From assembly GCF_000517625.1 (NCBI RefSeq), contig NZ_CP007059.1, forward strand, positions 1 to 64,000: a DNA stretch of 64,000 nucleotides. Direction: 5' to 3'. Below the pieces are notes generated by a model. That model was not told the DNA's origin and ran no database searches. It saw only the letters and a program-made list of their open reading frames with translations. This DNA comes from Halostagnicola larsenii XH-48. GTDB taxonomy: Archaea; Halobacteriota; Halobacteria; Halobacteriales; Natrialbaceae. The first letter of the stretch is position 1. Each line of letters begins with the position of its first letter. Below are positions 1 to 64,000 of the stretch, piece after piece. A program made the translations under genes and the position numbers.

Positions 1-1
1 G

Positions 2-1111
2 ATTCACGTCATCATCGTCCCGACGCTGCTCGACGATGCCGACGAGCCGGATCTCGCGACCGTCGAATCGGTCGCGACCGATATCGCGGCCGGCCTCGCA
101 CCGGGCGATCTGGTCGTCGCGGAATCGACGCTCCCGCCGGGGACCTGCCGGGACGTGCTTCGACCGCACCTCGCCGAGCAAAGCGGCCTCGAGCCCGACG
201 CGTTCGGCCTGGCGTTCTGTCCCGAACGGACCTCCTCTGGAACGGCGCTTCGGGACATCCGCGGCCAGTACCCGAAAGTCGTCGGCGGCGTCGACGAGGA
301 GAGTACGCGGGCAGCCGCGCTCGTCTACGACGAACTCTCGAACAACGACGTCCACCGGGTTTCCGACGCGACGACGGCTGAGACCGTGAAGGTCTTCGAG
401 GGAATCTATCGGGATGTCAACATCGGACTGGCCAACGAACTCGCACGAGCCTGCGAGTCGTTCGGCATCTCCGTCCGCGAAGCGATCGACACCGCGAACG
501 ACCTGCCGATGTGCGACCTTCACGACCCCGGCCCCGGCGTCGGGGGGCACTGCATCCCCTTTTACCCCCACTTCGTGCTCTCGCAGGTCGATTCGGAGAT
601 GCCGGTGACACGGGCGGCGCGTCGGGTCAACGAGTCGATGCCCGCCGTCACCGTCGCTCAACTCGAGCGAACGCTCGAGGCTGATGGCATGGCGCTCGGG
701 AACGTGGCCGTCGCAGTGCTCGGACTCACGTATCGGCCCGGCGTCGAAGAGATGCGAGCATCCCCCGCCATTGGCGTTATCGAGGAACTCACAAACCGCG
801 GAGCAACCGTCTACGGTCTCGATCCGATGGTCGATCCGGCCGAGTTCGGAACTCGGCCGCTCGAGATCGACGAACTTGGTGACGCCGATATCGACGCGGC
901 CGTCCTGGTAACACCGCACGAGGAGTTCGACCGAATCGATTGGGGCCGCCTCGAGTCGATGGTCGTGGTGGACGGCCGCGACGCGCTGGACTTCGAGGAC
1001 GAGGCGTTCGCGCACCACCGCGGGTACACACTCGGTGGCGCGAAACGGGGCGTCTCGGCGGGCGATGCAGCGCCAGTCGATGGAGCAGCGGTCGACGGAG
1101 GTGAGTCATAG
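2..1111 (+). CDS. UDP-N-acetyl-mannosamine/UDP-glucose-type nucleotide-sugar dehydrogenase (5' truncated by window)
   Basis: The frame is open from base 2, so the N-terminal part of the NAD-binding domain lies outside the window. Family role: NAD-dependent four-electron oxidation of a UDP-sugar C6 alcohol to the uronate, feeding surface glycan synthesis. Visible motifs are the E-S-T-L-P-P-G loop, the central helix with NIGLANELAR, and the catalytic-cysteine motif GVGGHCIPFYPHF near base 540. The WecC-like form of that motif favours UDP-ManNAc dehydrogenase over UDP-glucose dehydrogenase, but substrate is inference. The C-terminal UDP-binding domain ends in a low-complexity Gly/Ala tail. Its stop codon abuts the ATG of the GT2 gene, so the two are probably co-transcribed. 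The family is certain; the sugar specificity is not. Confidence 0.93.
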   Translation: MHVIIVPTLLDDADEPDLATVESVATDIAAGLAPGDLVVAESTLPPGTCRDVLRPHLAEQSGLEPDAFGLAFCPERTSSGTALRDIRGQYPKVVGGVDEESTRAAALVYDELSNNDVHRVSDATTAETVKVFEGIYRDVNIGLANELARACESFGISVREAIDTANDLPMCDLHDPGPGVGGHCIPFYPHFVLSQVDSEMPVTRAARRVNESMPAVTVAQLERTLEADGMALGNVAVAVLGLTYRPGVEEMRASPAIGVIEELTNRGATVYGLDPMVDPAEFGTRPLEIDELGDADIDAAVLVTPHEEFDRIDWGRLESMVVVDGRDALDFEDEAFAHHRGYTLGGAKRGVSAGDAAPVDGAAVDGGES

Positions 1112-2152
1112 ATGTATCGCGGGAAGACCATCGGCGTGGTCGTCACGGCGTACAACGAGGAGTCGTTCGTCGGCGAGGTGATCGAAACCGTTCCGCAGTT
1201 CGTCGATCGAATATACGTCGTCGACGACGCCTCGCCGGACGGCTGCTGGGAGGTTATAAAGCGCGTCAGTTCTCGGATCAACGACGACACAGCACCCGAG
1301 CTCGCGGTGACCGACGGCGGCGAGAACAGACGCGTCATTCCGATCCGCCACGAGGAAAATCGCGGATACGGAGCCGCCGTCAAGAGCGGCTACGAACGGG
1401 CCGTGGCCGACGGCATCGACGTCGTTGCGGTGATGAACGGCGACGGACAGATGGACCCCGAAATTTTAGATCGAATCCTCGACCCCGTCGTCGCCGGCGA
1501 GGCCGATTACGCGAAAGGGAATCGCCTTCACAATCCCGGCGACCGCCGCGGCATGTCGACGTTCAGGTTCGTCGGCAACGCGCTCCTGACCGGACTATCG
1601 AAGTTCTCGACCGGCTACTGGACGATGAGCGACCCCCAGAACGGCTATACGGCCATCTCGAGCGAAGCGATCGAGGAACTCGACCTCGAGTCGGTAACCG
1701 ACGAGTACGGGTTTTTGAACCACCTGCTCACGCACCTGAACGTCAACGAATTCCGGGTCGCCGACGTACCGATGCGAGCCGTCTACGGCGACGAAGAAAG
1801 CAGCATCCGATACCTCCCGTTCGTTCGGTTCGTCTCCTTGCTGTTGCTCCGGAGCTTTCTCTGGCGGTTACAGACTCGGTACGTGAGACGAGAGTTTCAC
1901 CCGACGGTCGTCTTCTACGCCGCCGGTGGGGTAGGACTGGTCGCGGGAGCGATCGCACTCGTCGGGTCGGCCGTTCGGTCGGTTCGCGGCGAAGACGGAT
2001 TCACCGCCTCGATCACGTCGGTACTGACGGTTCTCGTCGGAACGGTGTCGCTCGCCACGGCCATCGCGATGGACGCCGAGGAAAACGAGGACCTCGAGGT
2101 GACCTACGACGAGCGCGAATCGACCCAGGAGAGCGAACTCCTCGAGGGCTGA
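1112..2152 (+). CDS. GT2 family glycosyltransferase (dolichyl-phosphate sugar synthase-like) with C-terminal membrane segments
   Basis: 346 residues. The N-terminal GT-A domain shows a nucleotide-binding V-V-D-D-A-S-P-D-G motif and an acidic metal-binding M-N-G-D-G-Q-M motif, as in DPM1/AglJ-type enzymes that move a sugar from a nucleotide donor to dolichyl phosphate on the cytoplasmic face. Two hydrophobic stretches at about residues 265-285 and 300-320 look like membrane anchors, followed by an acidic tail. It starts on the base after the stop of the nucleotide-sugar dehydrogenase, so translation is probably coupled and the dehydrogenase product may be its donor (inference). A lipid-linked-sugar role fits archaeal N-glycosylation or exopolysaccharide assembly. 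The acceptor is not deducible. Confidence 0.92.
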   Translation: MYRGKTIGVVVTAYNEESFVGEVIETVPQFVDRIYVVDDASPDGCWEVIKRVSSRINDDTAPELAVTDGGENRRVIPIRHEENRGYGAAVKSGYERAVADGIDVVAVMNGDGQMDPEILDRILDPVVAGEADYAKGNRLHNPGDRRGMSTFRFVGNALLTGLSKFSTGYWTMSDPQNGYTAISSEAIEELDLESVTDEYGFLNHLLTHLNVNEFRVADVPMRAVYGDEESSIRYLPFVRFVSLLLLRSFLWRLQTRYVRREFHPTVVFYAAGGVGLVAGAIALVGSAVRSVRGEDGFTASITSVLTVLVGTVSLATAIAMDAEENEDLEVTYDERESTQESELLEG

Positions 2153-2236
2153 AACAGCGCTTCTCGATACCGATTGTCGTCTCGAGGAGGAGTGTTCTCG
2201 ACCAACGACCAGTTCTTCGGTTCAGATCCGAATCGG

Positions 2237-2443
2237 TTACTCGATGGCGTAGGTGACGATATCGCGTCCCTCACACGCCGGGCACCGAGTCGTCGTTCCG
2301 GAGACGGACGTTCCGCAGGTTCGACACTCGTGGACGACCGTTCGGTGCTCGGTGGTCCCGGTCTCTCCCGATCGGGACGACGAGCCAACCGAGGAATCCG
2401 CCCCGGTGTGGCCGAGAACCTCGAGGAGCTTTGAAAGGCTCAT
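2237..2443 (-). CDS. Small zinc-ribbon protein, 68 aa
   Basis: A short acidic/Ser-rich N-terminus is followed by two knuckles, C-R-T-C-G and C-P-A-C, spaced about 12 residues apart, giving a single treble-clef/zinc-ribbon site. Proteins of this size are common in Halobacteria and often lack a known function. It lies on the strand opposite to the two flanking glycosyltransferases, and its start at 2443 leaves about 225 bp of shared upstream DNA with the GT4 gene. No partner can be named from sequence. The Cys pattern and haloarchaeal composition make it a likely real gene. Confidence 0.75.
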   Translation of the reverse strand: MSLSKLLEVLGHTGADSSVGSSSRSGETGTTEHRTVVHECRTCGTSVSGTTTRCPACEGRDIVTYAIE

Positions 2444-2668
2444 TGTGCTGAACGATCTGGGCTACCCGCAAGATCGGCATAAGTGTTTCCCGAGTATGCA
2501 GTCCATACGGATTCGACGACGCGTTATCGGCCACGAACGACGACGCGTTGACCGACCACGAGAGCTGTTCAGATCGCGGCCCCAAGAGTAACGCCAGCCG
2601 TCGCTGCGGTGGTAGCCTGCAGGCGACGGTTAACAAAGCCGCGCAAACCCCCCTAGTTCGGCAGCCGA

Positions 2669-3586
2669 ATGCACGTTCTGATTCTGACGACGAACGAGGA
2701 CGCGCCGTTTATGAACCAGCAGATCGCGGCCCTCGAGCGACTCGGCGTCTCGTTTACGGTGCAGTCGGTCGCCGGAGAAACCGGTCCCGCACAGTCGCGA
2801 AATCCACTCGAGTATCTGAAATTCTTTCCGACGGTCTTTCGGGAGTCGTTGAACGGCTACGACCTGATCCACGCCCATTACGGACTTACCGCGCCGATGG
2901 CGCTCGCGCAGTTCAGACAGCCGATCGTGCTTTCGCTGTGGGGGACGGACATCTACGGCCCCGGCGAACCGGTCAGTCGGTTCTGCGCACCGTTTTGTGA
3001 CGAGGTAGTCGTCATGTCCGAGGAGATGCGACGCGACCTCGGACGGGACTGTACGGTGATCCCCGACGGCGTCAACCTAGAGCAGTTCGAGCCGATTCCA
3101 CAGGAGCGGGCTCGAGAACGAGTCGGGTGGCACGAAGACGGGTACGACGTGCTTTTCCCGTATTCGCCCGATCGGGAAGTCAAAAATCATCCGCGAGCGA
3201 AGCGTATCGTTCGATCGGTCGACGAACAGATAGAGGAGTCGGTTCGACTGCGGGCGGTCCACGGGGTCGACCACGACGAAGTCATCCACTACATGAACGC
3301 GGCGGACGCGCTGCTTTTAACCTCCCGGAGCGAGGGATCGCCAAACTCCGTCAAAGAGGCGATGGCCTGTAACGTCCCGGTCGTCTCCGTCGACGTCGGC
3401 GACGTCGCCGACCAACTCGAGGGCGTCTCACCCTCAACCGTCGCGACGAGCGATCGAGAACTCGTCGACGGGCTCCGGGACGTACTAGAGCGCGGCGAGC
3501 GCTCGAACGGGCGCGAGGCGGCAGCGAAAATCAGCGTCGAACGAACCGCAGCGAGGATGCTCGAGATTTATCGGCGAGTCGTTTAG
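2669..3586 (+). CDS. GT4-type glycosyltransferase, short form
   Basis: 305 residues, shorter than typical 350-400 aa GT4 enzymes. The donor-binding half is clear: an S-R-S-E-G-S-P-N-S-V-K-E-A-M-A-C-N-V-P-V-V motif with the E-x7-E signature, and a P-D-G-V-N loop at the interdomain hinge. The N-terminal acceptor domain has a HAHYGL segment and a W-G-T-D-Y-like start of a core strand. Family role: retaining transfer from a nucleotide-sugar to a glycan acceptor on the cytosolic face. It belongs to the same glycan locus as the dehydrogenase and GT2 genes upstream. Acceptor and donor are unknown. Confidence 0.9.
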   Translation: MHVLILTTNEDAPFMNQQIAALERLGVSFTVQSVAGETGPAQSRNPLEYLKFFPTVFRESLNGYDLIHAHYGLTAPMALAQFRQPIVLSLWGTDIYGPGEPVSRFCAPFCDEVVVMSEEMRRDLGRDCTVIPDGVNLEQFEPIPQERARERVGWHEDGYDVLFPYSPDREVKNHPRAKRIVRSVDEQIEESVRLRAVHGVDHDEVIHYMNAADALLLTSRSEGSPNSVKEAMACNVPVVSVDVGDVADQLEGVSPSTVATSDRELVDGLRDVLERGERSNGREAAAKISVERTAARMLEIYRRVV

Positions 3587-3606
3587 AGGACTCTCGAAAG
3601 CGGCCG

Positions 3607-3894
3607 TCAGTAAAAGATGATTCCGACCACTTCCATCGCGAAGAACATCGTTATCCAGAGAACGGTCGTGATGATAACGAGATACCCGACCCCCATCGCG
3701 GCCAGTTTCGGTTTTCGTGGCGAGCCGAGAAACCACGCGGCGATCATCACGTAGACCGGCATCAGGATGATGCCGAAGATGAGCCAGGTCCCCGTATCCG
3801 GAAACCCCGCGGTCGGTCCGCGACCGCCGAATCCGTGGGTCAACACGACCTCGAGTATCGAAAGGACCGCCGGATCGAGCGCGCTGAAACTCAT
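3607..3894 (-). CDS. Small membrane subunit of an NrfD/FeS complex, 95 aa
   Basis: Two to three hydrophobic helices (about residues 35-57 and 67-92) joined by a short basic loop. It overlaps the NrfD gene by 4 nt (ATGA), so it is the last gene of a tightly coupled operon 6954->3607. No cysteine or haem-ligand motif is obvious. By analogy with alternative complex III and related NrfD assemblies it could be an accessory membrane subunit, but that is inference from position and topology only. Confidence 0.8.
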   Translation of the reverse strand: MSFSALDPAVLSILEVVLTHGFGGRGPTAGFPDTGTWLIFGIILMPVYVMIAAWFLGSPRKPKLAAMGVGYLVIITTVLWITMFFAMEVVGIIFY

Positions 3895-5252
3895 GCTTTC
3901 ACCTCTGGCCTCTCGCCGCCGTCACCGGACTCGTCGTCTCGAGACGTGTCCTGTAAGTGTTCGACGGCGTGGAGTTCGACCACCGGAACCACCTTCGCGA
4001 CCAGGAGAAAGAACATCGTGACCATGCTGACCGTTCCGAGAACCGATGCCAACTCGATCAGGCTCGGCCAGTAGCTGCCGGGAACGGCTGCATAGATGTC
4101 GAACGTCGGGTGCAATAGCCCGTCGACAACGAACAGAATCTTTTCCATCAAGGTCGCGGCGAGCACCGCGACCCCAGCGACGACCGAGCGTTTCTTCGTA
4201 AACACCGCTGGTCGAATTGCTTGTGCGAACGTATATATGAGCACCAGCGTCACGAGCGTCATCGCGACGATGTACATCGGCGTCGAAAGCTTCGCACTGA
4301 CCGCGGCGGCGAGATCGAGCGGCGGCGCGAACGTGCCAACGATGTTTTGCTGTAACTGGAGCCACAGGAATAGCAGACAGAAAAAGCCGAGCCAGAGCGT
4401 GAGACCGCGAAAGACATCGTCGGCGATGATGTGATCCCAATCGTAGACGTAGCGGAACCCGTACGATAACAGAATCACGCCACTGATCGCAGACGTCAGT
4501 GCGATCGTCAGGAACTGTGGTCCCTGAACCGCACCGAACCAGCCGGGCATTGACGGAATCAGCGCGAACAGCCACGGGATGACGCCCCCGTGGAGCAACA
4601 ACGGCGCGAGGATGATGATCGCGAGCGCAAGCCACCAGACCATCCGCTGGACCATCTGATCTTCTTTCTCCGTGTAGCCGATCGTCATGAGTTTGTAAAT
4701 CGGTTCGAAGTGGTTCGGGAGATCATCACGCAGGCGGGTGATGTCGTATCGAAGCGTCAGTGCCAGATACGTCGTCGTCAGGATGAGATAGAGCGTGATG
4801 ACGGTCACGTCCCAGACCAGCGGCGAACTGTTGATCGTGATGTGAAAGTGGCCGATGATGCTCCGAACCATCCGATCTGGACGCCCGAGGTGGACGACGA
4901 TGTAGAAGCCGGCCGCAGAGAGCCCGGCAATCGTCAGGAGTTCAGCGAGGCGTGCCACCGGCATGTATCGTTCCATACCGAGCAATCTGACGGCAGCCGA
5001 GAGGATGATTCCGCCGTGAGCGATCCCGACCCACCAGATGAACGCGCCGATGTACAGCCCCCAGGTGACGCCGCCGCCGCTGCCCCAGTCCGAAAGCCCG
5101 GTCACGACAAGCCCCTCGGAAAGCTGGTACATCCACCCGAGGAGAAACAGGGCGAACGCGAGCCCCGCAATAGCGAAGACGACGAAATATCCCTTCGACG
5201 TGTGCTGAATCGGACGCAGAATGTCCTCTCTGGTGGGTCGCTCGGTACTCAT
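3891..5252 (-). CDS. nrfD: NrfD/PsrC family quinone-interacting membrane subunit
   Basis: 453 residues with about ten hydrophobic helices and the PsrC/NrfD family layout. A short cytosolic N-terminus carries T-R-E-D-I-L-R-P, and the first helices hold W-G-L-Y-I-G-A-F-I-W-W-V-G motifs followed by the G-G-I-I-L-S-A-A-V-R-L-L helix. Family role: membrane-integral quinol/quinone-reactive subunit passing electrons to or from a peripheral FeS protein, as in polysulfide reductase and alternative complex III. It overlaps the FeS subunit gene upstream and the small membrane gene downstream by 4 nt each. The acidic C-terminal tail is typical of haloarchaea. The substrate of the whole complex is unknown because no catalytic subunit is present. 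Confidence 0.92.
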   Translation of the reverse strand: MSTERPTREDILRPIQHTSKGYFVVFAIAGLAFALFLLGWMYQLSEGLVVTGLSDWGSGGGVTWGLYIGAFIWWVGIAHGGIILSAAVRLLGMERYMPVARLAELLTIAGLSAAGFYIVVHLGRPDRMVRSIIGHFHITINSSPLVWDVTVITLYLILTTTYLALTLRYDITRLRDDLPNHFEPIYKLMTIGYTEKEDQMVQRMVWWLALAIIILAPLLLHGGVIPWLFALIPSMPGWFGAVQGPQFLTIALTSAISGVILLSYGFRYVYDWDHIIADDVFRGLTLWLGFFCLLFLWLQLQQNIVGTFAPPLDLAAAVSAKLSTPMYIVAMTLVTLVLIYTFAQAIRPAVFTKKRSVVAGVAVLAATLMEKILFVVDGLLHPTFDIYAAVPGSYWPSLIELASVLGTVSMVTMFFLLVAKVVPVVELHAVEHLQDTSRDDESGDGGERPEVKA

Positions 5253-6634
5253 AGTAGATTCCCACCAACGGTTCCCTCGTCGGTGACCTCCTTTCGAACG
5301 TCAGCCAACCGGATCGTTTCGTCGTCGTTGCTTACATAACTCAACTCGTCGTACTGAATCGGACCCTCGATCTGTTCTGCGTTCGGACCCGGCTGGTTGC
5401 CGATGTAGACGACGTTCGGATTCGTTCCGATCTCCTCGAGCAACTTGAACGTCGAATCGGCCGCGCCACCGAATTCTGCAATCATTGCTTGGGCCTCTTG
5501 TTCGCTCATCCCGTCCGGTTCCGTCTCGCCGTCGATAATGTCGATCGCTTCCTGCAGGTCGTCGTCATCGTCTGCGGCCATCGCTCGCGCCCGTCCCAGC
5601 GGTGGGTTATCCACGTACTGACGGGGTGCGCTCTCGGGGTCGTTCATATCGCCGAACTGGATCGCTTCCGGCGGACAGGCGTCCTCGCAGGCCGTGCTTC
5701 CGATCATGTCCTCGCCCTCGTGGCCGTCTTGACGAGTCGGGCAGAACGTACACTTACTCATAACCCCGCGCGGGGCTCGACTGTCGACCGGGCGATCACG
5801 ATCGTCGTATATGTGTTGGTCCTCGATCGCGCCTTCTGGAACCTCCGGTTCCATCCACTGGAAGTAGTTGACGCCATACGGACAGGCGACCTGACAGTAC
5901 CGACACCCGATACAAACCTCGTAATCGGTAAGCACGAGGCCATCGCTTTGGCGCGTGTGGCGAGCCGTCGTCGGGCAGACCTTCTCACACGGCGCATCGG
6001 TACAATGCTGGCACGGCCGAATGAGACGTTGCCGTCCGGTTTCGAGCTGCTCGGTGGGATCTTCCCAATCGAGAACGTACATCCAGTTCACGCCAGAGTC
6101 GAGCTGATTCTCGTCGGCACAGGCCTCCACGCAGGAGAGACAGCCGTCACAGGTCTCGAGATCCAGCACCATCCCCCACTGGACCCCCTCGTCATCAGCG
6201 CCGCCTTGAGCGGGGCCTGCGTCGACGCTCGGCTCGGAATCGTCGACCGTCGCCGCTGCCCCCAGGCCGAGAAAGGCAGCACCCGCACCCATCTTCTTGA
6301 TCACCTCGCGGCGATCGACTTCGCCGTCGCCATCGAACGCCTCGAGCACTCGGCCCAGACCACCGTCGTCGTCCGATTCCATCTCCTCGAGTGCCGCTTC
6401 GGTCGGCCGGTCGTCCTGGCCGAACTCTGCCATCATATCCTCGTGGTACTTCTCGTGGAAGTCGGCCTCCGAGAGTTCGCCCTTGGTAACCCGCATCGCG
6501 TCCTGTGCCATTTCCATACCAAGTTCAGTATCGTACTCGGTATCGTCGAGCATCGCTTCGAGATCGTTTTCCCACTCTTCCCCGAGGGGATGGAACGAAT
6601 CGGCCGTCTCGTTCGACTCGTCGTCCGCGTTCAT
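5249..6634 (-). CDS. 4Fe-4S ferredoxin-type subunit with long N-terminal extension and internal Tat-like motif
   Basis: 461 residues. Residues 1-105 form an acidic helical extension. A twin-arginine motif (D-R-R-E-V-I-K-K-M, RR at 108-109) is followed by a hydrophobic G-A-G-A-A-F-L-G-L-G stretch. The ferredoxin core from about residue 150 has four Cys sets: CDGCLSC, CQHCTDAPC, CIGCRYC and a CTFC...ACEDAC set, the normal four-cluster pattern of DmsB/PsrB/ActB proteins. It relays electrons between the NrfD membrane subunit and a partner protein. It overlaps nrfD downstream and the small membrane gene upstream by 4 nt. The Tat motif implies a face outside the membrane, and its position more than 100 residues in is odd. 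Family is certain; partner is unknown. Confidence 0.93.
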   Translation of the reverse strand: MNADDESNETADSFHPLGEEWENDLEAMLDDTEYDTELGMEMAQDAMRVTKGELSEADFHEKYHEDMMAEFGQDDRPTEAALEEMESDDDGGLGRVLEAFDGDGEVDRREVIKKMGAGAAFLGLGAAATVDDSEPSVDAGPAQGGADDEGVQWGMVLDLETCDGCLSCVEACADENQLDSGVNWMYVLDWEDPTEQLETGRQRLIRPCQHCTDAPCEKVCPTTARHTRQSDGLVLTDYEVCIGCRYCQVACPYGVNYFQWMEPEVPEGAIEDQHIYDDRDRPVDSRAPRGVMSKCTFCPTRQDGHEGEDMIGSTACEDACPPEAIQFGDMNDPESAPRQYVDNPPLGRARAMAADDDDDLQEAIDIIDGETEPDGMSEQEAQAMIAEFGGAADSTFKLLEEIGTNPNVVYIGNQPGPNAEQIEGPIQYDELSYVSNDDETIRLADVRKEVTDEGTVGGNLL

Positions 6635-6954
6635 TCAGTCGTACCCCTGGTATCAGTCCGTCCAACGACGTGTGGACGCTTTTTGAGCCCCCAGCCGATG
6701 ACGCCGAGGAGCAACAACGCAGCGACGAACAGCGTGATCCAGGTCGTCGCCGTCGGGTCTCCGTAGGCGGCCGCGTCTGGAATCATCCGCGTCATCTGGA
6801 TCATGACGAGGACGAGAAAGAGGACGCCGAACATCGAGGAGACCGCAACCCAGATGCCGTCGTAGAACGCCTCAGTCGTCTCGACCGCGTCACGAGAACT
6901 GCACTCTGTCGGTTCTTCCGGTGGATCCGGTTCGGTTCGATACGTGTGACCCAT
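6631..6954 (-). CDS. Small membrane protein at the head of the NrfD/FeS operon, 107 aa
   Basis: Two hydrophobic helices with a short charged linker; the N-terminus is soluble and contains a single Cys. The start at 6954 (MGHTYRTEP) is preferred because the longer upstream frame is basic and non-haloarchaeal in composition. The stop overlaps the FeS gene start by 4 nt, so it heads the four-gene operon. It has no recognised domain. Its two-helix layout resembles the small membrane subunits that accompany NrfD in alternative complex III-like assemblies (inference). Confidence 0.75.
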   Translation of the reverse strand: MGHTYRTEPDPPEEPTECSSRDAVETTEAFYDGIWVAVSSMFGVLFLVLVMIQMTRMIPDAAAYGDPTATTWITLFVAALLLLGVIGWGLKKRPHVVGRTDTRGTTE

Positions 6955-7077
6955 GGGAACACAACCTACGCCAGCAGTTACAAAAGAGCCACGGGGAGGT
7001 ACGGGATTTAATTCGAGATTAGACCGCGTTTGGACGACGATACTGGCGTTTCGTCGATGGACGTTCAATAATTTGAA

Positions 7078-7491
7078 TTATTCTCCATCAGCCATCTTTT
7101 CTCTGGGTTGCCAGAGCGCACACCAGTCGACCGATCGAATCGGTCCCGCCACCTCGGTGCACGCGCCGATCGCGTCGCCGTTCTCATCGTCGATATAGAA
7201 GGTACAGTTCCCGCACTGAGCGCCGTCTCTTGCACCGCACTCGTAGGCGGCGTTGCTCTTCGATTCTAGCTCCCCCTCGTCGGCTCGCTCGATCCCGTCG
7301 ATACTCGGTGCAGTGGCCTCCACCTCCGGGACCTCGCCGTCTAATATGTCGAGACACCAATCGGCGGGGCGCTCGTCCTGCGGTGACCCGTTTGCGCCCA
7401 AATTAAGACAGCCCGCGAGCCCGATAACCGAACCGGTGCCGGCGAGTTGGAGCAATCGACGACGCGTTTTTCGACGCTCGGAGTCGTTCAT
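7078..7491 (-). CDS. High-potential iron-sulfur protein (HiPIP), Tat-exported lipoprotein
   Basis: 137 residues. The N-terminus has a Tat motif (R-R-R-L-L-Q-L-A-G) and a lipobox-like L-A-G-C, so it is probably exported folded and lipid-anchored outside the membrane. The C-terminal part carries the HiPIP ligand pattern: C-G-N-C-T-F-Y, then C-T-E-V-A-G, then V-D-W-C-A-L-W. HiPIPs hold one 4Fe-4S cluster cycling 3+/2+ at high potential and act as soluble electron carriers. It lies 123 nt upstream of the NrfD/FeS operon on the same strand, so it is a good candidate electron donor or acceptor for that complex. Assignment rests on motif recognition. Confidence 0.85.
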   Translation of the reverse strand: MNDSERRKTRRRLLQLAGTGSVIGLAGCLNLGANGSPQDERPADWCLDILDGEVPEVEATAPSIDGIERADEGELESKSNAAYECGARDGAQCGNCTFYIDDENGDAIGACTEVAGPIRSVDWCALWQPREKMADGE

Positions 7492-7687
7492 ACGGAAATC
7501 AGTCGCCCGAAGCTTCTATCGCGAGTGGTATCAATACGGTCACTGTTCCACCAAAAACAGCGGATTACTGGTGGTGGTGGTTGATCTTGCGACCCGGTAG
7601 GGCGCTTGTCGCCGCGGCGAGGCGACGCTGTCACCGCGAGGAGCCGTATCGATTGGCTTTATGAGTGCCCGACTACAACTTGCGTTC

Positions 7688-8104
7688 ATGACCGTACTCG
7701 TTGCGTACGACAACTCGGGTCCCGCACAAAAGGCGCTCCAGTGGGCTATCGACGAGCACCCCAGCGAAGAGATTGTCCTTCTTCGGATCATCGAAGCCGC
7801 CGGCGGTTCGACCTCCGCGGGTATCAATCTCGCCCAGGAGAAACTGATGGAGCTTCAAGAACAGAAACAGGACGAGATATCAGAAGAAGCAACGAACGTG
7901 ATCGAAGACGACGACATCGACATACGAACGGAGACGGCTATCGGGGACCCCGCTCGAGAGATCGTCGAATTCGCCGAGGAGAACGATGTCGATCACATCC
8001 TCGTCGGAAGCCACGGCCGATCGGGTGTCTCCCGCGTGCTGCTCGGAAGCGTCGCCGAAAAAGTCGTTCGTCGTGCGTCCGTTCCGGTAACGGTCGTCCG
8101 TTGA
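7688..8104 (+). CDS. Universal stress protein (UspA family)
   Basis: 138 residues. It has the UspA fold with an N-terminal V-L-V-A-Y-D-N-S strand and the C-terminal ATP-binding motif G-S-H-G-R-S-G followed by L-L-G-S-V-A-E-K-V. It is therefore of the nucleotide-binding subclass. The start at 7688 (MTVLVAYD) is preferred over 7661 because the family begins right at this strand. A TATA-like gctttatga lies about 33 nt upstream. The TGA stop coincides with the right end of a decayed TnpB element (GACATCCTCC begins at 8103), so the insertion sits flush against the coding region. A paralogue lies at 44559-44993. Confidence 0.92.
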   Translation: MTVLVAYDNSGPAQKALQWAIDEHPSEEIVLLRIIEAAGGSTSAGINLAQEKLMELQEQKQDEISEEATNVIEDDDIDIRTETAIGDPAREIVEFAEENDVDHILVGSHGRSGVSRVLLGSVAEKVVRRASVPVTVVR

Positions 8105-8490
8105 CATCCTCCCGCCCTGAAGGGCGAGGATTCCCGCGGTGGGATATTGTGGTTTACGACGTTATGTGTTCTTGAGGTGTGAACGCACCAGTTTCCGTGT
8201 CAAACAAGACCGTCGATGGCTGTGCCAACCAGCCGTTACTCCTATCTCCCCCGTCACAGGAGAGACTCGGAGATACTTTCTGTCGAATGTTCTCAGCACC
8301 GTTCACATCCGCGTTCGCCACCATACCACACTCATCACAGACGTATAACCCACGTTCAACACGGTTCGCCTTGCGCTCCCGGCCACAGCACGAACACGAC
8401 TTCGACGTATCCCGCTCGGACACCTGCTCGACCGTGATGCCGTTCATCTCGGCTTTGTAAGTGAGCAGATCTGTGAAGCGGTCGACCGAT
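8103..8490 (-). mobile_element. Remnant of an IS200/IS605-family (IS1341-type) element, right end only
   Basis: The right terminus is the palindromic hairpin at 8107-8130 (CCTCCCGCCCT / AGGGCGAGG), read on the minus strand as ...GGGAGGATGTCAA, the form usual for haloarchaeal TnpB-only elements. Only the 3' third of tnpB remains. The element stops near 8490, directly after the stop of the Lrp gene. No tnpA or left end is visible. The remnant separates uspA and lrp. Confidence 0.8.
8154..8490 (-). pseudogene. TnpB C-terminal fragment (RNA-guided nuclease relic)
   Basis: About 112 codons survive. They cover the zinc-ribbon (C-S-C-C-G ... C-D-E-C-G) and the final RuvC motif (N-A-D-V-N-G-A-E-N-I), ending in the W-L-A-Q-P and P-Q-E tail seen in haloarchaeal TnpB. 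The reading frame continues upstream of the ATG at 8447 as D-R-F-T-D-L-L-T-Y-K-A-E, which is genuine TnpB sequence, so the ATG is not the start. The first two RuvC acidic residues and the N-terminal domain are missing, so it cannot be an active nuclease. Confidence 0.88.
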
Positions 8491-8500
8491 ACAACGAGCG

Positions 8501-8992
8501 TTACTCCATCTCTCGAGCTTCCTCGAGAAGGGTTTCCGATTCGAAATCGTTGAGCGGGTTCGGTTCGTTTTTCATGGTTTCGATGACGAACCGGGAACTG
8601 GTTCGTTTGACTTCGTCGATCCGTTCGTAATCGCTGATGAGCCGATGGACCATCTCGCGGTTCGAGAGATGCGAGATCACGATGAAGTCCGTATCGCCCA
8701 TCGTGAAGTACACTTGATTGACCCCCTCTATCTCACCGAGTTTCTTGCCGACCTGTTTGTGGTACTGGTCGTCGTACTCGGCGATGACTTCCGTGACGAC
8801 CGTGATATCGAGTCCGAGCTTCTCGAGGTCGATGTCGAACAGATCGTTGGTGACGACGCCAGCGTCATTGAGTTTGGTCAACCGGTAGTGGACCGTCGAT
8901 TTGGGAATCTCGGTGTGGTCTGCGATCTCGTCCGGGCTTCCCGTCCCGAGCTGGGCAATCGCCTGCAAGATGCGGATGTCACGTTCGTCCAT
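8501..8992 (-). CDS. Lrp/AsnC family transcriptional regulator
   Basis: 163 residues with an N-terminal wHTH (residues 3-55, D-E-I-A-D-H-T-E-I-P-K-S-T-V-H-Y-R recognition region), a linker, and an AsnC ligand-binding domain with the G-D-T-D-F motif. These regulators sense amino acids and control their metabolism. The start at 8992 (MDERDIR) is chosen because it matches the family N-terminus and a TATA-like tttattgg lies about 25 nt upstream. It is divergent from the class III aminotransferase with a 202 bp shared control region, so autoregulation and control of the aminotransferase and carboxylase genes are likely (inference). Its 3' end abuts the TnpB relic. Confidence 0.92.
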   Translation of the reverse strand: MDERDIRILQAIAQLGTGSPDEIADHTEIPKSTVHYRLTKLNDAGVVTNDLFDIDLEKLGLDITVVTEVIAEYDDQYHKQVGKKLGEIEGVNQVYFTMGDTDFIVISHLSNREMVHRLISDYERIDEVKRTSSRFVIETMKNEPNPLNDFESETLLEEAREME

Positions 8993-9194
8993 ATCCTGTC
9001 CAACGGCCAAGTCCAATAAACAACATTCGAAAAGGGACCTATAGCTTGAACCAGAGTCGGACGTAATCCACAGTTTCGTGTGACGAGCACAGGCTGGAAC
9101 GGACACGAAACGGATCTCCGAAGTGAAACCCCGTTGTGAAGAATTCAATTCCATACACGATTGTTTATTAGCACTCAATACGATATACATCCAT

Positions 9195-10502
9195 ATGTCT
9201 GAATATGAGTCGAACTCGTCGGTCGACGCGGCGTACGACGAGTACGTCATGCCGATCTGGAAATCGCTCAACGTTCCCGTGAAACGAGCGCACGGGTGCA
9301 CGCTCGAGGACTTCGACGGCAACGAATACCTCGACGCGTTTTCGGGGATCTCGGTGACGAACGTTGGCCACGGAAACGACGCCGTCGTCGACGCGGCGAA
9401 AGCCCAACTCGAGGAGTTCGTCCACGGCTGTTCGTACGTCCACCCGAACGAGCCGGTCGCCACGCTCGCGGAGACGATCGCCGACGTGACGCCGGGTGAC
9501 CTACAGAAAACCTTTTTCTGTAATTCGGGAACCGAAGCCGTCGAAGGCGCGATCAAACTCGCCCGAAAGTACACCGGTTCGAAGGAGATCGTCGCCCTCG
9601 AGATGGGGTTTCACGGAAGGACGCTCGGCAGCCTCGCGCTGACCGGGAACAACGCCTACAAACGCGGAATGGCACCGACGCTCAATGACGTGTCACACGC
9701 CCGCGCGCCCTACAGCTATCGCTGCCCTGACTGTCGAGGCGACGGGTGTGATTCGAGCTGCGCCGACGAACTCGAGCACGTCATCGGGACCCACACGAGC
9801 GGCGACATCGCGGCGGTCGTCGTCGAACCCGTGATGGGCGAAGCCGGGATCGTCGTTCCGCCAGCGGGCTGGCTCGAGCGCGTCCAGGAGATCGCACACG
9901 ACCACGGAGCGCTCCTCATCGCGGACGAGGTCCAGACGGGATACGGTCGAACTGGCGAGCTCTTTGCGAGCAGCCACTTCGACATCGAACCGGACATCCT
10001 GACTCAGGCAAAGGGGATCGCCAACGGACTGCCACTCGGTGCGTTCACGGCGTCACGGAAAATTGCGGATGCGTTCGAGTCGGGCGATCACCTCTCGACG
10101 TTCGGCGGGAATCCCGTCGCGTGCGCCGCGGCGCTCGCAACGATCGAGCAACTCCAGGACGGACTCGTCGAGGACGCACGGGATCACGGCCAGTGGCTCG
10201 AGTCGGAACTGAATTCCCTCGAGGAGAAGTACGACGCCGTCGGCCAGACACGTGGGCTCGGGTTGATGTGGGGAGTCGAACTCGTCGACCCGGACGAAAC
10301 CGGCCCGCGCGGCGTCGCACCCGTTCCCGACAGCGACCTCGCCTCAACTGTGAGCGATCATCTCCTCGAGGAGTCGGCGATAGTGGTGGGTGTCGGCGGC
10401 TACTACAAGAACGTCCTGCGACTTCAGCCACCGCTGACGATCTCTCGAGAACAACTTGAGCGCGTGGTCGCGGCGCTCGATCGGGCGCTCGAAGCAGTCT
10501 GA
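9195..10502 (+). CDS. Class III aminotransferase (PLP; 4-aminobutyrate/alanine-glyoxylate type)
   Basis: 435 residues. PLP signatures include C-N-S-G-T-E-A-V-E-G-A (phosphate loop), G-F-H-G-R-T-L-G, the A-D-E-V-Q-T-G-Y-G-R-T-G motif, and the Schiff-base lysine in T-Q-A-K-G-I-A-N-G-L-P. The start at 9195 (MSEYES) follows a TATA-like gtttatta 28 nt upstream, fitting a leaderless message. A small insertion near residues 175-190 holds C-P-D-C-R-G-D-G-C-D-S-S-C, four cysteines that could bind zinc and are uncommon in the family core. Annotated homologues vary between GABA, ornithine and beta-alanine aminotransferases, so the substrate is open. It heads the locus with the Lrp gene and is followed by biotin carboxylase after 126 bp. 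Confidence 0.92.
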   Translation: MSEYESNSSVDAAYDEYVMPIWKSLNVPVKRAHGCTLEDFDGNEYLDAFSGISVTNVGHGNDAVVDAAKAQLEEFVHGCSYVHPNEPVATLAETIADVTPGDLQKTFFCNSGTEAVEGAIKLARKYTGSKEIVALEMGFHGRTLGSLALTGNNAYKRGMAPTLNDVSHARAPYSYRCPDCRGDGCDSSCADELEHVIGTHTSGDIAAVVVEPVMGEAGIVVPPAGWLERVQEIAHDHGALLIADEVQTGYGRTGELFASSHFDIEPDILTQAKGIANGLPLGAFTASRKIADAFESGDHLSTFGGNPVACAAALATIEQLQDGLVEDARDHGQWLESELNSLEEKYDAVGQTRGLGLMWGVELVDPDETGPRGVAPVPDSDLASTVSDHLLEESAIVVGVGGYYKNVLRLQPPLTISREQLERVVAALDRALEAV

Positions 10503-10611
10503 AGATCTCTCGAGCGAGTGGCTCTCGTGACGTGGGTTCGATCTCGGTCGTCACGTATGTCATGGACTGAATCCAAGTTAAAATTATAAGTTAGCTTTAA
10601 CAGCCAATAGG

Positions 10612-10632
10612 ACACAGTATATTACACTGTGT
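10612..10632. promoter_or_regulatory. Inverted repeat overlapping the biotin carboxylase start codon
   Basis: ACACAGT and ACTGTGT flank a 7-nt AT-rich spacer and form a perfect 7+7 dyad. The right arm covers the GTG start at 10629. An AT-rich TATA-like block (aattataag) lies about 40 nt upstream. The position suits a repressor operator or a translational control element; the neighbouring Lrp regulator is one candidate. A similar CACAG...CTGTG dyad precedes the small gene at 40555-40731. Confidence 0.5.
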
Positions 10633-11996
10633 TCGAGAAGGTTCTTATCGCGAACCGCGAAGAGATCGCGGTTCGTCTCATTCAGGCCTGTACCGAGTTG
10701 GGTATCGAGGCCGTCGCCGTGTACAGCGACGCGGACGAAGATGCAAAACACGTCCGTCTCGCAGACGAAGCCTATCACATTGGTGGTTCGAAAGCCGCCG
10801 ACAGCTATCTCGATCAGGAATCCTTGCTCGAGGCCGCACGCGAGGCCGAAGTCGACGCGATCCACCCGGGATACGGGTTTCTGGCCGAGAACGAATCGTT
10901 CGCCGCGAACGTCGAATCGAGCGACTTCGAGTGGATCGGACCGCCGAGCGAGGCGATGGCCGACTTCGGTGAGAAGACCAAAGCTCGCAAGATCATGGAA
11001 CGGGCCGACGTACCGGTCGTTCCGGGAACAACCAACCCCGTAACCGACCCGGCGGAGATCGAAGCCTTCGGGGAGGAACACGGCTACCCGCTCGCGATCA
11101 AGGCCGACGGCGGCGGCGGCGGCCGCGGGCTCAAAATCGTCCACGAGCCGAACCAGATCGAATCCAAACTAAAGGAGGCGATCCGCGAAGGCGAGGCCTA
11201 TTTCGACAACCCGAACGTCTACCTCGAGCGCTTTCTCGAATCGCCGCGCCACATCGAAGTGCAGGTGATCGCCGACGAGCACGGAACCGTCCGGCACCTC
11301 GGCGAGCGAGACTGTAGCATCCAGCGCCGCCAGCAGAAGCTTCTCGAGGAGGCACCGGCGCCGGTGCTCGACGACGAGACTCGAGACGAACTCTGTGCGG
11401 CCGCCTGTCGCGGCGTCGCGAGCGCCGGCTACGTCAACGCCGGGACGGTCGAGTTCCTCTACGACGACAGCACGGATGGGGACTCCGACGACGGCGACTT
11501 CTACTTCATCGAAGTCAACGCCCGGATTCAGGTCGAACACGGCGTCAGCGAGGAGCTAACCGGCATCGACCTCGTGAAGTGGCAGTTCCGCGTCGCGGCG
11601 GGAGAGGAACTCTCCTTCGGTCAGGACGAGGTCGAACGCCGCGGCGCTGCGATGGAGTTTCGCCTCAACGCCGAGGATCCGGACAACGACTTCACCCCGA
11701 TCCCCGGAACGCTTTCGACGTACAACCCGCCGCGCGGAATCGGCGTCAGGGTCGACGATGGCGTCGACGAGGGCGACGCGATTACGCCCTTCTACGATTC
11801 GATGTTCGGCAAGGTGATCGTCACCGGCGAGGACAGAGCCGAAGCCATCGCCCGCGGCAAGCGAGCGCTCGCGGAGACCGCCATTGAGGGGATTCCGACG
11901 ACGATTCCCTTCCACCAGCGCCTGCTCGAGGACGAGGGCTTTCTCGAGAACGAGCACTCGACGACGTACGTCGAAGACGAACTGCTCGAGGAGTGA
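10629..11996 (+). CDS. Biotin carboxylase subunit (AccC-like, free-standing)
   Basis: 455 residues, GTG start. The three biotin-carboxylase domains are present. The ATP-grasp loop is G-G-G-G-G-R-G-L, and the bicarbonate/biotin region is [12 protein letters not shown]. The metal site reads [14 protein letters not shown]. Deviations from the consensus are A-N-R-E-E (usually A-N-R-G-E), Q-Q-K (usually H-Q-K or N-Q-K) and E-H-G-V-S-E (usually E-H-P-V-T-E). There is no biotin carrier or carboxyltransferase domain. Function: ATP-dependent carboxylation of biotin on a carrier, here most likely the small carrier at 13433-13675. A 7-bp inverted repeat overlaps the start codon. Confidence 0.93.
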
Positions 11997-12110
11997 CGAA
12001 ACGGTCATGAGTATTTCCTGGTGAGAGATTCATAGAAGACGCCCCAGAGTGTTGTTTGAACACACATCTACGCTCAATAGTCGATTCGTTGACCAGCGTG
12101 CGAATCGGAC

Positions 12111-12314
12111 CTATGAACGGACGGTATTGTCTCTGAGATAAAATAATGTAACTCCACAGGCGAGACCGAGTGCGGTGCCCTCGATGAGTGCACCAGTCAG
12201 CGAACCATCGAAGAGAAGCGTTTGAATAGCACTTACGACCACTATCCCAACAACAACGTTCACGAAAACGAACAGCCACGGGTTCTCTCGGTCGAAACGG
12301 CGGTGCTCGTTCAT
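12111..12314 (-). CDS. Small two-helix membrane protein, 67 aa
   Basis: A charged N-terminus (N-E-H-R-R-F-D-R-E-N-P) is followed by two hydrophobic segments (about residues 14-32 and 40-60) and a short polar tail. Such small haloarchaeal membrane proteins have no assigned function. It sits between the convergent biotin carboxylase and pxpA genes and faces the same way as pxpA. The composition, topology and clean start support a real gene, with modest certainty. Confidence 0.65.
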   Translation of the reverse strand: MNEHRRFDRENPWLFVFVNVVVGIVVVSAIQTLLFDGSLTGALIEGTALGLACGVTLFYLRDNTVRS

Positions 12315-12448
12315 ACTTTATTCACTAGCTTCGATAGTAAATACGTTTCTTGTACTGACCGATTCATCGATTCGAAAAGCGTTTCTGTCGAAGTGTTCCA
12401 CACCACCTGTTTCGTGATAGCTCCAAAGGTCGAACTAATTTGGGCCGC

Positions 12449-13216
12449 TCAGACGACCTCGGGCAGCGAGGCGAGTTGGATATCGTGTTCGTCGAGTCGG
12501 TCGTGAATCGCCTCGAGGATTTCGACGGCGTTGGGGTTGTCGCCGTGAATGCAGATGCTGTCAGCGGGAACGTCGATCTGTTCGCCGTTTTCGGCTTCGA
12601 CGACTCCCTCCGTCGCGATCGAGACGAACCTGTCGGCGACGAGTTCCGGATCTCGCTCGTCGACCTCCTTTTCGACGATCAGCGACCGATCGGCCCGGTA
12701 GTCGAGGTCGATGTACCCCTCGAAGACGGCCTGCAGGCCCTCGACATCCTGTGCGACCTCGTAGATGTTCATATCGGTCGCGAGATAGATGAGATCCGGG
12801 TCGACCTCGAGCATGCCTTCCATCACGGCGCGGGCGTGCTCGTCGCTGTCCGAAAGCATCGAGTACATCGCGCCGTGGGGTTTGACGTGCTGGACGGTCG
12901 CGCCGTGACGACGGGCGAATCCCATCAGCGCCCCGAGTTGATAGACGACGTAATCGCGGAGTTCCTCGGGACTCGCATCCATCGTTCGCCGTCCGAACCC
13001 CATCTTATCCGGCAGCCCGGGGTGGACGCCGATCTCGACGCCGTGTTCGGCGGCGAGTTCGACGGTTTCGCGCATGACGTGGGGATCGCCCGCGTGGTAG
13101 CCGCCGGCGATGTTCGCCGACGTGATGTAGGGCATGACCCCCTCGTCGTTGCCCATCCGCCAGTTCCCGAAGCTCTCGCCCATATCGCAGTTGATGTCAA
13201 TCCATACCATACTCAT
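12449..13216 (-). CDS. pxpA: PxpA (LamB/YcsF) subunit of ATP-dependent 5-oxoprolinase
   Basis: 255 residues (start 13216, or 13210 two codons in). LamB/YcsF motifs: I-D-I-N-C-D-M-G-E-S-F-G, S-A-N-I-A-G-G-Y-H-A-G-D-P, I-G-V-H-P-G, V-K-P-H-G-A-M-Y and C-I-H-G-D-N-P. In most homologues the second motif has Cys where this protein has Gly (NIACGFHAGDP -> NIAGGYHAGDP). PxpA with PxpB and PxpC opens 5-oxoproline to glutamate using ATP. It is the last gene of the pxpB-pxpC-carrier-pxpA run, 216 nt after the carrier. A TATA-like ctatattg about 25 nt upstream gives it its own promoter. Confidence 0.92.
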   Translation of the reverse strand: MSMVWIDINCDMGESFGNWRMGNDEGVMPYITSANIAGGYHAGDPHVMRETVELAAEHGVEIGVHPGLPDKMGFGRRTMDASPEELRDYVVYQLGALMGFARRHGATVQHVKPHGAMYSMLSDSDEHARAVMEGMLEVDPDLIYLATDMNIYEVAQDVEGLQAVFEGYIDLDYRADRSLIVEKEVDERDPELVADRFVSIATEGVVEAENGEQIDVPADSICIHGDNPNAVEILEAIHDRLDEHDIQLASLPEVV

Positions 13217-13432
13217 TTCTCGAACGCAAACGGCAATATAGCTTGTGTCGACGTAAACAGGCGTTCCGCGATATATCGGACCTGGTCCGTGTTTTTCGAT
13301 TGTTTTCGTACCAAACGGAGTATTTCTCCGGGTAATGGAATGTTACCCAATCGATGAGCTTCGTTCGGATTGCGGTTGGCGGTCACGACACTTGAGGTAT
13401 GTCAGTCAGCAGATCGGTGCTCGAGTCGACGG

Positions 13433-13675
13433 TCACTCGAGCGTTGCGATCGCCTGATCGGCTTCGATCTCGCCTTCGTTTTCGACGTGGAACTCGGTGA
13501 TGGTTCCCGCCTTCGGCGCCTCGATGTCGTGAAAGTTCTTCATTACTTCGACGAGGCCGATCGTCTCTCCTTGCTCGACCCGGTCGCCCACTTCGACGAA
13601 CAGTTCTTCGTCCGGATCCGGTCGTCGGTAGAAGACGCCCGGCATCGGCGAGTTGATGGTGGTGGTGTCAGTCAT
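13433..13675 (-). CDS. Biotin carboxyl carrier protein (BCCP-like), 80 aa
   Basis: A single biotinyl/lipoyl domain. The modified lysine lies in the turn E-V-M-K-N-F, close to the E-A-M-K-M biotin consensus. The S-P-M-P-G-V-F-Y entry strand and the D-R-V-E-Q-G-E-T-I-G-L segment complete the domain. It has no long Pro/Ala linker, so it is a minimal carrier. It lies between pxpC and pxpA on the same strand, and the only biotin carboxylase in the window is the convergent gene 1.4 kb away. It probably ferries carboxybiotin between that subunit and the PxpB/PxpC pair (inference). TATA-like gtataatt about 30 nt upstream. Confidence 0.88.
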   Translation of the reverse strand: MTDTTTINSPMPGVFYRRPDPDEELFVEVGDRVEQGETIGLVEVMKNFHDIEAPKAGTITEFHVENEGEIEADQAIATLE

Positions 13676-13755
13676 TGTTGTTAGTTTATGTTGGATTCAG
13701 TTTCAATTATACTCTTTGTTCTGCGTACCGTTCAAACTATATCGTTTGGGTGGAC

Positions 13756-14760
13756 TCAATGATCACCCGAGATCTCGGACTCGATTTCCTCGAGTCGGTC
13801 GTTGCGCTCGGCTCGGGCCGAAAGAGCCGCCTCCACGTCGACCGGCTCGAACGCGACCGTCTTGTGGGTTTGGCGCTGTGCGAGCAGACCCCGGTCGACG
13901 CTGATAACGGTACCGACCGTCGCGTAACCCCCGCCCGTCACCGCGTCCTGCATGAGGACGATGGGTTTCTGGGGCACCTGAATCGATCCGACCGGATACC
14001 CCAGGTCGACGACGTTCGAAGGGTTCGTCCCGGCACCGAACGGTTGTTCGCGCTCTTTGAACTCGAGGTCCGGCCCCTCGAGTCGGTACCCGGTTCGATC
14101 GGCCTCGGGAGATATCGTCCACTCGGCGTCACACAGTGTTTCCTTGGCCTCGTCGGTGAGCCGGTAGTCCGTCAGCCCGAGGACGATTCGGACGGTATCT
14201 TCCTCGGCGTAGTCCGGAACGTACTCCGCGGGCAGTTCGGTCCCGACCAGTTCCTCCGGGTCGCCGCTGCCGTCGCGCTCATTCGAGTCCGCGTCGTCGG
14301 CACCGATCGCGAGCCGATCGCCCGCCTCGAGTCCGCGACCCTCGTGGCCGCCGATTCCGACGAGGGTGTAGGTCGATCGGCTGCCCATCACCTCCGGAAC
14401 GTCGATCCCGCCGGCGACGGCGAGGTAGGCCCGAGCGCCGTCGGTCGCGAACGACACCTCGAGTTCGTCGCCCGCCGACACGGCGACCGTCTCCCACATG
14501 CCGATCGGCTCGCCGTCGACGCTTGGGGACATGTCCGCACCCGTGATCGCGATAACGGCGTCCTCCCGAAACGTCGCCGTGATCCCCTGGTAGGTCATCT
14601 CGATCGTCGCCGCCCCGGCGTCGTTTCCGACGAGGAAGTTCGCGACGCTGTGTGCGTACGGATCCATCGCGCCCGACGGCGGCATTCCGATGTGATAGTT
14701 GCCGGACCGACCGAGGTCCTGTACCGTACTCGAGATGCCGCCCTCGCGGATCTCGATCAT
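13756..14760 (-). CDS. pxpC: PxpC (KipA/AHS2, biotin-dependent carboxyltransferase family)
   Basis: 334 residues from the ATG at 14760, which overlaps the pxpB stop by 4 nt. AHS2 motifs: S-T-V-Q-D-L-G-R-S-G, M-P-P-S-G-A-M-D, G-S-I-Q-V-P-Q and T-G-G-G-Y-A-T-V-G-T-V. The same fold forms the second half of the carboxyltransferase of urea carboxylase. A longer in-frame opening extends upstream to 15372 but runs through pxpB on another frame and is rejected. PxpC pairs with PxpB. In the 5-oxoprolinase complex the pair is thought to act on the substrate together with PxpA. Confidence 0.92.
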   Translation of the reverse strand: MIEIREGGISSTVQDLGRSGNYHIGMPPSGAMDPYAHSVANFLVGNDAGAATIEMTYQGITATFREDAVIAITGADMSPSVDGEPIGMWETVAVSAGDELEVSFATDGARAYLAVAGGIDVPEVMGSRSTYTLVGIGGHEGRGLEAGDRLAIGADDADSNERDGSGDPEELVGTELPAEYVPDYAEEDTVRIVLGLTDYRLTDEAKETLCDAEWTISPEADRTGYRLEGPDLEFKEREQPFGAGTNPSNVVDLGYPVGSIQVPQKPIVLMQDAVTGGGYATVGTVISVDRGLLAQRQTHKTVAFEPVDVEAALSARAERNDRLEEIESEISGDH

Positions 14761-15659
14761 CGGATCCCCTCCACGAGTTGATCGTTGTACGCGTGTGGAT
14801 CGGCGAAGAACTCGTCGGGAGAGAACTCGACTCGATCGTATGTGTACTCGTACGTTCCGGCTTCGACCTCCTCGCGGATCGCGTCGTACTCCGCGCGGTC
14901 TATGGCGCGATAGTTCAGAATGTCGCCGGGGTTCGGGAAGACGATCGATTCCGCGAAGTCCGGAAGCTCCTGATCGACGTCGAGGACCTCGACCGGCGTG
15001 CGTCCGTATAGCTGGTACCCGCCGGCTCCCTGCACCGGATAGATGACGGAAAACGCACCCCCGAACCCGACCGCGCGACTCGGCGTATCGGTGCGCGGTT
15101 CGACGTACTTCGGGACCTCGAGTTGCTCGCTTCGCGGAACCATCTGAAAACACCACGGGAGGCCCGGAACGAACCCGACCATCGTGACCATGTGCGGCGC
15201 GCCGACGAACGCCTCGAGGAACGCGGCGACGGAGTCGAAACCGTTTAACTGTGCGGAGTACTCGAGGTCGGTTCCATCGGGGTCCTGATGCCGGTCTCGA
15301 AACTCCATGAGCGTTTCGTGGGTCCACGGGTCTTCGAACAGGACGGGAACGTCGATGACGCGCGTTTCCCACTCGTACTCCTCGAGATCGATCTCCGATT
15401 CGATCGTTTGCAGTCGCGCGATCAGGTCGTCGGGGTGAATAATTTCGGGATCGATCCGAAGCATGTACGAGGCGTTGCCGGGACAGTTCTCGACGACGCC
15501 GTCGATCTCCTGTTGGGCGACCTGCTGGGTGATCGCCATCGCCTTGAAATTGGCGGTAAAACTCATCGCTTCCGCGAGTTCGACGAAGACGAAGTCGTCG
15601 GCTCCGTACTCGTATCGAGGGTCGGGAAGCTCGACCGGGGTGATTTGCTCGGGTGCCAT
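14757..15659 (-). CDS. pxpB: PxpB (KipI/AHS1, allophanate-hydrolase-subunit-1 family)
   Basis: 300 residues from MAPEQ at 15659; an upstream Met at 15686 is possible but adds a non-family leader. AHS1 motifs: V-G-F-V-P-G-L-P-W (family G-F-x-P-G-F-P-Y), P-R-T-D-T-P-S-R-A-V-G and G-A-G-G-Y-Q-L-Y-G-R-T-P. It is the first gene of the minus-strand run and is coupled to pxpC by an ATGA overlap. It is somewhat longer than bacterial PxpB (about 220-240 aa); the extra length lies mainly at both ends. Nothing suggests inactivation. Confidence 0.92.
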   Translation of the reverse strand: MAPEQITPVELPDPRYEYGADDFVFVELAEAMSFTANFKAMAITQQVAQQEIDGVVENCPGNASYMLRIDPEIIHPDDLIARLQTIESEIDLEEYEWETRVIDVPVLFEDPWTHETLMEFRDRHQDPDGTDLEYSAQLNGFDSVAAFLEAFVGAPHMVTMVGFVPGLPWCFQMVPRSEQLEVPKYVEPRTDTPSRAVGFGGAFSVIYPVQGAGGYQLYGRTPVEVLDVDQELPDFAESIVFPNPGDILNYRAIDRAEYDAIREEVEAGTYEYTYDRVEFSPDEFFADPHAYNDQLVEGIR

Positions 15660-15884
15660 GCTGTGGGATGCCAATTCAACACACAATGAGTAATAAATAT
15701 TGGTCTGAAGTCAATGTTTCTGGATTGTTTCGAATATGGTACGATTTTCTCAGTGGGAGTGAACGATCGAGCAAACGACCGACATCGGTGACGTGCAACC
15801 GCGGTCCACCGTTACCGAAAATCCACGACACCCTGCGTCGTGAAAGTCGACGAGTCGGATCAAAAGAACAAGGAGACTGTCCAC

Positions 15885-16853
15885 TTACAAGGACCGATAC
15901 CACGCCATCGCGTTTGGAACGTGTTCCTCGAGCGGTTCGTAGTCGTATCCGAGCTCGTCACGGGCCTTTCTCGAGGTGTAGTACAGGCGCTTGGTCGCCA
16001 GGCGGGCCATATCTCGGTCGAAGGGGAACATTCTCACGCCAGCGACCGCACCGACCGTCTCGGCCACGGGACCGGCGGCGTGAATCGCCGCCGACGGTAC
16101 CTCGAGGGGTGCACGATGGCCACCCGTACAGTGTGCGATACGGGAGATCGCCTGCTCGAGCGTGAGGTTCTCGCCCCCCAGGATGTAGTGCCCGCCGTTT
16201 TCGCCGCGTTCGTACGCGGCCACGATGCCGTCGACGACGTCCGTCACCCCGACGATGCTCAGCCCGCCGGGGAGGTAGACGAACATCGTCGGATCGGTCG
16301 CCATCGCGAGCAGCTGTGCGGTGAACGTCTCGTCGCCGGGGCCGAATATCGAGGTCGGATGGACGGTAACGGCCTCGCCGACGGTGCTCGCGTAGTTGTC
16401 CACGAGCACTTCCGCCTCGGCTTTCGAGGACTGATAGGCGCCTACGGGCGGGGCGTAATCGGTTTCGTCCGCGATGTCGCCCTCGGTCGACGGCCGTCTG
16501 GTTCCGGCCGTGCTCGTGAACACGAGTTTGCCCGCCGACGTCTCCCCGTGTCGACACGCATCGATGAGTCGGCTCGTTCCATCCGCGTTGACCCGCTCGA
16601 CCGTCGCCGCGTCGCCGCTCCAGAGGCCGATGCCGGCTAAGTGGAAGACGGCGTCCGTTCCGTCGACGAGCGAGCGAAGTGTCGCGTCGTCGAACAGGTC
16701 ACCGACGTACCATTCGACGGGTGCCTCGAGGTCCCCTCGATCCGATGTCGGTCGCGAGAGCCCGCGAACCGTCCAGCCGTCAGCGAGGAGTCGCTCGCAG
16801 AGGTGGGTCCCGAGAAAGCCCGTCGCACCCGTGACTGCGGCCGTTTTCGTCAT
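15885..16853 (-). CDS. NAD-dependent epimerase/dehydratase (extended SDR)
   Basis: 322 residues. Rossmann G-A-T-G-F-L-G at the N-terminus, D-L-F-D adenine-ribose acid, H-L-A-G strand 4, and the catalytic Y-Q-S-S-K pair near residue 148 with an upstream T-S-T-A. The C-terminal substrate domain resembles dihydroflavonol-reductase/HpnA-like enzymes more than UDP-galactose epimerases, so a sugar nucleotide is likely but not sure. It is the third gene of a minus-strand operon (Gfo/Idh, DUF362, this), overlapping the DUF362 stop by 4 nt. Likely role: sugar modification for surface glycan. Confidence 0.9.
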   Translation of the reverse strand: MTKTAAVTGATGFLGTHLCERLLADGWTVRGLSRPTSDRGDLEAPVEWYVGDLFDDATLRSLVDGTDAVFHLAGIGLWSGDAATVERVNADGTSRLIDACRHGETSAGKLVFTSTAGTRRPSTEGDIADETDYAPPVGAYQSSKAEAEVLVDNYASTVGEAVTVHPTSIFGPGDETFTAQLLAMATDPTMFVYLPGGLSIVGVTDVVDGIVAAYERGENGGHYILGGENLTLEQAISRIAHCTGGHRAPLEVPSAAIHAAGPVAETVGAVAGVRMFPFDRDMARLATKRLYYTSRKARDELGYDYEPLEEHVPNAMAWYRSL

Positions 16854-17872
16854 CGGTCCACCTCGAGCTGGGGTGGAACGGCGTCGCCGCTCACCATCGC
16901 GTACAGCCCGTAGGCGACCGAAACGGCGGGGTGGGTCGAGGTCCGCGGCGGCAACCCGCCCGACGGAACGCGATTCCGGAGGGAATCGAAATCACAGCCG
17001 GAGACTCGAACTGACGACGTGCCCGGCCCGAGTTCTGCCGATAGCGCCTCGTCGTCGTTGACGTCGCGTCCGAGCAGTGTCGTACCGATCGTATCGAGCG
17101 CGATCGCCTCGCCCGTAAACAGTGTCTCCGCAGCGAACGGTTCCCCGGCGAACGCCGTCGTCGCGTCGAGAATCGACAGGTCAGGGTCGATCGCGTTCAC
17201 TGCCGCACGGGCTCGAAGTGCCGCCGAAATCTCCCGGCCTTCGACGCCGGATTCGACGTGGCAGCCGAGCGTCCGCATGACGCCGGCGACCGGTCCCGCT
17301 TCGACGGGACGGAGCGTCGGAACGACCACGACCGGGTTCTCGAGCAGCGAGTCCGGAACCGAAAGCTCGATGGTCTCCGACCGGTCGGGAAGGGAAACGG
17401 TGATCCGGGAGTCCCGCTCGGTCGAAAGATCGTGCAACCGGCAGTCGAAGCGTTCCTCGATCGCCGTATAGCCGAGATAGGCGGCCGTTCGGTCGAAATC
17501 GATCGAGTCGTCGCTCGAACCGGCGACTACGAGGTTGCTCGAAGTCTCGCCGCCGAGATAGGTTGTGACCGCACCAATGACGGCGGGGTCCGTAACCATG
17601 CCCGTCGAGGGGTGAAACGGGTAGTGAACGTCGGGAACGATGGTTATCTCGTCGGCCTCGGCCAGCGAGTCGTCGACCGGGCCGATCAGGTCCCGAACTG
17701 GTTGCTCGAGTCGGGCCATTCGTGTATCGATGTCCGACGTCCAGTGGGATCCGCGCGGTCCAGATCGGGATACCCCCGTCGTCACCCCGTCTCCAGCGAC
17801 ACTGACGCCGGCCCCGTGACGGCCCCGTTCGACGGACTCGCCGATGACCGTCAACGAGCGAGCCTCGCTCAT
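16850..17872 (-). CDS. DUF362 family protein
   Basis: 340 residues. The V-P-D-V-H-Y-P-F-H-P-S-T-G and V-V-V-P-T-L-R-P-V-E segments fit the DUF362 family, some members of which carry ferredoxin domains. This one has only scattered cysteines (F-D-C-R, L-G-C-H, S-G-C-D) and no cluster motif. It overlaps its neighbours on both sides by 4 nt. In haloarchaeal glycan loci DUF362 genes recur beside epimerase and Gfo/Idh genes. No reaction is established for the family, so only a link to sugar metabolism by context can be offered. Confidence 0.78.
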   Translation of the reverse strand: MSEARSLTVIGESVERGRHGAGVSVAGDGVTTGVSRSGPRGSHWTSDIDTRMARLEQPVRDLIGPVDDSLAEADEITIVPDVHYPFHPSTGMVTDPAVIGAVTTYLGGETSSNLVVAGSSDDSIDFDRTAAYLGYTAIEERFDCRLHDLSTERDSRITVSLPDRSETIELSVPDSLLENPVVVVPTLRPVEAGPVAGVMRTLGCHVESGVEGREISAALRARAAVNAIDPDLSILDATTAFAGEPFAAETLFTGEAIALDTIGTTLLGRDVNDDEALSAELGPGTSSVRVSGCDFDSLRNRVPSGGLPPRTSTHPAVSVAYGLYAMVSGDAVPPQLEVDR

Positions 17873-18969
17873 GAAACCACCTCCAGGGCGTCGGTTTCCA
17901 CACGGTCGTCGTCTGCGAATTCGTACGCCGTCTCGACCATTTCGAGGGTCCGCCGGCCGTCCTCACCGGTTACAGGCGGGGTCTCGTCCGCGCGGATCGA
18001 CGCCACGAAGTCCTCGAGGGCGTCGTAGTGGGCCTGCAGATAGAACGTCGGGCCGTAGACGTCCGGTTCGCCGCCGGTGAAGCGGCTCAGAACGTTCGAT
18101 ATTGCCGAGAGCGCGGCGCTCCCGTAGAAGTTCGACGGGACGTACTCCGCGCTTTCGATCGTTCCCGTGATCCCCTCGAGGCGAACGTTGGTGTTCACTT
18201 CCGGCAGTTCCTCCCACTGGTAGGAGCCACAGTGCAGCGTGATGGCAGTCCCCGTCTCCGAGGCCTCGAGAAGGATGGTCGCTGCGTCCTCAACGGGAAC
18301 ATCGAGCGTCGAATCGACCATCGCATCCCGGATCTCGAGCGGCCCGAACGTCCACTCGAGGTAGTCGAAACAGTGGACGCCCAGTTCCATCAGCGACCCG
18401 CCGCCGGTGGCCTCGGGATCGAGCGGCCAGGCGGGCGGAGCCGCTTCGACTGGCGGCCGACCCAGCGGACCGTCGTTCACGCGAACCATCGATGCGTGCG
18501 GAACGTGGCCCACCGCGCCGTCCTCGTAGGCCCCTTTGAGTCCAACGAGGTCGGGTTGGTAGCGCAACGTGTGATCGACGCCGACGCGGATCCCGGCGTC
18601 CGCGGCCGCCTCGAGCATCTCGTCGGCCTCCGCCGTCGATCGGGCGAACGGTTTTTCGACGAAGACGTCGACGCCGACGTTCGCCGCGGTTTCGACCGCG
18701 TCCCGGTGAAGGAACGGCGGCAACGCGACGACTACCGCATCGAGCGTTTCCGCCTCAAGCAGCGTAGTGTAGTCGTCGTACACGCGGGTCGCACCCGCGG
18801 CGTCGGCCTTGTCTCGATTTTCCGGTATCGTATCGGCGGCCGCGACGACGTCGACGCCCGACATCGCGAGCGCCGACTTGAGGTGTACAGTGCCAATGTT
18901 GCCGACTCCCAGCACTCCGAGGCGAAGCGAATCGGAGCCCGATAATCGGCGTCGAATGAAATCGCGCAT
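17869..18969 (-). CDS. Gfo/Idh/MocA family NAD(P)-dependent oxidoreductase
   Basis: 366 residues. The N-terminal Rossmann domain has G-V-G-N-I-G-T-V-H and the family motif E-K-P-F-A-R-S near residue 105. The C-terminal beta-sheet domain has V-D-H-T-L-R-Y-Q-P in the position of the catalytic His/Lys region and E-L-G-V-H-C-F-D-Y. Members oxidise a ring hydroxyl of a sugar or nucleotide-sugar, for example the 3-keto step before amination. It is the promoter-proximal gene of the three-gene operon with DUF362 and the epimerase. Substrate is unknown. Confidence 0.92.
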   Translation of the reverse strand: MRDFIRRRLSGSDSLRLGVLGVGNIGTVHLKSALAMSGVDVVAAADTIPENRDKADAAGATRVYDDYTTLLEAETLDAVVVALPPFLHRDAVETAANVGVDVFVEKPFARSTAEADEMLEAAADAGIRVGVDHTLRYQPDLVGLKGAYEDGAVGHVPHASMVRVNDGPLGRPPVEAAPPAWPLDPEATGGGSLMELGVHCFDYLEWTFGPLEIRDAMVDSTLDVPVEDAATILLEASETGTAITLHCGSYQWEELPEVNTNVRLEGITGTIESAEYVPSNFYGSAALSAISNVLSRFTGGEPDVYGPTFYLQAHYDALEDFVASIRADETPPVTGEDGRRTLEMVETAYEFADDDRVETDALEVVS

Positions 18970-19128
18970 CTCCTCGAGAACGGACCGCCAGCGGGCTTTG
19001 TTATCGCTCGCTTACCGTTCATCGATCGGTGGTAGGTGCCTATTTCCACCAACTATCGGCGGCTACGAAACGGGACTCAGTCCGGAACCGCACTCGAGAC
19101 GAAAAGATCGAAAACCGGGATCAGTCGC

Positions 19129-20073
19129 TTACGGACCCGACTGCGAATACGCTGCGGGACTGGGTTGGGCTATCGGCGCTGACTCACGAAACCGGCTCGC
19201 GATGTCGCCCATGGTTTCGACAGTCAGGTCCGTCTCGCGGCGACGCCGATCGACGTACTCGAGGATCGCCCGCATCCGTCGGTCGTCGCGCTCGTGTGTA
19301 AGGTTATTCGGATGAAGCCACATGTGGAAGACGCCATCGCCGTGGGCCGCCTGATCGATACCGCGTCTGGCGACGACGACCATCGGGTCAGCCCACACCG
19401 ACTCGGCGATCGTCCTGGCGGAGCCTTCGAAGCCGAAACAAAACAACGAGGCCGGGATGTTTACCAGTCCGTACTCGTCGATCGAGGGTTCCACCAGCAT
19501 GGATCTGTCCGTGAGCACCGAATCGACGACGCCGCGAGCCCCGTCGGCCGTCGGTGATCGCCCTCGGTAGGCGGTGATTCCGTGCTCTGCCAGCACGTCC
19601 CGATGACCGACGGCGTTTCGCGGGTAGATAAACGAATCGACGGTCTGGCCCCACTCGGCTGCGATCTCGACGCTTCGAGCGATCTCCGCGTCGGCGAGCG
19701 ACCTTGAGGTAGCCGGATCGTCGAACAAGACGTGCGAAAACGAGTGACTCGCGAACTCGTGGTCGGGTTCGGCCTCGAGAATTCCCTCGACGAGGTCCCT
19801 CCCGAACCGGAGGTCGGGACGATCGCGCCACGCAGTCCGTTCGCGCTCGAACCAGCCCGCCGGTGCGGGGTGATCGGCGTGTTCGCCGTCACAGGACTCG
19901 AGCATCAGGTGGCCGACGACCGCCCAGGTCGCCGGAATATCGTATTCGGCGAGCGAATCGAGCATCGCCTGCCAGCCGCTTCGACCGGATTCGACGCGAT
20001 GCTGAGGCGGGGACTCGAGGTCGTGGAACCCCCAGCCGAGCTCCGCGTCGAGCGAGATTACGACCGTTCCCAT
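19129..20073 (-). CDS. Polysaccharide deacetylase family protein (NodB/CE4-like)
   Basis: 314 residues. The first strand is V-I-S-L-D-A-E-L-G-W-G, a variant of the metal-binding D-D motif. The second metal motif is H-S-F-S-H, and F-I-Y-P-R-N is the usual arginine/proline strand. There is no signal peptide, so it is probably cytosolic. It removes N- or O-acyl groups from sugars, or acts on related amide bonds. It lies upstream of, and on the same strand as, the Gfo/Idh operon, with 159 bp between them, inside the glycan locus. Confidence 0.86.
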   Translation of the reverse strand: MGTVVISLDAELGWGFHDLESPPQHRVESGRSGWQAMLDSLAEYDIPATWAVVGHLMLESCDGEHADHPAPAGWFERERTAWRDRPDLRFGRDLVEGILEAEPDHEFASHSFSHVLFDDPATSRSLADAEIARSVEIAAEWGQTVDSFIYPRNAVGHRDVLAEHGITAYRGRSPTADGARGVVDSVLTDRSMLVEPSIDEYGLVNIPASLFCFGFEGSARTIAESVWADPMVVVARRGIDQAAHGDGVFHMWLHPNNLTHERDDRRMRAILEYVDRRRRETDLTVETMGDIASRFRESAPIAQPSPAAYSQSGP

Positions 20074-20334
20074 TCACTCCACCAACCGAGATTCATAGCA
20101 GTTCGTTCCCGCCCGGTGGTATTGTTATGGAGAACTTGTCGCCACCGAACGTTGACCGGCGCGGGTCGCGGGCAAACGGGACCCGCAGACGAGAATCGAT
20201 CGGCTTCATGCGAACGGTTCGATTACCGAAATATCACGCGTTCACGGGGGTTTCTCGGTGCAACCGACACATAACAAAACGGTCGTCTCGATACCACATC
20301 CACAGCGGGCGTTAGTGACGCCTCAGTACCAATC

Positions 20335-21924
20335 ATGAGCGGACACACTCCGACATCTCAGCGAGCGTTCGTACTCGGTCTCGACGGCGTTCCGTGGAGA
20401 CTCATCGAACGATGGACAGACGACGGCGAGTTACCCAACTTCGAGCGGATGCGCACGGAGGGCGCGGCGGGGACCCTCGAGAGCACCCGTCCCCCGACGA
20501 CGCCGCTCGCATGGCCCTCGATCGCAACCGGCGTCTGGCCCGACAAACACGGCATTTACGGCTTTCAGAACCTCTCGAGTTCGTACTCTCACGAAATGTA
20601 TACGAGTCGGGACTGCAAACAACCGCCACTCTGGGAGCAACTGTCGCCGGCCCACGTTGGTAACGTTCCGTTGACGTACCCAGCGACCGAAATCGACGGG
20701 ACGATGGTGACGGGGATGATGACGCCGTCGACCGAGAACGAATTTACGCACCCGCCGGAGTTCGGCGACGAGGTCACGCGCCGCATTCCCGACTACCAAA
20801 TCAGCCTCAACTATCCGGAGTACGCCGACCGACTCGACGAGTTCGAAATCGCCGTCAACGACATCCTCGAGAAACGGCGTTCTCTCATGCGCCTCCAGAT
20901 GGAACGCGCCGAGGACTGGCAGCTGTTCTTTTTCGTGTACACGGCACCCGATCGGTTCCAGCACCTCGTCTGGGACATGGACATGCTGCTTGCCCACTAC
21001 AAGAAACTCGACGACATGCTCGGGGAGGTGATGGACTACACGGACGAACACGACGCTGATCTCTACGTCGTCTCCGATCACGGCTTCGGTCGGATCGACG
21101 AACTCGTCTACGTCAACCACATCCTCGAGGAGGCGGGCTATCTCTACAGGAAGGAAGACGAGGGCACTCGAGGCGCGCTCGCGAGTCTGGGTATCTCCCG
21201 GAGCAACGTCAGGCAGGTGCTCAATCGGGTCGGTATCTCCGAAGAGATGCTCGTCCAGACGCTCCCGCGGACGCTCGTCGATTCCGTCGCCCAGCAGATC
21301 CCGGGCGAACACGCGCTATACGACGTCGACTACGAGCGGACCGTCGCGTTCGTCCACGACGCCGGAAACTGTTACATCAACGATACCGAGCGGTTCGAAA
21401 AGGGCATCGTCGAGCCGGCCGACGTCCCCGCGTTGAAAGCGGAATTGATGGACCTCTTCGAATCGGTCACTACCGAGAGCGGTGAACACGTACTCCGCGT
21501 CTTCGACGGCGACGATCTGTTCCCCAACGACCCCGAATCGCCGAACTTCATCGTCAACGGAAAAGACGGCTACGAATCGCGAAACTCGATCACCGACGAA
21601 CCCTTCGGCGACACCGGGGTGACGGCTGCGAGCCACCGAAGTACGGGTATCATGCTCTGTCGCGGGCCGTCGATCGAACCCGGCGGCGAACTCCGGGGCG
21701 CGCGCGTCGTCGACGTCGCCCCGACGCTTCTCCACGGAATCGGCGAACCCGTCCCCGCGAACGCGGACGGACGAGTGCTCTTCGATGCGTTCCGCGACGA
21801 TGCGACGGCATCTCGGACCAAAGTAGAGCGCTCCGACGTGACGCGCTCGACGAACGGCGAGGCGGTCGACGACGACTTTACCGACGTCGAGGACCGTCTC
21901 AAGGGCCTGGGATACATGGAGTGA
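20335..21924 (+). CDS. Alkaline phosphatase superfamily protein (type I phosphodiesterase/nucleotide pyrophosphatase-like)
   Basis: 529 residues. First metal acid and nucleophile region: L-G-L-D-G-V-P-W and P-P-T-T-P-L-A-W-P-S. Later metal ligands: A-P-D-R-F-Q-H, V-V-S-D-H-G-F-G. This matches the phosphodiesterase/phosphoglycerate-mutase-like branch used in haloarchaeal glycan loci. It has no signal peptide, so it may act on cytosolic nucleotide-sugars or lipid-linked precursors. It is transcribed divergently from the deacetylase with about 260 bp between. Exact substrate (phosphodiester, sulfate or phosphonate) cannot be told from sequence. Confidence 0.85.
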   Translation: MSGHTPTSQRAFVLGLDGVPWRLIERWTDDGELPNFERMRTEGAAGTLESTRPPTTPLAWPSIATGVWPDKHGIYGFQNLSSSYSHEMYTSRDCKQPPLWEQLSPAHVGNVPLTYPATEIDGTMVTGMMTPSTENEFTHPPEFGDEVTRRIPDYQISLNYPEYADRLDEFEIAVNDILEKRRSLMRLQMERAEDWQLFFFVYTAPDRFQHLVWDMDMLLAHYKKLDDMLGEVMDYTDEHDADLYVVSDHGFGRIDELVYVNHILEEAGYLYRKEDEGTRGALASLGISRSNVRQVLNRVGISEEMLVQTLPRTLVDSVAQQIPGEHALYDVDYERTVAFVHDAGNCYINDTERFEKGIVEPADVPALKAELMDLFESVTTESGEHVLRVFDGDDLFPNDPESPNFIVNGKDGYESRNSITDEPFGDTGVTAASHRSTGIMLCRGPSIEPGGELRGARVVDVAPTLLHGIGEPVPANADGRVLFDAFRDDATASRTKVERSDVTRSTNGEAVDDDFTDVEDRLKGLGYME

Positions 21925-22037
21925 GTTCGCGCTCGAGGCACAAGCGGAGGTACTGATTATGATGGGGACTCGAACTGCAGCGAGATCAATGTAAGATCCA
22001 CACCAACCGAAGTAAATATCATTAATATGGTTGGGAC

Positions 22038-22055
22038 CGTCCGTTTGAACGGACG
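22038..22055. promoter_or_regulatory. Perfect 8-bp inverted repeat upstream of the wHTH gene
   Basis: CGTCCGTT and AACGGACG are separated by TG and end 34 nt before the ATG at 22089. An AT-rich block (aatatcattaatatgg) precedes it, so the dyad lies between the presumed promoter and the start codon. The position is that of an operator for autoregulation by the wHTH protein that follows. Confidence 0.45.
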
Positions 22056-22088
22056 CCCGCCACAACCGCCAAAACCACGACAACCACC

Positions 22089-22535
22089 ATGAGCAATCAA
22101 CGCGATATTCGAGCCGACGGCGGCATCCTCCGGGACGAAGATAGCGGGGGCCACGAGACGGACTCGCCTCTCGGCATCGATCTCCCCGAGGACAGTCTCT
22201 TCACCCTCGAGGAGTACCTCGAGATGTACGACGTCGCATCCTCGGAACCGGCGTTTAGTATCCTCTGTGCGTTGAGCGAGGCGGAACGTCTCAGCGCCGG
22301 CGAACTCTCCGACGCGCTCGATCGCGACGGCAACGAGCTTCACTACTATCTCCGAAAGCTCAAACGATGCGCGCTCGTTCGAAATCGACGGGACCCGAAT
22401 ACGGGGACCGAAGATCCGTACTCGTACTACGTGCTCACCAATCTCGGCGAAACGATCCTTACCTACGGGATCAAAACCGGAATCGAAAAACTGGTAGAGG
22501 AGGAGGCGACGATCACCGACGAGTACGAGAACTAG
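22089..22535 (+). CDS. Winged-helix (ArsR/MarR-like) transcriptional regulator
   Basis: 148 residues. An acidic N-terminus precedes a wHTH at about residues 50-120. The A-E-R-L-S-A-G-E-L-S-D-A-L segment is helix 2-3, N-E-L-H-Y-Y-L-R-K-L-K-R the recognition helix, and D-P-Y-S-Y-Y-V-L-T the wing. It lies inside the glycan locus, convergent with the membrane protein that follows after 4 nt. An 18-bp dyad immediately upstream suggests autoregulation. It may control the alkaline-phosphatase-superfamily or PP-loop genes nearby (inference). Confidence 0.82.
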   Translation: MSNQRDIRADGGILRDEDSGGHETDSPLGIDLPEDSLFTLEEYLEMYDVASSEPAFSILCALSEAERLSAGELSDALDRDGNELHYYLRKLKRCALVRNRRDPNTGTEDPYSYYVLTNLGETILTYGIKTGIEKLVEEEATITDEYEN

Positions 22536-22539
22536 GCAG

Positions 22540-23076
22540 TTACTGACCCGTTTTCCTGCCAGCAAGGTAGCAGAGACAGGCGAAACCTACGACGGGCACG
22601 CCGAAAAACACTGCAGTACTCACGCGATCCAAGAGGGTTACTGATCCCAATTGTCCGAGCGGTACCGCAAAGAGGAGTCCCCCGACTGGGAGGTATGTAC
22701 AGACAATAGCAGGAAAGAGACCGCCTGACACTCGCCCGACGACGAACGCCGGAAGGGCAAACAGCAGGAACGAAAGAAGGAAGATGAGTTCGGAGTTGAG
22801 AAAGAAGGTACTCAGAAACACGACCGCGGAAATTCCACCAATACCTGCTAGATTCGTCCAGGAAGCGCTCGTCCGCCACACAAGCCAGGCGGACAACCCG
22901 ACAGGGACGGCGTAGATAAGTACAAAAAGAACCGACTCGAGTAGCGTGTCCACCCTTCCGCTTGGCAAATTCGTTTCGAGAATCATCCACGAAACCGAAA
23001 ACGTGAGACAACCACTGAGAAGGGCGGCGAAAAAGAGTTCGCTCCCGCGGTAGTGCTCACGTTGAAACGTGTTCAT
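22540..23076 (-). CDS. Polytopic membrane protein of unknown function
   Basis: 178 residues from the ATG at 23076; the frame is open six codons further up, but a TATA-like ttttatgt about 25 nt before 23076 favours the shorter form. Five hydrophobic segments span most of the protein, with an N-terminal charged tip (M-N-T-F-Q-R-E-H-Y-R-G). No domain is recognised. It is convergent with the wHTH gene, the stops being a few bases apart, and divergent from nothing nearby. Confidence 0.75.
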   Translation of the reverse strand: MNTFQREHYRGSELFFAALLSGCLTFSVSWMILETNLPSGRVDTLLESVLFVLIYAVPVGLSAWLVWRTSASWTNLAGIGGISAVVFLSTFFLNSELIFLLSFLLFALPAFVVGRVSGGLFPAIVCTYLPVGGLLFAVPLGQLGSVTLLDRVSTAVFFGVPVVGFACLCYLAGRKTGQ

Positions 23077-23200
23077 GAGACGAATTGATCGCACACTAAC
23101 ATAAAATTGGACGGTGCTGTTCAGAGACGACTGCAGCGCAGTTCAGGGATTGGCAGAAGCTAACGAGCGCAAAGCGATCTATCCGGCAGCGCCACCTAGC

Positions 23201-24514
23201 TCACCGCACCCGTCGAGCACCCGCCTTCGCCGCGTTCCAGACGGGATAAACCGTATTGTATACGCCGTTCGGGGCGTTTCGAGCGCCGGCCCGGAGAAGT
23301 CGATGGTGAAGCGGCGACCCCGACTCCGCGACCAGCGCGTCGAGGTCGGCATCCGAGAGCCACGCGAAGAAGGCCCGTTCGGCGGGGCTCGAGGGCTCGG
23401 TTTCGCGAACCGCGTCCCGAATGTCTTCCCACATGTACCGTTCGTCGAGTCCCAGGATCCAGTCGCCGTTTTCGAACGACGATCGGATGTCGTGGTAGTC
23501 CTCGTCCGCGAACGGATACCCGTGGGCGGACGGCTCGAGACCCGCCAGTCGGAGTCCGACGGCGGTGCGATAGCACTTTTCGCATTCCCCGCAGTTTCCG
23601 TCCATTCGGGCGTTGCAGGTCTGTAGCTCGAGCCTGGAGGCGTCCGGGTCGGAGCGACGGTCCTCGACGTAGGACGCGATTAGCTCGAGTCGGTCCTGCC
23701 GGGTGAGGTCGTAACAGTCGTGGTGACACTGGGTGCCCGTCCAGCGGACGTAGTCGTCGATATCCGGCCGAGAGCCCCACTCGAGGTCGATGCCCTCCCA
23801 GTGGGTTGCGGCGACGTACAGATCCTCGATCCCGCGCGCGTAGGCCATGGGGGCACAGAGCCCGAGCAGGCCGAGTCCGTGGCCGACGGAGCTGTACCAC
23901 GCGCCGTCGACGTGGCGTTTGTAGTGGGCCAGCAACATCGGGTGATCGAGCGCCGAGAGCATGTTCGATTCGACGAAGGCCGTCTCGAGGTCGCGCTCGT
24001 CGGCGAAGCCTTCAACGCGCGCGCGAAGATGATTCCAGTCCTCGTCGTCGCGTGCGTCGGGCGTGATCGTCCATCCTCTGATGCTAATCAGTGTGGGTTC
24101 GGCCGCTCGGTGGCGGACGTACGAGGCGGTCGAATCGACGCCGCCGGTGAACAAGAGCCCGGACTGGCCGCTCGATGGCGGATCGACGGTCGTCGTGTTT
24201 CGCGCGTACAGCGTGCCGCCCTCGAGAAAGTCGTACATCGAAAGCAAGGAGGCTTTGACGTCCTCTACGGCTCGTGCGAACGAGGCGTCGACCTCGTCGA
24301 CGTACACGTCAGCCCCCTGGGCCCACGCGACGGGACAGACGTGCGCGAGGACTGGGATAGCGAGGACCCCCTCTGGGACGGTTTCGATGGTGCAGTCGTA
24401 GCTCGTTCGGAACGGCTCGTCGGTGAAAAACCGCTCGAGGTCACTCGACGGACGAATCGTGGCCTCGAGGGTGTCGTCGGTGACGGTTAGTGAGTCGATT
24501 ATAATGGTGGACAT
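23201..24514 (-). CDS. PP-loop (N-type ATP pyrophosphatase) protein of unknown substrate
   Basis: 437 residues. The P-loop signature F-T-G-G-V-D-S-T-A-S-Y lies near residue 128 and is the SGGxDS motif with Thr for Ser in the first position. A C-x6-C-x2-C-x2-C set (C-N-A-R-M-D-G-N-C-G-E-C-E-K-C near residue 310) could bind zinc or a cluster, as in QueC-like and related adenylating enzymes. The first 110 residues have no recognised domain. The reaction is probably activation of an acid or amide by adenylation, but the acceptor is unknown. It lies in a glycan locus, which for PP-loop enzymes sometimes means sugar amidation. Confidence 0.78.
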   Translation of the reverse strand: MSTIIIDSLTVTDDTLEATIRPSSDLERFFTDEPFRTSYDCTIETVPEGVLAIPVLAHVCPVAWAQGADVYVDEVDASFARAVEDVKASLLSMYDFLEGGTLYARNTTTVDPPSSGQSGLLFTGGVDSTASYVRHRAAEPTLISIRGWTITPDARDDEDWNHLRARVEGFADERDLETAFVESNMLSALDHPMLLAHYKRHVDGAWYSSVGHGLGLLGLCAPMAYARGIEDLYVAATHWEGIDLEWGSRPDIDDYVRWTGTQCHHDCYDLTRQDRLELIASYVEDRRSDPDASRLELQTCNARMDGNCGECEKCYRTAVGLRLAGLEPSAHGYPFADEDYHDIRSSFENGDWILGLDERYMWEDIRDAVRETEPSSPAERAFFAWLSDADLDALVAESGSPLHHRLLRAGARNAPNGVYNTVYPVWNAAKAGARRVR

Positions 24515-25090
24515 GTATTGAAGGCGGTGAGGTGAGCGAAAGATTGCGGCTCGATTCGACAGAACGAACCACGAATGGCACCAAAAAGCGTCAGTATTGT
24601 TGCACGGTCATCGAATTTGAAGGACGCTCGTAGCATTCGATGGGGCGAGTTACAGTCGCCGCAGTATCGGCATACAATCGACGGCGTAACGAGGGGGAAA
24701 CTCACGGTAACTGAAACCAAACGGAAACCGAACGGTCAGGGTGAGCGAAATGGATGTCATCGACAGCAGAACCGTCTCGAATCGAACTGATCGGAAAGGG
24801 TGATTGGGGGAGAGTACGGCGGGACGACGACGCTGTTTGCGCCGCTTTGGCTCAGCAGCGCGTCGTGAGAAACGGCGAGCGATCCAGTCGATACCAGGGT
24901 ATCGCATTCGATAGCTATCAGTTTCTGAACTGTACTGTCCCGCCAAATAGTGATCAGAGTTCGAGAGACTGTCCTCGCTCGGACGATCATCGAGTATGAT
25001 CCCTATAACAAACCAGTCATCTGTGTTCGACTCTCCAACGATGGCTATCCATACGGAAACAAGACGCCGGATTGAAACGGGCGATCGACG
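24515..25090. other. Intergenic, about 576 bp, no gene seen
   Basis: Between the PP-loop gene (minus) and the polytopic membrane gene (plus). It is the shared upstream region of the two divergent genes. It contains a TATA-like cctataaca around 25001-25009, about 85 nt before the membrane gene start. I see no frame with haloarchaeal protein composition, no tRNA and no strong repeat. Confidence 0.6.
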
Positions 25091-26881
25091 ATGAAACGGG
25101 CCGCACTCGATATCGTCCTCGCGATCGGGTATCTCGCCGTGGCTGGGGCTGTTCTCGTCGCTCGAGCGAATCCCGCATCCGCGTACGAATCGTCCATCTA
25201 CGCGGCGTCGCCGACGATGACGTGGATCGGACTGGCGATCGGGCTCGCGATCGCGGTCAGTACGACCATCGCGTGTCGCGGTCGGTATCAGGGGATTTCG
25301 ATCGGGTTAGGTGCGTGTGCCGTCACGACGATCGTAGGCCTTCCGTTCATCAGGAACTATCGATTCGCGGGCGCGGGCGACGCGCTTTCCCACCTCGGAT
25401 GGACGCGGGACATCGTCAACGGCGCCTTGCTCCCCCACGAACTGTTCTATCCGGGGTTGCACTCGATTGCATCCGCGATCCATTTCGTCGGTGGCGTCTC
25501 GCTCGAGCGATCCGTCCTCCTGATGGTTATCGTGTTCTTCGTTCCGTTCCTGATTTTCGTTCCGCTGACGGTTCGTGAACTGTCCGGGAACGCACTCGCC
25601 GTCGGCATCGCGGCGATCATCTCGTGGGTGGTCCTGCCGATCAACAACATCGGGACGCACATGGGCGCACACACGAACTCGAACGCGTTGTTCCTCGTAC
25701 CGGTCGTACTCTTCGCGTTGGTCGCATACATGCGACGGAGGGACGACCTCGAGCGGCTTCCGCTCGGAATCTCTCCGTTTAGCGCGCTGCTCGTACTCAC
25801 CAGCCTCGCATTGCTGTTCGTCCACCCGCAACAGATGGCGAGTATCGTCGTTCTGGTCGGCTCGATCAGTGTGATCCAGTACCTAGCTCGGTGGCGCTTC
25901 GAGGACCATCCGATGGTCGATCACCCAACGACGTACGCGCACACGAGTGTACTCGGATTGCTCGCTGGCGCGTGGGCGCTCAGTAACGAACGGTTCCGCG
26001 ACGCGATCGGCGGACTCGTCGCCGGGGTGTTCTCCGAAGACATCGGTACCGGTGCGGAGGTAACCCAGCGAGGGGCGTCCCTGACGGAAGTCGGCGGCAG
26101 TCTCGCGGAACTGTTCGTCAAACTGTTTCTCGAGGCCGCGATAATCGGCTTGATCGTCGGCGTCTTCCTGCTCGTCGTCTGGCTTGGCTGGACGAAAATC
26201 GATCTCGAGACGAAGGCGTTCTGTACGTACTTCGGTCTCGCGTTGATTCCACTCGGTGGCATGTTTCTGGTGTACTTCGTCGGCACGCCGACGATGGCGT
26301 TCAGGCAAGTGGGATTCATCTACGTCGTCCTGACGATCCTGGCCGGAATCGCGATCGCACACATGACGATGGGACTCTCGAGGGTCGTCACGACGCCGGG
26401 TGCTAACGCACTCGTCGCGACGATGCTCGCGGCGTTTCTGATACTCGGGCTGATGACTATCTACGCCTCGCCGCTTATCTATCAGCCGAACCAGCACGTG
26501 ACGGACGACGCGATGAACGGCTACGAATCGAGCTACGTCCACGCAGTCGAGGACCGACCCCACGTTGGCTTCGGTGCCGATCCGTTCCGCTTCGATCACG
26601 GGATCAACGGAGTCGAGTCGGATAGCGTTTCCACGACGCCCTACGAGAGCGGAGTCGTCAACCAAACCGAGTTCGAAAGCGGAAATTACAGCGGGGCGTA
26701 CGACGGCCACGACTACTATTTCGTCGTGTCGGAGTACGACACGACGCGGGAACTCGAGGTGTACGACGGACTCGACCACAGCGAGGCGGCACTCGAGGGA
26801 GTCGAACGGGAACCGAACGCGAACAAGGTCATCTCCAACGACGAGTTCAGGATGTATGCCATCACTGCAGACGGTGAATAA
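25091..26881 (+). CDS. Large polytopic membrane protein with extracellular C-terminal tail
   Basis: 596 residues. About twelve hydrophobic helices occupy residues 1-460, followed by a soluble tail of about 135 residues with V-H-A-V-E-D-R-P-H-V-G-F. An acidic-aromatic loop after the second helix (R-F-A-G-A-G-D-A-L-S-H-L-G-W) is in the position where lipid-linked glycosyltransferases have a catalytic D/E loop. This fits GT-C or O-antigen-polymerase-like enzymes of glycan loci (inference). It is followed after 74 nt by the CoA-transferase gene on the same strand. No firm family can be named. Confidence 0.8.
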   Translation: MKRAALDIVLAIGYLAVAGAVLVARANPASAYESSIYAASPTMTWIGLAIGLAIAVSTTIACRGRYQGISIGLGACAVTTIVGLPFIRNYRFAGAGDALSHLGWTRDIVNGALLPHELFYPGLHSIASAIHFVGGVSLERSVLLMVIVFFVPFLIFVPLTVRELSGNALAVGIAAIISWVVLPINNIGTHMGAHTNSNALFLVPVVLFALVAYMRRRDDLERLPLGISPFSALLVLTSLALLFVHPQQMASIVVLVGSISVIQYLARWRFEDHPMVDHPTTYAHTSVLGLLAGAWALSNERFRDAIGGLVAGVFSEDIGTGAEVTQRGASLTEVGGSLAELFVKLFLEAAIIGLIVGVFLLVVWLGWTKIDLETKAFCTYFGLALIPLGGMFLVYFVGTPTMAFRQVGFIYVVLTILAGIAIAHMTMGLSRVVTTPGANALVATMLAAFLILGLMTIYASPLIYQPNQHVTDDAMNGYESSYVHAVEDRPHVGFGADPFRFDHGINGVESDSVSTTPYESGVVNQTEFESGNYSGAYDGHDYYFVVSEYDTTRELEVYDGLDHSEAALEGVEREPNANKVISNDEFRMYAITADGE

Positions 26882-26955
26882 GACCGTACTGTAGGGCGTC
26901 TCACGAAACGCGTGCATAACAAAGCCCGAATCCAGCCTCCACCGTTGATACGACA

Positions 26956-28176
26956 ATGTCTGCTCTTGAGGACGTACGCGTGTTGGATTTGACGAGGGTT
27001 CTCGGTGGCCCGTACGGTACAATGTTGCTGGCTGACCTCGGCGCCGATGTCATTAAAATCGAACCGCCCGGTGGCGATTTCGTCAGAGAGACGCCGCCGT
27101 TTCACTCCGAGGACGACGAGTTCGGCGGTTACTTCCAAAGTATCAATCGCGGCAAACGCAGCCTCGAGTTGGACTTCACCGAGGAAGATGACAGGGCTGA
27201 CTTCCGGTCGCTCGTCGAAAAAGCCGACGTCGTCGTCGAAAACTTCCGGGTCGGGACGATGGAAAAGTTCGGGCTCGAGTACGAACGGCTTGCGGAGATC
27301 AACCCGCAACTCGTCTACGCGTCGATGCGCGGCTTTGGCGACCCGCGAACCGGCTCGAGCCCGAAACAGGCAGAGCCGGCGTTCGATCTCGTCGCCCAGG
27401 CGCTGGGTGGCGTGATGCACCAGACCGGCGACGAAGACGGGCCGCCGACGAAAGTCGGCTTCGGCGTGGGAGACATCTTTACGGGCGTGTTACACACCGT
27501 CAACATCCTCGCGGCGCTCCACTACCGGGACCGTACCGGCGTCGGCCAGTTCGTCGATACCGCGATGTACGACGCGATGGTGAGCCTCGCAGAGCGGGCG
27601 GTCTATCAGCACTCTTACACCGGTGAGGTGCCAAAACGACGTGGAAACGCCCATCCCACCCTGTTTCCCTACAACGCGTTCGAAGCCGAAGACGGCTACA
27701 TCGTCATCGCCGCGCTCGGCGACAACCACTGGCGCGGACTCTGCGAGACGATGGGACGACCTGAATGGGTCGTCGATTACCCCCACGCGAACGATCGGTT
27801 GGCGAACCGGGATCAGCTCAGAGCAGAGATCGAAGACTGGGTATCGACGCGAACGACGGAGGAAGTCCTCTCCGCGCTCGAGGGGGACGTCCCCTGTGGA
27901 CCCGTTCAGGATATTAGCGACGTATATGAGTGTGAACACACTCAGCGCAGAGAGATGCTGGTCGAAGCCGAACTTCCCCACACCGATGAAACCGTCACGA
28001 TCGCCGGAACGCCGATCAAGATGACCAAAACGCCGCCGGAACCGGGTGATCGAGCGCCGTTACTCGACGAACACCGGTCGGAACTGCTCGAGACGGATTC
28101 GCTCTCCAAAACGGAACTCGAAGAAATCTATCCCGAACGCGTCGAGGTATCCGACAGTAGCAGTCACGAAAGATAA
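26956..28176 (+). CDS. CaiB/BaiF family CoA-transferase (type III)
   Basis: 406 residues. N-terminal V-L-D-L-T-R-V-L-G-G-P-Y and I-K-I-E-P-P-G-G-D are the family signature. The catalytic Asp lies in T-A-M-Y-D-A-M near residue 200. It moves CoA between carboxylic acids without ATP. Haloarchaea use related enzymes for mesaconyl-CoA in the methylaspartate cycle, but that pathway's other genes are not seen here, so the substrate is left open. It is followed by a GNAT gene after 7 nt on the same strand, and both sit inside an envelope/glycan locus. Confidence 0.92.
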   Translation: MSALEDVRVLDLTRVLGGPYGTMLLADLGADVIKIEPPGGDFVRETPPFHSEDDEFGGYFQSINRGKRSLELDFTEEDDRADFRSLVEKADVVVENFRVGTMEKFGLEYERLAEINPQLVYASMRGFGDPRTGSSPKQAEPAFDLVAQALGGVMHQTGDEDGPPTKVGFGVGDIFTGVLHTVNILAALHYRDRTGVGQFVDTAMYDAMVSLAERAVYQHSYTGEVPKRRGNAHPTLFPYNAFEAEDGYIVIAALGDNHWRGLCETMGRPEWVVDYPHANDRLANRDQLRAEIEDWVSTRTTEEVLSALEGDVPCGPVQDISDVYECEHTQRREMLVEAELPHTDETVTIAGTPIKMTKTPPEPGDRAPLLDEHRSELLETDSLSKTELEEIYPERVEVSDSSSHER

Positions 28177-28183
28177 CGTACGA

Positions 28184-29509
28184 ATGGCCTCGAACGATCC
28201 CCAGACGGACGAGAAGCACGAGACTGATCGATCCGGAGCCGAGCGATCAGCGGACGAACCGAGCGCACCCAGCGACGAACGAGATGGGACCGGTGAACGA
28301 CCAAGAGCCGAACAGAGCGAACGGAGTGCCGAGTCTGGAAACAGTGACCGGTCAGCGGGCGAGCAGCGAGAGAGTGACGGGACTGGGCTTGAGCGCTCGA
28401 GCGGCGGAGACGAAGACGACCCATACGAAATCCGGCTCTACGAACCCGCAGATAGGGACGGCTTCCTCGAGCTCTACGAGCTCGTCTTCGGCGAGGTCGA
28501 CGAGGAGTGGTTCCGCTGGAAGTACGAGGACAACCCCTACGTCGATCACGTTCCGATCGTGCTCGCGACCCACGAGGGAGCGATCGTCGGGACCAAACCG
28601 AGTTTCGTCCTCGAGTTGCGCGTCGAGGACAGGACGTTTAGGGGGTACCAGCCCGCCGACGTCATGGTCCATCCCGACCACCGTCGACGCGGCCTCTACT
28701 CGCGGACGACCGAGCGGATGAAAGAACACTACCGCGACCGCGACCCGGAGTTGTTCTTCAACTTCCCGAATCCGGCGACCCTCTCGGGGAGTCTCAAACA
28801 CGGGTGGGAGATCGTCGAGAAGGTCCCGACATACTATCGCATCCAACGACCCGAGTCGATGCTCGAGACGGACCACTCGGAGCGTCTGTCGACGCTGACG
28901 AGCGCTGCGACGCCGCTCGTACAGAGATATCTTCGCGCACGGGAACCGCGATATCGGGGTGTTCGAGGCGTCTCCGTCGAACGGTTCGACGAAGTTCCGG
29001 CAAGTGTCTTCGCCCAGTTGTACCGCGATGGGGTTCCTGGAACGATTCACGCTAACCGGACCGAAACGTTCTACGAGTGGCGATTCGGCAATCCGAACCT
29101 GTCCTACGAGGCCTACGTTGCACGACGAAACGGCGTGGCGATAGCAGGGATCGTTACTGGAACGACCAACGAGGACGGCTCGCGGATAACGAACCTCACC
29201 GACGTGGTTCCGCTCGCGACGACCCCACACCGTCGGGACGGATTACGGGCACTTCTCTCGAGAATCATCGAGGATCGCCGCGAAGACTCGCTCCTCGCCG
29301 TAAGCGGCGACGGAATCCCGGAATCACTGCTGTCCCGGTTTGGGTTCCACTCGGATCTCGCTGTCCCGCTCTCGCACGTCTCGTTGCCGACGACCCAAGT
29401 GACGTACCCGATCAGTTCCGATGGCGGTCACGACTGGACAGTTGGCGGCCGCGCGATCGCTGACCCCACCAACTGGACGATCACGTTCGCCGAACAGGAT
29501 ACGCGTTAA
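28184..29509 (+). CDS. GNAT-type acyltransferase with acidic N-terminal extension
   Basis: 441 residues from the ATG at 28184. Residues 1-80 are a Ser/Glu/Arg/Asp-rich unstructured leader. The GNAT domain follows, with a V-M-V-H-P-D-H-R-R-R-G-L-Y motif A (acetyl-CoA pyrophosphate loop) and an F-F-N-F-P-N strand. The C-terminal half may hold a second, degenerate GNAT fold (R-R-N-G-V-A-I-A-G-I-V). It starts 7 nt after the CoA-transferase stop, so the two are probably co-transcribed. Acylation of a glycan or a lipid is a reasonable guess from context only. Confidence 0.85.
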   Translation: MASNDPQTDEKHETDRSGAERSADEPSAPSDERDGTGERPRAEQSERSAESGNSDRSAGEQRESDGTGLERSSGGDEDDPYEIRLYEPADRDGFLELYELVFGEVDEEWFRWKYEDNPYVDHVPIVLATHEGAIVGTKPSFVLELRVEDRTFRGYQPADVMVHPDHRRRGLYSRTTERMKEHYRDRDPELFFNFPNPATLSGSLKHGWEIVEKVPTYYRIQRPESMLETDHSERLSTLTSAATPLVQRYLRAREPRYRGVRGVSVERFDEVPASVFAQLYRDGVPGTIHANRTETFYEWRFGNPNLSYEAYVARRNGVAIAGIVTGTTNEDGSRITNLTDVVPLATTPHRRDGLRALLSRIIEDRREDSLLAVSGDGIPESLLSRFGFHSDLAVPLSHVSLPTTQVTYPISSDGGHDWTVGGRAIADPTNWTITFAEQDTR

Positions 29510-29702
29510 GCTGGAGGCACTCGCCGGGCCTGTCGCTCGAGTCGCTGATAACACATCGTTCTGAACAGTCACCATTTATTGCCATTATCTGATGGTATTC
29601 ACTGAATCGTGTATAATATGCACTGAACAAAAGAATATCTGTAAATTTAATATAGATCTCTAAGGAAAGATTTATGCCTCCAAGGTCGTGTTTCCAAAAT
29701 GC

Positions 29703-30653
29703 ATGACGCAGAATTCCCGCACTAACGAGACGGCCCCTCCAGTTACAGACGATAATTCGGCATTAACGCGGCGTTCGTACGTTCGATCGATCGCGGCGGT
29801 CGCGACGGCAACGGCCTCGATCGGTGTCGTCGGATCGGCAGCGGCCGACGAGGAGTACGAACGGATCGAGGCACAGGGACAGACCATCCAGATCGGCTCC
29901 GGTGAAACATGGGAAAACAAGCTCATCGATATGACGACCGGCGGAGACATCATCATCACCGCCGAAGGGTCGAACTGGTCGATACGAAACGTCGGTTTCG
30001 AAGGCGAAAACACCTCTGGAGCCGGCTCCGCGACGTTCGGCGTCGCCGATACCGGTGGCGAGACAAGCACCATCGAAAACGTCTATCTCGGCGACGGCTC
30101 CGACTCGCGCAACGGCAGTAGTACCGGCCACGGACAGACAGCGTTCTGGGTCAACCCCGAACACTCCGGCCAACTCGAGTTCGAGAACGTCAACATTCAG
30201 GGATTCGCCGACAACGCGATCTACGGCTCCGCACCTGGCGGCGCTGGCGGTGGAACGGTTCACATCGACAACTGTTTCGCCGCGAACTGTCGGGTTTCGC
30301 ACTTCCGAGTTGCGACCGAGGGCAGTTCGATCAGCAACTCCAGCGTCTACGTCGACAGCGAGGGCTTCAGCGGCCGCGGCATCTGGGCGTGGTCGCCGGG
30401 AACGATCGAAGTCGACAACTGCCAGCTCGAGATGAACGGCGAAGGCCAATCGATCGTCGCCGGAGCGAACGGTCAGGGAACGAACGTCGTCGTCTCCGAT
30501 ACCGATTACGACACCGGTGTGAACGGTGGAATCAAGGAAGCGGCCGGTTCCACCGTCGAACTTGGAGACAGCGTCGATACCAACCCCGAAGCGGTCATTC
30601 CGGACGGGGTCCCGACTTCCCCCGAAGCGGCAGCCAGTGGCGGGAGCGAATAA
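29703..30653 (+). CDS. Tat-exported right-handed beta-helix protein
   Basis: 316 residues from ATG 29703; a GTG at 29688 is in frame. The Tat signal has R-R-S-Y-V-R-S-I-A-A followed by a hydrophobic stretch ending in A-A-A-D-E. The mature part is Asn/Gly/Ser-rich with repeated short strands (S-I-R-N-V-G-F, T-I-E-N-V-Y-L, F-E-N-V-N-I-Q-G-F) typical of parallel beta-helix (pectate-lyase-like) folds. A family of tandem paralogues is present: the next gene downstream has the same order of motifs. No catalytic residues are obvious. The AT-rich promoter lies at 29595-29670. Confidence 0.85.
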   Translation: MTQNSRTNETAPPVTDDNSALTRRSYVRSIAAVATATASIGVVGSAAADEEYERIEAQGQTIQIGSGETWENKLIDMTTGGDIIITAEGSNWSIRNVGFEGENTSGAGSATFGVADTGGETSTIENVYLGDGSDSRNGSSTGHGQTAFWVNPEHSGQLEFENVNIQGFADNAIYGSAPGGAGGGTVHIDNCFAANCRVSHFRVATEGSSISNSSVYVDSEGFSGRGIWAWSPGTIEVDNCQLEMNGEGQSIVAGANGQGTNVVVSDTDYDTGVNGGIKEAAGSTVELGDSVDTNPEAVIPDGVPTSPEAAASGGSE

Positions 30654-31085
30654 CCGTTTGGCGTCGCCAGAAGGAGTAGCACGCAGTACGTTCTGATCGA
30701 CCGCGTTTTCGTTTCGATTTCTCGTTCGACCAGTCGTCCCCACGGCGTGAGGGTACGTCGGATACTATTGCCCTTCGAGTCCCATCGCACGTTCTCACCG
30801 CTCGAGCACCCTTCCGAACGGACGCCACTCGCCGAGCCGACGAACTGCACAAACAGATGGTGAGGACAGTTTCGGCACGTAATGGCGTATTACGGTTGGT
30901 TCATGGGCGTAACTGTTCAGTCGACGAACTCGTTTCGAGAGTAAAACGATATTACCGATTGTTACGCACGGGGCGATAATATTAGAATTCGTGAATAGAT
31001 ATGCTAATTATACTGAACAAGCGTTCCGGTAGTAGTGAGTATAAGTTAATTTTATAAATATTTCGTTGGAAAGCTTTATGCTGGT
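30654..31085. other. Intergenic, 432 bp, AT-rich promoter region of the second beta-helix gene
   Basis: The last 150 bp are much richer in A+T than the coding DNA around. A TATA-like tttataaata at 31051-31060 lies about 26 nt before the ATG at 31086. The word GGAAAG-TTTATGC just before the start also occurs before the first beta-helix gene (29665-29678). The first 280 bp hold nothing I can name. Confidence 0.55.
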
Positions 31086-32912
31086 ATGTTTGGATTACCT
31101 GAATGCATGGCACGCGAACCTTCGGTGCTGAATACGAACGATTTCGATAGTACAGACGATGATCTCCCCGATAGTGGGAGTAATAGCGGCTTACTCCACA
31201 GACGGTCCTACCTCAAACTGGCCGGATCGACGACCGTCGCGGCAGCGTTGGGATCGCAAACGGTCAGCGCGGACGACGAGGAGTACGAGGTAATCGAGGC
31301 GAACGGACAGACGATAGATATCGGCGACGGTGAGACCTTCGAAAACAAACTGATCGACGTTTCGAACGGCAACTCGATTACGATCTACCCCTACGGAAGT
31401 TCGAACGTCACCATCCGGAACATCGGTATCAAAGGAATCTACCGCGGCGACGGATTCATCATCTCATGTGCCGACCCCGACCCATCCGGAGAAAACCTGA
31501 TCGAGAACGTTTACATCGGCGACGGAGCGACCAAGGAGGGAGAATCGTTCCAGCACGGCCCGGGGGCCGTCTTCCTTCACAACGATAACGAAGGCCAGTG
31601 GACGGTTCGAAACTGCAACGTCCAGGGGTATCCCAACAACGGCTGGTACTTTTCGAACACTGCAAGCGGCGGCAGCGTCCGATTCGAATCCTGTTACGGG
31701 AAGAACAACGGCGTTACGACCTACCGCGTCGGCGGTGCCGACGACCAGATCGTCGACTGCGTCGCGTACAACGACAACACCGACTACGGTTCGGGTTACG
31801 GCGGCTACTCGGAGACGAACGGTCGTCCCGTCTGGGTATGGGAACCGGGCGGAGCCGAAATCGTCGACAGCCACTTCGCAGCGGGTCCGTACCCCTCCGC
31901 ACTCGTCGTCGACCGCGGACAGGGAGCGACCATGAGTGGCGGCGCCTATTCCGGCAACGTCCAAGGGAATCTCCAGGAGAACGACGTCGGCTCCGATCCG
32001 GTGCTCGAGCCGCCGGAAGGCGTTCCGACGAGCGCAGAACAAGCGGCCGGCGGCGGTGGATCAAGCGCACCCTCAACAAGCGAAGGCGAGCCGGAAGAAG
32101 ACGACGAAGCGGGCGAGTCCCTCGAGAACCTTCTACTGTTCGACGGGAGCGACGAGGACGTGACCCGGTACGAGTTCGTCGTCGATGGCGAGATCGAAAA
32201 AGCGAATTACGACGGTGCGACCATCGACGACGAGGACCCGATCGAGGACGGCATCGCCCACGGCGTCGTCGCCGACTGGAAGGACGCCTTTCGCTTCTCG
32301 GGAGAGCTCGAAGATCTCACCGTCGACGGGCCGGCGACGGTCCTCCGTAACGACGAGGAGATCGATCCAGCCGACTTCGGCGACGAGCGTCCGCACACCC
32401 TCGAGATCGAGGGTGCCGGTACGCCGACGAGTTTCGAAGTCACCGTCGACGGGACGATCGAACTCGCCGGCGACGCGGATCCGGAAGACGAGGTCACCGC
32501 GATTTCCGGCTCGACGGTCCAGAGTTCGGTCACCGACGGCACCCAGACGTTCAATTTCTCCGGGACCCTTACCGACGTGAGTTTCACCGACGGCGAGGCG
32601 ATGGTTTCGCTCGACGGCGAACAGATCGATATCACGGAGTACGGTGATCAGGAGCTTCTGCCACACGCGCTCGTTATCGACGGCACCGACGCCTCGGGTC
32701 CGAGCACCTACTCCTTCGAGGTAGATGGAAACGTCGTCGAATCGAACTACAGGGAGGCAACTATCGACGACGAAGACGTCATCGACGACGGCGCAGTTCG
32801 CGGCGCGGTCGCCGGCTGGCTCGACGCCTACTGGTTCGAGGGCGACATCCAGAGCCTGACGGTCATCGGCGACGCGTCAGCGGACATCCAGTACAACGCA
32901 CGAAACCAGTGA
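31086..32912 (+). CDS. Tat-exported beta-helix protein with three C-terminal beta-rich modules
   Basis: 608 residues (ATG 31086, alternative 31107). The Tat motif is H-R-R-S-Y-L-K-L-A-G. Residues 55-320 are a beta-helix clearly paralogous to the upstream gene (shared G-Q-T-I-x-I-G-x-G-E-T, F-E-N-K-L-I-D, I-E-N-V-Y-I-G-D-G, and a P-x-G-V-P-T-S hinge). Residues 350-608 hold three modules of about 90 residues, each with an F-x-V-x-V-D-G-x-I/V-E strand, an F-x-F-S-G or similar strand, and a D/E-rich loop; the middle one is shifted in detail. A free-standing copy of this module is encoded at 41595-41900. The stop TGA coincides with the end of the insertion element next door. Confidence 0.88.
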   Translation: MFGLPECMAREPSVLNTNDFDSTDDDLPDSGSNSGLLHRRSYLKLAGSTTVAAALGSQTVSADDEEYEVIEANGQTIDIGDGETFENKLIDVSNGNSITIYPYGSSNVTIRNIGIKGIYRGDGFIISCADPDPSGENLIENVYIGDGATKEGESFQHGPGAVFLHNDNEGQWTVRNCNVQGYPNNGWYFSNTASGGSVRFESCYGKNNGVTTYRVGGADDQIVDCVAYNDNTDYGSGYGGYSETNGRPVWVWEPGGAEIVDSHFAAGPYPSALVVDRGQGATMSGGAYSGNVQGNLQENDVGSDPVLEPPEGVPTSAEQAAGGGGSSAPSTSEGEPEEDDEAGESLENLLLFDGSDEDVTRYEFVVDGEIEKANYDGATIDDEDPIEDGIAHGVVADWKDAFRFSGELEDLTVDGPATVLRNDEEIDPADFGDERPHTLEIEGAGTPTSFEVTVDGTIELAGDADPEDEVTAISGSTVQSSVTDGTQTFNFSGTLTDVSFTDGEAMVSLDGEQIDITEYGDQELLPHALVIDGTDASGPSTYSFEVDGNVVESNYREATIDDEDVIDDGAVRGAVAGWLDAYWFEGDIQSLTVIGDASADIQYNARNQ

Positions 32913-33060
32913 CTTCCTCCCCACCCTACTCGCTCACGGCTTGCGCCGCTCGCTCCGTGAGGGTAACGTGAGACCTCCGGTCTCACGGACCATGCGAACG
33001 AGCGCTTCGCGCCCGTGAGCAGATGGGGCTTCCTGTTTCCACGACGCGCTTTGCAGGAAC
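32911..33060 (-). ncRNA. Candidate guide-RNA (omega-RNA-like) scaffold at the tnpB 3' end
   Basis: Two hairpins lie at the 3' end of tnpB. One is a perfect 9-bp stem at 32967-32987 (CGTGAGACC, TCC loop, GGTCTCACG), overlapping the tnpB stop. The other is a 7-bp stem at about 32934-32959 (CTCACGG/CCGTGAG). In characterised TnpB systems the RNA overlaps the 3' end of tnpB and runs to the right end, taking its guide from flanking DNA. The same layout holds here, which is why a guide RNA is proposed; nothing shows that it is transcribed. Confidence 0.4.
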
Positions 33061-34215
33061 CGAATCGGTTCCCGTAGGGAGCGCAGTCTCCGCAGGCGTT
33101 GATTCGGGACAGCCCGTCCCTACTTGCTTCAGTCCGCGCATCAAGATGTTGTAGGCCGCGTTCCAGTCCCTGTCGGCGGTGAAGCCACAGGAAGGACACG
33201 AGTGTTCGCGGACCCACAACGGCTTGTCTGACTCGGCACCACAGGCCGCGCACTCTTTGGTCGTTCCGGCCGGATCGACGGCCACGAAGTGCGTGCCTTC
33301 GCGTTCGCACTTGTACTCGAGCAGTCGAAGAAACGTTCCCCACGCCGCTCCGGCACGGTTGCGGCTGTTCGACGGGAGTTCCATCAGACCCTTCGAATCG
33401 AGGTCTTCGACCGCCACAAGGTCGTACTCTCGAGCATAGTGGTTCGAGAGTTTGTGAAGGAAGTCGCGGCGCTTCCGTTGCAGGTCGGCGTGACGTTTGG
33501 CGACGACTCGCTGTTGCTTGCGGTAGTTCGCCGATCCGTGTTCTTTCCGCGAGAGTTTGCGTTGCTCGCGTTCCAACTGGTCGCGTTCGTCGGACAAGTC
33601 GGGACGTTCAACAGCGGTGCCGTCGGTGTCGTGAGCGTACTTCAAGATGCCCACGTCGATCCCGACACAGTCCTCGAGTTTCTTGGGTTTCTCTGGTGCG
33701 TCGTCCTCGGTTTCGATTCCAAGGACGGCGAACCATTTGCCGGTCGGTTCTTGCTTGACGACGACTTCTTTGATCGTGGCGTCGTCGGGAACGTCGCGGT
33801 GGTAGACCATCGGAATATCGCCGATTTTGGAAAGAGAAAGCACAGTACGGCCACTCGTGTTGTTGAGTTCGAAGCCGGTTTGACTGTACGTGACCGAGCG
33901 GTATTCCTGCGGACCTTTCCACTTGAGTTCGCCGACGTGGTAGCCATTGTCTTTCCGACCCTTCAGTGTTGAGAGGTTGTCGTACAGCCACTGTACGACC
34001 TTCTGCAACACCTTCGAATGGACTTGCTTCAACTCGGTCCACTCGCATTTGAGGTCGGGAAGGACCGACTGCTCGGAGTAGGCCGACGTGCCGTCCTCTC
34101 GGTTGAGTCGGTGCAGGAAGTGGTTGTAGACCTGTCGGCAGGTATCGACGGTCCACGCTAACCGTTCGTGGAGTTCGTCGGTTGGGTTGAGCCGATACCT
34201 GTAGTTGTAGCGCAT
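32983..34215 (-). CDS. tnpB: TnpB RNA-guided endonuclease (IS1341-type), apparently intact
   Basis: 410 residues. The three RuvC acids are in G-I-D-V-G near residue 190, V-A-V-E-D-L-D near 275 and T-A-D-R-D-W-N-A-A-Y near 355. The zinc ribbon is C-A-A-C-G ... C-P-S-C-G. The N-terminal R-Y-R-L-N-P-T-D-E and T-C-R-Q-V-Y-N-H-F motifs are full length, so it is an active-type protein. It follows the DUF2080 gene by 3 nt. The C-terminal 45 residues are low-complexity and run over the RNA-like hairpins. Expected role: RNA-guided cleavage at the donor site, retaining the element. Confidence 0.92.
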   Translation of the reverse strand: MRYNYRYRLNPTDELHERLAWTVDTCRQVYNHFLHRLNREDGTSAYSEQSVLPDLKCEWTELKQVHSKVLQKVVQWLYDNLSTLKGRKDNGYHVGELKWKGPQEYRSVTYSQTGFELNNTSGRTVLSLSKIGDIPMVYHRDVPDDATIKEVVVKQEPTGKWFAVLGIETEDDAPEKPKKLEDCVGIDVGILKYAHDTDGTAVERPDLSDERDQLEREQRKLSRKEHGSANYRKQQRVVAKRHADLQRKRRDFLHKLSNHYAREYDLVAVEDLDSKGLMELPSNSRNRAGAAWGTFLRLLEYKCEREGTHFVAVDPAGTTKECAACGAESDKPLWVREHSCPSCGFTADRDWNAAYNILMRGLKQVGTGCPESTPAETALPTGTDSVPAKRVVETGSPICSRARSARSHGP

Positions 34216-34218
34216 GGT

Positions 34219-34368
34219 CTACTCGTCTTCGTCGGTTGGATCGGTGACGCGGACGACTTTGACAGTTGCGCCAGTCCACGCTTTCGGGACGTAGATGTGC
34301 GCACCGTTGCCGGTTGGTTTGACTTCGGCTTCAAGGACTTCGTGCCCTTCGACCTCGTACCGATCCAT
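34219..34368 (-). CDS. DUF2080 family transposase-associated protein, 49 aa
   Basis: A short gene ATG 34368 to TAG 34219, not larger than 49 codons. It has the family pattern D-R-Y-E-V-E-G-H-E-V-L-E-A-E-V-K-P-T-G-N-G-A-H-I-Y-V-P (first 18-20 residues key: V-K-P-T-G-N-G-A-H-I-Y-V-P-K-x-W) and an acidic tail. It precedes tnpB on the same strand by 3 nt. DUF2080 proteins are known companions of haloarchaeal TnpB elements and look like small beta-strand (AbrB/SpoVT-like) DNA-binding proteins, but the role is not established. Confidence 0.85.
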   Translation of the reverse strand: MDRYEVEGHEVLEAEVKPTGNGAHIYVPKAWTGATVKVVRVTDPTDEDE

Positions 34369-34487
34369 TGAGTGTATCTACCGATAGCGTGGGCCTGCGG
34401 GCCTGCTATAGAACAGTTCAAGAAACTCGTGCGGCGCTGTATCCCCTCCCTTCTCGCGCCTTCGGCGCTCACTGAGGATGGGGCATT

Positions 34488-34567
34488 AGCGCCTCGATCT
34501 CGGTAAACAGCCACCACGCCATCATCGTCGCGACCGTCTGCGGCGTTTCGAACCCGTATTTTTCGCC
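34488..34567 (-). other. In-frame coding-like stretch downstream of the flippase stop (gene relic)
   Basis: Immediately after the flippase TAG (34568-34570) the same frame continues for about 27 codons as G-E-K-Y-G-F-E-T-P-Q-T-V, then A-T-M-M-A-W-W-L-F, then T-E-I-E-A-L. It then meets the insertion element left end. The composition is haloarchaeal and one stretch is membrane-like. It may be the end of a gene cut by the element, or a longer flippase tail with a recent stop. It is too short to name. Confidence 0.4.
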
Positions 34568-36034
34568 CTAGGTGAGTAGCCCGACCGTTTCGCGAGGATC
34601 GAACAACCCGCTGAGCGCGGCGAGCGCCGCCCAGATACCGACGCCGAGCGCGATGACGCCGGCCAGGGTGGGAATAGTCGAAACGTACGGCATGGCCACG
34701 AGCACCGTCACCCCCATCGCACCTGAAACGGCCGTCGTGAGCGCCAGCGATCGGACCACTCGCCAGCCGTCGAGCGAGAGTTCGAGATGCATCACGTACA
34801 CGTTGACCAGCGTGTAGATGCCGAACGTGATCACGGTCGCGTAGGCGGCACCCACGACGCCGTAGATCGGTATCAAGACGATGTTGAGAACGACGTTGCC
34901 GACGGACGTGACGAGTTTCGCAACGGCGCGGTCTTTCGCCCGACCCAGATAATCGAGTCCGTTCGTCGTGACGGCGGTGATCGCCTGAAAGACGACGTAC
35001 ACCCCGAACACCTGTAACACGGGTGCAGCGCCGGAATAGGCCGTTCCGAAAACCAGATCGACCGCCGGTCCGGCGACGAGAACGATCCCGACCGCGGCCG
35101 GGACGTAAAGAATCAAAACCGAGCGCAACGTGGCTTCGTACATCCGCGCGGCCTCCTCGAGCGAGTCGTTGGCCTTCTGCTCGCCGTAGGTCGGTGAAAT
35201 GGAAAAACCCAGCGAGCCGGCGGGGACGAGAACGAACTCCGAGATCTGTTTCGCCAGCACGTAGTAGCTCACCGCGACGGGCGTCAGGAAGTACCCCACC
35301 AGAACGGTGTCGATGCGACGGTCGAGGACGTTCGCGCTGTGGGAGGCCGTCAGCGGGACGCTGTATCTAAGCAACCGATTTCGCAACTCTCGACTCCCGC
35401 CGGTGTCCTCGTAGGTCCTGTAGAAGCGCCGATAGAGCAGCGCCGCGCCGACGACCGTCGCGATCACTGCCCCCATCGCATAGCCGACCAGCGCGCCCGC
35501 CACGCCGAATCCGAGCGCCGTCAGCGCGACGACTGCGACGACCCGAAGGACGATATTCACCGACTCGACGACCGCGCTCAACTCCACCCGATTGAATCCC
35601 TGGAAGATGATGTTGTGGTAGGAGTAAAGCGACTGGCAGACGAGGTAGCCGGCTCCGAACACGAGCAGCGTCGAGAGTTCCGGCGTATCCAACAGCACTG
35701 CGACAACGTCGCGTCCGAGAATGAGTGCGCCGGCGACGGCTGCGAGCATGAGAAAGCGATAGCGCAACGAGGTCCGGATGAGAAACGGGATCGACCCCGG
35801 ATCGGTCTCTTTCCTGTCCGAGACGTACCTCGCGACCGATCTCGAGAGCCCCAGATCCGCGACCAACTGGAGCACCGCGACGATCGCGATAACGAGAAAG
35901 AGGAGGCCGTACTCGCCGGGCGTGAGCAACACGCGCGCCATCAGGAGCATCAACACGCCGTTTGCGACGTTGTTGAGGACGCGTGCGCCGAGCGTTGCTT
36001 TGAACCCGTCGAATACCTTCTCCCTTACAGACAT
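34568..36034 (-). CDS. Lipid-linked oligosaccharide flippase (MATE/PST family, AglR/Wzx-like)
   Basis: 488 residues with about 14 hydrophobic helices. The N-terminus has K-A-T-L-G-A-R-V-L-N-N-V-A-N-G and A-D-L-G-L-S-R-S-V-A-R-Y motifs typical of the polysaccharide transporter family. It moves dolichol-linked glycans across the membrane. It is divergent from the GT4 gene with 398 bp between. Coding-like sequence continues in frame after its stop (see the relic), so the C-terminus may be shorter than in relatives. Confidence 0.9.
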   Translation of the reverse strand: MSVREKVFDGFKATLGARVLNNVANGVLMLLMARVLLTPGEYGLLFLVIAIVAVLQLVADLGLSRSVARYVSDRKETDPGSIPFLIRTSLRYRFLMLAAVAGALILGRDVVAVLLDTPELSTLLVFGAGYLVCQSLYSYHNIIFQGFNRVELSAVVESVNIVLRVVAVVALTALGFGVAGALVGYAMGAVIATVVGAALLYRRFYRTYEDTGGSRELRNRLLRYSVPLTASHSANVLDRRIDTVLVGYFLTPVAVSYYVLAKQISEFVLVPAGSLGFSISPTYGEQKANDSLEEAARMYEATLRSVLILYVPAAVGIVLVAGPAVDLVFGTAYSGAAPVLQVFGVYVVFQAITAVTTNGLDYLGRAKDRAVAKLVTSVGNVVLNIVLIPIYGVVGAAYATVITFGIYTLVNVYVMHLELSLDGWRVVRSLALTTAVSGAMGVTVLVAMPYVSTIPTLAGVIALGVGIWAALAALSGLFDPRETVGLLT

Positions 36035-36432
36035 TTCCGAATGTTCCCCCGTTGCAGACCCGAACGACGATGAAAACGGGCGAATCGGTTCGGGCGGTCA
36101 GTCAACAACTTCGCTCCCGCAAAACCGAATGCGTATCGACTGCCCGCTCGCACCCATCGACTGGCCCACGAGCGGCCGTGTGTATCGCGTTCAATCACTG
36201 CGACGAGACTGTACGAAAGAAGGTATTGTTATCTCGTCCGTACCGTTCGGATCGCGCGTCGATACTCGAATGAACCGCCAAATACCGATGAAAAACTGGT
36301 GTAGGCCACGACGGCGGCGCTCGAAAAACGGCGGTCGTACGCGTTCCCTGACGATCGGTTGCGACAATGGATCGTTCGGAGCCGACAGGTATGACGAGTA
36401 TAACAATTCGATTATCGGACTCTACTCGACGT
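36035..36432. other. Intergenic, 398 bp, divergent promoter region
   Basis: Between the flippase (minus) and the GT4 gene (plus). A TATA-like agtataacaa at about 36398 lies roughly 30 nt before the GT4 ATG. Several frames are open but none reads as haloarchaeal protein. No repeat or RNA gene was recognised. Confidence 0.55.
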
Positions 36433-37593
36433 ATGAATATCGGTTTCTATCACGACGCCGCGGGAACGCGCGAATCGGGCGGAATTGCGGTCTACACCCA
36501 ACGAATGGCGGCCGAACTATCCCGGAACCACGACGTCTATCTCTACACTCGAGCGGGCGACGTCGCGGCCGTCCTCGAGGGCTCGGACGTGACGGTCGTC
36601 GAAACGCCGCCGATCGACAGCACCGCCGCATCGGTGCTCGAGCGGGTCGCTCCGCTGACATCCCAGGACGTCAAGAAACTCGAGATGACCGGATGGGGAG
36701 TTCGAAACGGCGTCTTCGAACATATCGAGACGACCCTCGACGTACTGTTTACGTTCCAGTTTCTCGACGACCTCCTCGTCTCGAACCTCGTCGACGTGCC
36801 GACGGTCTACGCGTTTCACAGCCTGTCGACGGTCGGACTCGGTTCGAAGCTTCGCGACGCGCTGTCACAGACCGAGCGGGTGCTGGCGAACTCCGAACCG
36901 ACCGCACGCCGGATCAGCGAGACGTTCGGCTACGACGTCGACGAGATCGTCTACCCCGGCGTCGACCACGAACAGTTCAACCCGAGCGCGACGCCGGCAA
37001 TCGAAAGCGAGGACCCGATCGTGCTCTTCGTCGGTCGACTCGTCGCCGAAAAAGGGATATTCGACCTGCTCGAGGCCGTCTCGAGGGTCGAGGAGCCTGT
37101 CGAACTCCGGGTGGTCGGTCATGGGGATGCAGACGCCGTCCGCGCTCGCTGTCGGGAGCTCGACATCGAAGACTCGGTGATCCTCGAGGGCGTCGTCGCC
37201 CACACCGACCTCCCCGGATACTACGCCGGGGCGGACGTGTTCTGTCTCCCGACCTACGACGAGAGTTTCGGGATGGCAAACGTCGAGGCGATGGCCTGTG
37301 GGACCGTCCCCGTGACGACGACCCTGGCCGGCATCCAAACGTACGCGACCCACGAGGAAAATTCGCTTCTCGTCGAACCTGGCAGTCCGAGTGATCTCGC
37401 AGATGCGCTCGAAACGCTACTCGTCGATCCCGCCACCCGCCGAACGCTCGGCCAGCAGGCCAGAGCCGACGCGCGCCAGTTCAGTTGGCGCGAACAGGCT
37501 CGCACCCTCGAACGTTTTTGCGCTGAAATGCTCGGTGTGCCAGTCTCGAGTGACGCCGTCTCGAAGCGCCCGATCGAACTGCAGACGCCCTAG
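36433..37593 (+). CDS. GT4 family glycosyltransferase
   Basis: 386 residues. The start at 36433 (MNIGFYHDA) matches the first strand of the GT-B fold; the frame is open 22 codons further up. Donor site motifs: F-V-G-R-L-V-A-E-K-G, E-G-V-V-A-H-T-D-L and the E-x7-E block T-Y-D-E-S-F-G-M-A-N-V-E-A-M-A-C-G-T-V. The acceptor domain has G-G-I-A-V-Y-T. A retaining hexosyl transfer in the glycan locus is expected. The last codons overlap an MFS transporter relic on the opposite strand by a few bases. Confidence 0.92.
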   Translation: MNIGFYHDAAGTRESGGIAVYTQRMAAELSRNHDVYLYTRAGDVAAVLEGSDVTVVETPPIDSTAASVLERVAPLTSQDVKKLEMTGWGVRNGVFEHIETTLDVLFTFQFLDDLLVSNLVDVPTVYAFHSLSTVGLGSKLRDALSQTERVLANSEPTARRISETFGYDVDEIVYPGVDHEQFNPSATPAIESEDPIVLFVGRLVAEKGIFDLLEAVSRVEEPVELRVVGHGDADAVRARCRELDIEDSVILEGVVAHTDLPGYYAGADVFCLPTYDESFGMANVEAMACGTVPVTTTLAGIQTYATHEENSLLVEPGSPSDLADALETLLVDPATRRTLGQQARADARQFSWREQARTLERFCAEMLGVPVSSDAVSKRPIELQTP

Positions 37594-37815
37594 CGGTTCG
37601 GGGCCGTATCGTCGCTGGCCGATCGCACCGCGCTCAGTGACCGGTCGCCGATTTCGGTTCGGAGAACCCGAACGCGTCGGAACCGACCGAGGAGGGCGAC
37701 GAGTCCGACGACCGCGAACGAACCGAGCAAGAACGCCACAGTGGCCCCGTAGCGCTGGTCGAGGGACCCCGCCGTAATCGGTGCGACCGCGAGGCGGAAT
37801 GTAGCAGCCGAACCA
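37590..37815 (-). pseudogene. 3' remnant of a major facilitator-like transporter
   Basis: About 75 codons end at TAG 37590. The frame shows R-L-A-V-A-P-I-T-A-G-S-L and one clear transmembrane helix (T-V-A-F-L-L-G-S-F-A-V-V-G-L-V-A-L-L), then a basic tail. This is the usual last helix and tail of an MFS protein. The frame is closed by a TGA just above 37815 and no start or earlier helices are present, so the 5' part is lost. The stop overlaps the GT4 stop on the other strand. Confidence 0.55.
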
Positions 37816-38246
37816 CTTCAAATTTTACAGTGTTCGACGCTCAGTATCCGGAAAGAAGTGGCCCCCGCCCCAGAACAGATGCTGGCACGCGAACTGTTCA
37901 GGTACTGAATATGATCGCCGGGAGCCACCGTGTAGTACGAGACCACCCCCTAAAAGTCCTTCTCGAATGTCACTCGAGACGGACGAAGGGACCTACTCGG
38001 TCCGCTCGAGCGGTCAGCTGAGTCGTCCAACTGGCCTCGCGAGAGACCGGTAGCGACGTGGCCGTGCGATTCGCGTGGGACAGTCGTCCTTGAAGAGAAC
38101 GGGGGATTTACCCATACGGCTGGTTGAAGGATAGTGGACGCGTCCACCGATCGAAAACAAAAGCGGAGTCGAGCGATGGGTGGAGAGCCAGGAATTGGGA
38201 CGACACAAAATTGAAAACTCGGACGAGAGTCGGATGTACGTCGTCC
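37816..38246. other. Intergenic, about 430 bp, no intact gene
   Basis: Lies between the MFS relic and the DUF7344-type gene. It contains only short frames with atypical composition. It may contain more of the decayed transporter region, but I cannot read it. No RNA gene or repeat was recognised. Confidence 0.5.
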
Positions 38247-38843
38247 TTACTCGATGCGTGAAAGCTTGCCGTCGACAGTCTGTTGCTCCCGTCGGTTCAC
38301 GACCACGTGAACGACCGAGAGAACGCAGAAGGCGAAGACGATCGCTCCGGCGAGAGCCATCGTCGGAACGGCAGTCAGCGGGGGAACCTCGAGAACGGCA
38401 GCGGAGAGAACAGCGACGCCGACGACGCTCAGTACCGCGTAGAACCGGTCCCAGCGGTCCTGTTTATGGGTGTCAGTATCGAGATACATCATCAGCAGAT
38501 CAGCGTTGTCCGAGAGATCGATCAGGCCTCGATCCTGATCGTATTCGACGATGCCGGCGTCGTCCATCTTCGGCAGATGCGTCTGATACAACGCGACGTA
38601 GACCCGCTTGCGTTGGTCTGAACTCAACGCGTTGATGTCCGTGTCGTTTTCCCAAGCCGCGATCTGTTCGGCGAGTTCACCGAGCGTGACCGTTCCCTCA
38701 GTCTCGAGCAAGTAAGAGAGGACTTCTCGGCGACGACGGTTCTTCAAGAGCTCGAAAATGACGTCCTTCGACAGACGAGCGTTCTGCTCCGAGTCGGTTA
38801 CTGCGGTGATTTCTTCGGGTAATGACGTATCTACTGACGACAT
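38247..38843 (-). CDS. Winged-helix membrane-anchored regulator (DUF7344-type)
   Basis: 198 residues from the ATG at 38843 (an ATG two codons upstream is equally possible). The N-terminal wHTH covers residues 25-105, with R-R-R-R-E-V-L-S-Y-L-L and V-A-L-Y-Q-T-H-L-P-K-M recognition region. The C-terminal part has two hydrophobic helices (about residues 135-155 and 160-180). Haloarchaea have many such proteins; they are thought to be membrane-linked transcription regulators. There is no partner gene next to it. The 759 bp upstream is a possible target. Confidence 0.8.
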   Translation of the reverse strand: MSSVDTSLPEEITAVTDSEQNARLSKDVIFELLKNRRRREVLSYLLETEGTVTLGELAEQIAAWENDTDINALSSDQRKRVYVALYQTHLPKMDDAGIVEYDQDRGLIDLSDNADLLMMYLDTDTHKQDRWDRFYAVLSVVGVAVLSAAVLEVPPLTAVPTMALAGAIVFAFCVLSVVHVVVNRREQQTVDGKLSRIE

Positions 38844-39602
38844 TACCATCTGCCTCCACGATTGGCTCGAGTAGGGTTGAATTTGCTCGTCCAGTGCTGG
38901 AAAGATCCACGAGACGATCCCATCGTCATCACCCACTGTACCGATGTACGGCAAGTCGCAGTCACGATTAACACACCAATTTGTAGGCCAACGGTGATAC
39001 TCTTAAACACGGCCACGTTTCGCATCCATTGCAAAGGATGTACGGGCTGACTTCTTCGGACGCTATCACAATCGTTCGTCCCCGGATCGCTGCGGGCTAC
39101 GCCGATCGAATCCGCCCGGACACGACAGATCCAGAGCCACTGGTTGGGACAGCGTATCCACACCGTAGGTGCGGGATTCGAAATCCTGCTCGCGTTTGGG
39201 GAAAGAGATCGACGATGAAGGGGACAGCATACTGGAGTCACTGGAACGGAATGTTCGATGGCGTCAACATAAACTAACACGACAGTTCGGTGGTGAAAGC
39301 TCCCTTTACGAGGGGATTGTACGATCGACAGTCAGCCGTCGGAGTCCTCCCGGAAACAGTCCTGCCCGCTACCGGCCAATCAACACGATGCTACCCCCGA
39401 CGAACGCGCGGACCGGCGGACGACCTCGAGAAACGTTCACCTCCACAGAGCGTTCGAATCGGGCGATACTCGTGCGAACATAACCGGACGGGCTGAGAGA
39501 GCGTACGGTCGGTACGGAGCCGGTCGCGGCTGGCAGTAAGTCGGTATTTCCGTCGAAACCATGTGAGCCCCTTACAGTCTTGCCATCGATTTTCAACTAC
39601 TG
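38844..39602. other. Intergenic, 759 bp, no gene supported
   Basis: Longest gene-free stretch in the window, between the DUF7344-type gene and tfb. Small open frames occur but with non-haloarchaeal composition. A T-arm-like hairpin (GGGATTCGAAATCC) sits near 39172-39186 but no acceptor, D or anticodon arm can be paired with it. Probably the two divergent promoters and degraded DNA. Confidence 0.5.
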
Positions 39603-40562
39603 ATGAGCCGGTCTACCATCCATCGCGTCAAAGACGAGACACAGGAGCGAGAAACGGAACTGTGTCCCGACTGCGAGACCGCTACGATCGTCCAGGATCC
39701 GGATCGGGGCGAGCGAGTCTGTCGAGACTGTGGTCTCGTGTTGAGTGAGGACCCGATCGATTACGGCCCGGAATGGCGAGCGTTCAACGCGCAGGAGCAC
39801 GACCAACTCTCGCGCGTTGGAGCCCCGCTCACGCAGTCGATGCACGACCGGGGCCTGACCACGACCATCGACTGGCGAAATCGTGACGCAAAGGGCCGGT
39901 CGATGTCAGCGGACAAGCACGGTCAGATCCACCGACTCCGCGTCTGGCAAGAGCGAATCAGAACCAAGAACGCGGGCGAACGAAACCTCAAGTACGCCCT
40001 CTCGGAAATCGATCGCATGGCAAGCGCGCTCGGCGTCCCAAAGCCTGTCAAAGAAACGGCCTCTGTCATCTACAGACAGGCCCTCGAACGGGACCTCATC
40101 CGCGGACGATCGATCGAAGGCGTCGCGACGAGCGCACTCTATACGGCCTGTCGAAAAGAAGACATCCCGCGAAGTCTCGAGGAGGTTACTGCCGTCGCAC
40201 GCGTCGATCAACGCGAAATCGGGCGCACCTATCGCTACATCGCCGCCGAGCTCGATATCAACCTCGAGCCGACTAACCCGAGACAGTTCGTCCCGCGGTT
40301 TTGCTCCGAACTCGACGTCGGAACGGATGTCGAGTCGAAAGCGATCGAAATTATCGAGGAAACGACCGCACAGGGACTTCATTCCGGTAAATCGCCGACC
40401 GGATTCGCAGCGGCGGCCATCTACGCCGCTGGCTTACTCTGTGACGAGACGATTCCGCAACGAGCGGTCGCTGAGACCGCTCAGACGACCGTCGTCACCG
40501 TCCGAAATCGATACCGCGAGCAACTCGAGGCGATCGACGAACAACCGAAAGCGGCTACATGA
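39603..40562 (+). CDS. tfb: Transcription initiation factor IIB (TFB)
   Basis: 319 residues. The N-terminal zinc ribbon is C-P-D-C ... C-R-D-C-G. The B-reader follows (W-R-A-F-N-A-Q-E), then a highly charged linker and two cyclin repeats (S-I-E-G-V-A-T-S-A-L-Y-T-A-C-R and S-P-T-G-F-A-A-A-A-I-Y-A-A). TFB bridges TBP-TATA and RNA polymerase. Haloarchaea encode several TFBs with distinct promoter sets. A TBP gene lies 1.6 kb away. It overlaps tail to tail with the small gene at 40555 by 8 nt. Confidence 0.95.
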   Translation: MSRSTIHRVKDETQERETELCPDCETATIVQDPDRGERVCRDCGLVLSEDPIDYGPEWRAFNAQEHDQLSRVGAPLTQSMHDRGLTTTIDWRNRDAKGRSMSADKHGQIHRLRVWQERIRTKNAGERNLKYALSEIDRMASALGVPKPVKETASVIYRQALERDLIRGRSIEGVATSALYTACRKEDIPRSLEEVTAVARVDQREIGRTYRYIAAELDINLEPTNPRQFVPRFCSELDVGTDVESKAIEIIEETTAQGLHSGKSPTGFAAAAIYAAGLLCDETIPQRAVAETAQTTVVTVRNRYREQLEAIDEQPKAAT

Positions 40563-40731
40563 TCGAACGCTCGTCCTCGCCGTAGACGTCCTCGTTGATC
40601 AGCGCGTGCAAGGTGGTGTACGGAACGAACGCGATGAATTCGTCGTCCTCGTCGTACAACTCGAGTCCCTTCTCGGCCTCGTCGTAGCGCTCACAGAGGA
40701 TCTGGCCTTCCGGTAAAATTGCACGGAACAT
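40555..40731 (-). CDS. Small acidic protein, 58 aa
   Basis: Start at 40731 (MFRAILPEGQ); the frame is open 16 codons further up. The predicted protein is acidic, with an E-L-Y-D-E-D-D-E-F-I-A-F-V-P-Y strand region. It has no recognised domain. It lies tail to tail with tfb, overlapping 8 nt. A CACAG...CTGTG-type dyad lies at 40749-40769 upstream. Such short acidic proteins are frequent in haloarchaea. Confidence 0.6.
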   Translation of the reverse strand: MFRAILPEGQILCERYDEAEKGLELYDEDDEFIAFVPYTTLHALINEDVYGEDERSIM

Positions 40732-40748
40732 ATCTCTGTGTAGGACTT

Positions 40749-40769
40749 CCACAGAGAAATACTGTGTGG
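40749..40769. promoter_or_regulatory. Inverted repeat upstream of the small acidic gene
   Basis: CCACAGAG and CTGTGTGG flank a 5-nt A/T-rich spacer, matching at 7 of 8 arm positions. It lies 18-38 nt before the start codon, with an AT-rich TATA-like block further upstream. The half-site CACAG-N-CTGTG also appears in the dyad over the biotin carboxylase start at 10612-10632. Confidence 0.4.
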
Positions 40770-40967
40770 AAAAGGTCATATTTTTGGTATTTTAGAGACG
40801 ATAACGGTCGACGCGCTACGCCCGTAGATCCGTCGTCGGTGGCGGAACCGTCCGGGCGAAAACTCGAGCGAGACGAGATTTCGAACCGGTGGTCGCGCAG
40901 TCTCGAAAAGGGAACGGCAATCGCCATCCCGGACCGAGATCCGATTGGGACTGTGTCGCCGCGCGAG

Positions 40968-41354
40968 TCAGCCACCCTTCCAGATGATTCCCGCAACCGT
41001 TGCTTCTAGCACGGCCTCATCAGCCGGGTTCTCGCAAACGACGGTCGACGTGAATTCGTAGCGGTCGTCTCGCTCGACGACCGTGTCGTACGTCGAGGTA
41101 CAGGTGATCGACTCGCCGGTGTAGACGGGCTTGAGAAATTCGAACTCCATCTTGTGGGCGAGTACTTCGTCGTCACTCCCCATCTTCGTGGGCATCGTCG
41201 CGGTCAGTAACCCCTGAACCATTACCCGACCATCTGCATCCGGTTCGGTATGTCGTGGCTGGGTATCGCCTGAAAGTTCCGCGAATTGCCGAACGTCCTC
41301 GAGCGTAAACGTTCGCTCGAACGTCTGCGTCTCGCCCGCAACTGGTGGATTCAT
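40968..41354 (-). CDS. MaoC family (R)-specific enoyl-CoA hydratase-like protein
   Basis: 128 residues, single hot-dog domain. The catalytic D-x3-H element is S-G-D-T-Q-P-R-H, followed by G-R-V-M-V-Q-G-L-L-T-A. Family role: hydration of 2-enoyl-CoA, or reduced to thioesterase-like or dehydratase roles. No polyhydroxyalkanoate or fatty acid genes flank it, so the pathway is unknown. No partner gene in an operon. Confidence 0.85.
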   Translation of the reverse strand: MNPPVAGETQTFERTFTLEDVRQFAELSGDTQPRHTEPDADGRVMVQGLLTATMPTKMGSDDEVLAHKMEFEFLKPVYTGESITCTSTYDTVVERDDRYEFTSTVVCENPADEAVLEATVAGIIWKGG

Positions 41355-41594
41355 GTGTTTCGACTACCCTACCGAGAACTCCGTAACCGAAAAATTTTGG
41401 GATGGATCGAACGATTCGAACGTTACTCGAGCGAGCGAATCGGGCGGCGTGAGTCGTCGAGCGACTGAAGGGATACACCCGCTCGTGCGCAGGTCGTTCC
41501 TTTCCGACATCTTCCGTCGATGGCGATGCTCACGCTCGCGAGTCACGGAGTCTAGAGCGCAACCCACCGACGCAGCGGACGACGAGTGCGGTAG

Positions 41595-41900
41595 TTAGCT
41601 GTCGCCTTCCGGTGGAGAAACGCCGTAATCGATGTGGACGTGCGGTGTATGCGGCGATTCAGGCGCGGGAACTCCATTCCAATCGACGAGACGGACGTTC
41701 GCCATCTGGCCGGAGAACCGAAAGCGTCGCACGCCGGTCTCGATTGCACCCTCTGCGGTCTGTGAAGAGACGACGGTCGCTTCACAGAGCGGATCCCCAC
41801 CGACCATTTCGATGGAGCCATCGACGCTGATTTCGTAGTTTGCTGGGACGCCTCGGCCAACGATCGTCACGAGATTCGGTCGACTGTGTTTAGTCGGCAT
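41595..41900 (-). CDS. Free-standing copy of the beta-helix protein C-terminal module, 101 aa
   Basis: The segments A-N-Y-E-I-S-V-D-G-S-I-E-M and R-R-F-R-F-S-G-Q-M-A-N-V-R-L match the repeats of the protein at 31086-32912 (T-S-F-E-V-T-V-D-G-T-I-E-L, T-F-N-F-S-G-T-L-T-D-V-S-F) in order and spacing. It has no Tat or Sec signal, so it would stay in the cell unless exported with a partner. A short basic N-terminus (T-K-H-S-R-P) precedes the module. Function unknown. Confidence 0.72.
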   Translation of the reverse strand: MPTKHSRPNLVTIVGRGVPANYEISVDGSIEMVGGDPLCEATVVSSQTAEGAIETGVRRFRFSGQMANVRLVDWNGVPAPESPHTPHVHIDYGVSPPEGDS

Positions 41901-42161
41901 ATTGTGATGACCTTATTCGGCCAGTATAAGCCTTCTTATTGCCGAAATAGTAGGAATACGTGAGGGTTTCGCCACCCCGATCGTTCGGCTCCAGGCGCAC
42001 TGGTCTGTGCTGACATCCTGGTTCGATACCAGTCGTCTTTGGACCTCTCGTAGGTGCCCAGAGATGACGGAGGCAACTCTTTCGGCTGTTAACTGACAGA
42101 TACGGTCACACCGAACGTTGGTGGATCGCTATCCAAACCGAGTACGCTGGGAATACGGGCG

Positions 42162-42722
42162 TTATTCGAGCAGGCCGAGTTCCTCGAGGCGGTTGGCGAT
42201 CACGTCGACGGCCTCTTTGGCGTCTTCGACCTGCTTCCCGCCGGTGATGACCAGTTTCCCGGAGCCAAACAGCAGCGCGACGACTTCGGGTTCGTCGAGG
42301 CGATAGACCAGTCCGGGGAACTGCTCCGGTTCGTACTCGATGCTCTCGAGGCCGAGACCGATCGCGATCGCGTTTAAGTTCAGGGTGCGGCCGAGATCGG
42401 CGCTACTGACGATGTTCTGGACGGTAACTTCCGGATTCTCCTCGACCTGGATGCTGAGGTCTCGGAGTTCGTCGAAGACGATATCCAGACTTTCGTGAAC
42501 GTCGTCGGTGCTTTTCGCGCCGGTACAGACGATCTTGCCCGACCGGAAGATCAACGCCGCAGACTTGGGGTTTTGCGTGCGGTAAACGAGACCGGGGAAC
42601 TGTTCCGGGTCGTAATCGGCACCCACGAGGTCCATTGCGACGCTCTCGAGGTCGAGTTCCTGTCCGATACCGGTCGACGCCACCACGTTTTCGATGGTGA
42701 TAGATTCCTTCGGGTCCGTCAT
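42162..42722 (-). CDS. tbp: TATA-box-binding protein (TBP)
   Basis: 186 residues in two near-repeats (about 1-92 and 93-186). Each has an I-x-I/V-x-N-V/I-V-x-S/A strand and an F-P-G-L-V-Y-R motif followed by an A-L-I-F-R-S-G-K or A-L-L-F-G-S-G-K strand. The acidic tail and A-N-R-L-E-E-L-G-L-L-E end are typical of haloarchaeal TBPs. It binds TATA boxes and recruits TFB. A TATA-like ttataaac lies about 28-38 nt upstream (42749-42759). Confidence 0.95.
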   Translation of the reverse strand: MTDPKESITIENVVASTGIGQELDLESVAMDLVGADYDPEQFPGLVYRTQNPKSAALIFRSGKIVCTGAKSTDDVHESLDIVFDELRDLSIQVEENPEVTVQNIVSSADLGRTLNLNAIAIGLGLESIEYEPEQFPGLVYRLDEPEVVALLFGSGKLVITGGKQVEDAKEAVDVIANRLEELGLLE

Positions 42723-43078
42723 AAGTCAGGTAAGAAATGGTACCTATCACTTATAAACACCTGCATTCTTCTCGCCCGTGATCGAGTTCCGTCTGCAACC
42801 GGAATATCGGTTGGACCAGTTGCGGGCACAAACCTTCGAAATACCGTCGAATCAAACCTTCTACACTGGTTTTTCACCACGTTGATTTTCGTTGGCGCGG
42901 TCCGGGTTGGCGAACGGAAGGCCACAGCCATCGGCGTCAGACTCCTATCCGGCAAACTTGATTCGACCTCGAGACCGGCTGGCGGATCCGAATGACGGTA
43001 TCTCCGTCCGATCACCAACCACTCGAGACCGAAAGTACCGGAGTTGAATCGAGGCGGTCGTCGCTGTCGGCTGAAATC
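42723..43078. other. Intergenic, 356 bp, upstream of tbp and downstream of the Mn-catalase
   Basis: Contains the tbp TATA-like element near 42750. Otherwise no readable gene, RNA or repeat. Confidence 0.5.
42749..42759 (-). promoter_or_regulatory. TATA-box-like element of tbp
   Basis: Minus-strand GTTTATAAGTG at about 27-37 nt upstream of the start codon. The spacing suits a leaderless or short-leader message, as is common in haloarchaea. Confidence 0.55.
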
Positions 43079-43921
43079 TCACTTCGAGGATTCGTCGGAC
43101 TCGGACGTTCTGTTTGGATCGTTGTTCGTCATCGGATCGGGTTGGGGTGCGATGACTTCGCCGTCACCCGGCTGTTCGGCGGCGTAGGAGAACTGCCCCT
43201 TGCCGTCGGGTGCTTCGCCCTCCGTCCACGGGTACCCCGGATCCGGCTGCGCTTCGCGTCTCGTCGAGATGAACGTGTAATTGACGTCCTGGTTCTCCTG
43301 TTCCTGCGGGAAGCTCGCGGGGACCGGCACGGGGTCGTCGAGCGTCTCGAGGGCCTCAAGCCACTGGTTCTGGTGCATGGTGTCCCGGGCGATGAGATAG
43401 GAGAGCATGTCTTTCATGCCCGGATCGTCGGTGTACTCCCAGAGCCGGGTTGCCAGGGTACGACCGGTCGCTTCGGCCATCACGTTCGCGTAGAGATCGC
43501 CGGCGAGGTTGCCCGAGGCGGCGATGTACCCGCCGGTGAAGGGAACGCCGTTGCTATCGACGGGCATCGCCGACTCGCCGGCTGAGAGGAACTGGCGCGG
43601 ATTCTGGCCGGTCATCGCCGCGGCGGTCGCTGCGGTGTCCTGGGTCTCCTCGCTCATTTCTTTGGGCGACCCGCGCAGATTCTTCGTGACGGCCGAGGCG
43701 AGCATCTCGATGTGCCCGAGCTCTTCGGCCGCGGTCTCCATCAGCAAGTTTCGGTATTCCTCGTACCCTTCGGGAAGGGCCCACGCCTGGAACATGTACT
43801 GCAATGCGACGCGCATCTCGCCTTCCTGCCCGCCGATCGCCTGCTGGAGGAGTTTCGCGAAGTGTGGATCTGGCTGTTCAACGGTAACCTCGTACTGGAG
43901 CTCTGGTTCTTGAAAGAACAT
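43079..43921 (-). CDS. Manganese catalase family protein
   Basis: 280 residues. Ferritin-like four-helix core with E-x2-H-I-E-M-L-A (A-A-E-E-L-G-H-I-E) and R-D-T-M-H-Q-N-Q-W ligand-type motifs, and G-G-Q-E-G-E-M-R-V-A near the N-terminus, consistent with the di-Mn site. It disproportionates hydrogen peroxide. The C-terminal tail is Pro/Asp-rich. It is on the same strand as tbp, 356 bp upstream, with no overlapping gene. A typical haloarchaeal stress enzyme. Confidence 0.9.
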   Translation of the reverse strand: MFFQEPELQYEVTVEQPDPHFAKLLQQAIGGQEGEMRVALQYMFQAWALPEGYEEYRNLLMETAAEELGHIEMLASAVTKNLRGSPKEMSEETQDTAATAAAMTGQNPRQFLSAGESAMPVDSNGVPFTGGYIAASGNLAGDLYANVMAEATGRTLATRLWEYTDDPGMKDMLSYLIARDTMHQNQWLEALETLDDPVPVPASFPQEQENQDVNYTFISTRREAQPDPGYPWTEGEAPDGKGQFSYAAEQPGDGEVIAPQPDPMTNNDPNRTSESDESSK

Positions 43922-44085
43922 CCACTGGCCCCTGCCACCAGCCAGCGAAATAAACCATTAGCGAGGGAGAGAGGGAGAGTCTCGAGAAGGTAGAAGAACG
44001 GACGAGAATAGCGTCAGGTTATCGATACGGTCACCGTCGTTGATAGCAAACGATTATACCGAAGCCAGTGGTCAGGCACCAGCGC

Positions 44086-44493
44086 ATGAGCGAAGGCTTC
44101 TGTCCGACATCGCGTCGTGCGTTCCTCGCGTCCGGTGCGATATCGACCGGCATACTGGCGAGCAGCACGAACACAATTGCCGAGACGAAATCGAACATCC
44201 CCTCCAACGAGACGGTGAAACGCGGCCTGATACGTGCGTATCAATTCATTGCTACTAGTACGTTCACCGTCGCCGACTCCGCACTCGAGTGGCGATCCGA
44301 GCGGTTCGAAGAGCCCCACCAAGCACGCGTGATCGCGTACGACCATGCACCGTCGTATCGCGCCCTCCTCCTGACCGATTCCGATGGGACTATCGAGGCC
44401 GGGGAATCGTTCGAATTCCGCGCTACGGATGGAAACTCCAGCACTGATGGCGACCGATTCGTCACTGTCGGATTCGAGAGGGTAAGCGGATAG
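44086..44493 (+). CDS. Tat-signal secreted protein of unknown function, 135 aa
   Basis: Start at 44086 (MSEGFCPTSRRAF). The S-R-R-A-F-L-A-S-G-A-I-S-T-G-I motif is a Tat signal. The mature part has no lipobox and no recognised domain; it has beta-strand-like character (F-E-F-R-A-T-D-G-N). Between Mn-catalase and UspA genes, in a stress-linked neighbourhood. Confidence 0.68.
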   Translation: MSEGFCPTSRRAFLASGAISTGILASSTNTIAETKSNIPSNETVKRGLIRAYQFIATSTFTVADSALEWRSERFEEPHQARVIAYDHAPSYRALLLTDSDGTIEAGESFEFRATDGNSSTDGDRFVTVGFERVSG

Positions 44494-44558
44494 TAGTCGG
44501 ACGCGATTGTGGCATTCGCGTGGGAGCCGTTTTTATATCTCCTCCCGGAATTACACCC

Positions 44559-44993
44559 ATGTCAGCACACGTTCTCGTCCCGGTCGATGACTCCGACCAG
44601 TCCGACGCCGCACTCGAGTTCGCACTGTCGGAATACCCTGATGCACGGCTCACGGCGTTACACGTGGTCGATCCCGCCGAAATTCGAGGTGGTGTTGCCC
44701 TCGAATCGTTCAGCCCCGAATCCTACGGGAACCTTCAGGATCAACAAGAGAACCGAGCGAAGCAAATCCTCGAAAGTGCAACGAGACGCGCAGAGCAACA
44801 CGAACGAACGATCGAGACGGTACAGATGGTCGGTACCGTCGTACATTCGATCGTCACGTATGCAGGAGCGCACGATATCGATCACATCGTAATCGGCAGT
44901 CACGGTCGGTCCGGACCGAGCCGAATTCTCCTCGGGAGCGTCGCCGAGAAAGTCACCCGACGGTCGCCAGTGCCAGTGACGATCGTTCGCTGA
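44559..44993 (+). CDS. Universal stress protein (UspA family), second paralogue
   Basis: 144 residues. Start at 44559 follows a TATA-like tttttatat by about 28 nt (44528-44536), fitting a leaderless message. Motifs V-L-V-P-V-D-D-S and G-S-H-G-R-S-G-P-S-R-I-L-L-G-S-V-A-E-K place it in the ATP-binding subclass, closely related to the UspA at 7688-8104. Confidence 0.92.
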   Translation: MSAHVLVPVDDSDQSDAALEFALSEYPDARLTALHVVDPAEIRGGVALESFSPESYGNLQDQQENRAKQILESATRRAEQHERTIETVQMVGTVVHSIVTYAGAHDIDHIVIGSHGRSGPSRILLGSVAEKVTRRSPVPVTIVR

Positions 44994-45169
44994 GAGAAGC
45001 ACTTCTGTCCCGCGTAGGAGTGTGACTCGATCACAGGCGAGACGATAGAATCGCTTCTCTAGGTCGTTCGAGAGCGACCCGTAATCGAATCCACGACCGC
45101 TGATCGAATCCGTTCGGAAACCGATCCTTGCAGTACTGCTATGTGCGATCAGGTTCGTGAAATAACACG

Positions 45170-47158
45170 ATGAACGGCTTCAACGAGGCGGTGAACGCCT
45201 CTATCGACGTCGAAGACCAGTTGTCGCGGTATTTGTGGTCCCTTTCGGAAGCGGAGTTCGCCGACGAACGCATCGAAAAACAGGCTATCGGCTCTCGAGC
45301 GGGGTTCGAGACTCGACGCGAACGCATCCAGGCCAGGTTCCTCGAGAGCATCGGCGGGCTCCCCGACCGAATGGACGATCCGTCGATCGAACTGCACGGT
45401 CGCACAGCGCGAGACGGCTACTCGATCGAACGGATCACGCTCGAGAGTCGTCCGAACATTCACGTGACGACGAACTGTTACGTTCCGGACGGCGACGGCC
45501 CGTTTCCGGGAATCGTCTTTCTCTGCGGCCACATCGACTCGCCGAAGAGCGATCTGCGCAATCAAAAAGCGTGTATCGAACTGGCGTTGAACGGCTTCGT
45601 CGTCCTTATCGTCGATCCCATCTCACAGGGCGAACGAACGCAGTACTTCGATCCCGAAACCGGAAAACCGGTCTTCGACGAGCGTAGCAGCGTGATTCCA
45701 CACTCACACGCGGGACAGAAGTGCTTCTACGCCGGAGCGAGCCTCGCACGATACATGATTCACGACGACCGGTGTGCGCTCGATTATCTCGCCGCCCGAC
45801 CGGATGTCGACGAAGAGAGAATCGGCGTCATCGGCGCTTCGGGCGGCGGCATTCAAACCCTCTTTCTCTCGATGGTCGACGACAGAATCGCCGCCGCAGC
45901 ACCGTGTTGTAGCGTCACGGAGCGTCGCGAGCAGCAAAAGACGGGGAAATGCATCGATGCCGAACAGCTCGTTTACGGGGCGATCGCTCGAGGGGTGAAC
46001 TATGACGATCTGCTCACAACGATCGCTCCGCGACCCGTCTGTATCGGTGCTGCAGTCTCCGATGAGCACTTCCCCATCGAAGGAGTCTACGAAACGGTCG
46101 ATCGCGCACGTGAGATCTACGGCTTCTACGACGCCACAGAGAACGTTCAGTTAGTCGTCGCCGACACGACGCACTGCCCCGTCTCCGACCTCCGAGACGG
46201 CGTATTTGCGTTTCTGTGCGATCACCTCACAGAGGACGAGTATGAACCCAAGAAGGGGCTCTCGACGCTCGAGAAGTCAGCCCTCGAGTGTACGCAGACT
46301 GGACACGTGATGACGGCTTACCCTGACGAACGAACGATCGACGACCTGATTCGTGAATACGTCGCGAACGCGCCGGCTGACGACAGCACGGAGTCCGTTG
46401 TCGGAGATAACGATGGAGACGCCGATCAGTTTCGGACCACACTCCTCGAGCGGTTCGACCTCGAGCGCGACGACTGTGACCTCTCTCCGCGCTACATCGA
46501 TCGGACCGTAACTGCGGGCCTCGAGATCGAACACGTCTGGTTCAGAACCGAACGTGATCCGGACATCGTCGTCACGGGACTGCTCGTTTCGGACCCCGAC
46601 TCGGACACGAGTTCACCAGCCGTCGTGCTGTACGAAGACGGGACTGAGGAACTTCCGGACCGAAGCGAAGAGGTGGCGTCTCTGGCCGAGGAGTACGGGA
46701 CGGTCTTCGTCTTCGATCCGCGCGGCATCGGCGCGGTTCAACATCGCCGGATTCCCGTTCACAGTTGGGTCGACGATTACGATGGCGTCTACGGAACCGA
46801 GTTCAAACTCGGCTACGACGCACTCATGCTAGAGTCCTCGCTTCTCGAGATGCGTGTGTTCGACGTGTGTCGCGCCGCCGAGTTCCTCCGGTCGGAGACG
46901 AACGCCACCAACGTCTCGTTCGTTGGGGACGGAATAGGCGCGTATCACGCGCTCTACGCCGCGGCTGCGACCGAGAACGTAGACCGGGTCGACGTATACG
47001 AGACGGTTCCCAGTTTCGCGACGCTCGCAACCGAGCAGGATGCAGACTTCCACCCGCAGCTTACTGCATTCGACGTTATCCGGTCGTGTGACATCCCGCA
47101 GGTGGAACGCGCACTCGAGCAACGAGAGGTAAAACGGTCCCAACCGCCCATCGAATAA
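45170..47158 (+). CDS. Tandem alpha/beta-hydrolase protein (first unit intact, second unit degenerate)
   Basis: 662 residues. The N-terminal unit has the acetylxylan-esterase/prolyl-oligopeptidase-type nucleophile elbow G-A-S-G-G-G (Ser224). Later acid/His candidates are V-S-D-E-H-F-P and T-T-H-C-P. The C-terminal unit has a matching strand and elbow but reads G-D-G-I-G-A (Asp587 in place of the nucleophile Ser), so it may be non-catalytic or use Asp. No signal peptide. It is followed after 9 nt by a DAACS symporter on the opposite strand. The substrate is unknown. Confidence 0.85.
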   Translation: MNGFNEAVNASIDVEDQLSRYLWSLSEAEFADERIEKQAIGSRAGFETRRERIQARFLESIGGLPDRMDDPSIELHGRTARDGYSIERITLESRPNIHVTTNCYVPDGDGPFPGIVFLCGHIDSPKSDLRNQKACIELALNGFVVLIVDPISQGERTQYFDPETGKPVFDERSSVIPHSHAGQKCFYAGASLARYMIHDDRCALDYLAARPDVDEERIGVIGASGGGIQTLFLSMVDDRIAAAAPCCSVTERREQQKTGKCIDAEQLVYGAIARGVNYDDLLTTIAPRPVCIGAAVSDEHFPIEGVYETVDRAREIYGFYDATENVQLVVADTTHCPVSDLRDGVFAFLCDHLTEDEYEPKKGLSTLEKSALECTQTGHVMTAYPDERTIDDLIREYVANAPADDSTESVVGDNDGDADQFRTTLLERFDLERDDCDLSPRYIDRTVTAGLEIEHVWFRTERDPDIVVTGLLVSDPDSDTSSPAVVLYEDGTEELPDRSEEVASLAEEYGTVFVFDPRGIGAVQHRRIPVHSWVDDYDGVYGTEFKLGYDALMLESSLLEMRVFDVCRAAEFLRSETNATNVSFVGDGIGAYHALYAAAATENVDRVDVYETVPSFATLATEQDADFHPQLTAFDVIRSCDIPQVERALEQREVKRSQPPIE

Positions 47159-47167
47159 TGTGTGCGT

Positions 47168-48490
47168 TCAGTCGTCGTTCGTCGCGCTAACGCTCTCCTC
47201 GCTGAGTTCGGCGGGCACATCAGCCCACACGCCGGATGTGAGATCGATCGCGTCGTTCCACTTCGCGACGACCGTCGTAACCGCCAGGTCACCGGCGATG
47301 TTGTTCATCGTCCGAAGGCGGTCGAGAAGCGGATCGATGCCCGCGATCATCCCGATCACCTCGAGCGGGAGTCCGACCTGAGTCAACACTGCGGCCATCA
47401 TGATCAGACTCGCGCTCGGAACACCCGCAGTGCCGACGCTCATGAGGAGCGCGGTCAGGAGGATACCGAGCTGTTCGAACAGCGTGAGCGAGACGCCAGC
47501 GATGTTCGCCGCGAAGATGGCAACGATGCCGAGGTACATCGCCGTTCCGTCCATGTTTACCGTGGCACCCAGCGGGAGCGAGAAGCCGTACACGCGCTCT
47601 TTAATCCGCAGGTTCTCGTCTGCGTCCGACATCGTGACGGGGAGCGTCGCGGTGGACGACCGGATACTGAGTGCCGTAATGAGCGCTTCTTTGATGCCAC
47701 GCAGGAAGTCCAGGGGTGAAACGCCGACCAGACCTCGAATAATCACCAGCAGGTAGACCAGCGCGATCTGGAGGGCGATAGCGAGCGCGAGCGTCATCGA
47801 GAGTGAGAGGTACGCCTCGATTGCTTGGACACCGACTTCTCCGAACAGCGCCGCCATCAGTGCGAACACGCCGAGGACGCCGAACTCCATGATTCCCCAG
47901 ACGACTTTGAACATCACCTCAGCGCCGGCCTCAGCGACGTTGAAGATGGTATCGATACCGTTTCGGACGGCCGAGTCAGGGTCGACCTCCGCTCGGACCA
48001 TCGTCATCCCAAGGCCGAAGATGAGCGTGAAGAAGATGATCGCGAGGATGTTCCCCTCCGCCATTGCAGCCATGGGGTTTTCTGGGACGATACTGAACAG
48101 CTGGTCCACCGGTGACGGCGTCTGTTCGGTCTGGACGTCCGTCTGCTCTAAAGTCATCCCCGTCCCGGGATTGATGAGATTACTCACGCCGAGTCCCATC
48201 CCGATAGCGACTGCCGTCGTACCGAGATACAGGAGGACGACCTGGCCGCCGACCTGTCCCAGGTTTTTCGGGGAGAGTTCCCGCGTCGCCATCAACAGCG
48301 TGAACACGATGATCGGAACGATGATCATCTCGAGCAATCGGACGAACAGATCACCGATTGGCTGCAGCTCCACCGCCGGTTGACCGACAGCAAGCCCGAC
48401 GAGAGAGCCGAGAACGAACGCGATCCCGATTCGGTAGACGATCGGGACCGAGCGATATTGTCGCCATCCAGATGTAAATACCGAGCCCAT
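47168..48490 (-). CDS. Dicarboxylate/amino acid:cation symporter (DAACS family, GltP-like)
   Basis: 440 residues, eight helices plus two hairpin loops. Signatures: S-S-T-A-T-L-P-V-T in HP1, N-M-D-G-T-A-M-Y in TM7 and V-G-T-A-G-V-P-S-A-S in HP2, then I-D-P-L-L-D-R in TM8. It couples uptake of glutamate, aspartate or C4-dicarboxylates to Na+ or H+. No regulator or partner gene is directly beside it. Confidence 0.93.
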   Translation of the reverse strand: MGSVFTSGWRQYRSVPIVYRIGIAFVLGSLVGLAVGQPAVELQPIGDLFVRLLEMIIVPIIVFTLLMATRELSPKNLGQVGGQVVLLYLGTTAVAIGMGLGVSNLINPGTGMTLEQTDVQTEQTPSPVDQLFSIVPENPMAAMAEGNILAIIFFTLIFGLGMTMVRAEVDPDSAVRNGIDTIFNVAEAGAEVMFKVVWGIMEFGVLGVFALMAALFGEVGVQAIEAYLSLSMTLALAIALQIALVYLLVIIRGLVGVSPLDFLRGIKEALITALSIRSSTATLPVTMSDADENLRIKERVYGFSLPLGATVNMDGTAMYLGIVAIFAANIAGVSLTLFEQLGILLTALLMSVGTAGVPSASLIMMAAVLTQVGLPLEVIGMIAGIDPLLDRLRTMNNIAGDLAVTTVVAKWNDAIDLTSGVWADVPAELSEESVSATNDD

Positions 48491-49108
48491 ATTCTAAATA
48501 CCAATCATTATTCAGTAGATAATAATACTTCCGATGATGACTCTAATATGTCTATTTCCACACTGTTATGAATACTAGTGATAAGTAGTGAGATCCGCAG
48601 CTAGACCAATATACTCGTGAAGTCGCTGGATGAATTTCGTAGATTTCCGTGATCAAAGTAATTCGTCAATAGTTTGATGTAGGGCGACTCGAGTAGGCGT
48701 ATCCGCTAATTCGTGATCAGCTCGGCCCACGAAGTAATGAGAACTCAACGGCGAGGGTTTCCATGGTACCTCTGTCGAGGTGGGAGTTTGAGACGGGTTC
48801 CCACCAATGATCTGGTCTACACAACCTACAGTTCCTATTGCTCCGATAGATTTGAATACGCGATTCTACTCACCAAGATACTCTCCCAGCACTTTCCCGA
48901 CATAGGTTTTTGACCGGCTACTCCAGTGGGTCGCCGACTGACTCGAAAGTGCCGCCGGGGAAGGGCACAGTTCCACGACGAGTTCATCGCATCGACGGTG
49001 ACGTACGCAGACGACCCGGTCACGCGTTTCTCGAGTGAGCCTGCAAACACATCCGGGTTCCGACCGACGCCAACCTCTATTGGCATCGCCGTGGCAACCT
49101 GACACGAC
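48491..49108. other. Intergenic, 618 bp, AT-rich, no gene supported
   Basis: Upstream of the DAACS gene (minus) and the alpha/beta hydrolase gene (plus). The stretch 48491-48720 is clearly AT-richer than its surroundings. Later parts return to high GC. No readable frame, RNA gene or repeat was found. Confidence 0.5.
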
Positions 49109-49945
49109 ATGGATTACGAGACGTGGTCCGAGAGCCAGGAGACGACGACCGTCACCGTCGATGAGCACGATCTCGAGGTCGCCTACTACGACGACGGCGA
49201 TGGTGAACCGGTACTGTTCTGTCACGGCATTCCGACCTCGTCGTTCCTCTGGCGTGACGTCGCACCGCAGTTGTCGGACGCGTACCGAGTGATCGTCCCG
49301 GACATGGTCGGGTACGGCAATTCGGCGATGCACGACGGCTTCGACCGTTCGATCCGGGCTCAGGAGGCGATGATCGACGGGCTGGTCGACGAACTGGGTC
49401 TCGCGGACCTCACGTTCGTCGGGCACGACCTCGGCGGTGGCGTCGGCCTACGCTACGCTGCTCACGAGCCGAACACGGTCGAGAACCTAGTCCTCTCGAA
49501 CGCCGTCTGCTACGACTCGTGGCCGATCGAAACGATCGTCGATCTTGGCCTCCCCTCGACCATCAACGAGATGAGCGTCGACGATGCTCAAGGGCTGCTC
49601 GAGGGAATCTTGCGTGATACCCGCTACGACGACCCGAGTGAAGAATTCGTCGAGGGGATGCTCGCGCCGTGGGACTCCCAAGCGGCGATCATCTCGCTTT
49701 CGCGCAATGCCATCGGTACCAACACGAGCCACACGACCGAGATCGATTCGACCGAGATTTCGGCTCGAACGCTCCTCTTGTGGGGTGGCGAGGACGAGTT
49801 CCAGCCGATCGAGTACGCCGAGCGGCTCGAAGGCGACATCTCTGACGCCGAACTCGTCGGGTTGGACGAGGCGAATCACTGGGTCATGGCCGACCGCCCC
49901 GACGCCTATGGTGATCGGCTCCGCGAATTTCTCGAAACGGCCTGA
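49109..49945 (+). CDS. Alpha/beta hydrolase with Asp nucleophile (epoxide hydrolase/haloalkane dehalogenase-like)
   Basis: 278 residues. Oxyanion-hole motif C-H-G-I-P-T-S; nucleophile elbow G-H-D-L-G-G, where Asp replaces the Ser of esterases, as in dehalogenases and epoxide hydrolases; W-G-G-E-D-E-F and E-A-N-H-W-V near the C-terminus for acid and His. The dehalogenase Trp beside the nucleophile is not seen (Leu here), so epoxide hydrolase or fluoroacetate-type dehalogenase are alternatives. Followed by a HAD dehalogenase gene after 161 bp on the same strand. Confidence 0.88.
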   Translation: MDYETWSESQETTTVTVDEHDLEVAYYDDGDGEPVLFCHGIPTSSFLWRDVAPQLSDAYRVIVPDMVGYGNSAMHDGFDRSIRAQEAMIDGLVDELGLADLTFVGHDLGGGVGLRYAAHEPNTVENLVLSNAVCYDSWPIETIVDLGLPSTINEMSVDDAQGLLEGILRDTRYDDPSEEFVEGMLAPWDSQAAIISLSRNAIGTNTSHTTEIDSTEISARTLLLWGGEDEFQPIEYAERLEGDISDAELVGLDEANHWVMADRPDAYGDRLREFLETA

Positions 49946-50106
49946 GTCAGGGTCTGGCGAGAAGACGGAAACGATGGACCAAGACACTCGAGCGACCGTT
50001 CATCGGCCGGGGCGTTCCCCGTCACGTTTTCAGGAGATGACGAGAGCGGCCGATCTCGCCATTACGCACACCAGAGACTATCACCGTAGTCGTCGTTGGA
50101 GGTATC

Positions 50107-50793
50107 ATGTCATTTGAGCCCGACCGCGTCACGACGGTTACATTCGACTCGTACAGTACGTTAGTCGACGTCGATGCGGCTGAAAAGGCGCTCACCAATC
50201 GCGTGGATGATCCCGATCCGATCTCGAAGCTGTGGCGTGCGCGGTCGCTAGAATACACGTTCGTCGCCAACCACATCGACGCGTATCAACCGTTCTACGA
50301 AATGAACCGCGACGCACTCCAGTACGCGCTAGACGCGCATGGCGAGACCCTTTCGACAGACGAGCGCGACGAGATTCTCGCCGTCTACCACGAACTCGAT
50401 GTCTTCGACGACGTGCGTGACGGGCTCGAACGCCTCCGGAATGCCGGCTACGACTGCTTCGTCGTTTCGAACGGGAACCCCGAAATGCTCGAGTCGATGG
50501 TGGCACACGCCGATATCGGTGCGTTCATCGAATCGACGATCAGCGCCCACGAGGTCCGGACGTTCAAACCCGACGCCGAACTCTACCGTCACGCCGCCGC
50601 TCGAACCGGAACGCCAATCGACGAAATCGCGCACGTGACCGCAGGATGGTTCGACGTTATGGGCGCCCAGCACGCCGGAATGCAGGGAGTTTGGGTCGAT
50701 CGGAAGGGGTCACCGTGGGAGCCGTTCGACGGCGAACCGGCGCTGACAATCGAGTCGTTCGACGAACTGATCGACGCAGTTGCTCACCCCTGA
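50107..50793 (+). CDS. HAD-family haloacid dehalogenase, type II
   Basis: 228 residues. Motif I F-D-S-Y-S-T-L-V-D-V holds the nucleophilic Asp; motif II S-N-G-N-P-E; motif III F-K-P-D-A-E-L-Y-R with its Lys; and a final G-W-F-D-V-M-G-A segment that matches the L-2-haloacid dehalogenase family. It removes halide from 2-haloalkanoic acids with inversion. Together with the Asp-nucleophile hydrolase upstream it may form a short dehalogenation path (inference). Alternatives: other type II HAD phosphatases. Confidence 0.88.
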   Translation: MSFEPDRVTTVTFDSYSTLVDVDAAEKALTNRVDDPDPISKLWRARSLEYTFVANHIDAYQPFYEMNRDALQYALDAHGETLSTDERDEILAVYHELDVFDDVRDGLERLRNAGYDCFVVSNGNPEMLESMVAHADIGAFIESTISAHEVRTFKPDAELYRHAAARTGTPIDEIAHVTAGWFDVMGAQHAGMQGVWVDRKGSPWEPFDGEPALTIESFDELIDAVAHP

Positions 50794-50912
50794 TACACTC
50801 GAGAACCATCTTCTCAAAGATTGAGCCGCTCTCGACTTCGATGTGAATCCATTTCCATCCCTGTTTCCCGATTAAGATACGTACTGGGTGCGGATTCTCC
50901 CGATAAGCAGAC

Positions 50913-53117
50913 TCACACCGGGATGAAGTCTGGATCAACGTCACGACGGCGATCCGTGTCTTCGAAGAACCGATTGAATCGATTATAGAGGTCGGTGCAT
51001 TTCCCGCTGTGTTCGTAACACAGGGTGTGGAAATCGGCGACGACCGCACAGTACCGTTTTGCTCTCGTCAGTGCGACGTTCAACCGTCGAGGGCCGTCTT
51101 TTTCTCTCCCGAGGAAGCCGATACTGCCGTGACTATTCGACCGAACCAACGAGATGATAATCGCCTCGCGCTCGCTGCCCTGGAACGAGTCGATCGTATC
51201 GACCGTTACTGCTCGTCCATTTTGAAGGTGATTCTGTAGTCGCTCTTCGATCGTCCGAACCTGTGCCGTGTAGGGTGTTATAACGCCGATTTCTTCCGGC
51301 GAAAGGTCATCGGTTAGTTCCTGAGCTAGATACGTCACAAGCCGGGCCTCAGTGTCGTTCGACCGCGAGTGATCGTCGACGTCGACGGATCCACCGACGT
51401 TGAACGCTTCCATCGGTTCGTCTCTCGAGGGGAGCGCCTCGACGGTCCGCCCGTTGCGCAGTTCCCGGTTGTAGAACGCGCTGTTCGAGAACGCCGCGAT
51501 GTCGCGGTTCATCCGATACTGCGTTTTCAATTGCATGCCGACGCCCTCGTACACACCACCATCCGCATACAGATGTTCGAACAGGGACATCCCGAGACTC
51601 GAGGCTGGCGGCTCTTCGGTCGTACTGAACGGCGGGAGCTGCTTGTGGTCACCGGCGAGGACGACTCGATCGGCTTTCACCAGTGGAATACACGAAGACG
51701 CACATGTCGCTTGCGTTGCCTCGTCGAGTACCAGTAGATCGAACGTTCCCGGAAGTTGAGCGACACTGTTGTTCGTACCGGCGACTACGTCTGGCAACTC
51801 GTCTGCGGACCCATATTGCCGAATGAGGTCGTTGAAACGCCTCGAACCGTTGAGTCGTTTGAGTGTGAATTCGTCGTTCTCGTATTGTGCATACGCGTGG
51901 AGCGAACTATCGTCCGGGTCGGTTTCCGTCGAGTCCCCCAGGACGATGTTGTCGACGGCCTGATTCGAGTCGGCGCAGACGAGAACGCGTTCGCCAGCCT
52001 CGACTGCCCGCCGGACGATCTCGATGAGCGTCCGCGTTTTTCCCGTTCCGGGTGGTCCGTGAATACAGAAGACGTCATCGGCCAGTAGCGCCAGTTCCGA
52101 AGCTACCTGCTGTTCCTGGTTGAGGTCGTCGTCGGCCTGCGTGCTCCGGGCCGCAGCCCCGCTCGTGAACGTAATCGACCGTTGGCCAGTTAGCACGTCC
52201 AGGAACAGATGGTCCTGCAGTTCGTTTACCGCCTCGAGTTCGCGATCGGTCGGGACCGTGTTCAACAAGAGCGAGACACCGAGGTCAGCGTCGTTCGACA
52301 GGTGGTGGCGAACGGTATTCGACGATTCGACCTCGCCCCAGTGGACGCTGACGGTGAACCGAAGTCCGCGGATGTTCTCGACGGTGGCCGGCAGTGGAAA
52401 TACGTCTCCATCGCCGTGAAGCAGAACCTCGTTTCCCTGATGAATTCCGAAGGTGTTCGGAACGTAGTACGCCCAGTCCTCGCGATCGTCCGACTCATCG
52501 GCTAGCGGTCGCGCTTCGAGTCTGAGCTGCTCGTCGTCGCGACCGTTGTACTCGACGTGCGGGATCGCATCGCCACCGTTGGTGTAGATTTCGCGGGCAG
52601 TACTGGACTGGGCTCGTTCGTAGGTCTCGTTCCGCGTCCCATCTCGCTCGCTTCTAACGTACTCCTCGAGGTCAGCACGGAAGCGCTCCGGATCGATCGT
52701 CTTCCGCGGTGGCTCGTTGTCGTCGACGGGTCGATCGTAGCTCTCCGAAAGGGACGATGGCTGGTAATCGGAGTGCCAGAATCGGATTCGGTGTGCTAAG
52801 TCGGTCGCTGCGAAATCAGAGAGGGTGATCGACCCGCGATTGCCTTCGTCTCGATACACGATGATTTCACCCCGGAGATCCGTGTCGGCGTAGCCGAGGT
52901 ACTCGCCAGTCGGTGTGGCGTCGTCCGTCCCGTGAAGCGGAATGGCGATGTATTCCTCGTCGTCAGGAAACTCGAGGTCGTGATGCTGCGCGAATTCGAC
53001 GATGGGCTTGACGGGGATTCGGTCTCCCGAGGGCTCGAGATCGCCCGGTTCGATCTCGTACTGGCGACCCCCTTCTGGGGTAAAGTTGGAAAGCGCGTGG
53101 TCGAAGAGGAGAGACAT
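50913..53117 (-). CDS. Superfamily 1 helicase/AAA ATPase (UPF1/DNA2-like)
   Basis: 734 residues from ATG 53117. The N-terminal 330 residues have no recognised domain. The helicase core has Walker A G-P-P-G-T-G-K-T-R-T, motif Ia/Ib, motif II L-L-V-L-D-E-A-T-Q-A, and motif VI N-V-A-L-T-R-A-K-R-Y near the C-terminus. This is a 5'-3' SF1B signature. Haloarchaeal homologues are usually called AAA domain-containing; a role in RNA or DNA repair is likely, with no defence-island neighbours here. C-terminal tail is acidic. Confidence 0.9.
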   Translation of the reverse strand: MSLLFDHALSNFTPEGGRQYEIEPGDLEPSGDRIPVKPIVEFAQHHDLEFPDDEEYIAIPLHGTDDATPTGEYLGYADTDLRGEIIVYRDEGNRGSITLSDFAATDLAHRIRFWHSDYQPSSLSESYDRPVDDNEPPRKTIDPERFRADLEEYVRSERDGTRNETYERAQSSTAREIYTNGGDAIPHVEYNGRDDEQLRLEARPLADESDDREDWAYYVPNTFGIHQGNEVLLHGDGDVFPLPATVENIRGLRFTVSVHWGEVESSNTVRHHLSNDADLGVSLLLNTVPTDRELEAVNELQDHLFLDVLTGQRSITFTSGAAARSTQADDDLNQEQQVASELALLADDVFCIHGPPGTGKTRTLIEIVRRAVEAGERVLVCADSNQAVDNIVLGDSTETDPDDSSLHAYAQYENDEFTLKRLNGSRRFNDLIRQYGSADELPDVVAGTNNSVAQLPGTFDLLVLDEATQATCASSCIPLVKADRVVLAGDHKQLPPFSTTEEPPASSLGMSLFEHLYADGGVYEGVGMQLKTQYRMNRDIAAFSNSAFYNRELRNGRTVEALPSRDEPMEAFNVGGSVDVDDHSRSNDTEARLVTYLAQELTDDLSPEEIGVITPYTAQVRTIEERLQNHLQNGRAVTVDTIDSFQGSEREAIIISLVRSNSHGSIGFLGREKDGPRRLNVALTRAKRYCAVVADFHTLCYEHSGKCTDLYNRFNRFFEDTDRRRDVDPDFIPV

Positions 53118-53337
53118 ACCTGTTACATTTGGTGAACGACTCGGTAGTATTATAGCTTCTCCTAGGTGTGCTGGCCGAAGGACGGTTCGGAAACCGCAGT
53201 GGTATAAGCACGGAATGTCTGTTGAAATCCGTTTCTTCAGACACAACGCAGTGTGTCACTCTTCGCCGTCTTTTCGACCGTCGGTTCAATCAATCGGTAT
53301 AGCGGAACGGACCGTCCCCTCGGTTACCGCCAGCCAA

Positions 53338-53808
53338 TTAGCCGTCCTGTTCGATGAATCCCGCTAAGCTGTCGAGTGTCGAATTCAACCCTTCCTCGTG
53401 GTCCTCCGGCTGGATGCCTGCTGGCACGTTCTCGGCACGCACGGTCACGAGCGTCTCACCGCCTTCGGGCTCAAACGTCCAGACCATACGCATGGTGCCC
53501 TCGAACGCCGGGTCGTCACTCTCGAAGACGACATCTTGCTCGATTCGATGGCTCGGTTCAAGTCGAGTAAAGCGTACTTCCATCTCGTCTGATGACTCCG
53601 ATGTCTTGCCCTGTCCGGCCTGCTGGTCCCTGTAGGTGAGCCGCATCCGATACGTGCCTCCTTCGCGGAAGTCAAAGCGGAGCATTTCGCCAGTCATGTC
53701 GCTCGGTGGAAGCCACCGTTCCATGGCACCGGGCTCTGTGAAAGCCTGGTAGATGGGTTCTGGAGAGGCCTGCAGTCGTTTCCTCGCGGAATCCACCCTT
53801 TCGACCAT
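53338..53808 (-). CDS. SRPBCC/AHSA1-type protein
   Basis: 156 residues. START/Bet v1-like fold with an F-D-F-R-E-G-G-T-Y-R-M-R strand and the R-F-T-R-L-E-P-S-H-R-I-E strand; the W-T-F-E-P-E-G-G-E-T-L-V-T-V segment is the family signature. Hydrophobic ligand-binding or chaperone-associated role. It stands alone, away from obvious partners. Confidence 0.85.
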   Translation of the reverse strand: MVERVDSARKRLQASPEPIYQAFTEPGAMERWLPPSDMTGEMLRFDFREGGTYRMRLTYRDQQAGQGKTSESSDEMEVRFTRLEPSHRIEQDVVFESDDPAFEGTMRMVWTFEPEGGETLVTVRAENVPAGIQPEDHEEGLNSTLDSLAGFIEQDG

Positions 53809-54046
53809 GCATTCAGTACCGGGCCGAGAAGCATGGCTGTTGCGACGCGTGCGTTAGTCGTCCAAAGAGCGGAGTGGGACCCGTTCCGTCTCCAGGCCAA
53901 GCGACACACGGTGTGGAGTGTACCAGTCACTCACGAAGCGGAATCCGTGCGTCGATTTCGCCGATCTGCGTACGTCCTCTTTCCAGTGACTAGTACACTC
54001 GAGATGTTTTCCAAAGAAAGCGAGACCGGTAGGTTACGTCGACCGT

Positions 54047-56821
54047 CTAGACGGTATCGATTCCTGCAATTGCAGTGAAGGAGTAGCGGACGTTGTCGGT
54101 CGGAGTACCACCGCTCGTGTAGATCCCTTCAGTGACAGAGAGATCGTCGTTCGAGTAGGGGTAGGACGGATCCGCGAACCGACCTCGTGTCCATTCGCTA
54201 CCGTTCGCATCCAGCGTGACCAGATACGTGTCGGCATCTAACCCTTCGTCGGGGAGTATGTCGAACGTATCCCCAGCCCGCAGGTCGGAGACGTCCTTTT
54301 CTACGACGACATCTGTGCTGGTGGCATCCCGAAGACGACAAGTCGTGAATCCGCCACTGTTTCGCGAAATGGTTAGCTGAATACCGTCGAGTTCTTGCTC
54401 GGCCTCGAAGTGGAACCCGCTCTCGTTAGTTGCAGTATCCGCGTTATTGTCGGTCCCGAGATCGAGTCCGTCGCCTGTCTCCGGTCCATCCGTTGCTGCG
54501 ATTGCAGTGAAGGAATAGCGGACGTTGTCGGTCGGAGTACCACCGCTTGTGTAGACCCCTTCAGTGACAGTGAGATCATCGTTCGAGTAGGGGTAGGACG
54601 GATCCGTGAACCGGCCACGCGTCCATTCATCTCCATCGGCATCTAACGTAACCAAATACGTGTCGGCCTCGAGTCCGCCGGCAGGACCGATCTCGAACGT
54701 ATCCCCAGCCTGCAGGTCGGAGACGTCCTTTTCTACGACGACATCTGTGCTGGTGGCATCCCGAAGGCGGCAGGTCGTAAATCCGCCACTGTTCTGCGAA
54801 ATGGCTAGCTGAATACCGTCGAGTTCTTGCTCGGCCTCGAAGTGGATCCCGCTCTCGTTGGTTGCGGTATCGGTATCGTTGTCAGTGCCGAGGTCGATTC
54901 CATTACCGATCCAAGTTCCATCACCGACCGCGATTTCGGTAAAGGAGTACCGAACGTTGTCAGTCGGAGTACCGCCGCTCGTGTAAACACCCTCGATGAC
55001 GGAGAGCGCATCGTTCGAGTAGGGATAGGACGGATTATCGAACCGGCCACGCGTCCATTCACTTCCATCAGCATCTAACGTAACTAGATACGTGTCTGCG
55101 TCTAGTCCATCATCAGGACCAATCTCGAAGGTATCTCCCACTTGCAGGTGAGAGACGTCCCGCTCAGCGACGACATCCGTACTGGTGGCATCACGGAGCC
55201 GGCACGTGGTGAACCCGTCGCTGTTTTGCGAGATCGTCAGTCGAACACTCTCCATTTCCTGCTTGGCCTCGAAGTGAATCCCGCTCTCGTTGCTTGTGGA
55301 ATCCGCGCTGGTATCGGTTCCAAGGTCGATTGGACCATCGCCGCTGCCGCCACCGTTGTCATCCTCATAATCGAAGTAGAACGTCGGGAAGTCGGCGGGC
55401 GTCAGCGAGGCGTCGACACCGGCCTGGCTGGCCGATATGGTCGTATTGGAGTAACTCGATCCGTCGGCCGTGTTGAGTGTGCCGTCGGTCCCCATCCGAA
55501 ACGCTACGTCGGCGTTACTGTCGACCTGGTTGCCGCCGTTGAGAGTGACGGTACCAGGTTGCGACTCAGAGTGTCCGACTGAAAACGTCTCATTACCGCC
55601 GCTCTCGTCAAGGATGTAACAGTCCTCGTATGTCGAGACGGGGTTCGCACGAGAGTCGACGCGGATCGGCGTCGAGTTACCCGATTTGAAGTGAAAGACG
55701 GTATTGTATAGCCGGCCGCCTTCGGCCGGGATGCCGTCCTTGCCCGACCAATGCATAAAGCCCGCACTCCCCCAGTCGTCGCCCTCGAGAACGCACGTCA
55801 ACCCGACGACTTTGTCGAACCCGAGTCCATCGTTCCCGAGCGCGCGGCCGGGCTCGCCGACTTCCTCGTGAGGGAAGTCCGTGTTGATCTCCGAATGCCC
55901 GCCGACGATACTGTCGTTTTCGCCGATCCGCATATTCGTGCGGGCGTTGTTGAGTGCCTCGCAATTCCACAATAGGTTGTGCCCCGGTGAATTGCGGACG
56001 TAGTACCCGTTATCGTGGAAGCCTTCGACGTAACAATCCTTCCAGACGTTCTTCCCCTCGTGACTCGGGTCGGCGCCGGCGGGGATTGCATAGTCGCCGC
56101 TGGAGTTGAGATCCTCGATGCACCCGTCAGGGAGTGACAGCCGCTCGATCAGCCCTTTGCCCTCCGGACCCATCTGTGCGAGGAAGTTGTGCCGATTGCC
56201 CCCGCCGGTCGCGACACGCTCTCGCTCCCCTCGAAGGGTTATGTCCCGAACGTGGAGGCGATCGCTGATACCATACGAGCGCAGCAACGAGACGTCAGAC
56301 GTCTCGCTAATGTCGAACGTGATACCCTCGAGCACGAGCTCGTCGGGGCTCATTTCCCAACAGGTCCCCGTCATAGTCAGATAGACAGTCGGCGGGTCAT
56401 CGGGATCGCCGATTAACCCGACGAGAGACGCGCTCGAGGGCGAGGTCTGCATTTCGTACTCGCCGCCGCTGCCGAGGTCGACGATAGCACGGCCCGAGGC
56501 GTTGTTGATTGCATTCGTGAGGTCGCCGCTTCGGCCCGAGTACCCCGTGACGACCTCGGCAGTCCACTCGTCGCGAGGATCGTCGGGGGCGTCTTGCCAA
56601 ATATCGTACGCCCACTGCGGGACTTCCGGCGTGAGGTTGATCTCGCCGCCAGAGCTAGTCGTAGACGCAGTCGCCTGTTCCGTCACGTGCGTGAGACCGA
56701 GTAAAGACGCTCCGATACTGGCTCCACCTACCTTCAAATAACTCCGCCGACCGAATTTGTTAGAGAGATCTTTGTTTTGCTTCTTACTACTTCGATCACT
56801 ACTTCTTGTCTTTTCAGACAT
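54047..56821 (-). CDS. Very large Tat-exported beta-helix protein with three nearly identical C-terminal repeats
   Basis: 924 residues. Tat motif R-R-S-Y-L-K-V-G-G. Residues 45-500 form a beta-helix-like Asn/Gly/Ser-rich region. Residues 500-924 hold three copies of a unit of about 144 residues (DNA period about 432 bp), starting G-T-D and containing H-F-E-A-x-Q-E, T-T-C-R-L-R-D-A-T-S-T-D-V-V, L-V-T-L-D-A and S-Y-P-Y-S-N-D. Each copy has one Cys in a conserved place. The copies are so close at the DNA level that recombination or recent duplication is likely. A cell-surface glycan-binding or glycan-modifying protein is a reasonable guess. Confidence 0.88.
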   Translation of the reverse strand: MSEKTRSSDRSSKKQNKDLSNKFGRRSYLKVGGASIGASLLGLTHVTEQATASTTSSGGEINLTPEVPQWAYDIWQDAPDDPRDEWTAEVVTGYSGRSGDLTNAINNASGRAIVDLGSGGEYEMQTSPSSASLVGLIGDPDDPPTVYLTMTGTCWEMSPDELVLEGITFDISETSDVSLLRSYGISDRLHVRDITLRGERERVATGGGNRHNFLAQMGPEGKGLIERLSLPDGCIEDLNSSGDYAIPAGADPSHEGKNVWKDCYVEGFHDNGYYVRNSPGHNLLWNCEALNNARTNMRIGENDSIVGGHSEINTDFPHEEVGEPGRALGNDGLGFDKVVGLTCVLEGDDWGSAGFMHWSGKDGIPAEGGRLYNTVFHFKSGNSTPIRVDSRANPVSTYEDCYILDESGGNETFSVGHSESQPGTVTLNGGNQVDSNADVAFRMGTDGTLNTADGSSYSNTTISASQAGVDASLTPADFPTFYFDYEDDNGGGSGDGPIDLGTDTSADSTSNESGIHFEAKQEMESVRLTISQNSDGFTTCRLRDATSTDVVAERDVSHLQVGDTFEIGPDDGLDADTYLVTLDADGSEWTRGRFDNPSYPYSNDALSVIEGVYTSGGTPTDNVRYSFTEIAVGDGTWIGNGIDLGTDNDTDTATNESGIHFEAEQELDGIQLAISQNSGGFTTCRLRDATSTDVVVEKDVSDLQAGDTFEIGPAGGLEADTYLVTLDADGDEWTRGRFTDPSYPYSNDDLTVTEGVYTSGGTPTDNVRYSFTAIAATDGPETGDGLDLGTDNNADTATNESGFHFEAEQELDGIQLTISRNSGGFTTCRLRDATSTDVVVEKDVSDLRAGDTFDILPDEGLDADTYLVTLDANGSEWTRGRFADPSYPYSNDDLSVTEGIYTSGGTPTDNVRYSFTAIAGIDTV
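54050..55327 (-). repeat. Three tandem repeats of about 432 bp within the large beta-helix gene
   Basis: The three units lie at about 54896-55327, 54464-54895 and 54050-54463. For example, the phrase gtcggagtaccaccgct at 54103, 54533 and (one mismatch) 54964 keeps a 430-431 nt spacing. The last unit is shorter because the gene ends. The units differ at scattered, mostly synonymous sites. Confidence 0.85.
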
Positions 56822-56836
56822 GCATCAATTGATGCA
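56821..56836. promoter_or_regulatory. Perfect 16-bp palindrome at the start of the large beta-helix gene
   Basis: TGCATCAATTGATGCA. Its last base on the gene's strand is the A of the ATG start codon. A TATA-like element lies about 29 nt from the start (cttattacc), so the palindrome covers the transcript start and would be a fitting operator. The word TGCATG also ends just after the start of both other beta-helix genes. Confidence 0.4.
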
Positions 56837-57092
56837 GAATCACTGGTAATAAGTCTTAGTCCAATAAATTGATTTCAATAACTAAAATGGAAATGAGATA
56901 CTATTTTAATATACGCATATACAATCGTTGGGAAAGAAAACATTCCGAGCAGCGCTCCCGAACGGCGGTGACAAGCGATACAACGCGATCTCGATCGAAC
57001 AGTCCTCGAGGCGTACGCCGATACAGTTTGAGCGGGCCAGCGCAGGGTATCTTGGGTATGACCGATTGTAGCTGGAACTAGTAGAGATACGG

Positions 57093-57944
57093 TTACAGTG
57101 GTTCTGGCGTTGCTGGTGGCGTACGCTTGTGTTCGCTCTGCTCGTGCATCTCGACGATGTGCTCGAGTTCGTCGGTGGAGGTGTCCGTGAGGCGAGCGGT
57201 CGCCGCGGCGGGGACACCACCATCGATGTGGAGTGCGAGGATGGCGTCGAGCGTGTCGTAGTCGACGCCGAACTCCTCCTCGTCGGTATCGTAGTCGACC
57301 ATGCCGCCGGTCGGCGTCTTCTGGACGAGTGATTCGTCGACTTCGAGGTGGGCGGCGACCTGCCGAACCTGCTGTTTGTAGAGGTTCCCGAGCGGGTTAC
57401 AGTCGACGCCACCGTCACCGAATTTCGTCACGTAGCCGGTACCGAGTTCGGCGCGGTTCCCCGTTCCGAGAACGAGTTTGTTCTCGTAGTTCGCGACGAG
57501 GTAGTTCAGTATCATCCGGACTCGAGCGCTCGTATTCCCGACGTATCGCCCTTCCCAGCGCCCCTCTGAGTCGTCGTCCGGCTCCGCGTCGTATGTCTCG
57601 AGAATCTCGTCGACGATGCTGTCGATCTCGAGAACGTCGTACGTGATGCCGAGCTCGCGGGCGACCCGTTCGGCGTCGCTCATGTTCGCGTCCTCGTTGA
57701 CCTCTTTTGGAAGGAGGAGGCCGTGGACCGCGTCCGCACCGAGGGCTTCGACCGCGAGGTGTGCGGTCGCCGTGCTGTCGATGCCGCCCGAAAGCGCGAT
57801 GAGCGCGCCGTCGACATCGGCTGCGTCGACTTGTGCGGCGATGAAATCGGTGAGATGGGCGACACGTGCCTCGAGTTCGTTCTCGGAGAATCGGAGGTCG
57901 AGCGGCTCGATCTCGGATTGGGTTTGCTCGTAGAGGTTCGCCAT
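57093..57944 (-). CDS. nadE: NAD+ synthetase (ammonia-dependent type)
   Basis: 283 residues from MANLYEQ at 57944 (the frame is open 17 codons further up). PP-loop A-L-S-G-G-I-D-S-T-A. Motifs typical of NadE: Y-V-G-N-T-S-A-R-V-R-M and G-T-G-N-R-A-E-L-G-T-G-Y. The K-F-G-D-G-G-V-D-C-N-P-L-G segment binds substrate; Cys there is conserved. It makes NAD+ from deamido-NAD+ and ATP with ammonia. Not in an operon with other NAD genes in this window. Confidence 0.94.
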   Translation of the reverse strand: MANLYEQTQSEIEPLDLRFSENELEARVAHLTDFIAAQVDAADVDGALIALSGGIDSTATAHLAVEALGADAVHGLLLPKEVNEDANMSDAERVARELGITYDVLEIDSIVDEILETYDAEPDDDSEGRWEGRYVGNTSARVRMILNYLVANYENKLVLGTGNRAELGTGYVTKFGDGGVDCNPLGNLYKQQVRQVAAHLEVDESLVQKTPTGGMVDYDTDEEEFGVDYDTLDAILALHIDGGVPAAATARLTDTSTDELEHIVEMHEQSEHKRTPPATPEPL

Positions 57945-58359
57945 GATGGCCAGATCGTCACATCTTGAGACGGAAAAGCGATTCGAAGGAGCCACGTTGA
58001 GTCGGCGAGTTCGCTACTACCGATGGTCATCATGCAACATATTCAAGTGTGTTAAGCAGGTGGACGTGATAAGAATAGGTGCGAACTCGGTCCAGAGAAT
58101 TCGCCTGTATCGCTTTTCCCGTCCGAATTCGGACGGACGACAACGAGCCGGTGCTGAATGCAGCGAACTACAGAGTTGATGCTGCGCAAAGGCGAAAATA
58201 CAGCAGCGACACCGCAGGCGCATCACGCACTTAATCGACCGAATCCCATCCCCAGCGCGATGGCTACCATTATCAAACAGACTGGCGTCTGGCGAGCGGA
58301 AGGAATTGACTCGAGTCCGACTGAACGACAGCCCAAACGGGAACAGGAAGGGGTGACAG
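57945..58359. other. Intergenic, about 415 bp, with a palindrome near 58120
   Basis: Between nadE (minus) and the BCCT gene (plus). It holds the 16-bp palindrome CGTCCGAATTCGGACG at 58120-58135. No frame reads as haloarchaeal protein. Confidence 0.55.
58120..58135. promoter_or_regulatory. Perfect 16-bp palindrome in the nadE-BCCT intergenic region
   Basis: CGTCCGAATTCGGACG, followed at once by a direct repeat of the GGACG half (ggacggacg). It is about 225 bp from the BCCT start and 175 bp from nadE, so it might be a control site or the foot of a terminator. Nothing else marks it. Confidence 0.4.
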
Positions 58360-60102
58360 ATGGACGACAGTGACGACTCCGGCGGGCTGACGGAGGGGCT
58401 CCAGATGGATCTGTTCCACCCGGATTCCGAACGCGATCCCGGTGACAAGAACGTCCAGAAGTGGGGATTCGACGTGCACCCAGTCGTCTTCCCGGTTGCA
58501 CTCTTGCTGGTCGCCGTGTTCGTCGCCGCGACCGTCCTCCTCGGCGAACAGACGGCCGCGGTGTACTCGGGCGTTCGAAGCTTCTTCGAGGGGAACTTCG
58601 GCTGGTTCTACCTCCTCTCGGTGAACTTCTTCATCGCCGTCCTCCTGTTTTTCGCGTTCAGCAAGTACGGGAAGATCCGAATCGGCGGCGTCGAGGCCGA
58701 AAAGGAGTTCAGTGACTTCGCGTGGATGGCGATGCTGTTCAGCGCGGGCATGGGTATCGGGCTGATGTTCTACAGCGTCTCGGAACCGATGGTCTACTAT
58801 TCCAACGTTCCTGGGTTCTTCGACGCCGAATCGGGAACGGGGATGGCGAGCGTCGCAGCCTTAACGCAGACGTTCTTCCACTGGGGGATTCACCCGTGGG
58901 GAATCTACGGACTGGTTGGGCTCGGCCTGGCGTTCTTCTCGTTCAACCGCGGCCTCCCGCTTACCTTCCGGTCGATATTCTGGCCGCTACTCGGCGAGCG
59001 CATCTACGGCTGGCCGGGACATCTCATCGACCTCGTAACCGTGTTCGCGACGCTGTTCGGCCTCGCGACATCACTCGGTCTCGGCGTCAAACAGATCAAC
59101 ACCGGGCTCTCGTACATCCTCGGTGACGTCCTGGGCGTCGTAAGCGTCCCGACGGGAACGATCCCACAGATAGTGCTCATCGCCGTCATCACCGCCATCG
59201 CGACGGCCTCCGTCGCCGCCGGCCTGGAAGGCGGCGTCAAGCGCCTGAGCACGCTGAACGTCTACCTGATGGTCGCCCTGTTCGGATTCGTCGTCCTCGT
59301 CGGGCCGACCGTCTTCATCTTCGGCGCCTGGGTGCAGGGGCTCGGGTCGTACTTCACCAACCTCCCGTCGCTGGCGTTTTTCACCGGTGCCCTTAGTGAC
59401 GGGTCGTCGACGGTCAACGACTGGACGGTGTTCTACTGGGCGTGGTGGATCGCCTGGTCGCCGTTCGTCGGGACGTTCATCGCGCGCATCTCGAAGGGAC
59501 GGACCATCAAGGAGTTCGTCGTCGGCGTCCTCGTCATTCCGTCGCTGTTCTCGACGGTCTGGCTCGCTGCCTTCGGGGGGAGTGCACTGTTCAACTCGTT
59601 ACAGGGTAACGGTGCGGTCCTCACAGCCCACGAACAAGCTGGCCAGACGGTCGCAATGTTCGCCCTGCTGGATCAGTTTCCGCTCGGTGCCGTCTCCGGG
59701 CTACTGGCCATCCTGCTCGTGGCCATGTTCTTCGTCACGTCCTCGGACTCCGGCTCGCTGGTCATCGACCACTTGACCTCCGGCGGCAAACACGACGTGC
59801 CGAAGACCCAGCGTATCTTCTGGGCGGTCACCGAGGGCGTCGTCGCCGCCCTGTTGCTGTACGGCGGGGGTCTCAACGCTCTCCAGACCGCAGCAATCGC
59901 GACCGGGTTCCCGTTCTCACTCGTCCTCGTCGTAATGTGTTATACGGTGTATCTCGGGCTGCAACAGGAGTACGAAGTTCTCCAGTCCGAGGAGTTCGCC
60001 GAGCGCGTACAGGACATCCCGGACGAGGACGTTGCCATCGACAGATCCCGGTCCGAAGTCGTGACCGACATTCGAGAAACCCCCGAGAGTACAGACGACT
60101 GA
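58360..60102 (+). CDS. BCCT-family betaine/carnitine/choline transporter
   Basis: 580 residues. The family signature F-F-H-W-G-I-H-P-W-G-I-Y-G is at about residue 180 and the S-D-S-G-S-L-V-I-D-H-L motif near residue 470 follows. It has 12 helices and an acidic N- and C-terminus. It imports quaternary amines such as glycine betaine with Na+ or H+, mainly for osmoadaptation. The C-terminal E-S-T-D-D end is highly acidic. Confidence 0.93.
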   Translation: MDDSDDSGGLTEGLQMDLFHPDSERDPGDKNVQKWGFDVHPVVFPVALLLVAVFVAATVLLGEQTAAVYSGVRSFFEGNFGWFYLLSVNFFIAVLLFFAFSKYGKIRIGGVEAEKEFSDFAWMAMLFSAGMGIGLMFYSVSEPMVYYSNVPGFFDAESGTGMASVAALTQTFFHWGIHPWGIYGLVGLGLAFFSFNRGLPLTFRSIFWPLLGERIYGWPGHLIDLVTVFATLFGLATSLGLGVKQINTGLSYILGDVLGVVSVPTGTIPQIVLIAVITAIATASVAAGLEGGVKRLSTLNVYLMVALFGFVVLVGPTVFIFGAWVQGLGSYFTNLPSLAFFTGALSDGSSTVNDWTVFYWAWWIAWSPFVGTFIARISKGRTIKEFVVGVLVIPSLFSTVWLAAFGGSALFNSLQGNGAVLTAHEQAGQTVAMFALLDQFPLGAVSGLLAILLVAMFFVTSSDSGSLVIDHLTSGGKHDVPKTQRIFWAVTEGVVAALLLYGGGLNALQTAAIATGFPFSLVLVVMCYTVYLGLQQEYEVLQSEEFAERVQDIPDEDVAIDRSRSEVVTDIRETPESTDD

Positions 60103-60248
60103 CCGCGATTTCACGGCGGTCCTTGAGGCGTCCGCCGTTGCCAGCACGAAAACGGATCGCGGAATGCATAGAGTAGTGGTAGCGCGATTTCTTTATTCAG
60201 AAACGTGGTTGAAACTGAAGTAGACGAATCGGTAAGTACGTGAGCGAA

Positions 60249-60665
60249 CTAATCACTATGACAATTCGGGTCATCAATTGGACACTCAGCTTTATGCACA
60301 TAAAATGACGCTCTCTGGTCGCGTACTTTGGCTATGACACTTACACAGCCGTCTCTATCTTTTGTATCGAAGCTATTCCATTCTCCATCTTCATGACGTG
60401 CCATTACCGTTAAGGGTGCATCCGGCCAGACGCAATCAACGACAATCCAATCAGGGTCAACCGTCAGTTCACGGGTCTCAGTATGAACCACTTCATCGGT
60501 ATCAGTTCGTTCTATCCGTAACTCCGCTGGTACGGGGGTAGATTGTGGATTTACGAAACTTAGATCCTGCATCGTTGCATATCCCTCATTGCCATTAGAT
60601 GAACAGCCCGCCAATAGACCGATTCCCCCACCCACAATAGCACGAAGAACCTGTCGTCGCTTCAT
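60249..60665 (-). CDS. Tat/lipobox lipoprotein of unknown function, 138 aa
   Basis: N-terminal R-R-Q-V-L-R-A-I-V-G-G with lipobox L-A-G-C. The mature domain is short and beta-rich (N-P-Q-S-T-P-V-P-A-E-L-R-I-E, V-H-T-E-T-R-E-L-T-V). Two Cys in the C-terminal part (K-A-E-C-P, N-C-H) may pair. It has no recognised domain. Low GC relative to the rest of the window. Confidence 0.72.
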   Translation of the reverse strand: MKRRQVLRAIVGGGIGLLAGCSSNGNEGYATMQDLSFVNPQSTPVPAELRIERTDTDEVVHTETRELTVDPDWIVVDCVWPDAPLTVMARHEDGEWNSFDTKDRDGCVSVIAKVRDQRASFYVHKAECPIDDPNCHSD

Positions 60666-60891
60666 ATTGATGTATCCTGAATGGATGGAAAATAAACCTT
60701 TTCTGAATTTCCTTTCGACTATTACAACGAGGCCTCATAGTAACCGAGCTGTGTGTTGCCTGTACTGAGCGGTAACTATACATGCTTGCTGAACAAGGAC
60801 TCGCAGAAATAGCCAATGCTGATGGCTCAAAATTCCACCTACTAGGCATCTCACCGAGCCCCTTATACCAGTTCACTCACATCATCATATA

Positions 60892-61332
60892 ATGGGAAAC
60901 GAGGCATCAGAAGCGGTAATACTGCTGGTAGAAGATCACCCGGGTGATGTTCGTCTCATCGAAGAAGCCTTCTCGGATGGCAATGTCACAAACACACTCC
61001 ACACCGTCACTGATGGCCAAGCAGCACTCGACTTCATTTATCAACGTGAAGAGTACGAGGACGCGCCACGACCGGACATTGTACTACTCGACCTGAAGCT
61101 ACCGAAAGTAGATGGTGAAGACGTTCTACATGAAATTAAACATCATCCCGAACTGAATTCTGTCCCAGTGATTGTCCTCACCGGTGTGGACGACGATCTG
61201 ATTGAAGCCCGTGATCTCGACCATGATGCAGACGAAGATGCAATCCTTGAAAAACCAGTTGACCCCGGCGAGTTTGTTGAGGTAATTCAATCGTTCAAGC
61301 AGTTCCGGTTAGCAGTTATGCGAGACGACTGA
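60892..61332 (+). CDS. Response regulator receiver protein (Rcp1-like)
   Basis: 146 residues, a single REC domain without an output domain. Phosphoacceptor Asp in L-L-D-L-K-L-P; conserved E-D at the N-terminus (L-V-E-D-H-P-G-D-V); T/S in V-L-T-G-V-D; Lys in L-E-K-P-V-D. It would shuttle phosphate in a two-component path; no histidine kinase is nearby. A TATA-like cttatacca lies about 30 nt upstream, so a leaderless message is likely. Confidence 0.93.
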   Translation: MGNEASEAVILLVEDHPGDVRLIEEAFSDGNVTNTLHTVTDGQAALDFIYQREEYEDAPRPDIVLLDLKLPKVDGEDVLHEIKHHPELNSVPVIVLTGVDDDLIEARDLDHDADEDAILEKPVDPGEFVEVIQSFKQFRLAVMRDD

Positions 61333-61392
61333 TGCGGACAGCTTCTACCGTAACTGCTTGCCCTATACTGAACGACAACTACAGGTGCGAAT

Positions 61393-61698
61393 TTATTGTG
61401 CATTACCGCGTAGTATTTGGAACCCTCTTTTCTGTCGCTTTATGCCGATGGCTCCAGCGACAACCGCGATAACGACACAGCTACCAACGATGGCATTGAG
61501 CAGTCCGCTTTCAGGAAGGTAGCCGTTCGCCATACCAAGTTCAAGACTCCCCCCTCCGAACACGGCTGCAAACGCGAACGCCATGTAGTCGAATTCGTGT
61601 GCTTGGGCGTAGTGTAGTACGAACGCGACTGTACCGGTGGCACTCAACAGCGCCGTGAGCGAAATCCAAATGAGAGCAGAATCTACCATTAATTTCAT
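61393..61698 (-). CDS. Small membrane protein, 101 aa
   Basis: Start at 61698 (MKLMVDSALI); in-frame GTG at 61707. Three hydrophobic helices. A TATA-like ctttataaata lies 20-30 nt upstream. No family recognised. Convergent with the response regulator gene. Confidence 0.68.
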   Translation of the reverse strand: MKLMVDSALIWISLTALLSATGTVAFVLHYAQAHEFDYMAFAFAAVFGGGSLELGMANGYLPESGLLNAIVGSCVVIAVVAGAIGIKRQKRGFQILRGNAQ

Positions 61699-61977
61699 GA
61701 CTGTCACTATCTTCTATTTATAAAGTCTTTTGGAGAGCGCGATATGCACGCCCTGTACTAAGCGGTAACTACGGATGCGAACTAAACAGTGTGTTGAATA
61801 CACAGCGCAAGTTCGGCGCGAAATCCCTCGAGATAGAGGTAGTTCGGGTCGCTTCGTAACGGATGACGAATTCATTTCGTACGGACGATGAGTTTGGCGG
61901 GTCGGCATCGTTTATCTCAGCTATTCTGTATGAGGGTCGGGCCCCGGCTATATATTGTTGGCGCGAGTACCATCTAC

Positions 61978-62157
61978 ATGGCTCATGCCCCAGAACTCCC
62001 GGAAAAGTACGTTTGCATAGCCTGCCAGACGATGCACGCCGGCACGGTCTCCGTACGAACCGATAGCGGTCACCAGTACGAGGCACCTGCGAAGTGTGGC
62101 TGCTGCGGCGAAACGGAACTGATACCTGAAAAAGACTGGCCGCACTTCACGCAGTAA
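61978..62157 (+). CDS. Small zinc-ribbon protein, 59 aa
   Basis: Start at 61978 (MAHAPELPEKYVC) with a TATA-like tatatat at about 61949, 28 nt upstream. Two cysteine pairs C-I-A-C and C-G-C-C suggest one zinc-binding site. An open frame upstream reaches 61888 but has no promoter. No partner gene is known. It lies in the AT-rich end region. Confidence 0.65.
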   Translation: MAHAPELPEKYVCIACQTMHAGTVSVRTDSGHQYEAPAKCGCCGETELIPEKDWPHFTQ

Positions 62158-62303
62158 CGATTCGATCCATTTCCTCATGACCTACATCAGATAGGCCGTT
62201 GGTCTTGCTGATAACGTTATCATCTGTACTTACCGTGAATTTCACGCTCAATTCTGAACAAAGAAGCCGTACTACAAACGACTGTTCGCCTTCATGTTAC
62301 GCG

Positions 62304-62939
62304 CTACGCGGACGCCCTGGCAACGAACTCGGCAACGATTCTGTTTTCGGCCCGCTGAAGCAGCTTACTCATCGACGATTTGTTGATGTCAAACACTTCT
62401 GCCAATTCGGTGAGCGTGCAGCGTCGGGTCGCCTCGTAGTACCCACGTTCGACCGCTTCAGTAACCACCTGCCACTGGCGCTCCGTAAGCACCTCACTTG
62501 GGTTGTATGAGTGGGTTAGTGAGATGACCTCATACGGGATGCCGACTTCTGTTATTTCATCCAAATACTCCGATAACTGCTCTTGTGAAGCCGTTAACTG
62601 GGCCGAATACCACCCGTTTTGAAGGCTAACGGGATACTGTGGAACAGTCCCCGACGATATGAGTGCTCCGTATGACTCCGTCATCCGACTCGTGAACTGG
62701 AATACCGCCATTTGATCATCCGCATGGAGTAGTTCGCACGACTCGACCTCGGATTCTTCTTCGATTGTTCTCATAAGCCTCCCGTCATCCGATGTTCGTA
62801 CTTCGACAATCCCGAGCAAGCCCTCATTGATTGGAATCGTCGCTGAGACGTTGAACAGTGTCTCCGGAAACTCTGTTGAGAGAGCAGCCAACCAATCCTC
62901 AACCTCCGCTGCGTCGATCTTTAGCTGTAGTTGGGCCAT
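62304..62939 (-). CDS. Bacterio-opsin-activator-like (bat) HTH regulator
   Basis: 211 residues from MAQLQLKID at 62939. The C-terminal HTH_10 domain reads L-T-E-R-Q-W-Q-V-V-T-E-A-V-E-R-G-Y-Y and L-A-E-V-F-D-I-N-K-S-S-M-S. The N-terminal part is the usual bat sensor-like domain of unclear ligand. It is divergent from the SDR gene with 134 bp between; the SDR is a likely target (inference). Confidence 0.85.
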   Translation of the reverse strand: MAQLQLKIDAAEVEDWLAALSTEFPETLFNVSATIPINEGLLGIVEVRTSDDGRLMRTIEEESEVESCELLHADDQMAVFQFTSRMTESYGALISSGTVPQYPVSLQNGWYSAQLTASQEQLSEYLDEITEVGIPYEVISLTHSYNPSEVLTERQWQVVTEAVERGYYEATRRCTLTELAEVFDINKSSMSKLLQRAENRIVAEFVARASA

Positions 62940-63073
62940 CTTGCTGAACTTGGATTGCGTAGTACTTAAACACGGAAACCGGTTTCCAGCCGAGACTACG
63001 ACGATCGCCCGGCAAATACGCATACCGCGATGAAACCACACAAACCCGTGACGATACCGACCGAGAGGCGACA

Positions 63074-63847
63074 ATGAGCGTTGAAACCACTGTTGACGGA
63101 ACGACTGTACTCATAACGGGGGCATCGAGTGGAATCGGAGAAGTCGTCGCCAAACGATTCGCCGCTGATGGAGCAAACATTGTAATCTGCTCTCGTACCC
63201 AGAAAAATGTCGATCGCGTTGCCGAACAGATACGAGACGCAGGGGGAAATGCACTCGCTGTTGAGTGTGACGTGACCGATCGTGCGGCCGTTGAACGACT
63301 TATCACCGCCACAGTCGAAGAATTCGGTACCGTAGATACACTCATCAACAACGCGGGTACGAGGGCCATGTCCGACTTCGATACCATCTCGGAGGAGGAG
63401 TGGAAGACTGTCATTGATGTCAACCTCCATGGGACGTATCACTGTACGCAAGCTGCTGGCAAACATCTAAAGGAGGCCAGTGGAACCGTGATCAACTTCG
63501 GTCTTTCCAGCGCCGCAAATCAGCGCGGGACACCATCTCTAAGCCATTATAGCGCCGCGAAGGCTGCCGTGATCAATCTCACAACGACACTCGCATACGA
63601 GTGGGCAGACGACAATGTCAGAGTCAATTGTATCGCGCCAGGTTTCGTTGCGACTCCAGCTGTCGAAACCGGGTTCGGTATCTCCGCAGCGGAGATCGAC
63701 CGTACTGAAGTTACGCGGTCCATCGCGCTTCCTGAAGAGATCGCCGATACCGCGGTATTTCTCGCAAGTCCTGCATCATCTCATATCGTTGGTGAGACAA
63801 TCACTGTCGATGGCGTTCCTCGAATTGAGGAGACGCCTGAACTCTGA
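63074..63847 (+). CDS. SDR family dehydrogenase (3-oxoacyl-ACP reductase/glucose dehydrogenase-like)
   Basis: 257 residues. Rossmann T-G-A-S-S-G-I-G, N-N-A-G motif, catalytic Ser in G-L-S-S-A-A and Y-S-A-A-K pair. Cofactor residue R after the second strand (C-S-R-T) suggests NADP preference. Substrate unknown; no fatty acid genes near. Divergent from the bat-like regulator. Confidence 0.9.
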   Translation: MSVETTVDGTTVLITGASSGIGEVVAKRFAADGANIVICSRTQKNVDRVAEQIRDAGGNALAVECDVTDRAAVERLITATVEEFGTVDTLINNAGTRAMSDFDTISEEEWKTVIDVNLHGTYHCTQAAGKHLKEASGTVINFGLSSAANQRGTPSLSHYSAAKAAVINLTTTLAYEWADDNVRVNCIAPGFVATPAVETGFGISAAEIDRTEVTRSIALPEEIADTAVFLASPASSHIVGETITVDGVPRIEETPEL

Positions 63848-63928
63848 TTACAGCTACCCGCAATTACTGGTAACACCCACCCCAAAGATTCTCCGACAAA
63901 ATATCCTCGAGGAGAAATCTCAACGCTT

Positions 63929-63957
63929 GGGTTCCTCCGCCTGAAAGAGGAGGATGT
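63929..63957 (+). mobile_element. Probable right-end remnant of an IS1341-type element
   Basis: The stretch ttcctccgcctgaaagagg, then aggatgttaa, resembles the right end seen at the two other insertion sites (GGGAGGATGTCAA at 8101-8113, GGAGGAAGTC near 32911-32920), read in the opposite orientation. It follows the SDR stop by about 90 bp. No tnpB is present; it may be a solo end or a MITE. Confidence 0.45.
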
Positions 63958-64000
63958 TAATCGACGTGCTTTGATAAGAGAGAAAGAATGATGGAAATGC

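Follow-up and report, generated by a model that had tools for sequence, protein, structure and literature searches.

An FeS–NrfD–TMb module as a candidate haem- and molybdenum-free complex III of haloarchaea, with a HiPIP-linked copy in Halostagnicola larsenii XH-48

What does an iron–sulphur (FeS) and NrfD subunit pair do when no catalytic subunit is encoded beside it? The question is raised by an operon in the window (the whole stretch of 64,000 nucleotides of Halostagnicola larsenii XH-48 that was analysed, contig NZ_CP007059.1), and it touches a gap named in passages of two articles: electron transfer from the quinone pool to halocyanin in haloarchaea without cytochrome bc1, given as unresolved in 2012 (PMC3403918) and stated again in 2021 for about one third of haloarchaea, especially Natrialbales (PMC8305020). 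No proposal of the FeS–NrfD–TMb module as complex III was found in the open-licence PMC literature, surveyed mostly at listing level.

The five genes of the redox operon described by the first-pass annotation all lie where it had placed them, on the minus strand, in the order HiPIP, TMa, FeS, NrfD, TMb (Table 1). Overlaps of 4 bases join TMa to FeS, FeS to NrfD and NrfD to TMb; the end of HiPIP is 123 bases from TMa, so its co-transcription with the operon is likely. The identical order recurs in three of the four genus genomes searched (the window genome, L160 and L161), which excludes a chance arrangement; the fourth Halostagnicola genome, G036, has only an operon copy without HiPIP. A second module copy, without HiPIP, is present in the window genome. 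TMa is confined to the HiPIP-bearing operon type (3 genomes; present in L037/L161 and L160), and TMb accompanies the FeS–NrfD pair in 54/54 operons, surveyed in eleven haloarchaeal families. No credible relative of TMb was found among solved structures, the best matches (E 0.0053) being designed proteins and a receptor, which are implausible.

Table 1 Features of the window operon. Bit scores are given with the Pfam cut-off where available.
Feature	Position	Strand	Family evidence
HiPIP	7078..7491	-	Pfam HIPIP 25.1 bits, cut-off 22
TMa, 107 aa, two TM	6631..6954	-	no Pfam family above cut-off
FeS subunit (ActB2/PsrB-like), 461 aa	5249..6634	-	Ferredoxin_N PF16947 118.5 bits, several Fer4 models
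NrfD subunit (ActC-like)	3891..5252	-	Pfam NrfD PF03916 68.4 bits, cut-off 25.8
TMb, 95 aa, two TM	3607..3894	-	no Pfam family above cut-off

The upstream gene on the same strand had been read as a HiPIP lipoprotein, and its coordinates, its Pfam HIPIP score and a Tat motif (RRRLLQLAG) followed by a lipobox (LAGC) confirm this. The ligand pattern is C93-x2-C96-x14-C111-x12-C124, with Cys 93, 96, 111 and 124 invariant in 5/5 sequences; a score above cut-off and these four conserved ligands place the protein in PF01355, of which the window genome holds one member in total. Its profile matches solved HiPIPs (top match 3h31, E 3e-4). An order-wide search matched 336 of 392 genomes, a total that was set aside because it includes many weak matches (31–35 bits and lower), probably owing to shared Tat/lipobox leaders. 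From 14 matches of at least 170 bits, with G237 left out, 13 loci of the window subfamily were examined; the FeS gene adjoins HiPIP in 12, in two orientations (11 from loci retrieved, G164 from coordinates), and G332 has no FeS gene beside its HiPIP. In Halovivax-type genomes, cox genes adjoin FeS and HiPIP.

Exactly 16 Cys occur in the FeS protein, grouped into four 4-Cys cluster motifs; 14 are invariant in 32/32 homologues, the remaining two in 31 and 29. It has a PF16947 N-terminus, an invariant internal twin-Arg (R108-R109) and no Pfam match to a molybdopterin domain, and its best solved relative is ActB (chain 6f0k_B, E 5.5e-29); its predicted structure was poor (mean pLDDT 57.6) and was left out of the analysis. 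For NrfD, ActC chains were the only matches at E <=0.1 in a profile search of solved structures, and the model (pTM 0.84) aligns to ActC with Z 37.6–39.2 over 422–426 residues, as compared with Z 19.0 for PsrC. Mapped onto ActC, the quinone-site residues are H121, S143 and D148; three of the four ActC residues at this site are conserved (His139 27/28, Ser164 28/28, Asp169 28/28), and Asp253 is not identical in the module NrfD. The cytoplasmic half-channel is conserved, and five of six ActC residues of the outer half-channel are not identical. DsrO/DsrP, QrcC, NrfC and DmsB were tried as family names and rejected, every model scoring below cut-off.

The module is like alternative complex III (ACIII, ActABCDEF) in that its FeS subunit corresponds to the B2 portion of ActB and its NrfD aligns with ActC along almost the whole chain, keeping the quinone residues His139, Ser164 and Asp169; HiPIP is a described acceptor of ACIII, and act clusters often lie beside oxygen reductase genes. 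It is unlike ACIII in having no genes for the ActA pentahaem and ActE monohaem subunits or for ActF, one NrfD per operon, a 95-aa two-TM TMb where ACIII has ActD, and a 461-aa FeS protein that lacks the dead molybdopterin domain B1, aligns to the C-terminal part of ActB and contains sixteen Cys (4x4), the clusters given for ActB including one [3Fe-4S]. In midpoint-rooted trees the operons without Mo make up a clade of their own, separate from those with Mo and next to haloarchaeal Mo operons (support: NrfD 99/98, FeS 100/98), with the bacterial Act rows outside. Direct descent from ACIII is rejected on these trees, although midpoint rooting and long branches make the deep placement tentative; judged by this phylogeny, the module's sisters are haloarchaeal molybdoenzyme operons rather than ActC, so that it is not an ACIII by descent. 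The suggested link to the polysulfide reductase and ACIII families thus holds for fold, with ActC and ActB closest, and gives way for ACIII as far as ancestry is concerned.

With polysulfide reductase/CISM systems (PsrABC, haloarchaeal DmsABC) the module shares the FeS and NrfD electron-transfer pair; the sister haloarchaeal operons have a Mo subunit, a TorD chaperone and, in some, a TMb-like protein, whereas the module has no catalytic subunit or chaperone and has carrier genes and Mrp. DsrOP (of DsrMKJOP) and QrcCD also pair an exported FeS protein with NrfD and gave the best NCBIfam models, all sub-cut-off (DsrO 147.7, cut-off 200; DsrP 73.9, cut-off 350); no DsrMKJ or Qrc haem partners were seen with the module.

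An Mrp Fe-S carrier gene is present in 49 of the 54 operons. The slot upstream of FeS is occupied by halocyanin in 10/54, in other families, and by HiPIP in 3/54, solely in Halostagnicola; in 41/54 no carrier gene lies directly upstream at the threshold used. Halocyanin identity is backed by Pfam for three and also by annotated records; L184 and L275 (24 bits) and L201 (divergent, 43 bits) were not counted, and judging from their sequences the matches in L184 and L275 look like broken remnants. Many Natrialbaceae also hold FeS copies without NrfD and NrfD copies without FeS. Halocyanin is the commoner carrier neighbour and HiPIP the special case. HiPIP as redox partner, as first suggested, is favoured by its adjacency to FeS; in the upstream slot HiPIP is confined to one genus.

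Cytochrome b is missing in 102 of 392 haloarchaeal genomes, and none was found in the window genome (PF00033 search). The module is present in 94 of the 102 genomes without cytochrome b versus 36 of the 290 with it (86/89 versus 32/256 in quality-filtered genomes); this anticorrelation persists within and outside the family of the window genome, genomes being counted as independent of one another. The orthologue threshold for NrfD (E <=1e-100) was our choice and is missed by 46 of 176 matches; ten sub-threshold matches, at 1e-40 to 1e-84, are all in genomes with cytochrome b, and their inclusion would raise the genomes with both from 36 to 46.

The pair might instead be the quinone-side anchor of a PsrABC/DmsABC-like molybdoenzyme whose catalytic subunit is encoded elsewhere, and the public annotation of the protein reads 'NrfD/PsrC family molybdoenzyme membrane anchor subunit'. 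The sister operons L211, L279, L212 and L281 contain a molybdenum subunit, and in L193 and L202 a distinct molybdenum operon, which includes an FeS gene of its own, lies 2–5 kb from the module. Against such a role, FeS and NrfD are immediate neighbours in 54/54 operons with no molybdopterin gene between them, and the Mo-free operons are a separate clade. The first-pass annotation had seen no molybdopterin or cytochrome subunit nearby: the window operon indeed has no Mo or haem genes, not one of 47 genes called in the window encodes a CxxCH motif, no molybdopterin gene was found within the 54 homologous operons, and no ActA/ActE-type cytochromes were recognised among the neighbour genes inspected. 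A catalytic subunit elsewhere in the genome, co-varying with the operon and forming a stable complex, had been named as the finding that would overturn its reading; the window contig has no molybdopterin gene, and the genome's three PF00384 proteins, on other contigs, have no Tat motif (two of FdhA-like architecture, one assimilatory-type by appearance), so that an unlinked molybdenum partner was rejected. We regard the anchor role as improbable; the absent catalytic subunit is a conserved, systematic trait across haloarchaeal families. A variant compatible with our preferred explanation makes HiPIP an accidental neighbour, the window copy using the halocyanins of the second copy. The 123-base gap and the halocyanin neighbours elsewhere leave it a modest chance, set against the adjacency to FeS in 12 of 13 subfamily loci in two orientations and the location of the genome's two Copper-bind proteins away from the operon.

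Alternatively, no complex III may be needed, terminal oxidases taking menaquinol directly and the module serving, for example, minor stress or anaerobic electron transfer. A passage in Sorokin et al. 2018 (PMC6176080) argues for direct oxidation in natronoarchaea without complex III, and the window genome encodes cytochrome bd, so that quinol oxidation is possible without the module. Both of its CoxB subunits, however, have the complete CuA motif, so these oxidases need a one-electron donor; the motif is also found in 30/30 best-scoring COX2 loci of the family, a choice by score that favours CuA. Direct oxidation would moreover leave the near-perfect presence of the module in cytochrome b-less genomes unexplained, and we consider it unlikely. 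Flow in the opposite direction, from an externally reduced HiPIP or halocyanin into the quinone pool, seems very improbable. The potentials of both carriers lie far above that of menaquinone, so reverse flow would need energy; no donor oxidase gene was recognised near the operon, and the module is tied to cox genes and cytochrome b loss. What speaks for it is a match of HiPIP to the Iro iron-oxidase model, weak at 12.8 bits against a cut-off of 100, and the statement in PMC13059093 that the related FeS–NrfD pair QrcCD reduces menaquinone.

The reading that we prefer, and hold to be reasonably likely, is that FeS–NrfD–TMb is a candidate haem- and molybdenum-free menaquinol:one-electron-carrier oxidoreductase with the role of complex III, and that the copy in the window is a HiPIP-dedicated duplicate. 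We infer that the subunits would assemble into a complex that takes electrons from menaquinol in the NrfD pocket at the outer face (H121/S143/D148) and sends them along the four [4Fe-4S] clusters of FeS, exported by the Tat route, to a lipoprotein carrier anchored to the membrane on its outer side. This carrier would be HiPIP in the case of the window operon and probably halocyanin elsewhere, and once reduced it would pass the electrons to a haem-copper oxidase at its CuA site. Proton uptake may run via the conserved cytoplasmic half-channel of NrfD, but whether protons are pumped is uncertain, given the lack of conservation in the outer half-channel. The window operon would have arisen as a within-genus duplicate by gain of HiPIP and TMa and loss of Mrp. 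Weighing against this reading are the many operons with no carrier gene directly upstream, the genomes that have both cytochrome b and the module, the unpaired FeS and NrfD copies, the molybdenum operons near the module in L193 and L202, the non-identical Asp253 and outer half-channel residues and the cytochrome bd of the window genome. The proposed reaction, menaquinol to a one-electron carrier, is that of cytochrome bc1/b6f (PetABD), from which the module differs in having no haem b, Rieske protein or Q-cycle machinery, its proteins being unrelated. The idea of a quinone-to-HiPIP complex without catalytic subunit is supported and extends to other families. A bolder version, which we judge to have an even chance, is that of a third independent respiratory complex III, a molybdenum enzyme stripped of its catalytic subunit. 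In this version a three-subunit menaquinol:halocyanin/HiPIP oxidoreductase, free of haem and molybdenum, would have made it possible for at least six families to lose cytochrome bc, would alone feed the CuA oxidases of most Natrialbaceae and would be HiPIP-specialised in the window operon.

The module probably fills the complex III gap in many haloarchaea, between the quinone pool and a small iron–sulphur or copper protein, and it is a concrete, testable candidate for the quinone-to-halocyanin step: its genes are defined, key residues are conserved and the phenotype that it predicts is clear. Should this hold, the module would represent a complex III in minimal form, lacking both haem and a Q-cycle cytochrome and having converged on the function of bacterial ACIII. 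It would also offer a simple system in which to ask whether an NrfD subunit pumps protons.

As the first-pass annotation had described them, five minus-strand genes were confirmed in the window (see table): a Tat lipoprotein HiPIP, a small two-TM protein (TMa), a four-cluster ferredoxin subunit (FeS), NrfD and a second two-TM protein (TMb). The pairs TMa-FeS, FeS-NrfD and NrfD-TMb overlap by 4 bases each, and 123 bases separate the HiPIP stop from TMa; the host contig measures 130,926 bases in a genome of five contigs. FeS holds 16 Cys, arranged as four sets, and its internal twin-arginine (residues 108-109) is invariant in 32/32 homologues; judging from its sequence, it would be exported by Tat after a long N-terminal domain (PF16947), which would place its clusters outside the membrane, likewise the HiPIP.

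Coordinates of features in the window and in fetched loci (L) or genomes (G)
Feature	Position	Strand	Remark
HiPIP, TMa, FeS, NrfD, TMb (together)	window 3607-7491	minus	five genes
97-aa frame like the zinc-ribbon end of IS605-type TnpB (by eye)	window 8154-8447	minus	probably a transposon remnant beside the operon
Mrp/NBP35-type gene (example)	L087:7714-8844		usual downstream neighbour
Halocyanin remnants	L275:7836-8246; L184:891-1118		apparently frameshifted/truncated; slot directly upstream of FeS
FeS paralogue with a 65-aa two-TM protein alone, without NrfD (example)	L048:10001-11666		many Natrialbaceae (L043-L063)
Third COX1-type match of H. larsenii	L223:6109-7011		broken gene, internal TGA, NorB-like by eye
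Double-domain HiPIP (example)	G386:C1:1191661-1192293		one open frame of ~260-345 aa; several haloarchaeal families

The main contig of the same genome carries a second FeS-NrfD-TMb set (hereafter the module) at L087; it lacks HiPIP and TMa, and an Mrp-type gene comes after it (identity to the window copies: NrfD, 67.9%; FeS, 66.7%; TMb, 47.2%). Gene order was compared across eleven families (f1, f4, f5, f7, f9, f10, f12, f13, f14, f15, f16), at 54 loci where FeS and NrfD adjoin; TMb is present in 54/54 and Mrp in 49/54, and so regular an Mrp neighbour suggests a cluster-insertion factor dedicated to FeS. The slot directly upstream of FeS holds a halocyanin (same strand, at least 80 bits) in ten loci (f1, f4, f13, f15; three are Copper-bind by Pfam, 46-61 bits), HiPIP in three, all Halostagnicola, and no carrier gene in 41 at the chosen threshold. 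Two plasmid records with independent annotation, of Natrononativus (the L180 locus again) and Halomontanus, repeat this order: halocyanin, 4Fe-4S, nrfD, a small protein and an Mrp/P-loop NTPase. Public annotation calls NrfD a molybdoenzyme membrane anchor; the missing catalytic subunit, already remarked on from the window, proved systematic over the 54 loci, with the caveat of L193 and L202, where a separate molybdenum (Mo) operon, which includes an FeS gene of its own, is found 2-5 kb off and speaks against a strict absence of Mo genes. Orphan NrfD copies (L171-L178, L185) are nearly as close to module NrfD as operon copies are, lack an FeS gene within the 19.5 kb retrieved, and perhaps pair with orphan FeS. 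Genes named by eye as PEP carboxylase and a homocitrate/citramalate-type synthase often lie close to the NrfD-less FeS paralogue.

The HiPIP had also been put forward as a plausible redox partner, and its neighbourhood agrees: among the 14 best relatives of the order search (at least 170 bits; G237 left out), a module-family FeS gene adjoins HiPIP in 12 of 13 examined loci (same strand, 3; divergent, 9), the sole exception, L155 of G332, having no adjoining FeS; a specific partnership is putative. COX2 and a fused COX1-COX3 adjoin FeS and HiPIP in the Halovivax-type loci (L157, L158, L159), and COX2 lies ~5 kb from FeS in G164 (by coordinates). More distant HiPIPs (L162-L165, L167-L170) have no FeS nearby, and that of L166 flanks a complete operon on its Mrp side. 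The best solved match of the HiPIP profile is 3h31 (E 3e-4), which we take to be the Rhodothermus marinus HiPIP.

Homology to alternative complex III (ACIII) is evident: chain 6f0k_B is the best solved relative of FeS (E 5.5e-29), ActC chains are the only matches of the NrfD profile at E up to 0.1, and the predicted NrfD model (mean pLDDT 80.9, pTM 0.84) aligns with four ActC chains (422-426 residues, Z 37.6-39.2), with ActF, the second NrfD-type subunit, at Z 27.0, and with PsrC of polysulfide reductase at Z 19.0. The quinone residues of ActC are listed in an excerpt of PMC8076601 as His139, Ser164, Asp169 and Asp253; by profile alignment the window counterparts of the first three are H121, S143 and D148 (present in 27/28, 28/28 and 28/28 homologues), and Asp253 is not conserved in module NrfD. 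Identical in window NrfD are 9/13 inner and 1/6 outer half-channel residues (only Glu394). From these comparisons with ActC, quinol oxidation by NrfD at the outer face is plausible, and pumping may occur. The electron path and its direction are predicted. Auracyanin, a blue-copper acceptor of ACIII named in the title of a cited reference, parallels the halocyanin of the module.

Membership in ACIII was nevertheless rejected, bacterial ActC and ActB rows falling outside the relevant clade (midpoint root). In trees of 43 NrfD and 47 FeS rows, Mo-free modules group next to haloarchaeal operons that still carry a Mo subunit (L211, L279, L212, L281; a TMb-like protein in two of these), with joint-clade supports of 99/98 and 100/98, respectively; our reading is therefore of a molybdoenzyme that has shed its catalytic subunit, convergent with ACIII and not a member. 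In the Mo-free set L280, NrfD falls within the Mo group and FeS with the Mo-free group, on long branches. A plasmid operon of Natronorubrum bangense (L287; annotated record) is of Mo type, with NrfD 41% identical; its genes (molybdopterin, FeS, nrfD, small protein, TorD) lie beside arsD/arsA, a position suggesting an arsenic-linked ancestor. Window FeS nests with two Halostagnicola copies of the HiPIP-less type (support 99/98), and the window operon is therefore a late duplicate.

Co-occurrence was scored over 392 genomes of the order, of which 290 have cytochrome b (PF00033); none was found in the four Halostagnicola genomes of the set. Orthologous NrfD (E up to 1e-100) is present in 94/102 genomes without cytochrome b versus 36/290 with it (46 if ten intermediate matches are taken as positive), and, when only genomes with ≥90% completeness and ≤5% contamination are counted, in 86/89 versus 32/256. 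Natrialbaceae, the family to which Halostagnicola belongs, comprise 75 genomes with the module only, 10 with both, 11 with cytochrome b only and 0 with neither; outside the family the counts are 19, 26, 243 and 8 (Fisher p 4e-9 for the family and 6e-12 for the rest, relatedness not corrected for). Families f4, f9, f10, f13 and f16 likewise have genomes with the module but no cytochrome b, the f13 and f16 cases being incomplete genomes. Of the eight genomes with neither, five are incomplete, one is 91% complete, and two are small f12 genomes with NrfD matches paralogous only or absent, perhaps anaerobes.

The CuA motif C-x3-C-x3-H-x2-M is complete in both CoxB of H. larsenii and present in 30/30 best-scoring COX2 loci of Natrialbaceae, a selection by score that favours CuA. 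CuA oxidases receive electrons from one-electron donors, and a quinol-to-carrier step is therefore required. The genome also encodes two Copper-bind proteins and one cytochrome bd; the latter offers a bypass, so that a module knock-out may survive. Natronoarchaea without complex III and alternative homologues use quinol oxidases, according to an excerpt of PMC6176080. An excerpt of PMC8305020 (2021) gives the complex III equivalent as missing in ~1/3 of haloarchaea, especially Natrialbales, and calls electron flow in these organisms unresolved; no earlier proposal of the module as complex III was found in the open-licence papers searched. The best reading, which we hold to be reasonably probable, is that the module takes the role of complex III, as a quinol:carrier oxidoreductase with neither haem nor molybdenum.
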